DNA of 34,263 bases from a virus (IMGVR_UViG_3300025141_000383:1-34263), one strand, 5' to 3'; positions 1 to 34,263 are shown, numbered from the stretch's first letter. Notes: a model not told the origin generated them from the letters alone. Numbers and translations are program-made.

Positions 1-155
1 TGGAGCTTTCCCATAAGGAGGCCATCACCGATGCGATGAAGCGGGCATTCCGCACCTTCGGGAACCAGTTCGGGAACTCTCTCTATATGAAGGACAACCC
101 ACTACACTCAGGCGGGCACGATGCCAAGGGCAAGGTGTCTACCAGGGTTACGAAT
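1..155. repeat. Terminal redundancy, left copy
   Basis: This stretch is repeated at 34109-34263. By eye the copies differ only at position 29 (C here, T at 34137), a third-codon-position change between ACC and ACT, both threonine, in the Rad52-type gene. The repeat closes the sequence into a circle of about 34,108 bp. It could be an assembly overlap of a circularly permuted genome or a true direct terminal repeat, and sequence alone does not separate these. Confidence 0.95.
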
Positions 156-332
156 AAGATATTAAAGGAGGTAGCCAAGGAGATAGCTGCAGTAGGGTCA
201 AAGGTTGATCTTGATGCAGTGTTAGCGAAGCGTAGTGACGACGTTAAGTCACTACCGGAGGAACATAGATCCGAATTAAGGACAATGGCATTGGCCAGAA
301 AAAAGGAGTTAGCGAATGGCAGGACTAAATAA
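1..332 (+). CDS. Rad52-type single-strand annealing protein, C-terminal part
   Basis: This is the 3' part of the gene that begins at 33736. The frame is open from base 3 to the stop at 330-332. Joining the ends gives about 234 residues, a usual length for phage Rad52/Rad22-type annealing proteins. The family pairs complementary single strands during recombination and concatemer formation. The segment here holds the family-typical helix rich in Ala, Lys and Arg (ITDAMKRAFRTFGNQFG), which follows the YGSGIS region encoded at the other end of the window. The C-terminal third is Lys-rich and less conserved. The stop overlaps the ssb start by 17 bp, so annealing protein and SSB are translated together. 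The YqaJ-type exonuclease at 2463 completes a probable exonuclease and annealing pair. Confidence 0.9.
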   Translation, partial: ELSHKEAITDAMKRAFRTFGNQFGNSLYMKDNPLHSGGHDAKGKVSTRVTNKILKEVAKEIAAVGSKVDLDAVLAKRSDDVKSLPEEHRSELRTMALARKKELANGRTK

Positions 333-732
333 GGCAGTAGTAATCGGAAGAATCTGTACTGAGATTGGTCTTAAGTACATCAAGAGTAAGCGTGACGATG
401 GCGACATCGCTGTTACCGACCTGTTGGTTGCGATACCATCAGGGAAGAACAGTAGTAAGTCTCATGGTGACGACACTATCTTCCTTCCGGTGTCGGTGTT
501 CGGACGCACAGCGGAAGCGTGTGCCGAGTACCTCACCAAGGGTCAGATGGTGGCCGTTGAGGGAAGGATTGCGGTTGATCGATATGAGAAAGATGGCGTG
601 AAGTGCAGCAAGGCTAAGCTGGTTGCTGATAGCGTCACCTTTCTCGGAGGAGGACTGAAAGCAGATGGCAAGGCGAAAAAAGCACGTGATGCTATTACCG
701 AACAGTCAGAAGCAGAAGCCCTCCCCTTCTAA
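316..732 (+). CDS. ssb: Single-stranded DNA-binding protein
   Basis: The product is a 138-residue OB-fold SSB that coats single-stranded DNA during replication and recombination. It opens with the usual SSB strand (LNKAVVIGRI), continues with the IFLPVSVFGRTAEACAEYL stretch that corresponds to the family's core strand and helix, and has the GQMVAVEGRI strand. It ends EALPF, a short form of the bacterial SSB tail tip (DDDIPF) that recruits partner proteins. The start follows AAAAGGAG, 7 nt upstream, and overlaps the annealing-protein gene by 17 bp. The sigma-factor gene begins inside this gene at 665. The tail is short and only mildly acidic compared with bacterial SSB, but identification is firm. 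Confidence 0.92.
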   Translation: MAGLNKAVVIGRICTEIGLKYIKSKRDDGDIAVTDLLVAIPSGKNSSKSHGDDTIFLPVSVFGRTAEACAEYLTKGQMVAVEGRIAVDRYEKDGVKCSKAKLVADSVTFLGGGLKADGKAKKARDAITEQSEAEALPF

Positions 733-1447
733 GTTCTCGACCCCGGCCTACGATTGGGCCGGGGTCATACCTGATAGTCTCCAGATCAATAATAACAGGC
801 TATCCAAGGAAGAGGAAAGAGGACTTCTTGAGGTATATCAATCGACCGGGGATGAGGATGTTCTCAAGTTACTGATCGAGGACAATATGTGGCTGGCGAT
901 ACACACGGTTCGCAGGATGAGGGTGCCTAAATACTACACGGGCAGCCGAGAGGACCTGTTATCCGTTGCCCATCTTGGTCTCATCAGGGGGCTTCAGAAA
1001 TTTAATCTTGCCATGGACAATCGCATAAGTACGTTTGTCGGCATATATATGTGGGGCTTTTTGCTTCGAGAGTTCGAGAAGCATGACAAGCATGAGTCTC
1101 CGATGAGAAGGTCTTACGCTACCGTAAGACCTCACAACGAAACTGAGGGTGAGCAGGAAGAGCCATGGGACAGATGCTTCTTCGACAATGCTCAGGAGTA
1201 CGAAGAACATCTTCTAGTGAAGATGGACTTCGAGCGTGTCATGACGTTAGCAGAACAGCTATCGTCACCGAGACAGTGGGACATCTTTCGCTTGAGGTAC
1301 GGAAGGGGACTCACACAAGTAAGTGTATGCAGGCTGTTAGGAATATCGAGACAGAGAGTGCTGCAGATAGAGAACATAGTCATAGACAGGGTTAGAGACT
1401 ACATAAGGAGGAATGATGGAAGCGATGACAGTGGGAGATGCGATTGA
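665..1447 (+). CDS. Phage sigma-70-type transcription factor
   Basis: The 260-residue product resembles a minimal sigma-70 factor, which would redirect host RNA polymerase to phage promoters. Region 2 lies at about residues 67-140: the LIEDNMWLAIH core-binding helix, then a DLLSVAHLGLIRGLQKFN segment and the FVGIYMWGFLLREFEKHD helix. Region 4 lies at about 192-249 with a helix-turn-helix (GLTQVSVCRLLGISRQRV). Region 3 is replaced by an acidic linker and there is no region 1. The start at 665 lies 68 bp inside ssb, preceded by GGAGGAGG with an 11-nt spacer; an ATG at 689 is the alternative. Two perfect 10-bp inverted repeats lie inside the gene (739-766 and 1109-1132). The likely targets are late or middle promoters, an inference from position. 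Confidence 0.85.
   Translation: MARRKKHVMLLPNSQKQKPSPSKFSTPAYDWAGVIPDSLQINNNRLSKEEERGLLEVYQSTGDEDVLKLLIEDNMWLAIHTVRRMRVPKYYTGSREDLLSVAHLGLIRGLQKFNLAMDNRISTFVGIYMWGFLLREFEKHDKHESPMRRSYATVRPHNETEGEQEEPWDRCFFDNAQEYEEHLLVKMDFERVMTLAEQLSSPRQWDIFRLRYGRGLTQVSVCRLLGISRQRVLQIENIVIDRVRDYIRRNDGSDDSGRCD
739..766 (+). repeat. Perfect 10-bp inverted repeat, 8-nt loop
   Basis: Arms 739-748 and 757-766 (GACCCCGGCC and its complement) flank an 8-nt loop. The hairpin starts 7 nt after the ssb stop but lies inside the sigma-factor reading frame. There is no T-run behind it, so it is not a classic terminator. It could stabilise the 3' end of the ssb message or slow polymerase between the two genes. Confidence 0.7.
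1109..1132 (+). repeat. Perfect 10-bp inverted repeat, 4-nt loop
   Basis: Arms 1109-1118 (AGGTCTTACG) and 1123-1132 flank the loop CTAC, inside the sigma-factor coding sequence in the linker between regions 2 and 4. Confidence 0.7.
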
Positions 1448-2348
1448 TATTTATCAGTCGGTAGAAGAGGTACGGAGTGCGAGAAAGGACAGGAAGGACA
1501 CCATCGTGCATAACACATTCGTAAAAGCAGATGAGTTCTTCTCGGTTCCACCACCACCTATCAAGTGGCTGGTGCAGGGAATAATGGAGGATAAGACATT
1601 TGTTGTATTAGGGGGAGAGCCCAAGACCTCAAAGTCTTGGCTCGCCCTTGAGCTGGGTCTCTCTGTAGCATCGGGAACCTCAGCTTTCGGGAGCGAGGGC
1701 TTCGCCACCAATGGGCAGATGAGGTCCGTTGCCATGATCATGCTCGAAGACTCACAGCATAATGTGTACGCGAGGATGAGGTCCTTAGGCAGAGCCAAGG
1801 GAATGTACGAGGATGACCTGGCTAAGCTACCGATGTTCTTCAGATTCAGAAGAGGGCTTGACCTCACTGACTATAGCGACATCGAGTGGCTCATCAAGTC
1901 GGTTAAGGACAACGTGCCTGAATGTGCGCTCATCGTCATAGACCCAATGAGGAATGCCCATACTGCAGAGGAGAACGATAGCAAGGGGATCTCTTTGCTA
2001 TGCGATAATATCCGAGATGTTCGGGACTCCACTGGTGCTACGGTGCTCCTTACTCACCATCTACGCAAGCCTACATCCCAGGACCAGGACACACCTGGCA
2101 ACGCCTTGCGTGGCTCGGGTGCTCTATACGGGGCCATCGATGGGCTGGTCGGAATGGTTAATCGAAGACAACCAGAAGACGTAGACCTGTGGCGTAACAA
2201 CGTCTACATTAGAGTGAAGGCTGGACGTGAAGCTCAACCCTTCCAGGTTGTGCTTAGGGTGCAGGACGGGTCAGATGGTAGGGCATGTAAGGCATGGTGG
2301 GAGCTTAGCGCCATCACGCCAGATGAGAAGAAGAGGAAGAAGTCATGA
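1413..2348 (+). CDS. RepA-like hexameric ATPase / replicative helicase candidate
   Basis: The 311-residue product has the RecA-fold ATPase core of the AAA_25/RepA helicase group. Visible are a Walker A loop with Lys and Ser (GGEPKTSKS, residues 67-75), a Walker B strand ending in Asp (ALIVIDPM, 172-179), the LLTHH sensor motif (212-216) and a GSGALYGAID segment near 235-243. Proteins of this type encircle DNA and unwind it, and phages use them in place of a DnaB-type helicase. Upstream is AAGGAGG close to two tandem ATGs, of which the second (1416) has the better spacing. The gene overlaps the sigma gene by 35 bp. No primase domain is visible and no DNA polymerase gene is present, so host replication proteins are presumably recruited. 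The Walker A loop ends KTSKS rather than the common GKT/S, a variant found in this family. Confidence 0.85.
   Translation: MMEAMTVGDAIDIYQSVEEVRSARKDRKDTIVHNTFVKADEFFSVPPPPIKWLVQGIMEDKTFVVLGGEPKTSKSWLALELGLSVASGTSAFGSEGFATNGQMRSVAMIMLEDSQHNVYARMRSLGRAKGMYEDDLAKLPMFFRFRRGLDLTDYSDIEWLIKSVKDNVPECALIVIDPMRNAHTAEENDSKGISLLCDNIRDVRDSTGATVLLTHHLRKPTSQDQDTPGNALRGSGALYGAIDGLVGMVNRRQPEDVDLWRNNVYIRVKAGREAQPFQVVLRVQDGSDGRACKAWWELSAITPDEKKRKKS
1621..1640 (+). repeat. 7-bp inverted repeat in the P-loop coding region
   Basis: CCAAGAC at 1621-1627 pairs with GTCTTGG at 1634-1640 across a 6-nt loop. Three more flanking pairs are possible with one bulged C. The hairpin covers the codons of the Walker A loop. 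Confidence 0.5.
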
Positions 2349-2461
2349 CCGAGAACGTGTTCGAGGTAGCCTTCGTCGTGTTCGGTGGGATTGCCATTGC
2401 TTCTTTCTTCTTTATGGGATGCGAGATGTTACTAGAATCAATTATAGACAAGTGGAGGTAG
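2345..2461 (+). CDS. Small single-span membrane protein (38 aa)
   Basis: The start codon overlaps the stop of the ATPase gene (ATGA), and the stop lies 1 nt before the next start. The product is 38 residues. After a short acidic N-terminus it has one long hydrophobic stretch (about residues 8-29, including VVFGGIAIASFFFMG) and ends with a basic tail (DKWR). No family is recognised. Tight coupling on both sides supports expression. A single-span topology would fit a membrane tether, a small antihost protein or an accessory lysis factor, but none of these is shown. Confidence 0.6.
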   Translation: MTENVFEVAFVVFGGIAIASFFFMGCEMLLESIIDKWR

Positions 2462-2462
2462 T

Positions 2463-3149
2463 ATGTTATTCGTAGAAGACTTCGGAAGAAGAACTAGGAT
2501 CGGTGGGACAGCGATGACATCGATCATGGGTGTCAATAAGTACCAATCAAGAGATCAGGTCTTAGGTTATTATGCGCGAGCTGACCCTGGCCCTAAGGAT
2601 TACTACAAGATGGAGTGGGGACGTAGGCTTGAGGACCCCGTGGCGATTGCCTACGCAGAGAAGAACGATTGTCGTCTGATGGACCCGGCTCAGGAGGTAG
2701 CTGATGGGCTACTCCCTGGGCCGGTAGTGGTCCACCCTGACTATGACTTCTTAGCCGGTACTCCTGATAGGTTCGTGTACGCTGATAAGAGATATAGATA
2801 CCGGACGGAACATCGTAACGGAAATAAAATCATGCGTATTACCGGGGGGTTATCGCATGGCTTGGAGGTAAAGACTAGCAACGCATTCAAGGAGAAGTAC
2901 ATTCTTAATAAGTTAGATGACACGTGGATTATCCAGGGGCAATACTACATGCTTCTGACAGGGCTGGATAGGTGGGATTTTGCTGTGTTATGTGGTGGTC
3001 AGGTATACTGTGACCCTACTCACTTCAAGGATGAGACCGTTGACTGGCCGTCCTACAGTCTTAAGGCCGACCCATTTCTGCATGCGGAAATGATTGATAA
3101 GGCTATAGAGTTCTGGGAGGAGGTCAAGAATGTTCGGAAAAAAAAGTGA
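2463..3149 (+). CDS. YqaJ-type exonuclease (PD-(D/E)XK recombinase)
   Basis: The 228-residue product matches YqaJ / lambda-exonuclease-like nucleases that resect double-stranded DNA to give the tails used by an annealing protein. Visible landmarks are RRTRIGGTAMTSIMG near the N-terminus (family GGSDIAAILG-like motif), Glu57 in a RLEDPVAIAY helix, the GTPD motif with Asp102, the LEVKT motif with Glu135 and Lys137, and the downstream QGQYYMLLTG helix with Gln158/160. All metal-binding positions expected for the fold are present. GGAGG sits about 6 nt before the ATG, and the start is 1 nt from the stop of the small membrane gene. Together with the Rad52-type protein and SSB it forms a recombination module on one transcript. 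Confidence 0.87.
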   Translation: MLFVEDFGRRTRIGGTAMTSIMGVNKYQSRDQVLGYYARADPGPKDYYKMEWGRRLEDPVAIAYAEKNDCRLMDPAQEVADGLLPGPVVVHPDYDFLAGTPDRFVYADKRYRYRTEHRNGNKIMRITGGLSHGLEVKTSNAFKEKYILNKLDDTWIIQGQYYMLLTGLDRWDFAVLCGGQVYCDPTHFKDETVDWPSYSLKADPFLHAEMIDKAIEFWEEVKNVRKKK

Positions 3150-3585
3150 GTCTGATGAGGGCATAGTTCTCGACGAGGAGAAGTCCATTGCCATGGCCAA
3201 GATCATGGCAGACATGATGAGGGAGAGAATGATTGGGGCGATGAAGGCCAATCTTGTGGCTGCGTATCCGGTGCCTACCGCACTGGATCTGGCCCTCCAC
3301 CTCGATGTATGCATAGCATCGTCCAGGGTATTGCTCAAGCTGATGTGCGATATGCAGAGCATGCTCATACTCAAGGCTCAGAAGTCTAAGGGATCCGTTG
3401 ACAAGGAGAAGATCGTCAAAGCGGTTCGTCTTGGTATCAAGGTGGGCGATGAGATAGCCAAGGAATACACGCCACCCCTGATAGAGGAGTTTTCCGAGGA
3501 GCTTGATAAGGGGCTGGTAAGGATAGAAGACTTGGACAATCCTGGGCCTGAGTACAGGTTCACGATGCCGGAAGGAGAAGCGTAA
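3130..3585 (+). CDS. Hypothetical protein, mostly helical (151 aa)
   Basis: The gene overlaps the exonuclease gene by 20 bp and has a GGGAGGAGG site just upstream, so it is translationally coupled. The 151-residue product is rich in Met, Ala, Lys and Glu and appears all-helical, with a long charged and hydrophobic N-terminal helix (about residues 17-48) and a second helical region around 52-85. A Pro-rich, acidic C-terminus follows. No catalytic motif is seen. Its place after the exonuclease suggests a DNA-metabolism accessory role, but I do not recognise a family. Confidence 0.75.
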   Translation: MFGKKSESDEGIVLDEEKSIAMAKIMADMMRERMIGAMKANLVAAYPVPTALDLALHLDVCIASSRVLLKLMCDMQSMLILKAQKSKGSVDKEKIVKAVRLGIKVGDEIAKEYTPPLIEEFSEELDKGLVRIEDLDNPGPEYRFTMPEGEA

Positions 3586-3689
3586 TGGATAAGAAAGACT
3601 ACATACTTCAGAATCTGATAACTGTGCTTGGTAGCGCTACCTGGGTATGGTTTCTCGTCTGGTTATACGAGGTTGCATTCAATGAGTAG
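3585..3689 (+). CDS. Small single-span membrane protein (34 aa)
   Basis: The ATG shares its first base with the preceding stop (TAATG), and GAAGGAGAAG lies just upstream. The 34-residue product has a short charged N-terminus and a hydrophobic, Trp-rich segment (about residues 12-28, including WVWFLVWLY). It resembles the 38-residue protein at 2345 only in size and topology. The 12-bp perfect palindrome 3630-3641 (GGTAGCGCTACC) lies in its middle. Function unknown. Confidence 0.5.
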   Translation: MDKKDYILQNLITVLGSATWVWFLVWLYEVAFNE

Positions 3690-3733
3690 GAACTGGTTTG
3701 CCGTACACGCGCATAATAGACGGGGAGGAAGTC

Positions 3734-3991
3734 ATGCCTGCAAGAAGAAAGCTCTCAGCAGGAGGTCATGTCGAGGAGTCTGGGAACACGACGAAGACGA
3801 CTATTGGGACGACGGAGAAGACGCCTGGGAAGAAGAAGACGAAGACGATCAGTATAGGGACGGGGGAGATGGGGATCTTGAGGAGGAACGGTATACCGCT
3901 AAGAGAAGTTTTGCCGGTCATAAAGATGGCCAAGGAACTACTGGGATGTACCATCGTTGGCGCAAAGGGAAAGCCGGAAGGCGATGCTTAG
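3734..3991 (+). CDS. Hypothetical basic protein (85 aa), overlapping a second open frame
   Basis: An ATG at 3734 preceded by GGGGAGG (5-nt spacer) opens an 85-residue frame. The first half is Thr/Lys/Gly-rich and low in complexity. The second half (IPLREVLPVIKMAKELLGCTIVGAKGKPEGD) looks like a folded segment: it is quoted here only by residues about 52-82, with an amphipathic helix centred on PVIKMAKELLG. A second frame, 3682-3996, is also open throughout and would encode a strongly acidic protein (runs of Asp and Glu) from an ATG inside the preceding gene. I prefer the basic frame because it has the better ribosome site and ends with an 8-bp overlap onto the lipoprotein start, but coding in both frames cannot be excluded. 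Confidence 0.55.
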   Translation: MPARRKLSAGGHVEESGNTTKTTIGTTEKTPGKKKTKTISIGTGEMGILRRNGIPLREVLPVIKMAKELLGCTIVGAKGKPEGDA

Positions 3992-5126
3992 ACTAGCCGC
4001 TCTGTTGCTGTTACTCATGTCATGCGAAGACCAGATCACTCTTCGGGGCACCGTATGCAATGCAGAGTGCTACCTGGGACCTGACGGCACGGCCAGCGTT
4101 GGGATATGTGAGATGGGCAAGTCTGTATGCGATGGCGACATTCTGATTGAGTGCAGGGACCAAGTTCTACCGGCCACTGAGGTGTGTGATAACATTGATA
4201 ATGACTGTGATGGTGAGATTGATAATGGCCTGCCTGCTGATGGGGTATGTGGTACTGATATCGGTATTTGTCAGTCTGGTCTGGTAACCTGTACGCTTGG
4301 TGATTGGGAGTGCGTCGGAAGTGTCGGCCCTGAAGAAGAAGTATGCGATGGGCTTGATAATGACTGTGATGGTGAGGTAGATACCGCCGAGATCATAGGG
4401 TTTTGCTACGATGGGGACACCCAGGACCTCATGAATGGTGATTGCCATGCTGGGATGATATTCTGCATGAGCGGTGAGGAAACGTGCGTCGGGCAGAAGA
4501 TGCCGACCACAGAAATGTGTGACGGAATAGATAATGATTGCAATGGGTTAGTGGACGATGGACTGGAGACCACTACTGACACCGTGTTCATTCTTGATGT
4601 ATCTGGAAGCATGGGTGGTATGTTAGGAGACTCGCTTGACGCGATGGATCTTTATGTGTCAAGGTATATCGGAGATGAGGACCACCAGTTTGGGCTGGTG
4701 ATCCTCCCTCATGCCAACGTATCTAACCCACAACCAGAACTTGTGGCTGATGTCATGATAGCAGAGGACTTCTTGCCCGTACTAACCACCATATTCATCA
4801 ACAATGCGGGAGATGAGCCAAGCTATGATGCCCTCCATGATGCACCGGACAATCTGGGCATAGGGTGGAGAGAGGACGCACAAGCCTATCTGGTGCTCTT
4901 TACGGACGAACCAGGGCAATCCTACCGGAACCCACCGATAACCGAATCTGACGCCTCTCTGGAACTCTCAGAGGCATCCATTGCTACATGGGTCTTTACC
5001 AAGTCTAATGCCTTTACTTCCTACGATGAGATCACCATCATGACTGGTGGTGAGCTGCATGTTATGATGACTTCGTTCATCATGGATCAGGAGATGTCTA
5101 ACTTGCATGCAGAGGAATGTTATTAG
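3984..5126 (+). CDS. MopE-repeat / von Willebrand A lipoprotein
   Basis: The 380-residue product begins with a lipoprotein signal (Leu-rich stretch then LMSC, with Cys14 as the lipidated residue). The residue after Cys is Glu, so inner-membrane retention by Asp+2 is not indicated. Three copies of a MopE-type metal-binding motif follow (CDNIDNDCDGEID, CDGLDNDCDGEVD and CDGIDNDCNGLVD, near residues 67-82, 120-133 and 178-193) among paired cysteines. From about 198 on is a vWA-like domain with a complete DxSxS metal site (DVSGSMG, Asp205) and a YLVLFTDE strand. Both modules normally bind divalent metal and mediate adhesion at bacterial surfaces. The ATG at 3984 is chosen because it gives a short, proper signal peptide. 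It is the last gene of the rightward arm. A role at the host surface, such as superinfection exclusion, is inference. Confidence 0.85.
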   Translation: MLRLAALLLLLMSCEDQITLRGTVCNAECYLGPDGTASVGICEMGKSVCDGDILIECRDQVLPATEVCDNIDNDCDGEIDNGLPADGVCGTDIGICQSGLVTCTLGDWECVGSVGPEEEVCDGLDNDCDGEVDTAEIIGFCYDGDTQDLMNGDCHAGMIFCMSGEETCVGQKMPTTEMCDGIDNDCNGLVDDGLETTTDTVFILDVSGSMGGMLGDSLDAMDLYVSRYIGDEDHQFGLVILPHANVSNPQPELVADVMIAEDFLPVLTTIFINNAGDEPSYDALHDAPDNLGIGWREDAQAYLVLFTDEPGQSYRNPPITESDASLELSEASIATWVFTKSNAFTSYDEITIMTGGELHVMMTSFIMDQEMSNLHAEECY

Positions 5127-5128
5127 CT

Positions 5129-5146
5129 CGGCGGTTTCCTCCGCCG
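5129..5146. terminator. Hairpin at the convergent junction
   Basis: CGGCGG (5129-5134) and CCGCCG (5141-5146) form a GC-rich stem with a 6-nt loop directly after the lipoprotein stop and before the end of the leftward operon. Its position between convergent arms fits a bidirectional terminator, but neither strand has a T-run behind it, so this is a weak call. Confidence 0.4.
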
Positions 5147-5179
5147 CCGTAAAATGAAGTGCCCCTTACGGGTGGCCGG

Positions 5180-5635
5180 TCATTCGTTTATGTCCGGGGA
5201 TGGTTTGGTGGTGGCCATCATTTCTTTCTTCCAGCCAGTCAGCTCTGCATGGGGCAGGTCCCTGAAGTACCATCTTCCACCCCAGGTAAGACCTAGCTTC
5301 TCTATTAGTTCTCCGTACTTACCCCATGTTTCGATAGAGGACTTCTTGGTTGTGTCCCAAGCATCGGGCACCATCTTGCCACGCCATTCCTTAAGTGGCA
5401 GATCAATTTTTTCCTTATCCAGCACAAAGTCAGCAGCGAACCCATGGTTATGGGGGCTATCGCCAGCGCGAGCCCTGGTGACTCGCCTGGCGTAGTATTT
5501 TTCCTGGGTTTCATGGCTTCTCCAGGTTTCGAACAGCATGAGAGGGATACCTTCTCGGTCTAGCATGTAGATCAGCCACTTAATGGCTGATCTAAATGGT
5601 TCTTCGAGTCTATCGATATCCTTACATCTGCTCAT
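5180..5635 (-). CDS. Endolysin: L-Ala-D-Glu peptidase (M15, VanY-like)
   Basis: The 151-residue product is a zinc peptidase of the M15 group that cuts the peptidoglycan peptide stem. The SxHxxGxAxD signature is present (SPHNHGFAADF, residues 60-70, giving His62 and Asp69), and the C-terminal zinc ligand is His129 in the DLPHAEL motif behind GGRWYF. Length and motif spacing fit phage endolysins of the T5 type. There is no signal peptide, so it needs a holin. Its start overlaps the stop of a small membrane-protein gene by 3 bp (5632-5634). It is the last gene of the late operon. A perfect 11-bp inverted repeat with a 5-nt loop (5568-5594) lies in its 5' half. Confidence 0.9.
   Translation of the reverse strand: MSRCKDIDRLEEPFRSAIKWLIYMLDREGIPLMLFETWRSHETQEKYYARRVTRARAGDSPHNHGFAADFVLDKEKIDLPLKEWRGKMVPDAWDTTKKSSIETWGKYGELIEKLGLTWGGRWYFRDLPHAELTGWKKEMMATTKPSPDINE
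5568..5594 (-). repeat. Perfect 11-bp inverted repeat in the endolysin gene
   Basis: Arms 5568-5578 (TAGATCAGCCA) and 5584-5594 flank a 5-nt loop. It lies in coding sequence about 40 nt from the start codon, where a strong RNA hairpin could limit translation of the lysis gene. Confidence 0.65.
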
Positions 5636-5808
5636 TTTTTTCTTGGCTTCAGTGCGTTGGCTGCCTTGAGTGCCTCTTCGAGAACTTCGAGTATCTCATC
5701 ATCGGTCTTGGTCTTTGTCTTCTTTACGATGGCCTTAGCAACCGGGAAGAGGGCATTGGCGATGCTCAATGCCACTGCGAAGTAGAGCAAGAAGGATTCC
5801 ATGGTCAT
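5632..5808 (-). CDS. Small membrane protein, holin candidate (58 aa)
   Basis: An ATG at 5808 overlaps the preceding stop by 4 bp (ATGA), and the stop overlaps the endolysin ATG. The 58-residue product has an N-terminal hydrophobic helix (residues 5-28, including FLLYFAVALSIANALFPVA), then a Lys/Thr patch and a charged helix ending PRKK. Direct coupling to the endolysin and this topology suggest a class III-like single-span holin or an anchoring partner. That is inference from position and hydropathy. The other membrane candidate for lysis is the XhlA-like protein at 20246. Confidence 0.65.
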   Translation of the reverse strand: MTMESFLLYFAVALSIANALFPVAKAIVKKTKTKTDDEILEVLEEALKAANALKPRKK

Positions 5809-6038
5809 TTCTTATCCTTTAAGGAAACGAGTGCTTCCTGTGTACCAGGTCTGATGAGCTTCTTATTCTTTAGCTCGATTAGCCCCTGGTGTATTTCCGG
5901 GTTAGTCATAGCTGCATTATTACCGGCTGAGTAGGGATTGATATCATTCCCACCGGAAAAAGATATGCTGATCAAGAGTAGCTTGGCATTGGGCGAGCAC
6001 TCGAACGGCATCAGGTCTTTGATTTCCTTGAGTTTCAT
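5805..6038 (-). CDS. Hypothetical protein before the lysis genes (77 aa)
   Basis: The ATG at 6038 shares its T with the stop of the long upstream gene (TAATG), and the stop overlaps the next start. The 77-residue product is soluble, with a conserved-looking middle (LLLISISFSGGNDINPYSAGNNAAM) given by residues about 20-44 and a C-terminal Lys-rich helix. No signal peptide or known motif is seen. It sits between virion genes and lysis genes, so it could belong to either group. Confidence 0.65.
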   Translation of the reverse strand: MKLKEIKDLMPFECSPNAKLLLISISFSGGNDINPYSAGNNAAMTNPEIHQGLIELKNKKLIRPGTQEALVSLKDKK

Positions 6039-9000
6039 TAGAATCCACCATAGAACTTATTCGGGTTTAGCAGTCTGAATAAGGTTTCTTTTGTCTTCCA
6101 TACTTCATCCTTGAATACGGCCTTTAGTTTGGCTTTTTCTTCCTTGTTCGGATTAGGCCCAAGGGCAGCTATGTCCGTCTTATATTGCCTCTTTAGGTTA
6201 CTTATGTGACCCTGGAACGCATTTCTTACCTGGGCCTTGACCACTTTTGTCTCTCCCTTGCTTATCCTTAGCCCAAACATTCTTCCGATTATCTGATTGG
6301 TTGTCAACTGTTGTGTTATTCGCGGCACCCTTCCTCCTGCCCGTGCCATAGGGAGTCTTTGCGTCAGCCAGTAGAGGTAACCCCCACCCATGCTTGCCAG
6401 CGCCAGAGACACTCTCTTGCCTATATTTTCCTTGTTGTCGGAGCCCAGCTCGGACAGACCCCTCCATCTCTGAGGGTCGAATCCCAGCATCAAGGTCGAG
6501 ATCGGAACTACCGGCCCCGCCATGGCTGGCTTCATTATCCCGGTTCCGAATATTCCTTCCCCAAAATGCTGTTTCGCGCCAAAGCTCATTGGCCCCATTC
6601 CGAATGCTTCCCATACAGGACTAGCCCCCCAGGGGTCAGCGTATTTAAGGCTCATCATCGTACCATCCGTACCAGGTATGATGAATGATTTGCCTCTTTC
6701 GTGAAGGGGTTGGAATGCAAGAAGTTCTCGGTCTTCTTCGGTTAGGTAGTCCTTCCAGTACACGTCCCATGCTTCTCGCGCCATGAGGGTGCCCATCGGC
6801 TTGGTGGTCTGGAGGTCAAGTCCTACTTGGAGAGCCCGGAATGGGAATGATAGGAACGCCATTGGCCCAAAGCGACGATTGAACTCCACGGCAAATGGTA
6901 AGTTATCATACGAGAACATCATTTCCCGCATCTGCATCATGCCCGTGGAGACTATCGACTTGTCCTTAAGTGCAGCATCAACACTGAGATTGTTCTCTTT
7001 GGCTAATCGCTTCATTGACCTGCGGAAGATAGCCATCTTGGCCGCTGCGTCTGCCCCCGAATATAACTTCGGCATTATTGGGCCGAGGGAAAGCACATTG
7101 CTCGCCAGTCTCGCAGAGGTGCGGAGCGGTGCTGACTTTAATTCTCCCGTCATATCCCTGACTGCCATCCTTGCATCATTGAGCAGGTTCTCAGAGACTG
7201 CCCCCTCAGCCATTGCTTTGGCGTACTCCTTGGTTAGGTCTTTTCCCTTCGATAAGTTTATGAGAAACGGTCTTGATATGTCGAAGTAGTTGCTGTCGAT
7301 GTACCGGCCCCCTGGAGAAAGGCCGCCCGCTTTCTCTAGGGCTTGGCGGAACTTATCGTTCTGGACCAGTGACTTTGCCCCCAATATCATGTCGGCTGGG
7401 GTTCCTCCATGAACCACCTGCATCATACCGTATGAATGCAGGGCATTAAAGTGACTCGCCGGATTATTTACGACGAGATTTCCCTTGGTTATAGAGGTGA
7501 AGTCTTGCAATCCCTTTACTAGATTATATTGCCACCATCTCTCCATGTGATCGGTGAAGTTCATGATCATTCGATACGCCTCTGGTTTCATGTATCCACC
7601 AGACAGGGCACCAAACTTCTTTATGCCAGTGTACTTTGATCCCCCTACATTAACATTGGGAACCAGGGTGTACTCTCCCTTTATCTTGTTTCTCTCCGCA
7701 GCACTCATCTTCTTAAGAGCCTGGGGGGAAACAAAAGCGTCGGTGTCGCTTAGCTTGTTGAACAAGTCATAACGCATAACGCTTTCTGAAGTACGGTTAA
7801 GGCCGAGGATGGTATTGTCTCCGACGTGCCGCCCACGTAACGCACCAGCCTTCTCTTGCTGTTCTCTCGTAAGGTGATACTTGGCCCTGGCCTCTCTCAA
7901 GGCACCGGCTGTCGGTTGTCCCTTCGCTGTGACCCCGGCAGCCTGAACCACCTCCTGCCCAAGCGGTCCAGCCCATCTCTCTGCTTCATAGAGTCCAGCC
8001 TTAGTGTCCTCCGCCGGTCCCTTGAACGGTCTCCTGTACCTGACATGGGAGTATGAGTCTATATTCCTCAAGATGGTCTCTGCCGTCATGAGGGGCGTAC
8101 CAGCCTCGTTGCCTGGTACGCTAAGTGCTTTCTGGCCAAACTTGAGATGGAGCTTCCTTATGGCCAGAGCCTCATTGGCTATAGACTGCAGATCGCTCTT
8201 CCTGTCCCATGTCATAGGGGCTCTGCCACCGGCTCCCTGCTGGAAGAATGCCTCTTCTGGCGTAGCAACAGGGGCTATCTTGTACGATAGCTTTTCGGGG
8301 TCCATCGCTAGGACCTGTCGTTTGGCTGCACCCCTGGGCTTGGCTTCACTGGCGAATCCAGCCCAGAAGTCAGGGCTACTAAGGCTTTTCCCGGCATAGA
8401 AGAACTCAATCTCCGGGGTCTTGGTTTTGCCCAGATACTCATTCATAATGTCATCGAGCGCACGTTGTCTCTCTCGTACCCTTGCCTTCGCAACGTCTCT
8501 TTGCTTATATAGTTTATCTAGCTGCAGGGGGGTAATCAGCGGATCTCTCAGCACGTTATCAGGGCTGGTAAGTTTATTGATCGACCTATCAATCTTCGCC
8601 AATGCGTCTTCGCTTCGCCTGGCTTCTTTTGCCGCTCTCTGGTACACCCTTCTGGCTGGAATCTGAGACTCGCTCTGAGTTAATGCTTGCTCAAGGATCT
8701 CCTTCTTGCGCCTGGTCAAGTTTCCTATAATAGGAGCGAGGGCATTATTGAGGGCCGACTTTTCGGCGGTCTCCATGTTCTGTATGTCGTTGATTATATC
8801 AGACACTTCCTTGGAGAGAGGCTGATGAGGGTCAACGAACCATTGCAATAGCCTTGTCTTGCTCCAGGTCCCACCAATAGATGGGATGAGGTCTATTACG
8901 CTGTCGGGTATAGACCGTATGGCATACTCTGCGGCTCCTTTGACCTTAGGGACTATTGATTGAGCCTGAGCTTGCAACCTCTCAGCTCTAACTGCTTGCC

Positions 9001-10105
9001 TTCTTCCTTCTCCCAGAGCGCCAACTGCCTCCCCGAGAACGGGTATACCGAAAGTCCCCTCTCCTCCACCTGGCCTTATTTTCGGAATAAGACTTGGCCC
9101 TGCCGTGACCCTGGGCAACGCGGGCATTGATTTCGCGGTTGCGCTAATACCGGCCACCGATCCCTTGGCTGCTATCTTGGCACCAGCCAACCCCGTAAAG
9201 ACAAGCAACGGGTCTCTTCGGAACAGGGCCAGTCCTTCTCTCTGGAATCTCTTCGTTGTGTCGGCCATTCCGAGAGCCAGAACAGTCGCGACATTAGACG
9301 CGCCGTAAACCGCACCAAGCGGTTTACCATCTATGATATCCCTGACGGAATCTCGACCTTCGGCGGCGGCCATCATGCCCAACGAACCAAGACCAGATGC
9401 CAGCTCCTTGGATGTGTTCTCAATGTATTCTATTGTTCCTTGTTGGTCCTGCCTGATTATTCGAGACAACTCTGGGTCTGTTTTTGCTATTTCTGATAGC
9501 TCTTTTTCGCTGAACTTAGGGTAACCAACGTATCTCTCCCAGGTATCGGGGTCATCAGAAAACTTAGCGACCGCGTTCTTGGTCAGTTCCTTAAATACGT
9601 TCCACTGGTCTCCATCATACTTATCCTTTGTCACATAATCATAAGCGGTTTCGGCGGCTTGATACAGAAGAAGTGCGCCAATTCCTACCGGCACCGCTGG
9701 TGCCGCGAGGCCCAGAAATGGAGTCATTGATGCCGCTCCAGCGCCCATTGCTGTACCGAAAGCGAGTTCTGGGAATATATCCCATAGCTGCTTCTTCATC
9801 CCGTCCGTACCAATATATTCGCCTATCTCATCGGTGATTTTTGCGGTCTTAACGAGGTTCGGTATATCACCCTTAAGTAGCTTTTCTTCTCTCCTCTCCG
9901 ACCTCTCCCCTGAGGTGGGAAGCAGCGTAGAGAGAGGTGGGGCCGGCTTAGGTTCAGGTGCAGGGGGTCCTACTGTCGGCTGCTCGATGGCAGGTGCTTG
10001 TTGCACCCTGCCTTCAAGCGGCTGAAGTTTACGTTCTCTCTCGGGGTCTCCCTTGAGAAGGACATCACCCGGAGAGAACTGTGGGAGTAGACCTAAACGA
10101 GCCAT
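6038..10105 (-). CDS. Large internal virion / DNA-ejection protein candidate
   Basis: This is the largest gene, at 1355 residues. A Pro-rich N-terminus (about residues 30-70) is followed by a Gly/Ala-rich hydrophobic segment (about 113-157), then a long charged helical region with Arg/Lys/Glu-rich stretches (about 440-560) and a C-terminal part rich in Phe, Trp and Met. The size and place at the end of the structural operon, behind two other long Gln- or Pro-rich proteins, match the internal core and ejection proteins of short-tailed phages (T7 gp16 is about 1.3 kb of residues as well). No transglycosylase, protease or polymerase motif is seen. Function is inferred from context, and it could also be another large virion-associated protein of the polyvalent type. 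Confidence 0.65.
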   Translation of the reverse strand: MARLGLLPQFSPGDVLLKGDPERERKLQPLEGRVQQAPAIEQPTVGPPAPEPKPAPPLSTLLPTSGERSERREEKLLKGDIPNLVKTAKITDEIGEYIGTDGMKKQLWDIFPELAFGTAMGAGAASMTPFLGLAAPAVPVGIGALLLYQAAETAYDYVTKDKYDGDQWNVFKELTKNAVAKFSDDPDTWERYVGYPKFSEKELSEIAKTDPELSRIIRQDQQGTIEYIENTSKELASGLGSLGMMAAAEGRDSVRDIIDGKPLGAVYGASNVATVLALGMADTTKRFQREGLALFRRDPLLVFTGLAGAKIAAKGSVAGISATAKSMPALPRVTAGPSLIPKIRPGGGEGTFGIPVLGEAVGALGEGRRQAVRAERLQAQAQSIVPKVKGAAEYAIRSIPDSVIDLIPSIGGTWSKTRLLQWFVDPHQPLSKEVSDIINDIQNMETAEKSALNNALAPIIGNLTRRKKEILEQALTQSESQIPARRVYQRAAKEARRSEDALAKIDRSINKLTSPDNVLRDPLITPLQLDKLYKQRDVAKARVRERQRALDDIMNEYLGKTKTPEIEFFYAGKSLSSPDFWAGFASEAKPRGAAKRQVLAMDPEKLSYKIAPVATPEEAFFQQGAGGRAPMTWDRKSDLQSIANEALAIRKLHLKFGQKALSVPGNEAGTPLMTAETILRNIDSYSHVRYRRPFKGPAEDTKAGLYEAERWAGPLGQEVVQAAGVTAKGQPTAGALREARAKYHLTREQQEKAGALRGRHVGDNTILGLNRTSESVMRYDLFNKLSDTDAFVSPQALKKMSAAERNKIKGEYTLVPNVNVGGSKYTGIKKFGALSGGYMKPEAYRMIMNFTDHMERWWQYNLVKGLQDFTSITKGNLVVNNPASHFNALHSYGMMQVVHGGTPADMILGAKSLVQNDKFRQALEKAGGLSPGGRYIDSNYFDISRPFLINLSKGKDLTKEYAKAMAEGAVSENLLNDARMAVRDMTGELKSAPLRTSARLASNVLSLGPIMPKLYSGADAAAKMAIFRRSMKRLAKENNLSVDAALKDKSIVSTGMMQMREMMFSYDNLPFAVEFNRRFGPMAFLSFPFRALQVGLDLQTTKPMGTLMAREAWDVYWKDYLTEEDRELLAFQPLHERGKSFIIPGTDGTMMSLKYADPWGASPVWEAFGMGPMSFGAKQHFGEGIFGTGIMKPAMAGPVVPISTLMLGFDPQRWRGLSELGSDNKENIGKRVSLALASMGGGYLYWLTQRLPMARAGGRVPRITQQLTTNQIIGRMFGLRISKGETKVVKAQVRNAFQGHISNLKRQYKTDIAALGPNPNKEEKAKLKAVFKDEVWKTKETLFRLLNPNKFYGGF
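8095..8121 (-). repeat. Perfect 9-bp inverted repeat in coding sequence
   Basis: GCGTACCAG at 8095-8103 pairs with 8113-8121 across a 9-nt loop, inside the 1355-residue gene. Confidence 0.6.
9305..9327 (-). repeat. Perfect 9-bp inverted repeat in coding sequence
   Basis: GTAAACCGC at 9305-9313 pairs with 9319-9327 across a 5-nt loop, inside the 1355-residue gene. Confidence 0.6.
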
Positions 10106-10107
10106 GT

Positions 10108-11520
10108 CTAATGCCCTACAACGTCCTTAGCTTGGTCTGTCTTTTCTCCGAGAGCACGGACTTTCGGATTCTCTATCGACATCTGATCGAGGTAGCCAAC
10201 AAGTTCCGTGTCGGTTGCCAACACACGTTCAGTCAGCCCTGGGTCAGCAGCCCTAAGCTCATTCAACATGCGCAAACCTTCAGAGTGGAAAAATTCGGCC
10301 TGCTGCCTTAATAATTTTGCCGACGGCTCATCCATTTCAATACCAGAGAATATCTTCTCTGTTATGCCCTTTGACATCTTAAAGAGTCCTAACATCGTCT
10401 TGTAGGAGATGGAGGACGCTTGAGACCCTGGACTACCTTTGGCTCTAGCTGCTTCAATCTTTGCGTCGCCCTCAGTGCGAGCAACATCCCTATGCCAGTC
10501 TCCTACTATTTTCTCGACTTCCTCCGCTTCCCTTTTCCCTATCCATGCAACTGCTTTATCCGTTAGCGATTTGAGTTTAGCCTCCGATAGACTGCCCTCA
10601 GCCTTAATTCCAGCCTCTAACACTCTTCCTCGGGCGGGTACTCGTGCCAACTCCATGGCGCGTCCATGGCCGAGTTCATCCTCTTGGGCCTTTCGCTTTC
10701 TCACCGCTTGTGTCTGCATCTGAGCAAACCTGGCTAATGCAATCGCCCTAAATGCCTCTTGACGAGTAACACCAAGCTGTGCGGCAAGTTTATCTGCAGT
10801 TTCTCTCGTAAATGTATCCCTTGCCTCACTTGCAGTATCGGAAACTATTTTGTCCCATTCTTCTGGCGTCACTTGCCTTCTCGTCTGCGCTGGTCCAGTG
10901 ACAGGAGGAGGCGATGGTCGACGAGGTGCCGGGGGAGCGGCCTCATAGCGAGGAGCTGGTATGGGTCGTCGGTGCTTCTTGTCGGGTGGAGGCACAAAAT
11001 CCTTGTCCTGATCCTTAAAGGATTCTACCACGCCTGGGTCCCAACCAAGAAACTCCACAGCCCTATCCTCGCCCCCTGGTGACAATTCCTCTTTCTTCCC
11101 CAGGAATGTATCTACGTCGCTCTGCAGCATCAGCCTTTCCTTTAAGGCTTCTGGCGTTTCCCTTGGGACTCTTGGCACTGGAGGAGCCGTGGGCCTAATC
11201 GCCTCGATAGGGTCTCGACTCCTAACGTCCTGAGCTTCTGGCCCTTTAGGTGCCTCATAGGCACCCAAGGGAGACTCACCGGCCATGGGATACCTCTGGG
11301 ATGCGTCATACGCAGCCATGGGGGCAAGCTCCTTAAGCTCAGCAAGTTTCTTTTGCTGCTGCTTCTCCCATAGTTGGCCGCCTGTCTGCAGACCCTTAAT
11401 AATGCCAGCGATGGCCATATTAAGCCTCTGAGTTCGGCCTTGATCTTCTTCTCGTCTTTGCTGCCTGAGCTGGTCTATGATGCCACCAGCAGCGTAATCT
11501 AGTGATGGTCTTCTAGCCAT
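10108..11520 (-). CDS. Internal virion protein candidate (470 aa)
   Basis: The 470-residue product starts with an amphipathic region rich in Gln and Arg (about residues 10-70), then a Pro-rich low-complexity section (about 70-210), then a long predicted coiled coil rich in Ala, Glu, Lys and Arg (about 215-420). No enzyme motif is seen. The ATG at 11520 has AAGGAG about 7 nt upstream and the gene is 2 nt from both neighbours. A large helical, disordered protein in the row before the biggest late gene fits a core or ejection protein, as in the gp14-gp16 group of T7-like phages. This is inference from order and composition. Confidence 0.65.
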   Translation of the reverse strand: MARRPSLDYAAGGIIDQLRQQRREEDQGRTQRLNMAIAGIIKGLQTGGQLWEKQQQKKLAELKELAPMAAYDASQRYPMAGESPLGAYEAPKGPEAQDVRSRDPIEAIRPTAPPVPRVPRETPEALKERLMLQSDVDTFLGKKEELSPGGEDRAVEFLGWDPGVVESFKDQDKDFVPPPDKKHRRPIPAPRYEAAPPAPRRPSPPPVTGPAQTRRQVTPEEWDKIVSDTASEARDTFTRETADKLAAQLGVTRQEAFRAIALARFAQMQTQAVRKRKAQEDELGHGRAMELARVPARGRVLEAGIKAEGSLSEAKLKSLTDKAVAWIGKREAEEVEKIVGDWHRDVARTEGDAKIEAARAKGSPGSQASSISYKTMLGLFKMSKGITEKIFSGIEMDEPSAKLLRQQAEFFHSEGLRMLNELRAADPGLTERVLATDTELVGYLDQMSIENPKVRALGEKTDQAKDVVGH

Positions 11521-11522
11521 GA

Positions 11523-12845
11523 TTAACTCCTTGGTTCGAACCTACTCTTAACCCAATTGCCTGCATCTCTACCGCCTTGGGCCACATAGTCTACAAGCTC
11601 CCATAATGCTCTGGCACCAAAACCATCTCTGATACTATTTTCTGCAGCAGCTATGAAGTCTTCTTCGGTCTTTATTTCTCCCCTACTAACACCTGCTACC
11701 AAATCAAGCACTAAATCCATCGAAACTGGAAGTCCAAGGAAGGAAAGCTCTACTACCCCAGACGCAATACCGCCCCAATCCCATGACCCAGGATCCCCCA
11801 GATCTTCGAGTATTGTCCTTCGACCCGATGGAGCATCAGGAGTAGGCGGTGCGCCAGGCACAGGTTCGGCATCGGGAGCAGGTCCGGGCTCAGGTACAGG
11901 ATCTTTGCCGGGAGGTTCGTAAGCAGACGCCGAAACTATGAACTCCGCAGCGGCCTCTACACCATCGGTTCTCAGTATCTCTAGGGCTCTATCGGTATCC
12001 TCCTGAGAAAGTTCCCGCGTCATAGCCATAGACATGACATTTAGCCTCTGACCGAGCAGTTTATCCTCATCTACCTTAGCTCTTGTCTCTTCCCTAGCTG
12101 CAGCTTCAGTAGCCATAGCTGCCTCGCGTGAGATCTGTGCTCCTGTCGATACGCCAAAGCCCCCGCCGCCCCTAAGGCGGCCAAGGGCTGCTTCTCTCCA
12201 GAACTCTCTGTCTGCCTGGGATGGGCCTTCGGGGTCACCAAGTCCGTAACCAGGATCGCCAGGTAGTCTGCCGCGAGCATCGCTGACTCCGCCAGTTGCT
12301 CCTTCACCAGGAATATTTCGCCCAGGAAGATTTTCGCCATACGGGCTTTGTTGGGGTGTTTCTGTCGGTGGTGGGTCTTCCCGTCCATACTGAGCCTCTT
12401 GCCCACGACGATGTTCTTCTTGCCTTCTCCAGTCGGCATCCCTACGTCTGCGATACTCCTCTCCTTCATCCCCTCCCGCTTCTCTCCTTCTGTCTTCCTC
12501 TGCCGTTTCCTCCTCCGTCATGCTTGAGCTTGATCCACCAGTGGGTCGAGCCCATCTCGGCCTCGGGTCTACTGGAGCATTCCTCTCCTGCCCTTGCTGT
12601 TGCATTCCCTGCCCCATTGTCTGTCCTGGCACATAAGGCCCTACGGGCTGCATGGGCGGCTTCTTAGTGGCTTTCGGCCCCATGCTGGGGTTCACTGGTC
12701 CAGTCGTAGGAATGGCTCTAGGAGCCTTCAGGGCTCCTCCAGCCATGTCTCTAGCGGCTTGCTCCTGACCATCAAGAACACTGGGTCTCGTTTCCGAGAC
12801 TCCTCGTTTCTTCTTTTTCTTGAAGTAGGGGTCAATGTATGCCAT
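11523..12845 (-). CDS. Pro/Gly-rich virion protein candidate (440 aa)
   Basis: The 440-residue product opens MAYIDPYFKKKKKRG and is largely disordered for the first half, with Pro, Gly, Arg, Glu and Gln dominating and a very charged stretch near residues 110-170. A Pro-rich linker near residues 308-340 (repeats of PGPAPDAEPVPGAP type) precedes a folded C-terminal segment with hydrophobic helices (about 360-430). AGGAG precedes the ATG by about 6 nt. It lies between a tail-type gene and two candidate ejection proteins, so it probably belongs to the same internal-virion set. No known domain is recognised. Confidence 0.65.
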   Translation of the reverse strand: MAYIDPYFKKKKKRGVSETRPSVLDGQEQAARDMAGGALKAPRAIPTTGPVNPSMGPKATKKPPMQPVGPYVPGQTMGQGMQQQGQERNAPVDPRPRWARPTGGSSSSMTEEETAEEDRRREAGGDEGEEYRRRRDADWRRQEEHRRGQEAQYGREDPPPTETPQQSPYGENLPGRNIPGEGATGGVSDARGRLPGDPGYGLGDPEGPSQADREFWREAALGRLRGGGGFGVSTGAQISREAAMATEAAAREETRAKVDEDKLLGQRLNVMSMAMTRELSQEDTDRALEILRTDGVEAAAEFIVSASAYEPPGKDPVPEPGPAPDAEPVPGAPPTPDAPSGRRTILEDLGDPGSWDWGGIASGVVELSFLGLPVSMDLVLDLVAGVSRGEIKTEEDFIAAAENSIRDGFGARALWELVDYVAQGGRDAGNWVKSRFEPRS

Positions 12846-12854
12846 ATCTGTCTC

Positions 12855-14036
12855 CTAAGTATACCATACTATGGTATATACTCTAGTATTCGCATTAATT
12901 GTCGCTGAGTTGACATAGGTAGCAACCATATAATCATTACCTGGTGTGTCCCATGGGGCCGCTCCGGCCTTGCTCAGGTCCAGATCGCTACCGTCAATAT
13001 CATCGAATATCTCCGTATCAGTAGACATCCCTGGTAAACTCAAGACGGCAACCTTAGCTCCATCAGAACTTGTGCCGCCCGCATCGAATACTCCGGTATT
13101 GACACTTCCGGTTCCTGATGCCCGAATCTGAACACCATCAGTGCTATTGACATTACCAGATACTCGCCTCACTTGCCTTCTCTCTAAGATTGGTCTTGTC
13201 GTATCCCCTATAGGAGTTTTCGCATCACTGCTGACCAAGGGAAGACGGAACTTTGAGCTTGCATCTGGCCCTCCAGTGGTACTTATGTTCCATGAGACAT
13301 AACACTCGGCCTTTATGTTGTCCTCTCCATTCGGGGCGATGACTTCTGCCTTAGCGTCATTCAGAGTCTTATACCTGCCAGATACTCCTTCAGTAGCAGA
13401 TGCGGTAACAGCGCCTTCTCCCCCTGTAACACCCTCTACCGTAACATCCGACGGTGAGGTAGCAGTAGGTGTTGACTCAAACCTGTCTGTCCTGAGCATA
13501 AGGTCTAGGTATACATCTCTTGACTGATCGTCGGCCCCCGATCCAGTGAATACTCCACTCTTGATGGTACACTGAAGGCAATAGATTGAGTCTTTCTTTA
13601 ACCTGACTTCCCTTGAATTCACGTCTATGTCTTTGGTATTATCTTTCTGAGTATCCATAGAGAGATAGGTCCATGTGGTGCTCGGCCCATTCACGGGTGC
13701 TAATCCAGTCTCGTAGCTTGAGCCTATTGTTCCGATTAGCCATTCTATCTTGACGCCCTCGGCTACAACCGCGTCAGCATCTCTTACGAAAAGAGATGCA
13801 TATATAATATCTATATCGCATGGGGGCCTAATGAGAAACCTCATGGTCTCATCTTGGGCACTATGCCATACATTGGGTGCAGCGGGATTCCAGTAAGGAA
13901 GTCTCAGATTGGAGAAGCAGTATCTATTGTCCTTAGTGTAGTTAATGAGATCTGCAGTGTACTTAAAGTTCGCATTAAGGTGTTTAGGATCAAGTGTCCC
14001 CTCAAAGAAGTGATATGGCGGAGGTCCAACTTTCAC
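12855..14036 (-). CDS. Structural protein, tail-associated candidate (393 aa)
   Basis: The start is GTG at 14036, overlapping the preceding stop (GTGA) behind AGGAGG with about 8 nt spacing. The 393-residue product is rich in Thr, Ser, Asp, Gly and Val and looks all-beta. Its N-terminal part (about residues 30-70) contains several aromatic residues. A Gly/Val/Thr repeat-like section lies around residues 190-230. No catalytic motif is seen. The place between the 198-residue structural gene and the internal-protein candidates points to a tail fibre or appendage component, but no homolog is recognised. Confidence 0.7.
   Translation of the reverse strand: MKVGPPPYHFFEGTLDPKHLNANFKYTADLINYTKDNRYCFSNLRLPYWNPAAPNVWHSAQDETMRFLIRPPCDIDIIYASLFVRDADAVVAEGVKIEWLIGTIGSSYETGLAPVNGPSTTWTYLSMDTQKDNTKDIDVNSREVRLKKDSIYCLQCTIKSGVFTGSGADDQSRDVYLDLMLRTDRFESTPTATSPSDVTVEGVTGGEGAVTASATEGVSGRYKTLNDAKAEVIAPNGEDNIKAECYVSWNISTTGGPDASSKFRLPLVSSDAKTPIGDTTRPILERRQVRRVSGNVNSTDGVQIRASGTGSVNTGVFDAGGTSSDGAKVAVLSLPGMSTDTEIFDDIDGSDLDLSKAGAAPWDTPGNDYMVATYVNSATINANTRVYTIVWYT
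13777..13799 (-). repeat. Perfect 9-bp inverted repeat in coding sequence
   Basis: GCATCTCTT at 13777-13785 pairs with AAGAGATGC at 13791-13799 across a 5-nt loop, inside the 393-residue gene. Confidence 0.6.
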
Positions 14037-14629
14037 TTGCCTATCCTCCTATATGTCCTGAGAAGAACGAATGCATGGATCCTGTCATAAACTCCTGTTC
14101 CGGTTGCAGTTATTTTTGCCTCGTACAAGTCAAACACAAGGACTTGTCTCGGCACGAGGCTGCCAGCGCTATCAGTGTTCGGCAGATATCTTGTCGCACT
14201 CTGAACTGCAGCAACGCCATCGGCGGTAACGCTTACGTCTATAGGTTCAGTGAGTAAGAAATGGGCAGGCTTAGTAATATCAGGCATGATTTCTGGGTGA
14301 TCAGTATATTGACCTTCTATGTTAAAGCTCAGAACATCATTATTTGTGCCAGCCGATGTCTGGGTTAGGCCCACTGCAAGGATATCCGCTACACCTGGAT
14401 GCAAGAAGACAATAGTCTTGGTTGTACCATCGGACGTTGCTGTGATATTATCCGCCCAAAAGTTTAGCTGGTACACATGAGCATCTTGATCGTTCTCAGT
14501 CTCAAGGCTCGCCAGTAATGATGGTTGAGCCGATGACCCACTACCAGTATCAATATCAACGGTGCCTGTAGTATCGAACAGATCGTTTAGATCACTGACG
14601 GTTATTTCTGACCCATTGCTAATCGCCAT
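14033..14629 (-). CDS. Structural protein, beta-rich (198 aa)
   Basis: The 198-residue product is rich in Thr, Ser, Asp, Val and Ala, with alternating hydrophobic patterns typical of beta strands (for instance TKTIVFLHPGVADILAVGL at about residues 70-88) and a Gly/Ser patch near residue 30. The ATG shares a base with the preceding stop (TAATG). There is no signal peptide and no enzymatic motif. Its position right after the nozzle candidate suggests a tail or fibre-attachment component. Function is inferred from context only. Confidence 0.7.
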   Translation of the reverse strand: MAISNGSEITVSDLNDLFDTTGTVDIDTGSGSSAQPSLLASLETENDQDAHVYQLNFWADNITATSDGTTKTIVFLHPGVADILAVGLTQTSAGTNNDVLSFNIEGQYTDHPEIMPDITKPAHFLLTEPIDVSVTADGVAAVQSATRYLPNTDSAGSLVPRQVLVFDLYEAKITATGTGVYDRIHAFVLLRTYRRIGK

Positions 14630-16299
14630 TATGGTCTATCCTTGCCTTGACCACCCAAAACTATATCGCCTAAGCCAATACGAGATTTCGGACCCTTTGC
14701 CGACAGCTCTATGGTTATGTCATCAGTCCGGCTAGAGAAACTAAATCTCCTGCTGGCTAGACTTCTTGTCTGGAATTTCTTAGGATCTGGAGCAGCAGCA
14801 TTGACCCAGCTATCGGCACCGAAAACTATACCATTAGTAGGCGTTGTTTGTTCATCAGCCCTAACTCCCCCAAGAGCTACTTGCTGCGGTGATCCAGTAT
14901 TGTCTGATATAGAGGTTATTCTTCGGACGGTCGGTGACGCCTCTGGGGGCGTCTCGAACCGTCCAGCAAAAGATCCATACACTCTTGAGTCGGTTCCACC
15001 ACCAGTTCCTTCTCTGTTGCTCGATATATCATAGATGCCATCCCGAGATACTATCAGGGTATCACCTTCTCTGGTGGTGAGAACACCAACCATCCTGAAG
15101 TCATTAAGGGGATCTCCGCTAGAGGAAGGAGTATCCCATACCGGGAATGGGGGCTCGATAGTCCACCAGCTTCTAAGGCCCCTGTACGCATCAAACATAC
15201 AGATCGCATCTTGCTGACCATTCCTAATCGCTACGATGGGGCCTCTGTCACCAGCGTAGAGTGTCCCTTCCCTGTAATCTGGCCTGTCTATCATTTCGTC
15301 CATAGACCTTACGAATACTCTGTCTGATAATGGTATCTCTTCGCTTGCAGCATCGATCCGCTTGATACCGCTCCGAGTGAGGCCATAGAGCGCACCATCG
15401 TATGTGACGGTTTGGCCGTATCCCGTGGCTGAGTAGTCGGAAATCTTATCGACAATCGGAAGAAGCTCGTCCCCTTGCGGGGCATCGGCACCAAAACCAT
15501 AGGTTCCATTAGAGGTGACAACTATGAGACCACCACCAGGTGCTACATGCAGACCGTATATCTTACCCGGCATTGTGGCAGAGCTAGTGCCCAGGTAAGT
15601 TCGAGGAGCTGAGTTTTCGCTCACGAAGAGTGCCTCGCCGCGAGCTATTACGCATGCCCCCTGCCAGTCAATGCATATACCTCTGGGAAGCTCTATCTCA
15701 AGGGCCTCCACATTAGTAGAATCAACCTTCTTAGCTACATCGATTCCGCCGTCAATGATGCCAGCTACCGTAGGGAAGTCCGGGCTAGACAATACAAGCT
15801 CTCTCCATACGATGGCGAGACTGAATATTGATCTTGGCTCAGGACCAGTTCCGACCTTTAGCCACTGTAGGCTATTAAACTCCTCGTCCATTATGACGAT
15901 CCTAGTATGGGGATCTGAAGTGGTATTATGTATCAGGATATAATGAAGCGTCTTGTCTTCCTTGCGGCTCCTGACTGTCTTGCCTCCAAGGATAACATCT
16001 CCGGCAAGAGGATCATACACCCTGGTGAATCCAGGTCTAACGCAGTATTCGGTTCCAGGTAGAGTCCAGATATTTCTGGCGTCCATGCCATCGAGAAGAT
16101 ATCCCAGCTTGCCTGGTCCCCTTGGAGAGGGTCCCATGGCGCGTCTATCAGAAGTGAACCTCGGTCTCTTCTCACTAAGTGGGTCCTTGTCGTCTGAGAC
16201 CTCCTCTGATGGATGCTTATAAGTAAGCTTCCGAACTGACTCCTCTTTTCTCTTGAGTTCATCAAGCTGGAACTTTGTTGATGCTACCACCTTACCCAT
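14629..16299 (-). CDS. Tail nozzle candidate, beta-propeller type (556 aa)
   Basis: The 556-residue product has a charged N-terminal arm, then repeating units of beta strands with patterns such as GLHVAPGGGLIVVTSNGTYG, ALYGLTRSGIKRIDA and GDTLIVSRDGIYDIS, which look like blades of a beta propeller. T7 gp12 (nozzle) and P22 gp10 (packaged-DNA stabilisation) are propeller-based tail proteins in the same genomic place, after the adaptor. That is the best fit, but without a profile search it remains inference. The start overlaps the beta-helix gene by 8 bp. Confidence 0.65.
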   Translation of the reverse strand: MGKVVASTKFQLDELKRKEESVRKLTYKHPSEEVSDDKDPLSEKRPRFTSDRRAMGPSPRGPGKLGYLLDGMDARNIWTLPGTEYCVRPGFTRVYDPLAGDVILGGKTVRSRKEDKTLHYILIHNTTSDPHTRIVIMDEEFNSLQWLKVGTGPEPRSIFSLAIVWRELVLSSPDFPTVAGIIDGGIDVAKKVDSTNVEALEIELPRGICIDWQGACVIARGEALFVSENSAPRTYLGTSSATMPGKIYGLHVAPGGGLIVVTSNGTYGFGADAPQGDELLPIVDKISDYSATGYGQTVTYDGALYGLTRSGIKRIDAASEEIPLSDRVFVRSMDEMIDRPDYREGTLYAGDRGPIVAIRNGQQDAICMFDAYRGLRSWWTIEPPFPVWDTPSSSGDPLNDFRMVGVLTTREGDTLIVSRDGIYDISSNREGTGGGTDSRVYGSFAGRFETPPEASPTVRRITSISDNTGSPQQVALGGVRADEQTTPTNGIVFGADSWVNAAAPDPKKFQTRSLASRRFSFSSRTDDITIELSAKGPKSRIGLGDIVLGGQGKDRP

Positions 16300-17038
16300 T
16301 ATTTGCCACCACGAAGTTTATGCCCCGGTTAGTAACGCCCGCATCTCCCCCACTCAGATTATTGGCAACAACGATATTACCACTACTTAATCCGCCACCA
16401 AGATCAATGCCCCCAGAAGTAATATGATTTCCTGTCATTATGTTTTCATTCGATGGTGCTGTCAGATTGACATGACCAGTAACTATATAGTTGCTGGTAA
16501 TACTAGAATAGGAGAGAACTCCCTCTATGAAGTCTTGGTCAGATCCGCCATCGTGATCTATCCTGAAATAGTTATTTATGAATCTGCATCTATTGATAGT
16601 TTCTCCTCCTGGGCACTCTATGAACCTTGCCTTGGTATCCGATACTATCCACATAGTACAACCAGAGAAGCTAAACCTCATTATAGATCCACCATCCACC
16701 ACTAAGAACTTAGCCCATGGATTCGTGACAGTACCGGCATCTATCCCCTTTCCTACTCTCAAATTATTGAACGATGCATCCTCCAGGTCTTCAGCCACAG
16801 TAAATAGGGTCATCTCGTCCTCTTTGGGGACTATGGCTGCACCACCCTGGGATGTCAGAGTAAACCCTGCACTCGTTAGCGCTATGGTGGATGACACGAT
16901 TATGTCATTCCATACAACTATGTCACGTGGACCTGTCTTATCTAGGGCACGTTTAAGATCTCTCTCATTATATACATTGATGTTTCTGTCATCTTCTCTG
17001 ACTTCCCACCAAGTTCTTCTTTGCTTAGGGTAGCCCAT
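16292..17038 (-). CDS. Parallel beta-helix tail protein candidate (248 aa)
   Basis: The ATG at 17038 lies 4 nt after the upstream stop. An earlier in-frame start at 17155 would create an unlikely 113-bp overlap, so I reject it. The product has 248 residues and the rhythm of a right-handed parallel beta helix: successive short Asn- and Gly-rich turns such as CRFINNYFRIDHDGG, ITSNYIVTGHVNL, MTGNHITSGGIDL and GNIVVANNLSGG in the C-terminal half. Pectate-lyase-like folds of this kind form tailspikes and other host-binding or glycan-cutting tail parts. No catalytic residues can be assigned by eye, and the length is short for a full tailspike. Confidence 0.7.
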   Translation of the reverse strand: MGYPKQRRTWWEVREDDRNINVYNERDLKRALDKTGPRDIVVWNDIIVSSTIALTSAGFTLTSQGGAAIVPKEDEMTLFTVAEDLEDASFNNLRVGKGIDAGTVTNPWAKFLVVDGGSIMRFSFSGCTMWIVSDTKARFIECPGGETINRCRFINNYFRIDHDGGSDQDFIEGVLSYSSITSNYIVTGHVNLTAPSNENIMTGNHITSGGIDLGGGLSSGNIVVANNLSGGDAGVTNRGINFVVANNG

Positions 17039-17042
17039 GACC

Positions 17043-17723
17043 TTAAATCCTATGTATCTGTAGAGAATTAAGAGTGCTTGTAGGACCATAACTGGCGACA
17101 AATGACCACCTGTAATCGGTATAGAAGTTAAACCTGTCATTCCTGGGGAACTCAATCGACATCGGTGTCTCTGGTTCGCGAATGGCTGCTTCTCTGAGCA
17201 TCCCTATTCTCTCATCTAGCTGATTATTGGGCTCAGCATCTTTAGGAAGAAGATGCTTAGCCGCTACCGTGCATATCCATGCGTCCATCACATCCCACGC
17301 TAAATCAGAATCCCCTGCGTAGGAGAACGCTGTTGTGCCAGCAACAAACATATCCTGACCGTATACGGCCCTTACGTGAATCAAGTCACCAACCCCAACG
17401 GGATTCTGTGACTCAGACATCCTTGCTGCGCGTATGGGGTATGACGATGTACCAGATCTTACTGATACGTTCTTTATCACTACCGGATAATGGGTAAGAA
17501 ACACCACTCCGTTAGAATCGGTGGTGAACTCCTTGACAGTATCAAGTCTCTCACCGCCTCCACCTGCGTACTGAGATACGCATTCCTCGGCTGCTACTGC
17601 GAGGGCGATATCTACATCCTTGGTGGCATTAAGTTGGGTTGTGCTCGTGCCCGAGGTCCATCGGGTTGCATCAACATCATCTAGGAGGGATAATACTCGG
17701 CTTCTGGCCTCTGACTTTAGCAC
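17043..17723 (-). CDS. Head-to-tail adaptor candidate (226 aa)
   Basis: The start is GTG at 17723 with AGGAGGG upstream and the preceding stop overlapping in TAATGTG. The 226-residue product has an N-terminal helix (LKSEARSRVLSLLDD), an Ala-rich helix (VDIALAVAAEECVSQYAGG, about residues 36-54), strands in the middle, and a helical segment with Trp (AWDVMDAWICTVAAKHLLP, about 140-160). This order and size resemble adaptor proteins that seat on the portal (P22 gp4 / T7 gp11 group). It lies after the capsid gene and before the nozzle candidate, as expected. Assignment is by position and secondary-structure pattern. Confidence 0.65.
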   Translation of the reverse strand: MLKSEARSRVLSLLDDVDATRWTSGTSTTQLNATKDVDIALAVAAEECVSQYAGGGGERLDTVKEFTTDSNGVVFLTHYPVVIKNVSVRSGTSSYPIRAARMSESQNPVGVGDLIHVRAVYGQDMFVAGTTAFSYAGDSDLAWDVMDAWICTVAAKHLLPKDAEPNNQLDERIGMLREAAIREPETPMSIEFPRNDRFNFYTDYRWSFVASYGPTSTLNSLQIHRI

Positions 17724-17724
17724 A

Positions 17725-18096
17725 TTACCCTCCTACGGGAACCTGGATACGGTATAGACTCTCTACCGCCTCGGTCATCTCCCCCACTGCATCCTCTTTG
17801 CGGGACAAAGCTATTCTGTTCTCGAATGCAAGGCTGTCAGCTATCTTTTGCTGCTCAGCTATGAGTGCGACTCTGCTTAACTGGCCGTTCAGCACATCCG
17901 AATAAGAACTATCATCGCCAAACGGTGCAATGGGAACTTCTACGTTCACCATAAAGCTGAATCCCCACACAGTGGGGATCTCAGCCTTCATTACCTCAGA
18001 GTACATCATCTCACCAAACTGCTCGCTGAGCACAACCCCCTTATGGGAGATGCGCTCAGCAAGTCTTAGTTTAGTTTTCTCTGAAGCGATTATCAT
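17725..18096 (-). CDS. Structural protein following the capsid gene (123 aa)
   Basis: The ATG at 18096 lies 4 nt after the capsid stop. A TTG at 18141 in frame would overlap the capsid gene by 41 bp and is less likely. No strong ribosome site precedes the ATG. The 123-residue product has a strand-rich first half (about residues 30-60) and a C-terminal Ala/Glu/Arg helix (ALIAEQQKIADSLAFENRIAL) typical of proteins that pack in coiled bundles. No family is recognised. Position suggests a head decoration or head-completion protein. Confidence 0.65.
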   Translation of the reverse strand: MIIASEKTKLRLAERISHKGVVLSEQFGEMMYSEVMKAEIPTVWGFSFMVNVEVPIAPFGDDSSYSDVLNGQLSRVALIAEQQKIADSLAFENRIALSRKEDAVGEMTEAVESLYRIQVPVGG

Positions 18097-18100
18097 GCTA

Positions 18101-19426
18101 TTAGGACCAAGCTGCCCCAGATTGATGAACCAGCTTACCAAGTCCAGATCTCTTAACGCATCTTACGTTGAAGAGACCGAATAGCTGAGTGTCATACACG
18201 AAGCTACTGTCAGAGACCATGGCCGCGCTTTTCCCATCAGAGTCAGGAGCGAAATCGCGCCATACCGCCAACTTGGTATCCGTATCAGTAAAGATAAGGA
18301 TATCAGTATCAGGCATGTTCTCATCGACGATAACAGGCTTGCCCTCATAAAGAGCCACTGCACCAGTCGATGCATCATTCGCTTGACCGCCACCAACAAA
18401 CTGTCGGTTGCTAACCAAGAGCTGCATGTACGCATGAAGCGACTCGCTATTCATTACCGTATGCGTCCATGGGCGTCCAGATTTACGCTTGACATCCTTA
18501 GAGAGCTTATCTAAGTTCTCCAGGGTAAGAGCAGTGGTTGCTGAACCACCACTACTTCCGCTCCAGCTACCAGGAGCAGCACTAGAGTTAGAATAGTTAC
18601 CAGTCTTTCCGATGGTTCCAATGGTCACAGTCGGAGAAGCCAGGTCAAGTAGTGATGTAACTGTATCTGCATCAATACCATCAACATCTCCTGCACCAGC
18701 AAGCGTTGCTACATTACCTGAGCCTAATTCTATTCGACCAACGCCAGTAGAAGCCGTGCCATCCAGATCAAACGCATCGAAACTTACTTCGTGCGTATTG
18801 GTTGCCGGAGTTCCAGCCGAAAAGCCCGTAGAGATATCCGTAATAACAATGTACGTATCTGTAGTGCTATTCTCGAACCCATCAAGCCTGTTGCCAATCC
18901 TCATACCACTTGCATCGTTAGTATAGAATTTTGCTGACCCACTTGACAGAGCGGTCGACTGATTTGTCGTGCTGGTATTATCATTAAATGTCAAGCCAGT
19001 ACCACCAAGGTTTTTGGTGATTACGTATGAGGAAAACAAAGACCTTCCGAGTGTCCGACCAAGGTCAGCACCAGCAGTCTCCATTTGCTCACGAACTAAG
19101 TTGACGCCATCTTGCTTGCTAATCGCAGTCAAGGCAGCAATACGCGGCACGGTCAATCGGGTAAAGAGAGCCTTCGGATGGTAAGCCATCTGAATCGGCT
19201 TCTTGTCTGATCCAGTAGGAAGAGACCCACCGTCAGCGATGAACTCAGTTGACGAGAGGCCACCTGATTTTACGTTGACGATACCAACGGTTCCACTATG
19301 TTTCGATTTCTTGATAACACCCTTGCCAATGAATGGTGCTTCGAGATTGGCCTGTTCTGTAACGACCTTATTCCCGAATCGCGCCACCAAAGCAACGATG
19401 TCACTAAATGCAATATTTGTAGCCAT
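18101..19426 (-). CDS. Major capsid protein (HK97-fold candidate)
   Basis: The 441-residue product is the best candidate for the shell protein. It follows the scaffold gene by 3 nt with a clear AGGGGAA site. The N-terminal arm (about residues 1-60), an FIADGGSLP segment, and a helix rich in Ala and Gly with VREQMETAGADLGRTLGRSLF (about 112-132, the backbone-helix position) are followed by a Ser/Thr/Gly-rich insertion (about 145-290). The C-terminal part returns to a P-domain-like pattern (LENLDKLSKDVKRKSGRPWT, then GKPVIVDENMP and VYDTQLFGLFNVRCVKRSGLG). The GGxxLP and VDENMP segments are common in phage capsids. The fold is inferred from pattern, not from a structure match. Confidence 0.85.
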   Translation of the reverse strand: MATNIAFSDIVALVARFGNKVVTEQANLEAPFIGKGVIKKSKHSGTVGIVNVKSGGLSSTEFIADGGSLPTGSDKKPIQMAYHPKALFTRLTVPRIAALTAISKQDGVNLVREQMETAGADLGRTLGRSLFSSYVITKNLGGTGLTFNDNTSTTNQSTALSSGSAKFYTNDASGMRIGNRLDGFENSTTDTYIVITDISTGFSAGTPATNTHEVSFDAFDLDGTASTGVGRIELGSGNVATLAGAGDVDGIDADTVTSLLDLASPTVTIGTIGKTGNYSNSSAAPGSWSGSSGGSATTALTLENLDKLSKDVKRKSGRPWTHTVMNSESLHAYMQLLVSNRQFVGGGQANDASTGAVALYEGKPVIVDENMPDTDILIFTDTDTKLAVWRDFAPDSDGKSAAMVSDSSFVYDTQLFGLFNVRCVKRSGLGKLVHQSGAAWS

Positions 19427-19429
19427 TTC

Positions 19430-20236
19430 TTATTCCCCTAGCGATTCTAAGTAGCGCATCATATCTTCCTCAGAATGACCGCCTATAGGTGCCCCCGCTC
19501 CTTGCGGTGTCACCGGATTTGGTGCTCTCCTCGCAGCAGGATGCTGTGAAGCCAGCTTGGTTCGGAAGTAGTTGGTCCTCTTAGAATCAAGCTCCTTTGC
19601 GATATCTGCAAGGGAGGTATCCCCTGCGGTCTGATACCGGAAAACAAGCTCTTCGGCGGTAACTGTCGGAAACTTTTCCGCCAACTTACTCGCCTCATCG
19701 ATAATCTGGGCTGCCCGATCTTCGATGACTCTCTCCGTCTCATACCTTTGCTGCCTCTCAGACGCTTCTTGTTCGAGCCTGGCACGGATTTCCCGCTCCT
19801 GCTCCTTATGCTTGTATTCGCGAATCTCCTGGTCCCTGGGATCAGGCACCTCGTATTCGCCAACCTTCGCTTCGGCTTGCTGGAGTCGACTATGCATGAG
19901 ATCGAACGCTTGCTCATATTGAGCCAGCTTCGATTCCAGGCCAAGGGTTCTCTCCTCTGCCTTGCGTCTGGAAGCCTGTAAGCCATTAATCCTTCTCAGG
20001 AAAGATGCCTTAGGTACTACTTCCTCTTCTTTTTCCGCCTCTTGCTCATCGCCGTCGGCCTCGACTTTTACGGTGTCGGAATCCGAATCGCCAGGATCAA
20101 CCTGGGGGTCGGAGGTTGACGAATCCTCTGTTACGTCAGTTTCCTCAATGGAAGATAACATCTCATCATTAAGGTCCTGTGGTTCGGCTGGCGAAACCGA
20201 CTCTACGCCACTCTCATCTATCATGACAGTCTCCAT
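19430..20236 (-). CDS. Scaffolding protein
   Basis: The 268-residue product sits directly upstream of the capsid gene. It has an acidic, disordered N-terminus (residues 1-75, rich in Asp, Glu and Ser), then a long coiled coil (about 85-190, Glu/Gln/Arg-rich, with heptad-like spacing), a helical segment with KFPTVTAEELVFRYQ (about 192-206) and a short C-terminal tail ending YLESLGE. This layout, position and length are typical of scaffolds that guide procapsid assembly and are then removed. No protease motif is visible here or in the neighbouring capsid gene. Confidence 0.85.
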   Translation of the reverse strand: METVMIDESGVESVSPAEPQDLNDEMLSSIEETDVTEDSSTSDPQVDPGDSDSDTVKVEADGDEQEAEKEEEVVPKASFLRRINGLQASRRKAEERTLGLESKLAQYEQAFDLMHSRLQQAEAKVGEYEVPDPRDQEIREYKHKEQEREIRARLEQEASERQQRYETERVIEDRAAQIIDEASKLAEKFPTVTAEELVFRYQTAGDTSLADIAKELDSKRTNYFRTKLASQHPAARRAPNPVTPQGAGAPIGGHSEEDMMRYLESLGE

Positions 20237-20245
20237 ATTAGTTTG

Positions 20246-20455
20246 CTAGTTACCCATAAAGGTCTTACCGAAAACTGCGGTCAGACCTGCGAGCCCACCA
20301 GATATGGCTCCCCATACCCTGGATTTGACTCTGAGTTCGGCTATACGCTCCTTATTAGATACAAGTTCTTTATGTACATCATCAAGGCTTTTCTGGTGAC
20401 GGTCAAGGGCATCAAGTACCATCTTCTGATACTCATTCCAGCCATTATTATTCAT
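20246..20455 (-). CDS. XhlA-like membrane protein, holin or lysis accessory candidate (69 aa)
   Basis: The ATG at 20455 with GAGG about 7 nt upstream overlaps the metallopeptidase stop by 8 bp. A TTG at 20461 is the longer alternative. The 69-residue product has an N-terminal coiled coil (HQKSLDDVHKELVSNKERIAEL, about residues 20-41), a short basic hinge and a C-terminal hydrophobic helix (WGAISGGLAGLTAVFG). This order matches the XhlA haemolysin family, which works with holins in some phages. It lies far from the endolysin but beside a lipoprotein, so its lysis role is uncertain. Confidence 0.6.
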   Translation of the reverse strand: MNNNGWNEYQKMVLDALDRHQKSLDDVHKELVSNKERIAELRVKSRVWGAISGGLAGLTAVFGKTFMGN

Positions 20456-20978
20456 AGTCAACCTCGATATATTCTATATACTTATTAACCTCGAAGATGA
20501 GATTCTCATGTTCGTGAGTCCATATACCATCCTGCCCATCAAGATGCTTGTGTCCTGGGTCTTCCTTCGTGGCCCAGAGGGCCGCATGTACCATTTCGTG
20601 AACGAGCGCTGTCTCATGTAGCGCGTTCTTTTCTGAGACAAACATCGTACCGTCTGGGTAGATGAGTCCATAATAGACCTTTTCCGTTTCCGGTATCCTG
20701 AGAAACTGGTGACCTTCTTGCCAGTGGATCTTGAGACTATCGAGCGATTCGATGATACCAACAGACTCTTCTGCGCCGAATATCTCGACCCACTTCCATA
20801 CGAAGATCTGCATGGACGCACCAACGAGTGCCGCATCATACTTGCCATCTGTCTGCCTTGCTTCCCATCCTGGTATCGTCTGCGTACATGTTTCTTTCTC
20901 GTACTTATAAAACTCCGGTCTGGTGTCGGATGCGAAAGCGCATCCGGCAACCAGAAGCAGGACCAATAAGGATCTCAC
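20448..20978 (-). CDS. Lipoprotein with a zincin (HExxH) motif
   Basis: The start is GTG at 20978, which overlaps the previous stop (GTGA); TTG at 20999 is possible but would lengthen the n-region poorly. The 176-residue product has a short lipoprotein signal (RSLLVLLLVAGC, lipidated Cys13). HEMVH at residues 127-131 is a canonical zinc-metallopeptidase motif in a helix (ALVHEMVHAAL). Later histidines (in DPGHKHLDG and WTHEHE) could supply the third ligand. Residues 45-60 form a small-residue helix. The protein would face the periplasm or cell surface of the host. It lies in the exported cassette between portal and scaffold. Substrate unknown; peptidoglycan-linked or envelope protein cleavage would fit but is inference. 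Confidence 0.75.
   Translation of the reverse strand: MRSLLVLLLVAGCAFASDTRPEFYKYEKETCTQTIPGWEARQTDGKYDAALVGASMQIFVWKWVEIFGAEESVGIIESLDSLKIHWQEGHQFLRIPETEKVYYGLIYPDGTMFVSEKNALHETALVHEMVHAALWATKEDPGHKHLDGQDGIWTHEHENLIFEVNKYIEYIEVDYE
20927..20946 (-). repeat. Perfect 8-bp inverted repeat in the lipoprotein signal region
   Basis: CGGATGCG at 20927-20934 pairs with CGCATCCG at 20939-20946 across AAAG. It falls on the codons around the lipobox, close to the start codon, where it could lower translation. Confidence 0.55.
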
Positions 20979-21637
20979 ATGCACATACCCATGCTGCAAG
21001 AGAAAGAGCAGCAGTCACTTGGCATAGTACAGGGTGTCATCGGCCCGCCGCAGGGTGCGGCGCATAATCCCCCGTCGCAGGTATCACTACCGCAGCAGTC
21101 CGATGTGGTAGAGCACGATAGCCCCGTCCCCATACAACATTTGCTACCTGTGCAAGATGCTGCTCCGCTGCAGCAATCCGCTGCAGACCCACAACCAGAA
21201 GTTCCAGTTACGATGCAGCATGTACTTGAGATACAACTGTACTCTGACCCACAACAAGAAGCATTGGTAGTGCAGTCGCCAGTGTCCCGTGGAGGATAAC
21301 AGCAAAAATTGGCAGTACATGTTATGTCGTCACCAGGAGCATTAGAGCAGCAGTTCTCAACGGCGGAACAAGAAGATGCCCCATCAGCTATGCAGCTTCC
21401 CTCTTCTACGAACTCTTCCCAATCGTATGTTACGCCCACTGTGTTACGGCATAGCTTCAGTGTGTTTGTGGTATCATCGTAGACAACCAAAGATTCTATG
21501 TCAGAAGTACAGTCTGCAAGGTCTGAGGTGCTGATATTAGGCACAAGTATCGCTTGGCCGCCAAGGCCAACATTGGCCGCATAGGCAATCAATGGAGCCA
21601 GCACCAGGGCCAACAGGAAAATCCTTGCCTTGCTCAT
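20975..21637 (-). CDS. Exported cysteine-rich (CC-repeat) protein
   Basis: The 220-residue product begins with a Sec signal (FLLALVLAPLIAYAANV, cleavage probably after AYA). Residues 22-75 form a module shared with the next protein upstream (NVGLGG start and a VVYDDTTNTLKLC strand). The rest carries about 30 cysteines in a repeated C...DCC.....C pattern with eight Cys-Cys doublets (for example SAADCCSGAASC and TTSDCCGSDTC). Such disulfide-rich repeats are common in secreted proteins of deltaproteobacteria and Myxococcota. It must be exported to fold, so a role in the host envelope or on released particles is possible. Start and stop both overlap neighbours (ATGA and GTGA). Confidence 0.75.
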   Translation of the reverse strand: MSKARIFLLALVLAPLIAYAANVGLGGQAILVPNISTSDLADCTSDIESLVVYDDTTNTLKLCRNTVGVTYDWEEFVEEGSCIADGASSCSAVENCCSNAPGDDITCTANFCCYPPRDTGDCTTNASCCGSEYSCISSTCCIVTGTSGCGSAADCCSGAASCTGSKCCMGTGLSCSTTSDCCGSDTCDGGLCAAPCGGPMTPCTMPSDCCSFSCSMGMCM

Positions 21638-21867
21638 TCTGTATCCAGTGTCTGATAATCCGTACCATTGCAGAACAATACCTTATTATCATCAGAGTCG
21701 TAGTACATTGCTCCCTTATTGATATCGGCTGCGCCTGGACAATCCGGTCTGGTGACATCTGTTAAGATGACTAAGAACAACCCCTCCCCGCCTAAGCCAA
21801 CATTGGTAGCAAGGGCAATCGCTGGTATTGCCAGGATTGCAAGCGCTATAAGAATCTTCTTCTTCAT
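21634..21867 (-). CDS. Small exported protein (77 aa), paralogous to the next N-terminal module
   Basis: The 77-residue product has a clear Sec signal (KKKILIALAILAIPAIALA) and then NVGLGGEGLFLVILTDVT, a CPGAADINKGAMYYDSDD segment and a C-terminal FCNGTDYQTL. The module AxNVGLGG...YD...N...LC/FCNGT is shared with the 220-residue Cys-rich protein, so the pair looks like a duplication. Similar short C-terminal units occur in tail-fibre-like and secreted proteins (pattern MYYDSDDNKVLFCNGT). AGGAG precedes the ATG by 6-7 nt. The stop overlaps the next start (ATGA). Confidence 0.7.
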   Translation of the reverse strand: MKKKILIALAILAIPAIALATNVGLGGEGLFLVILTDVTRPDCPGAADINKGAMYYDSDDNKVLFCNGTDYQTLDTE

Positions 21868-21875
21868 GTTATCTC

Positions 21876-22613
21876 CTAGCAGTCAGTATGCGTGAATGTA
21901 CCAAGCGTTATCGTAGCTTTCAGCTCGTATGTGGTTCCGTCAAACATGCAGATACACAATCCAGAGCCAGCGGCGATATGCCTGTAGTACATCACTCCAT
22001 CATGTGCATCTGTGGTACATGTGGCAGTAGACGCATCCTCGATACGACCCGTCCCTGTTACGTCCAGGTCGCCAGTCATAGTTACGGCTCCATTCCCAAC
22101 GACTAACTCATCATCGCCGCCGCCAGAATCGAGGGTAATGGTTGAAGTGGCTATTGTCTCTAATAAGATCAATGCAAGTGAATTCGAGTTGCCCGCACAT
22201 TTTGTATTTCCATCCTTGTTACAAAGACCAGAGCAACAATCCGCGCCGACGGTGCAAGCGTCCCAATAAGCGCCACCGTCGCCATTGGCGATACAAGACG
22301 TGACCGTGTTCTGTCCTGTCTTTATCTCAAACTTTCTGCTCGCCTCTATGGTTTGCGAGCCATAGTTAGCGGCAGTATCATTTGATACACCCGACCCCGT
22401 TACAGAATCGGAAATAAGAATACCGCCATTCGATCCGCCGAGTTCAGTAACGATAGCAGAATCAGATGATAGCGCCCCCGTCATCTCACATCCGGCCAAG
22501 GCACAGTACAGTGACCCTAGAGCCCCTTCATTTAGCCCGCTGCCGGTAATACTTGCCGCCATCGCTATCGGAGCAGCAAGCAAAACAAGGACAACCAGAA
22601 TTTTCTTTCTCAT
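21876..22613 (-). CDS. Exported protein with a Cys cluster (245 aa)
   Basis: The 245-residue product has a Sec signal (KKILVVLVLLAAPIAMAAS). A Gly/Ser/Thr-rich body follows, with a CTVGADCCSGLCNKDGNTKC cluster near residues 118-137, whose CC-G pattern matches the 220-residue protein, and a C-terminal unit (DGVMYYRHIAAGSGLC) of the same type as in the 77-residue protein. The start codon shares a base with the preceding stop (TAATG). The shared pieces suggest that the three proteins evolved by domain shuffling in place. No enzymatic motif is seen. Confidence 0.7.
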   Translation of the reverse strand: MRKKILVVLVLLAAPIAMAASITGSGLNEGALGSLYCALAGCEMTGALSSDSAIVTELGGSNGGILISDSVTGSGVSNDTAANYGSQTIEASRKFEIKTGQNTVTSCIANGDGGAYWDACTVGADCCSGLCNKDGNTKCAGNSNSLALILLETIATSTITLDSGGGDDELVVGNGAVTMTGDLDVTGTGRIEDASTATCTTDAHDGVMYYRHIAAGSGLCICMFDGTTYELKATITLGTFTHTDC

Positions 22614-22993
22614 TACCTAGCTCCTATACAGGTCAATGTGACACTCCCACCTGAGATGCACCGCAATGGACCTATGAGATCAACCGTGATCGCTGCATCT
22701 ATGCAAGTAGCTGCAGTGCAGATTGGGTATCCCTTGTCAGATGTATTAACATCATCTCCACCAATGAATACTTGCGTTGCTGAAGCATTCATGCATCGAA
22801 CTGACTTGTAGCTGGGAACTGCATCCGATACTACGGCTACACCACCAACCGCCGTAGTACAATCAACCTGGAAGGCTCTTGCTTTGCTAAGCGGATTTGC
22901 CAGGGCGTTAACTTCTTCAGATGGCATAAGCATGAACCATACTCCAAGCACTGCAGTAGTGGCCATCCCTATCCATAGTTTCTTACTTCTCAT
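22613..22993 (-). CDS. Exported protein (126 aa)
   Basis: The ATG overlaps the portal stop (ATGA). The 126-residue product starts with basic residues and a hydrophobic helix (LWIGMATTAVLGVWFMLM), a signal peptide or an anchor. The rest contains six cysteines, beta-type strands (SVRCMNASATQVFIGGDDV, about residues 64-83) and a final SGGSVTLTCIGA unit. It opens the cassette of exported products. No known family. Confidence 0.65.
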   Translation of the reverse strand: MRSKKLWIGMATTAVLGVWFMLMPSEEVNALANPLSKARAFQVDCTTAVGGVAVVSDAVPSYKSVRCMNASATQVFIGGDDVNTSDKGYPICTAATCIDAAITVDLIGPLRCISGGSVTLTCIGAR

Positions 22994-24819
22994 TGCGGTT
23001 CTCCTTGAGGCATCATGGCCTGTTGTTGCTGAGCCATCATGGCCTGTTGCTGCGCTATCTGGCTATACATGTCAGAAAGCCCCCATAAGGGTGTTATATC
23101 TATCTCGCCCATGACCCCAAGAGAGCTTATCGCATCCATTATGATATCTGCAGCCATGGCTGGATCTACATTGGGAAGGGGCTGTTGCGGTATACCAGAC
23201 AGAGCAGCCTGTATCTGGCCGTTGACCATTGAAACCATCGAGGCTTGATCAGATGTCATGTCTAGGCCAGTAAGAGATCGCTCTGGTAAAGTGTTCGGGT
23301 CTTCGAGACCCATCTGTGCTCTCTCGACGATATCTTTGGCCTTCTGAGCATGATACCTTTCCATACCTGTTCTTGGTTCCAATCTAACATCTATACCCTG
23401 AATATCCGCTCCTATGAAGGTAATGCTACTTATGCTCTTATCTTCGCCTACGATTCTTACTATCCTGGGGTGGTCATAGAATGAACGTACAAGATGTAGT
23501 GTGTTCTGCCATAGTATGATAAGGAACTTCTCAATGTGTCTTGCCGTACCAGCATGCTTCATGTTATCTAGCTGACTAAGATATGCAATCTGCTTGGCCG
23601 AGGTGCCTGACTTGGCGCTCTCTGCGCCAGTCAGTACCTCATTAAGGCCAGCAATATCGTAGAGTCTCTGTTCAAGTCGATCTCTGTCTCTGAATAGAAT
23701 CTCATTTATTTTTGGTGGATCTAACCACCTTATCATCTGGGCTTTTGCTGGGTCATCAATCTTCATGATGTGATTACCGCTCTCCCAGGCTTCTGCTACC
23801 CCACCAGGGGCCAGCAGTCTCACCGATCCCGTATCCCTTCTGAGCTTAACCAGCACAGACTCAATCTCATTTATCTGACGCTGAATGGGTACAGCATCAT
23901 TCATCCATGTGTCACCGTATACTGTGCCACGAATCTGGCCCACCCTGAAGAGGGAAAGAGGAAGAATGCTTCGAGTCATCTTAGACTCTGGATCTTCCAG
24001 GTAGGGGAATGTGTAGGGATAGTCCATGTGCTCAACTACATTGCCACTAACCGCTAGAGCATAGACACCCTTCTTGACCCTTGAGTCAGGTCTATACCAA
24101 AGCTCATACACCTTAACACCAGTTCTGGTATCAAGATCATTGATGCTGTATTCCTCCTCCTGTACATCATCCTCCATGCCTATCTTCTTGAGCATCGCCT
24201 TGGCTTCATGCACATCAACGTATCGATGAAATAGAACCCACTTAGCATTGTCAGGATCTTCTTCCTGATCGATGTAGAAGTCGAATACAGTAACTACATC
24301 CCATCTGACTTCGTTCTTATCTGGATCGAATACGGCCTTAATACCGCCCATGCCATGGGAACAGGCAAGACGAAGTATGTCGAACATCTTCTGGTCTATA
24401 TTGTTCTCTGCTTCGATAAACTCAATGATGCTCTTGGCCGTTTCTGCAGCATCAATATCGCGTTGCTCGGCACTACTCGGATAAGCCGTTACGGCTGGTC
24501 GATCCTGAAGGAGCCTGGAGCACCAGGTTAATACGAGGTTTCTTAGAAGGTTATGGAATACCTGAGGTATCTCACTGTTCCACGGGATGTCCTCAATCGT
24601 ATTAGACCTATTATCAACATCCCTGAACTGATCACCATTGACATGGAGTTCATTCCTTCGAGCCAAGGTAAGGAATCTATCACTAGATTTCTTACCTTGA
24701 TCTTCGAGTTCATTGATCAGACCAAGTATCGTTAGACCAAGACTAGATGCACTTGGCTTAACTAGATCTATGTCCTTACCGGTTAGGCTATTCGTCTGGG
24801 TCATCGTATTCCATCTCAT
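22990..24819 (-). CDS. Portal protein
   Basis: The 609-residue product is the dodecameric portal candidate through which DNA is packed and ejected. Features include an N-terminal helical region with NEIPQVFHN-like packing, a central segment LFRVGQIRGTVYGDTWMNDAV followed by a long helix (PIQRQINEIESVLVKLRR, about residues 300-320), the GLNEVLTGAESAKSGTSAKQ loop (about 395-415), and a Met/Gln-rich C-terminus (QQQAMMAQQQQAMM). Length and order with terminase and scaffold fit P22-type portals. The first ATG (24819) overlaps the upstream stop by 32 bp; an ATG at 24804 is an equally weak alternative, since neither has a good ribosome site. Confidence 0.85.
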   Translation of the reverse strand: MRWNTMTQTNSLTGKDIDLVKPSASSLGLTILGLINELEDQGKKSSDRFLTLARRNELHVNGDQFRDVDNRSNTIEDIPWNSEIPQVFHNLLRNLVLTWCSRLLQDRPAVTAYPSSAEQRDIDAAETAKSIIEFIEAENNIDQKMFDILRLACSHGMGGIKAVFDPDKNEVRWDVVTVFDFYIDQEEDPDNAKWVLFHRYVDVHEAKAMLKKIGMEDDVQEEEYSINDLDTRTGVKVYELWYRPDSRVKKGVYALAVSGNVVEHMDYPYTFPYLEDPESKMTRSILPLSLFRVGQIRGTVYGDTWMNDAVPIQRQINEIESVLVKLRRDTGSVRLLAPGGVAEAWESGNHIMKIDDPAKAQMIRWLDPPKINEILFRDRDRLEQRLYDIAGLNEVLTGAESAKSGTSAKQIAYLSQLDNMKHAGTARHIEKFLIILWQNTLHLVRSFYDHPRIVRIVGEDKSISSITFIGADIQGIDVRLEPRTGMERYHAQKAKDIVERAQMGLEDPNTLPERSLTGLDMTSDQASMVSMVNGQIQAALSGIPQQPLPNVDPAMAADIIMDAISSLGVMGEIDITPLWGLSDMYSQIAQQQAMMAQQQQAMMPQGEPQ

Positions 24820-25285
24820 CCTCTTCGGGTTTACTCATACCCTTGGAGGCATCATAAACTTTCTTAAGGTCGTGATAATACTTACCGGCGCGAGTCTTCG
24901 GGTCGGTCTCAGTCCACTCATCAAGAAGTCTATGTACTTCACTATCAAGACTTGTGCCTTCTTCTTTATCGACACATTCCTCGCAGCACATGTCCTTGCC
25001 TGACTTATCCTTTGGGCACATATCCTTGCCTGACTTATCTTTTGGGCACATGCCGTTGCCTGACTTATCTTTTGGCTTCTGCGCAATAGCAATTTCTGCG
25101 CTCATCTTATGAGCAGCCACGCTTTTGGCGAGCTGCTCAATACCGCTCTTAACATCGTCTGGTAACTTCATAGTCTTGCTCTCATGATGTGAGTTATGAG
25201 TATTGCTATCCTTCGCGAACTTCTTAGCCACCTTAGGCTTATTCGCGTATAGATACTTTCTTTGCTTATCAGATTTCCAGGGCAT
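24788..25285 (-). CDS. Phage protein with a CPKDKSGKDM tandem repeat (165 aa)
   Basis: The N-terminus MPWKSDKQRKYLYANKPKVAKKFAKDS type pattern (residues 1-27) is common in small phage proteins near head genes. Residues 72-98 hold three near-copies of CPKDKSGKDM, encoded by three 30-bp tandem repeats (24991-25080), then CCEEC. The C-terminal half is acidic with a helical stretch (LDEWTETD, YYHDLKKVYD). With three spaced cysteines plus a CCEEC cluster, metal binding is possible. The ATG overlaps the preceding stop (TAATG). Function unknown. Confidence 0.7.
   Translation of the reverse strand: MPWKSDKQRKYLYANKPKVAKKFAKDSNTHNSHHESKTMKLPDDVKSGIEQLAKSVAAHKMSAEIAIAQKPKDKSGNGMCPKDKSGKDMCPKDKSGKDMCCEECVDKEEGTSLDSEVHRLLDEWTETDPKTRAGKYYHDLKKVYDASKGMSKPEEDEMEYDDPDE
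24991..25080 (-). repeat. Three 30-bp tandem repeats in coding sequence
   Basis: Units 24991-25020, 25021-25050 and 25051-25080 are near-identical over most of their length; the third diverges at its end. Each encodes a CPKDKSGxxM decapeptide, so the copy number can change in frame. Confidence 0.85.
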
Positions 25286-26076
25286 TATTTATCTTTCTTC
25301 TTACCTTCGCCGTTTTGTCGCTTTCTCCACTGCTCACCATACCGCTCTATCATGCGTTTCTCTACTGCCCTGAGTGCTTCAGAGTGTTTCTCGAACCCAT
25401 CGCCCCAATACTTTTCTCCCTCTAGCAATGGAACACTCATAACATCTTCTATTATTTCGGCGTCACGGCGTCTCCACTTTTGGGGCTCCCAGAACGGATC
25501 AAACTCGTTTTTACCTTTTTGCTTATTATAGTCATCCCGTATTCTATTCTTATATCTGACCCGAGGGTCGCCAGGACCTCCAGGTATGTACCCCAGCTCC
25601 TCTAAAAGACGTTCTTTCTGCCATCCTGGCAGTGGCGCTGTCTCGGGATAAAACTGGTATGGACCAGACTCAACACCAAAACTCCATCGACCAGGATTCT
25701 TTGATTCATGATACCACCCTGACCTATCGTCATACGGTTTAGTGCTGTCACGATACGAGCTGTGTGTCCCTCTTCCGCTGTACCATTTCATCGGCTCGCC
25801 ACCACCAAGAGGATCACCCTCCCTGGATCTTCTGCCCTCTTCAGTTCCAGAGTCCCCAAAGGGTCGAGGATGGCCCCACAGTGGGTTTTGATATGACTTG
25901 GCCTTCTCTACGGCCATATTCTCAATATATTCTTCAACCGTATCATCACGATACGACATTTCCGGGTCATCACGATACGACATATTTTCTGGATTTGACA
26001 TATCGTATGACATATTTTCTTGATCTAGGAAGGATAACAGATAAAGCAATCTTTCAGGGTCTACTGGATTCGCCAT
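25285..26076 (-). CDS. Hypothetical phage protein, charged (263 aa)
   Basis: The 263-residue product starts with a hydrophobic-acidic segment and a repeated MSYRDDPE / ENMSY motif (about residues 20-45), whose DNA (about 25940-26022) is internally repetitive around CATACGA-type units. The rest is rich in Arg, Glu, Tyr, Trp, Pro and Gly, with a Lys-rich tail. It appears largely extended or disordered in the first half. No domain is recognised. It lies between the terminase and portal groups and overlaps its neighbours by one base each. Confidence 0.65.
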   Translation of the reverse strand: MANPVDPERLLYLLSFLDQENMSYDMSNPENMSYRDDPEMSYRDDTVEEYIENMAVEKAKSYQNPLWGHPRPFGDSGTEEGRRSREGDPLGGGEPMKWYSGRGTHSSYRDSTKPYDDRSGWYHESKNPGRWSFGVESGPYQFYPETAPLPGWQKERLLEELGYIPGGPGDPRVRYKNRIRDDYNKQKGKNEFDPFWEPQKWRRRDAEIIEDVMSVPLLEGEKYWGDGFEKHSEALRAVEKRMIERYGEQWRKRQNGEGKKKDK

Positions 26077-26618
26077 TACGCTATTCCCCTCAGGATACCA
26101 GCAGCAGCGCGAGTCCGTTCTTTACGGGCTCGGCATGCTGCCAAGTCTTCACCGGGTCTACATCGCTCAGCGGATTTAGCAGCATCGATCTGAGACTTCT
26201 CATAGTCCTGATAGCCCTCGTATTCATCCCTATTCATAGCTGCCAGCCGTCGAGCATATCCCTCATCGTACTTATTAAGATCTTGAGCGCCCCACTCAGA
26301 CATAGGAACGCTCAAGAGAGAACCGCCTGCCCCACCAAGAGTTCCACCCAGAACAGCTCCTTCAGCCATCGCTGGAAACATAGCCGCAAGACTAACGCCT
26401 CCGGTAGTGGGAGCAGCGGCGAGACCAGCGGCCAGAGGTACGCCAGCCCCAATAAGTGATCCTCCAGCCGCACCAATAGTAGGTGCCATCTTGGCCAACC
26501 AGTCAACCCAGTCTTCCTTAGGGGGCTTATATTTAGGGTAAGGGGCAACTGCTTCCGGGTCATACGACCTCTCATAAGGTCTCGTTCGGTAACTACCCGG
26601 TGCGTCATAATAAGCCAT
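26076..26618 (-). CDS. Gly/Ala-rich hydrophobic protein (180 aa)
   Basis: The N-terminus (residues 1-35) is rich in Tyr, Pro and Arg. The centre (about 48-105) is a long Gly/Ala/Leu/Pro hydrophobic segment able to form two membrane-spanning hairpins (GAAGGSLIGAGVPLAAGLAAA and GAVLGGTLGGAGGSLL). A charged C-terminal helix follows. Such segments occur in internal virion proteins that insert in membranes during ejection. Gap to the terminase gene is 1 nt. Family unknown. Confidence 0.65.
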   Translation of the reverse strand: MAYYDAPGSYRTRPYERSYDPEAVAPYPKYKPPKEDWVDWLAKMAPTIGAAGGSLIGAGVPLAAGLAAAPTTGGVSLAAMFPAMAEGAVLGGTLGGAGGSLLSVPMSEWGAQDLNKYDEGYARRLAAMNRDEYEGYQDYEKSQIDAAKSAERCRPGEDLAACRARKERTRAAAGILRGIA

Positions 26619-26619
26619 A

Positions 26620-28041
26620 CTACCAGTCCTTCTTCTTAGTCAGGAATCGATTCATATCAAAGACTCCTTCTTTCTTCTCAGGAGCCATAACCAAAGGGTT
26701 CCTTCTTATGTCTTCCAGCGCGAAACCTATGGCCATGCATAAGTCCTTTTTGCCAGCAAATCTCTCTCTGTTATCAATATGAAGGCTGTCACACTCCTCT
26801 GCTAGTTCTATGGGTCCAGATATTATACCCGATTCTACTGCGTTCTTAGCCATGAGAAGCCCAGAATACCTACTTGAGTCAGTAGTCTTCACTTCCATGA
26901 CCGGAACCCCCTTATCTCTTGCTGATTGAGCGGTAGCGAGACCGATCCCGTTAACCTCAACACACACGTGATCTGGGCCAAAAATCTCATAGACGGCTCT
27001 TATTTTGCTGGATAGTAGGTCAATGGTGTCTTCTTGGCTATGATACGATGCGACCAAAGAGCCATCCATTCTATCGAGTACCACAATCGTACTTGCGTCC
27101 TGACCAATGCCTCCCGATGTATCGACACCTACCGAGTATTTAGTTGAGGCATTACGCGGCCTAAATACCTTGATCTCCCTCTCAAGTGTATGCTCCAGTA
27201 CAGGAGGAGTTATATGTATCCACCGGCCCTCTGCAGACTGGAATGCATGCTCGGGTCTTTGTGGGTATTCCCTAAGGCACCGGAACATATCACCACTGAA
27301 CCTGTTCTCTAGTACAGTAAAGAACCATCTCATTGCGCGAGGGTCCGTAAACCCGAGTTCTCTTCCCTGCTCAAGAAGATCGTCCGGTAAGTCCCCATCG
27401 GCCCTATAGGCCGAATGGGACTCAATCGAGAAGAACACTTTCCTGAAGTTATTACTGTTGTGCCATAGATGCCATAACAGGTCACCGGGGCCGGAACTGG
27501 TCGATTCGATTATGATAGGTGCTGAGAGGCCCGCAGAGGCCGTGAGAGCGCCGAACGCCTTCTGGTCGGGCCAGAATGCCAGCTCCGATAAGTGGAGCAT
27601 CTGGTAGCTCATAGAGCGACCGGCCTTAGACTCCTCTTGTCCCTTAGACGCATTGGCCGTTAAGGCGTGGATCTCTGACCCATTGGCTAACTTGATTCGA
27701 GAGCGGTTACTGATAGAGGTCTGTACTCTTAGCTGGGTAAGGAAGTTACGAACCCTATCCAGCAAACCATGACACTTTTGTTCTGTGTCAGCAACAACAG
27801 CAACGAAGGAGCCAGCATGTAGGAAGGCATACATGGCATCAAGGAAACATATCGCCATCGAGCACCCAATCTGACGGCCCTTCAGGAACACCACATTCTT
27901 ATTATCATTGATGGTCTCGAATATGCTCTTCTGTTCCTCCAGAGGAATGAATGGAACCGGCTTACCTGTACGTTGATCTGTCACCGTACAGATACTAGCC
28001 AGTTTAATAAGTTTGTTAGGACTGGGAAAATCTGAACTCAT
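26620..28041 (-). CDS. terL: Terminase large subunit
   Basis: The 473-residue product is the packaging motor with ATPase and nuclease parts. The Walker A loop is KGRQIGCS (residues 54-61). The Walker B strand with the catalytic Glu is MLHLSELAFW (148-157, Glu153). The coupling motif region IIIESTSSG is at about 177-185. The RNase H-like nuclease begins at YSVGVDTSGG with Asp307; a second acidic position lies in the CVEVNGIG strand (about 360). Length is typical. A large terminase with this ATPase pattern can belong to headful or end-specific systems, and I do not assign the type. It starts 102 nt after the upstream gene, beyond a hairpin and palindrome. Confidence 0.93.
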   Translation of the reverse strand: MSSDFPSPNKLIKLASICTVTDQRTGKPVPFIPLEEQKSIFETINDNKNVVFLKGRQIGCSMAICFLDAMYAFLHAGSFVAVVADTEQKCHGLLDRVRNFLTQLRVQTSISNRSRIKLANGSEIHALTANASKGQEESKAGRSMSYQMLHLSELAFWPDQKAFGALTASAGLSAPIIIESTSSGPGDLLWHLWHNSNNFRKVFFSIESHSAYRADGDLPDDLLEQGRELGFTDPRAMRWFFTVLENRFSGDMFRCLREYPQRPEHAFQSAEGRWIHITPPVLEHTLEREIKVFRPRNASTKYSVGVDTSGGIGQDASTIVVLDRMDGSLVASYHSQEDTIDLLSSKIRAVYEIFGPDHVCVEVNGIGLATAQSARDKGVPVMEVKTTDSSRYSGLLMAKNAVESGIISGPIELAEECDSLHIDNRERFAGKKDLCMAIGFALEDIRRNPLVMAPEKKEGVFDMNRFLTKKKDW

Positions 28042-28083
28042 GGGGTTGACAAATCCCTTCTTTCTCTGTCATACTATTACTAT

Positions 28084-28121
28084 GTAAGGCTTGCAGGCCC
28101 CCAAGGCCCCGCAAGCCTTAC
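28084..28121. repeat. 11-bp inverted repeat between the zinc-finger gene and terL
   Basis: GTAAGGCTTGC (28084-28094) pairs perfectly with 28111-28121 across a 16-nt C-rich loop that contains a further GGCC/GGCC pair. It is the only hairpin in the 103-bp gap before terL. It could be a terminator or attenuator for the leftward transcript, or a packaging-related site. No T-run follows on either strand. Confidence 0.7.
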
Positions 28122-28124
28122 TAT

Positions 28125-28140
28125 TAGTATATATATACTA
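28125..28140. repeat. 16-bp perfect AT-rich palindrome
   Basis: TAGTATATATATACTA is a perfect palindrome directly beside the hairpin, 4 bp before the stop of the zinc-finger gene. A protein operator or a cleavage and melting site is possible. Confidence 0.7.
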
Positions 28141-28144
28141 ACTG

Positions 28145-28654
28145 TTATAGGTCATCGTCCTCTTCTAGCAATAGTTCCTTAAGCCTAGAAGCAGGATCGT
28201 TCCCCATATCCGCTTCCGAGGGAAGCGACCTAGCAATATGATTCAGTAGTGAGGATATAACAGAACCCTCCTTCGCACCAAGCTCACCTGTTCTAATCTG
28301 ATGTACTGTTTCGATTGCTAACTTCCTAATATCATCTAGTTTCTCTACCTGGGGAGCACCTAGCTTCATGGGAAGCAGTCGCTCCTTTGTCGTCTGTTCG
28401 TGTACTTCTCCCTTGGGCTTCCTGACACCCTTTAGTTCCGGGTCATGGAAGTAACAGAACAAAGAACCAGACACTCTACCATTACGACATAGACTTTTAT
28501 CCTGTAGCTTTGCGGCACAGAACGGATGCGTCACTAAGTCTTTATCGTCAGCTACACCGAACTCAAGCTCAGGTGGTTTCTGTCCTCTGGCTAGTCTTAG
28601 TTTCCTAAAGTCTGCATCGGTTAGTTCTCTGAACTCTTGGTCTAACTCTGCCAC
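28145..28654 (-). CDS. Zinc-finger protein, small terminase candidate (169 aa)
   Basis: The start is GTG at 28654 with AAAGG about 11 nt upstream. The 169-residue product has a C-x9-C-x10-C-x2-H arrangement (Cys46, Cys56, Cys67, His70, in CAAKLQDKSLCRNG and FCYFHDPE), a short zinc finger seen in several phage and bacterial proteins. The C-terminal half has a helix (LDDIRKLAIETVHQIRTGELG), a coiled segment and an acidic tail (LLEEDDDL). It is the first gene of the late operon and next to terL, the usual place of the small terminase, and its acidic helical tail would suit terL contact. No HTH is clear, so a DNA-binding regulator is the main alternative. Confidence 0.6.
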   Translation of the reverse strand: MAELDQEFRELTDADFRKLRLARGQKPPELEFGVADDKDLVTHPFCAAKLQDKSLCRNGRVSGSLFCYFHDPELKGVRKPKGEVHEQTTKERLLPMKLGAPQVEKLDDIRKLAIETVHQIRTGELGAKEGSVISSLLNHIARSLPSEADMGNDPASRLKELLLEEDDDL

Positions 28655-28750
28655 GTTGTCTTACCTTTGACTACATGAACCTATTTTTGGCCCTGGGGTG
28701 TATGTGGCTGAGTATACTTCAGGCGGAGGGTGTAGTCATGGACCTTTAAG

Positions 28751-28766
28751 GTTAGTGAGCACTAAC
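28751..28766. repeat. 7-bp inverted repeat, 2-nt spacer
   Basis: GTTAGTG-AG-CACTAAC, followed at once by two more TAAC units (to 28773). Operator-like, about 97 bp upstream of the leftward arm's first start codon. Confidence 0.7.
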
Positions 28767-28788
28767 TAACTAACTCCTGTCAATCTGA

Positions 28789-28838
28789 TGACGCGTCAAT
28801 CCTATGGCCCGTCACCCAGATGGCACGTCAATCCTATG
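28789..28838. repeat. Palindrome plus two CGTCAATCCTATG direct repeats
   Basis: TGACGCGTCA (28789-28798) is a perfect 10-bp palindrome overlapping the first CGTCAATCCTATG (28794-28806). The second copy is at 28826-28838, 32 bp (three helical turns) further on. Confidence 0.75.
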
Positions 28839-28884
28839 TCATGACGCATTGCATCAAATAAATACCAGCGAACCTGTCCGAATT

Positions 28885-28967
28885 GGCATGAGGTTTGCAT
28901 GGGGGGTGGGTAAGAGAGACATGGCATGAACCTTGCAAGGAAACCAGGTGGCACAAACCTTGCATGG
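28885..28967. repeat. Three iterated GGCA...TTGCATGG units
   Basis: Units at 28885-28902, 28923-28940 and 28950-28967 share GGCAtgAACCTTGCATGG with a few changes; the second contains the palindrome CCTTGCAAGG. The repeats are 38 and 27 bp apart, which suits iteron-type protein binding. Confidence 0.7.
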
Positions 28968-28975
28968 GAAAACCA

Positions 28976-29080
28976 CATACTGAACACCCATTCAGTATGA
29001 CACAAATGTCCTGACCTACATCTAACCACACGACATCTATGTCACACTGAACACCTTTGCGGTATGACATAGGTGTCATA
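28976..29080. repeat. Two 34-bp related units with inverted repeats
   Basis: 28980-29013 and 29047-29080 share ACTGAACACC, a GTATGACA core and TGTC in the same spacing. The first unit's region contains CATACTGAA (28976-28984) paired with TTCAGTATG (28991-28999), and the second contains TATGACA (29063-29069) paired with TGTCATA (29074-29080). The units are 67 bp apart. Confidence 0.8.
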
Positions 29081-29089
29081 CATACACTA

Positions 29090-29146
29090 ATGACTCACTG
29101 CGTCAAAGAAAACCGCATGCATGGACTATGCCATGACTCACTGCGT
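29090..29146. repeat. Two ATGACTCACTGCGT direct repeats
   Basis: Identical 14-bp copies lie at 29090-29103 and 29133-29146, 43 bp apart, with CATGG...CCATG (29120-29135 area) between them. A related ATGACGCATTGCATCA stands at 28841-28856. Confidence 0.8.
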
Positions 29147-29239
29147 TATTAGGGCAATCACACAACAATTCGCGGTAAAGACAACATAGGGCAAAATATG
29201 GCCTAACACGGGGCTAATTTCGTTTTCTTCTGTTTTTTC

Positions 29240-29257
29240 CGTGGTAAAAGTACCACG
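29240..29257. repeat. 7-bp inverted repeat in the control region
   Basis: CGTGGTA (29240-29246) pairs with TACCACG (29251-29257) across AAAG, preceded by a T-rich run. It may be an operator or an origin element. Confidence 0.65.
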
Positions 29258-29376
29258 ATTGCAAGCCGTGCCAAAAGACAAAGGCTAATGATATCAAGGG
29301 GTTATCACATTGGCTCCCAGTCTGCAATGGTAGGGGGTGTCTTCGGATATACCGATGACATAAAAGGAGGTCTCAA

Positions 29377-29664
29377 ATGAGGGCAGTACTATTATGGCAA
29401 CAGATTACAGATTCTGGGTACTTTGTGCCCAATGCCCAAGGGCAGGGATATTACGCCCTGCCAACTATGGATGATATGGAGGCTATCTATGATAGCCCCC
29501 TATCGGAAGCGACGGCGGAATCACAGGGTCAGACCTGGATAGGCCAAATGGTTGCCGTGGACGAGGCAACCTTCCTAGAAATATTCTCTGAGGGCAAGGT
29601 TTGCGTTAAGGATATTTGGGACCGAGAGTCCTACACGACCGTTAAGGAGCGGTTAGGACGCTAG
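29377..29664 (+). CDS. First early gene, hypothetical (95 aa)
   Basis: The gene starts behind AAAGGAGGT with a 5-nt spacer, one of the best ribosome sites in the window. The 95-residue product is acidic, Gln- and Glu-rich, with MRAVLLWQQI at its N-terminus, a GQGYYALPTMDDMEAIYD segment and a C-terminal helix (TTVKERLGR). No known family. Its coding sequence contains three perfect 7-bp hairpins (29441-29462, 29481-29497, 29550-29571) and a further one follows its stop. As the first gene expressed after entry it may act on the host. Confidence 0.75.
   Translation: MRAVLLWQQITDSGYFVPNAQGQGYYALPTMDDMEAIYDSPLSEATAESQGQTWIGQMVAVDEATFLEIFSEGKVCVKDIWDRESYTTVKERLGR
29441..29571 (+). repeat. Three perfect 7-bp hairpins in the first early gene
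   Basis: GGCAGGG 29441-29447 with 29456-29462 (8-nt loop); GGCTATC 29481-29487 with 29491-29497 (3-nt loop); GGTTGCC 29550-29556 with 29565-29571 (8-nt loop). All lie in coding sequence. Confidence 0.75.
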
Positions 29665-29667
29665 CTC

Positions 29668-29687
29668 GAAAGCCCTAAGGGGCTTTC
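29668..29687 (+). terminator. Hairpin after the first early gene
   Basis: GAAAGCCC (29668-29675) pairs with GGGCTTTC (29680-29687) across TAAG, 4 nt after the stop. Flanking ACGCTA (29658-29663) and TAGCGT (29693-29698) extend the structure. No clear T-run follows, so partial termination or RNA protection are both possible. Confidence 0.5.
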
Positions 29688-29736
29688 TATGATAGCGTTC
29701 TATCCCATAACACAGAGTGACAAAGGAGGTCCCCAA

Positions 29737-30093
29737 ATGGACCCATGGAAAAGGTTGGCCCTAACCGTAATCAGGGTGCAAGCTGAAATCGCAGCGGCTA
29801 AACCGCTGCGACCAAACACAGTCGATAGCCTTGAGCAAAAGGTTATCGACATGGAAGTGAAGAAGGACAATGACAGGTCCTTCGACACTAAGAACCCGGA
29901 ACGCTCCAAGCGTCAACCGGGAAAACAACGAGGACCCAAAAGGGTCCAAGAGAAATGGATTGACACCGGATATGCCGGTGCATCGGGCCCTTGGATGGTC
30001 CGTAATCCGGCCTATAAGGGGCACCGTGTGAAGGCTTCAGACATGGCTGGCTCCATGTTCAGTGAAGCCTTCACGATAGGGGGGGTGAGATGA
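29737..30093 (+). CDS. Hypothetical basic protein (118 aa)
   Basis: The ATG at 29737 follows AAAGGAGGTCCCCAA, the same leader pattern as the first early gene; an upstream start at 29689 lies in the hairpin and is rejected. The 118-residue product has a helix (WKRLALTVIRVQAEIAAAK), a charged middle with many Lys/Arg/Asp residues (about 45-75) and a C-terminal segment with YAGASGPWMVRNPAY. No motif. Its coding sequence holds at least five perfect inverted repeats, including 29789-29811 (9 bp) and 30028-30074 (11 bp). Its stop overlaps the next start (ATGA). Confidence 0.7.
   Translation: MDPWKRLALTVIRVQAEIAAAKPLRPNTVDSLEQKVIDMEVKKDNDRSFDTKNPERSKRQPGKQRGPKRVQEKWIDTGYAGASGPWMVRNPAYKGHRVKASDMAGSMFSEAFTIGGVR
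29789..30074 (+). repeat. Cluster of perfect inverted repeats in coding sequence
   Basis: TCGCAGCGG 29789-29797 with 29803-29811; GTCGATA 29821-29827 with 29844-29850, containing inner CCTT/AAGG; GGACCC 29932-29937 with 29942-29947; CACCGG 29964-29969 with 29975-29980; GTGAAGGCTTC 30028-30038 with 30064-30074, with ACATGG/CCATGT (30041-30046, 30053-30058) nested in its loop. Confidence 0.75.
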
Positions 30094-30260
30094 TTGAGAT
30101 TTTATGTTGGGTGATACCGAGTCGTCTAGAGAAAGACGACGAGGCAATGGTCTTTGGCGACCATGCCAAGACCCTGCGAGAGTTCGAGACTATTCTCGCT
30201 AAAGAAGAGTATGCCAAGACAATGGCATACGAAAAAAAGGAGAAAGATGATGGCAAGTAA
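30090..30260 (+). CDS. Hypothetical helical protein (56 aa)
   Basis: An ATG overlapping the preceding stop opens a 56-residue frame ending at 30260. The first residues (MIEILCWVIPSRLEKDDEAM) are hydrophobic; the rest is a charged helix (FETILAKEEYAKTMAYEKKEK). The frame carries four perfect hairpins (30121-30140, 30147-30164 centre, 30176-30199 and 30209-30230). No family is recognised. The next gene begins inside its last codons. Confidence 0.55.
   Translation: MIEILCWVIPSRLEKDDEAMVFGDHAKTLREFETILAKEEYAKTMAYEKKEKDDGK
30121..30230 (+). repeat. Four consecutive perfect hairpins in coding sequence
   Basis: GTCGTCT 30121-30127 with 30134-30140; ATGGTC 30147-30152 with 30159-30164; GCGAGA 30176-30181 with 30194-30199; GTATGCCA 30209-30216 with 30223-30230. 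They follow each other with few unpaired bases between. Confidence 0.75.
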
Positions 30261-30525
30261 AGTAATGTATACGGCCAACCGCCGAATCGGTGGCCCCGTA
30301 TATGAACGTAGGAACGGAACCCTCCTGTTGGTGATAGAACACCAACAGGTGATGGACAACGGGTGTCCTACTGGCGAATGCTGGTACTCAGCACCATCCC
30401 CTGATGACCTGATAAACCTCAGGTCAACAGGGGGCGAGGAAACCTGGTCCCGAGGAGGGATGACCGTTAGGTCAATCCTCCTGTGGGAGCAGGAAGACTA
30501 CTTATGGACAAAGGGATGGGCGTAG
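30250..30525 (+). CDS. Hypothetical protein (91 aa)
   Basis: The ATG at 30250 follows AAGGAG with a 7-nt spacer; an ATG at 30247 is adjacent. The 91-residue product has a beta-type N-terminal half (YTANRRIGGPVYERRNGTLLLVIEH, about residues 7-31) and ends with MTVRSILLWEQEDYLWTKGWA-like aromatic sequence (about 70-91). The RSILLWEQ part resembles the RAVLLWQQ start of the first early protein, a short match that may be chance. Hairpins: 30324-30349 (10 bp), 30405-30426 (8 bp), 30453-30482 (11 of 13 pairs), and 30513-30533 (9 bp), whose arms enclose the stop codon. Confidence 0.65.
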   Translation: MASKVMYTANRRIGGPVYERRNGTLLLVIEHQQVMDNGCPTGECWYSAPSPDDLINLRSTGGEETWSRGGMTVRSILLWEQEDYLWTKGWA

Positions 30526-30533
30526 CCCATCCC
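30324..30533 (+). repeat. Series of inverted repeats ending across a stop codon
   Basis: CCTGTTGGTG 30324-30333 with 30340-30349; TGACCTGA 30405-30412 with 30419-30426; 30453-30465 with 30470-30482 (11 of 13 pairs); GGGATGGGC 30513-30521 with 30525-30533, 3-nt loop. The last structure lies just before the ribosome site of the next gene. Confidence 0.75.
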
Positions 30534-30548
30534 AGAAAGGAGGCCACA

Positions 30549-30764
30549 ATGAAGTGGCTCGAAACGTGTAGAGGGTTCACCCATGACCCCAGCACGGGGG
30601 TTCTGAGGGAAGACACCCTCGCATCCAAGCGGGGTGTCCCTCGGGAACCTCGCTTGACAGGCGAGGAAAGAGAGAGACCGACCCGTCCCGACGGGGCGGT
30701 CATCATAACCCACAACGGTGCCCAGGTGTATATCTGGGTACCTGAAGAGGAGGCAGTGAGATGA
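30549..30764 (+). CDS. Hypothetical protein (71 aa)
   Basis: The ATG at 30549 is preceded by GAAAGGAGG; a longer frame from 30483 would run through the upstream hairpin. The 71-residue product is rich in Arg, Glu, Thr and Gly with a beta-type C-terminus (AVIITHNGAQVYIWVPEEE). Hairpins inside: 30648-30666 (6 bp) and the near-perfect 12-pair stem 30676-30701. Stop overlaps the next start (ATGA). No known family. Confidence 0.65.
   Translation: MKWLETCRGFTHDPSTGVLREDTLASKRGVPREPRLTGEERERPTRPDGAVIITHNGAQVYIWVPEEEAVR
30648..30701 (+). repeat. Two GC-rich inverted repeats in coding sequence
   Basis: CCTCGC 30648-30653 with 30661-30666; then GACCG-CCCGTC 30676-30687 with 30690-30701, one A/G mismatch in twelve pairs and a 2-nt loop. 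Confidence 0.65.
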
Positions 30765-31021
30765 TGGGAAGAGTAAGTCAAGGGGCAGTTGTAGAGAGGT
30801 TCTCACATGTATGCGAGAACCAGCTAGATTTATTCACACGGAGGTACTCAAAGGGAAGCGCAGAGAACCTGACCCAAGCAGGGCAGATTATATGGGAGCA
30901 CCTGTGTAATCTGGACGAGGACCGTATAGCGAAGATGAAGGATGTAACAATCCTCGAGTTCGCGGATGCTTATGGGAGGGCGAAGGGAGATGGATGGAGG
31001 AGGTTCACCAATGATAAATAA
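30761..31021 (+). CDS. Hypothetical protein (86 aa)
   Basis: The 86-residue product looks helical and soluble, with VSQGAVVERFSHVCENQLDLF at the start and TILEFADAYGRAKGDGW near the end. Perfect 7-bp inverted repeats occur at 30798-30821 and 30884-30913. Two tandem ATGs start the gene at the preceding stop. No motif recognised. Confidence 0.65.
   Translation: MMGRVSQGAVVERFSHVCENQLDLFTRRYSKGSAENLTQAGQIIWEHLCNLDEDRIAKMKDVTILEFADAYGRAKGDGWRRFTNDK
30798..30913 (+). repeat. Two 7-bp inverted repeats in coding sequence
   Basis: GGTTCTC 30798-30804 with 30815-30821 (10-nt loop); CAGATTA 30884-30890 with 30907-30913 (16-nt loop). Confidence 0.6.
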
Positions 31022-31454
31022 AGGCAAATGTCTGCGGATGGCCGATGCCTTCCGCAGACATAGAGCCTGGACCTACACCCACCATGACCCGGTGGAGAAT
31101 GGTCCGGTCCTCAGGGAGATGAATGACCGTGGGTTCACGGTCAACGTCTCCTGCAACGGGGTCGACCACCTGGACTGGGTGGCGGCTAAGAACCTGGGCG
31201 TGCCACTAACGGTGGCGCTACCGTCAACGGTGGAGGCATTCAAGGCAATGACCACCGAGGGAGGAACGAAGATAGTGAGATGCCCAGCCGAATGGGACAA
31301 GGGGATGACCTGCCAACGATGCGGAAAGGGCGAGCCCCTATGCTATAGACGGGACCGGAATTATGCCATTGGCTTCATCGCCCATGGCACCAAGTATAAG
31401 GCTATCGATGAGGCCATAGGAAAGTTCAAGAAAGGGTTGAAGGTGCTGACATGA
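31011..31454 (+). CDS. C-terminal-half-like part of a known phage Cys/His family (147 aa)
   Basis: The ATG at 31011 follows GGAGGAGG. The 147-residue product contains YTHHD (residues 22-26), GFTVNVSCNGVDHLD (41-55), PLTVALPSTVE, then CPAEWDKGMTCQRCG and a further Cys (Cys91, Cys101, Cys104, Cys111) and GFIAHGT (121-127). In the phage family I recognise (DUF7227-type proteins), these motifs form the C-terminal half of a single protein whose N-terminal half carries the SCPxxCPxxxxGCY and RHNxxGDLP motifs. Here that N-terminal half is the separate next gene. Four cysteines plus histidines suggest a metal or cluster site. The biochemical role of the family is not known to me. Confidence 0.65.
   Translation: MINKGKCLRMADAFRRHRAWTYTHHDPVENGPVLREMNDRGFTVNVSCNGVDHLDWVAAKNLGVPLTVALPSTVEAFKAMTTEGGTKIVRCPAEWDKGMTCQRCGKGEPLCYRRDRNYAIGFIAHGTKYKAIDEAIGKFKKGLKVLT
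31028..31142 (+). repeat. 11-bp and 8-bp inverted repeats in coding sequence
   Basis: ATGTCTGCGGA 31028-31038 with 31051-31061 (12-nt loop, inner GGC/GCC pair); TGACCGTG 31124-31131 with 31136-31143 (4-nt loop). Confidence 0.75.
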
Positions 31455-31726
31455 TTGAGACATACGGGATTGTCGACGTGAGTGGCAATCGTAAGACGGG
31501 TCCAGTCGTAGTGACCAGGACATCGGAAGAATCCTGTCCCGATGAATGCCCATTCAAGGGGCACGGTTGCTACGGCGATAACTTCCATGCTAGAATGGTA
31601 TGGGACAAGGTGACGAACGGGACCGCGAAGAAATGCGGGGACTTCAACTGGTTCATAAAGAACATCCGGGCTATGCCCCCGAGTATAATCCGACACAACG
31701 AGGTAGGTGACCTACCGATGACATGA
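31451..31726 (+). CDS. N-terminal-half-like part of the same phage Cys/His family (91 aa)
   Basis: The start overlaps the preceding stop (ATGA). The 91-residue product has KTGPVVVTRTSEESCPDECP (about residues 15-34), GHGCYGDNFHARMVW with Cys40, and ends with IIRHNEVGDLPMT. Cys29, Cys33 and Cys40 plus the RHNxxGDLP motif are the N-terminal signature of the family whose C-terminal motifs are in the gene before. The normal order in one polypeptide would be this half first. Together, the two products have the full set of cysteines and histidines, so they may assemble into one complex. Confidence 0.65.
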   Translation: MIETYGIVDVSGNRKTGPVVVTRTSEESCPDECPFKGHGCYGDNFHARMVWDKVTNGTAKKCGDFNWFIKNIRAMPPSIIRHNEVGDLPMT

Positions 31727-31743
31727 CTTCTAAGGAGGATGAG

Positions 31744-31944
31744 ATGAAAGCGAAAGGTCTTAAAGAAAGATACATCCCAAAGTTCAAGAGGGAACTTGAG
31801 GAAGGCATCACCGAGGATGCTATCGTGCGGATGGTAACGGTGATGCACAATGTGGGCCAAGTCACCAGGGCGCAAGCAAACACCATTATCGACTGCCTCT
31901 GGATTGCTAAGAGCGAACTGCGTCAGAAAGAAAAAGGAGGATGA
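31744..31944 (+). CDS. Hypothetical helical protein (66 aa)
   Basis: The ATG at 31744 has AAGGAGG with a 5-nt spacer; an earlier ATG at 31723 lies in the preceding gene's overlap. The 66-residue product is charged and helical (KFKRELEEGITEDAIVRMV and RAQANTIIDCLWIAKSELRQKE). No motif. It is followed closely by the nuclease gene. Confidence 0.65.
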   Translation: MKAKGLKERYIPKFKRELEEGITEDAIVRMVTVMHNVGQVTRAQANTIIDCLWIAKSELRQKEKGG

Positions 31945-31945
31945 G

Positions 31946-32371
31946 ATGGCTAAGAAGAAGGGCGGAAAAGGACCTGGACTCAAGGGAGGACGGTTCGAAC
32001 TCAAGGTGGCTAAGTACATGAACGAGGGAGGTATCCCTGCTGAGAAGCAGGGCACCCTCCAGCGTACGTCGGGGTTCAATGCCCCCGATGTGCTGATAGG
32101 GCCGATGAATGAATGCCCTATATGGGCCGAGTGCAAGCACGGCATTCGGCCTCACATAGGTGGGGCGATGGCCCAGGCACAGGAAGCAAGTGCCCAGCAC
32201 CATAAGCTAACCGGCAAGCACCTTTGGTGCGTTGCCATCACCAAGACAAACAACAAGGAAGCCCTGGTGACGATGACCCTGGAGGACTTCAGGGACATAC
32301 TGTTCCGGGCTGGATACGGACAAAAGGAGAAAGAAAATGGCAGCAAAGAGACATACACTGGTAAGGGATAG
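31946..32371 (+). CDS. PD-(D/E)XK nuclease, Holliday-resolvase-like candidate
   Basis: The ATG at 31946 follows AAAAGGAGG. The 141-residue product fits a small PD-(D/E)XK nuclease: GGRFELKVAKYM with Glu18 in the first helix, the PDV strand with Asp48, WAECK with Glu62 and Lys64, and a helix with Gln (GGAMAQAQEAS, Gln77). A beta strand LWCVAITKTN and a helix TLEDFRDILF follow. Sizes and order match archaeal-type Holliday junction resolvases and VRR-NUC-type enzymes. With the recombination genes it could resolve branched replication DNA before packaging. The substrate is not determined by sequence. Confidence 0.75.
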   Translation: MAKKKGGKGPGLKGGRFELKVAKYMNEGGIPAEKQGTLQRTSGFNAPDVLIGPMNECPIWAECKHGIRPHIGGAMAQAQEASAQHHKLTGKHLWCVAITKTNNKEALVTMTLEDFRDILFRAGYGQKEKENGSKETYTGKG

Positions 32372-32669
32372 AATGGATCAAGATAGAGAAGAGGGATGGG
32401 TAACCCTCAAGACAGAGATGATGAGCCTGAGGAGCCTGATTCAGGGGGAGCTGAAGGTCATGGCCTTGCTCTCGATCAGGGCTTACGAGGCTTACTATCT
32501 GAGCATAGGGTTTGGCGAGCGCGTTGCCCGCCAGGATGCTGAGGCAGCCGTCCGAATAGAACTGGACCCTGATTGGGGCCAGCTTGTAGATATAGTGGCT
32601 CAGGACATAGACCGGGAGGAGATGATGAACTCCGGCTTGGGAGAGATAGACCTAGATGAAGGATTATAG
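32337..32669 (+). CDS. Hypothetical acidic protein (110 aa)
   Basis: The ATG at 32337 follows AAAAGGAGAAAG and overlaps the nuclease gene by 35 bp. The 110-residue product is mainly helical with LKTEMMSLRSLIQGELKVMA (about residues 24-43) and an acidic C-terminus ending LDEGL. No family recognised. The 24-bp inverted repeat begins 16 nt after its stop. Confidence 0.65.
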   Translation: MAAKRHTLVRDRMDQDREEGWVTLKTEMMSLRSLIQGELKVMALLSIRAYEAYYLSIGFGERVARQDAEAAVRIELDPDWGQLVDIVAQDIDREEMMNSGLGEIDLDEGL

Positions 32670-32678
32670 CAGAGACAC

Positions 32679-32748
32679 TTGACTTTACCCTGTCAGTACC
32701 GGTATGCCTAAGGGCATACCGGTACTGACAGGGTAACAGGAGGAAAAC
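32679..32748 (+). promoter_or_regulatory. Possible promoter overlapping a 24-bp perfect inverted repeat
   Basis: TTGACT (32679-32684) is a good -35 box. About 18 nt on stands TATGCC (32703-32708), a poor -10, inside the left arm of the inverted repeat. A ribosome site AGGAGG follows the repeat at 32738-32743. If a promoter operates here, a dimeric regulator bound to the repeat would cover it. Confidence 0.35.
32685..32736 (+). repeat. Perfect 24-bp inverted repeat, 4-nt loop
   Basis: The left arm 32685-32708 and right arm 32713-32736 are exact complements, with loop TAAG. The arms begin TTACCCTGTCAGTACC. There is no T-run behind it. It lies in the only sizeable gap of this part of the operon and would form a very stable RNA hairpin or a cruciform. 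Confidence 0.9.
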
Positions 32749-33135
32749 ATGAAGGTAATAGACATGTGGGGAGAGAGCTATGAGAAGCACCTGGGCGATG
32801 ATGAGGACGGTCAGCCCATGATATGGACCAGGTACATCGACCATGCATTGGTCAGGTTCGAACGTGACGTTCGGCCTGAGATACAGGACAAGAATGTTGG
32901 GTGGTGGGACTCCAAGCAAGAGCCGGTGCCAGGTTCGCAGCTTGATCGTGAGCTTCGGAAGAGGCTCAACTCTACCCAGCTAGATGGTCTGGGTATAAGC
33001 AAGGTCAAGTACAGCGATGGGTCCAATCGTCTTCCCGGTACTACGCTCAAGGTTACATACCGTGGGTCGAATACTGGTGGAGCTGACGAGTCACCGAAAG
33101 ATTGGGTAGGAGAAGATGATGGGCTGCCCTTCTGA
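32749..33135 (+). CDS. Protein with an SSB-like acidic tail (128 aa)
   Basis: The 128-residue product ends in WVGEDDGLPF, the kind of acidic tip used by SSB to bind partner proteins, and ssb itself ends EALPF. The rest has KVIDMWGESYEKHLGDDEDG at the start, a Trp-rich segment (VGWWDSKQEPVPGSQL, about residues 50-65) and strands in the second half (GTTLKVTYRGSN). It is not an OB-fold SSB by eye. A DNA-binding accessory or a competitor for SSB partners is plausible. AGGAGGAAAAC precedes the ATG right behind the inverted repeat. Confidence 0.7.
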   Translation: MKVIDMWGESYEKHLGDDEDGQPMIWTRYIDHALVRFERDVRPEIQDKNVGWWDSKQEPVPGSQLDRELRKRLNSTQLDGLGISKVKYSDGSNRLPGTTLKVTYRGSNTGGADESPKDWVGEDDGLPF

Positions 33136-33286
33136 ATATAGAAGACGTGGCTTGCCAGAACGAGCGTTGGTTGGTAAGACTAGGGCTACACTTGAGAAGT
33201 ACCTGGGAAAGGTACTAGATTTGGGAGGGCAGCGATGCCGAACTATTACAGCGAAGGCGGAGTCGACTGGAGTAATCGAGCGATAA
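33119..33286 (+). CDS. Small overlapping open frame (55 aa), uncertain
   Basis: Tandem ATGs at 33116 and 33119 follow GTAGGAGAAG inside the end of the previous gene. The frame runs 55-56 residues, basic (RRRGLPERALVGKTRATLEKYLGK), and overlaps the GroES-like start by 52 bp. It fills an otherwise 99-nt gap between genes, and the ribosome site is fair. No family recognised. The overlap with a conserved gene makes it uncertain. Confidence 0.4.
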   Translation: MGCPSEYRRRGLPERALVGKTRATLEKYLGKVLDLGGQRCRTITAKAESTGVIER

Positions 33287-33588
33287 GGATCTTGGGCAAC
33301 AAGGTGCTGCTCAAGGCATTGTTACCTGGTGACCTCGGTCAGAAGCTCTACACCCCAGACACGGTGACTGCGTATGAGAGAGCGATGGTACATGAGGTCA
33401 TCCGGGTAGGTGAGACTACATCTGATGTGATCAGACCTGGTATGCATGCATTGGTCTTGCGTAATGCTCTCGATAAGGGTGACGCAGAAGGAAAGTACGT
33501 CTTCTGCGAGGACGTGGACATCTATGCGGCATGGTCACCGAGGGTGTACGATGACAATACGGACCAGGTTGGGAGCGAGGAGGAATGA
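33235..33588 (+). CDS. GroES-like co-chaperonin
   Basis: The 117-residue product has the GroES pattern: IRILGNKVLLKALL at the N-terminus (family IRPLGDRVLVK), a loop and LYTPDTV (the mobile loop and PD segment), VHEVIRVGE (family GEVVAVG), VIRPGMHALVLRNAL (family VKVGDRVLF) and GKYVFCEDVDIYAAW (family YLILREEDILAV). Several bacteriophages encode co-chaperonins that pair with host GroEL to fold large capsid proteins, as T4 gp31 does. The likely client here is the 441-residue capsid protein. GGGAGGGCAGCG precedes the ATG. A phage-encoded GroEL is absent. Confidence 0.75.
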   Translation: MPNYYSEGGVDWSNRAIRILGNKVLLKALLPGDLGQKLYTPDTVTAYERAMVHEVIRVGETTSDVIRPGMHALVLRNALDKGDAEGKYVFCEDVDIYAAWSPRVYDDNTDQVGSEEE

Positions 33589-33746
33589 GTTGCGTAGTAA
33601 TAAAGTACAGCGAGCTTGAGGAGCTTCATCGGAAGCTGGAAGCGTCGATGATTCTACTCAGGCTAGTGGCTGATGGAGTAACAGATGAGGTTCTCTATGA
33701 GAAGATAAGGGACCTCGCAGCAAAGGAGGATAAGGATGACGGATAA
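33585..33746 (+). CDS. Hypothetical coiled protein (53 aa)
   Basis: The ATG overlaps the GroES-like stop (ATGA) with GAGGAGGAATG. The 53-residue product has a helix (YSELEELHRKLEASMILLRLV) and a Lys/Asp-rich tail. The stop overlaps the annealing-protein start by 11 bp. No family recognised. Such small proteins between replication genes are often modulators, but none is shown. Confidence 0.6.
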   Translation: MSCVVIKYSELEELHRKLEASMILLRLVADGVTDEVLYEKIRDLAAKEDKDDG

Positions 33747-34263
33747 TGCACATGCAGAGAAGTTGAAGGGTATAACCAAAGAGCTGGATAAGGGTCTAGA
33801 CCCTACCAATGTGGCGAAGCGCAGGAGCATGGGTGGTTCGGGAGAACTGTCCTATGTCGAGGGTCACTACGTGATCGACACGGCCAATCGAATCTTCGGA
33901 TTCGATGGCTGGCACCTGAAGATCAATTCCCTGGAGCTGGTCTCCAAGGAGGAGAGGGAGGTCAAGAAGTACAATGACACCAAGACAATGTACGGGTGTC
34001 ACTGCGTTGCTCGCGTCCAAGTGGACGTGGACCTGGGCTCCACCACCGTATGTAGGGAGGACGTGGGGTATGGCAGTGGGATCTCCTACAAGGGACCTGC
34101 CGATGCTCTGGAGCTTTCCCATAAGGAGGCCATCACTGATGCGATGAAGCGGGCATTCCGCACCTTCGGGAACCAGTTCGGGAACTCTCTCTATATGAAG
34201 GACAACCCACTACACTCAGGCGGGCACGATGCCAAGGGCAAGGTGTCTACCAGGGTTACGAAT
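33736..34263 (+). CDS. Rad52-type single-strand annealing protein, N-terminal part
   Basis: The ATG at 33736 follows AAGGAGG with a 6-nt spacer. The frame is open to the window end and joins the frame at 1-332 to give about 234 residues. Visible are GELSYVEGHYVIDTANRIFG (about residues 36-55), the FDGWHLKINSLEL strand, CREDVGYGSGISYKGPADALELSHKEA (about 108-134, the signature YGxG region) and the ITDAMKRAFRTFG helix. This is the Rad52/Rad22 fold, a ring-forming annealing protein. It overlaps the preceding small gene by 11 bp. Confidence 0.9.
   Translation, partial: MTDNAHAEKLKGITKELDKGLDPTNVAKRRSMGGSGELSYVEGHYVIDTANRIFGFDGWHLKINSLELVSKEEREVKKYNDTKTMYGCHCVARVQVDVDLGSTTVCREDVGYGSGISYKGPADALELSHKEAITDAMKRAFRTFGNQFGNSLYMKDNPLHSGGHDAKGKVSTRVTN
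34109..34263. repeat. Terminal redundancy, right copy
   Basis: This stretch duplicates 1-155 with T at 34137 where the left copy has C at 29. See the left copy for the meaning. Confidence 0.95.

Follow-up and report, generated by a model that had tools for sequence, protein, structure and literature searches.

INTRODUCTION

Short inverted repeats occur in prokaryotic genes at a small genome-wide excess, which is credited to template switching (Ladoukakis and Eyre-Walker, cited in PMC4060949). The mitochondrial coding sequences of Nematomorpha contain palindromes of up to 284 bp that are gained and lost dynamically, with template switching as one proposed mechanism (PMC6649704), and work on reconstructed ancestors has led to the inference that a single template switch can yield a perfect RNA hairpin stem (PMC8794818). 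Template switching is thus the published explanation for an excess of short inverted repeats and has been proposed for coding palindromes (PMC4060949, PMC8794818, PMC6649704).

Here, we describe a 1.7-kb patch of early genes in the IMG/VR virus record IMGVR_UViG_3300025141_000383, the whole 34,263 bp of which constitute the window analyzed. Like the repeats of prokaryotic genes, those of the patch are short, perfect, located in coding sequence, and more frequent than expected, but where a small excess spread over genomes has been described (PMC4060949), we find one of about 12-fold or 5-fold, depending on the control, within a single patch. The patch shares with the palindromes of Nematomorpha that perfect inverted repeats lie in open genes with both arms coding, whereas its arms are of 7 to 12 bp, closely packed, and carried by putative genes of a phage (PMC6649704). 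Among phages, MS2 and Qbeta likewise have coding sequence that is strongly folded on both strands (z scores of about -10 to -15), but they have RNA genomes and few perfect arms of at least 7 bp. Phage N4 also carries hairpins in its early region, in the form of early promoters; unlike these, the patch has neither a shared hairpin sequence nor a defined genome end, and no virion RNA polymerase was found among the large open reading frames (ORFs) scanned. Our literature search, which covered the field in part, returned no report of such a hairpin patch in a double-stranded DNA (dsDNA) phage.

RESULTS

The window carries a 155-bp terminal direct repeat (1-155 and 34109-34263) with one mismatch between the copies, and the contig is, going by its sequence, probably circularly closed; the mismatch may be why circularity was overlooked in the record's own classification. 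End repeats of 99 to 127 bp are present in most complete related contigs. Late genes run leftward from 28654, and early genes run rightward from 29377, across the contig join, to about 5126. The early block encodes a single-stranded DNA-binding protein (SSB), a sigma-like factor, a DnaB/RepA-like ATPase, and a YqaJ-type exonuclease. The P22-like portal suggests headful packaging, and in a contig that is closed on itself there would then be no reason to expect the genome to end physically near 29.4 kb. The features to which we refer are as follows.

22990-24819, leftward: P22-like portal gene, late block
26620-28041, leftward: terminase gene, late block
28700-29376: divergent intergenic region upstream of the patch, likewise enriched in inverted repeats (5 versus 0.6 expected)
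29377-31143, + strand: hairpin patch, opening the early operon, six ORFs and the 5' part of a seventh
29377-29664, 29737-30093, 30090-30260, 30250-30525, 30549-30764, 30761-31021, and 31011-31454 (5' part only), + strand: patch ORFs
29441-29462: hairpin, arm 7, loop 8
29481-29497: hairpin, arm 7, loop 3
29550-29571: hairpin, arm 7, loop 8
29668-29687: intergenic hairpin past the first stop codon, arm 8, loop 4, resembling a terminator but lacking a T run
29789-29811: hairpin, arm 9, loop 5
29821-29850: hairpin, arm 7, with 4 further pairs inward beyond one G-T pair
29862-29883: hairpin, arm 7, loop 8
30028-30074: two-tier hairpin, outer arms of 12 bp, inner stem within the 23-nt interval
30121-30140: hairpin, arm 7, loop 6
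30209-30230: hairpin, arm 8, loop 6
30324-30349: hairpin, arm 10, loop 6
30398-30433: hairpin, 8 + 6 bp interrupted by an A/A mismatch, with a perfect core at 30405-30426
30513-30533: hairpin, arm 9, loop 3, holding the stop codon (30523-30525) of ORF 30250-30525
30612-30638: hairpin, arm 7, loop 13
30798-30821: hairpin, arm 7, loop 10
30884-30913: hairpin, arm 7, loop 16
31028-31061: hairpin at the start of the gene for the C-terminal half of DUF7227, arm 11, loop 12
31124-31143: hairpin in the DUF7227 gene, arm 8, loop 4

Most patch ORFs are preceded by a clear Shine-Dalgarno sequence. Neither Pfam nor PHROGs gave a match for any of the six ORFs upstream of 31011, and the structure predictions for two patch proteins were of low confidence.

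Some features outside the patch deserve mention in their own right. The early-strand product of 3957-5126 combines DNDCDG-type repeats with a VWA/MIDAS-like motif, DTVFILDVSGSMG, an uncommon cargo in a phage of 34 kb; L002 apparently codes for a protein resembling it. The divergent intergenic region contains iteron-like repeats of the GACGCGTCA type (28755-28860), and clusters of TGACG(C/T)GTCA akin to these are found at two L002 sites (about 920-1060 and 2980-3100). A perfect palindrome with 24-bp arms and a 4-nt loop, without a T run, lies between ORFs at 32685-32736; its arms are the longest of any hairpin found in the genome, and an Rfam scan of it returned sub-threshold microRNA matches only.

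For all sequences, an inverted repeat was defined by perfect Watson-Crick arms of at least 7 bp and a loop of 3 to 20 nt. By this definition, the stretch from 29441 to 31143 holds 17 nonoverlapping perfect inverted repeats with arms of 7 to 11 bp, to which the hairpin at 30028-30074, with its 12-bp arms and 23-nt loop, comes in addition. Dinucleotide shuffles gave 1.34 ± 1.25 (maximum 6; n = 300), a codon-order shuffle gave 2.4 ± 1.2 (maximum 7), and permutation of synonymous codons over 29377-31454 gave 3.18 ± 1.42 (maximum 9; n = 1,000), so that the excess is about 12-fold over the dinucleotide shuffles and 5-fold over the codon permutation. With arms of at least 8 bp, 8 repeats are present in the patch versus 0.3 to 1.8 in the controls. 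The excess is real and strong, and it is confined to short spacers: observed and expected numbers are 9 and about 0 for spacers of 3 to 6 nt, 5 and 0.3 for 7 to 12 nt, and 3 and 0.7 for 13 to 20 nt, while neither inverted repeats with spacers above 20 nt nor direct repeats at the same short distances were in excess in the patch. The hairpins overlap one another less than expected (0 versus 3.6; P = 0.02), and comparison across the patch revealed no common arm or loop sequence. The rest of the same genome is about two-fold enriched in inverted repeats.

The first-pass annotation had described early genes saturated with inverted repeats, one of them enclosing a stop codon, and this description holds, as do all six of the example coordinates it gave. 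It counted six genes where seven ORFs overlap the stretch, and its chance expectation of one or two repeats agrees with the shuffles but is below the value of about 3 given by the codon-preserving control.

Folding against shuffles had been proposed there as a check; local folding, with pairing limited to a span of 60 nt, sets the patch clearly apart from its controls, with a z score of -15 to -17 on the + (coding) strand, -13 on the - strand, and -13.6 against the codon-preserving permutation. Stem quality differs little between the strands, G-U is depleted among the predicted pairs, and mismatches at stem edges showed no preference for G-U over A-C. We had at one point taken strand symmetry and G-U depletion as an argument against selection at the RNA level; this argument was withdrawn after controls with MS2 and Qbeta, which fold with z scores of -8 to -18 over both strands and are depleted in G-U too. 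Strand symmetry therefore does not decide between RNA and DNA. Folding in the patch is as strong as in these two phages, but its 17 perfect arms of at least 7 bp compare with 2 to 6 per 1.5 to 1.8 kb of MS2/Qbeta, and no comparable excess of perfect arms was seen in stretches of the single-stranded DNA phages phiX174 and M13. The two perfect-stem tetraloops of the patch, TAAG and GGTT, are neither UNCG nor GNRA. Ribosome-binding sites are as open as the patch mean or more so, and the start codons at 29737 and 30549 would sit in hairpin loops of the predicted structure. The patch contains no Rfam family match and no intrinsic terminator (a stem and, behind it on the transcribed strand, a U run) that we could find; the single terminator-like site found on the + strand, 29199-29216, lies upstream.

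DUF7227 (PF23872) is split and swapped at 31011-31726: the upstream ORF, starting at 31011, corresponds to profile positions 92 to 220 and the next ORF to positions 3 to 86, with an ATGA overlap, while six phages and L006 have the domain in a single gene and in normal order. DUF7227 is also the sole patch gene with many homologues. Both arms of the hairpin at 31028-31061 encode nonconsensus residues of DUF7227, whereas at 31124-31143 the conserved FTVN motif falls in the 3' arm and residues of lower conservation in the 5' arm. The ArdC-like gene of a related phage, described below, shows a similar mixture, with some palindromes in which only one arm falls on a conserved motif, the other coding for variable residues.

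Relatives of the patch itself are scarce. Single-protein searches of IMG/VR, some with alignments, covered patch ORFs 29737, 30250, 30761, and 31011 as well as 33235, downstream of them, and found no relative close enough; phage and plasmid collections gave no DNA match, and no genome contigs were obtained for the terminase or ArdC-like protein. No more than one distant relative is known for the six ORFs that precede 31011. For ORF 30761-31021, a 45% identical homologue in one relative has its hairpin in a different position. When inverted repeats were set against their aligned counterparts over the family (327 comparisons), 552 pairs were broken, while in 36 pairing survived a change on both sides, and divergence was about the same in arms (0.132) as in flanks (0.148); most of these are background repeats, part of them compared with more than one relative, and they bear only indirectly on the patch. 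Stems elsewhere in the family are thus not maintained. Over the family, amino acids encoded by arms are conserved to the same degree as the gene average, and arm asymmetry is weak (percentile, 0.60 ± 0.04 for arms of at least 9 bp, with no signal for arms of at least 7 bp). None of 51 clustered-substitution events between near-identical relatives was an inverted copy of nearby sequence.

Hairpin density was further compared by the richest 1.7-kb window of each genome. This holds 3 repeats in T7, 7 in lambda, 9 in N4 (first 40 kb), and 6 to 8 in seven relatives; enrichment in the relatives is milder (1.2- to 3.9-fold). Apparent peaks in L006, L009, L011, and L014 were rejected because they stem mostly from repeated counting of a single (TC)n/(GA)n hairpin; this long hairpin lies in the early region of these four relatives, about 5 kb upstream of the terminase gene. 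One of nine related genomes, IMGVR 3300008624_000042, has a comparable patch, with 17 repeats per 1.7 kb at 22001-23700 (L016 3730-5430), in early genes other than those at 29377-31143. Its ArdC-like antirestriction gene has 8 hairpins, versus 0 to 2 in seven homologues. The phenomenon therefore recurs, at a nonhomologous place, and since an independent assembly, 3300008952_000326, is identical to this second patch, the latter is not an assembly accident. In addition, the richest window of the Myxococcus phage Mx8 (L047; 2901-4600) holds 14 repeats versus 3.4 expected, and the Prochlorococcus phage P-SSP3 (L069) has a rich stretch at 43528-45075 (8 versus 1.6 expected), both milder than the patch and both in small, mostly hypothetical genes.

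DISCUSSION

We tentatively favor the view that mutation of locally high intensity has produced the palindromes of the patch and that the early module has retained them. In the course of replication, repair, or recombination, a growing strand would fold back on, or switch to, a nearby complementary copy, and its extension as a reverse-complement copy would leave a short perfect palindrome, a quasipalindrome or template-switch mutation. The target would be a fast-evolving, weakly constrained module of early genes, in which palindromes may persist wherever reading frames stay open. We infer that the mechanism is mutational, that its products arise or are retained at a higher rate in this module, and that no dedicated function attaches to the hairpins. 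Several observations favor template switching: the confinement of the excess to inverted repeats with spacers of at most 20 nt, with no excess of direct repeats; the likeness of both strands without preference for G-U, a pattern that is not exclusive, as it is found in single-stranded RNA (ssRNA) phages as well; the long perfect arms, in excess even of ssRNA phages of similar fold strength; the milder enrichment of the genome and its relatives, with a second patch in other genes; and, in the family, stems that are not kept, together with arms of unequal conservation in DUF7227 and the ArdC-like gene. Other observations count against it, namely, the lack of inverted copies among the 51 substitution events, the weakness of arm asymmetry over the family, and the nonoverlap of the hairpins, since selection for mutually compatible hairpins would give the same pattern. 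Repeated local inverted copying had been one of three ideas of the first-pass annotation; it fits best of the three, with support that is indirect.

Alternatively, the first early transcript may have been selected to stay almost fully folded in local hairpins, much like the genome of an ssRNA phage, for example, as protection from host or defense endoribonucleases or to control how long the mRNA lasts and how it is translated. We consider this a serious rival, though a doubtful one. A coding-strand z score on a par with MS2 and Qbeta, in which strand symmetry and low G-U are also seen, speaks for it, as do the dependence of the fold on the arrangement of synonymous codons, the open ribosome-binding sites, the lack of overlap between hairpins, and the start of the patch at the first early gene. 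However, the arms are longer and more perfect than those of ssRNA phages, and neither tetraloop belongs to the UNCG or GNRA class, on which grounds we lean towards copying over energy-driven selection. Also, the sister patch lies in other genes, most relatives have none, and in the family homologue of 30761-31021, the only such homologue compared, the hairpin is placed differently. The earlier suggestion of structured first transcripts thus gains from the fold strength and loses from strands that are alike, G-U pairs that are not favored, and the lack of conservation in the few comparisons available. Its most specific form, a dsDNA phage that folds its first early transcript through the synonymous codons and the amino acids it uses, as armor against RNA-cleaving defenses or as an expression clock, we regard as slightly more doubtful still.

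A function at the DNA level is improbable in our view. Hairpins or cruciforms that form in single-stranded or supercoiled DNA as it replicates, recombines, or enters the cell, and whose structure is recognized irrespective of sequence, would agree with the similarity of the strands and the mostly Watson-Crick pairs, and single-stranded DNA is to be expected in a phage that encodes an SSB, a YqaJ-type exonuclease, and a DnaB/RepA-like ATPase. Yet the hairpins share no arm or loop sequence and have no fixed place between relatives, and phiX174 and M13 lack such an excess. For the N4-type single-stranded entering end that had been proposed, the closed contig and P22-like portal give no ground for a genome end at the patch, and an RNA polymerase domain was absent from the largest ORF (1,355 amino acids) and the other large ORFs scanned; this idea is not supported. 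Ordinary regulatory hairpins (terminators, attenuators, or translational switches) clustered in a compact operon might account for the intergenic hairpin at 29668-29687 and for the two start codons in predicted loops. With 15 of the 17 hairpins wholly within reading frames, the only terminator-like site of the + strand upstream, and no Rfam match, this would explain few of the hairpins and seems very unlikely. Least credible of all is an artifact of assembly or amplification, such as inverted chimeras from multiple displacement amplification. The patch is known from one metagenomic contig, of which no second copy was found, but reading frames, start signals, and overlaps are all intact across 17 palindromes, and the comparable patch is the same in two independent assemblies.

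In conclusion, the hairpins seem closer to scars of a palindrome-forming copying error than to a conserved device. So far, the excess of short inverted repeats borne by genes has been a faint signal, seen in statistics. A 1.7-kb patch that tiles seven open genes, together with a sister patch that includes a conserved antirestriction-like gene, would offer a concentrated natural case in which to ask whether palindromes are made by mutation or kept by selection. If they are selected, the early mRNAs of a phage would be structured like the genomes of RNA viruses.
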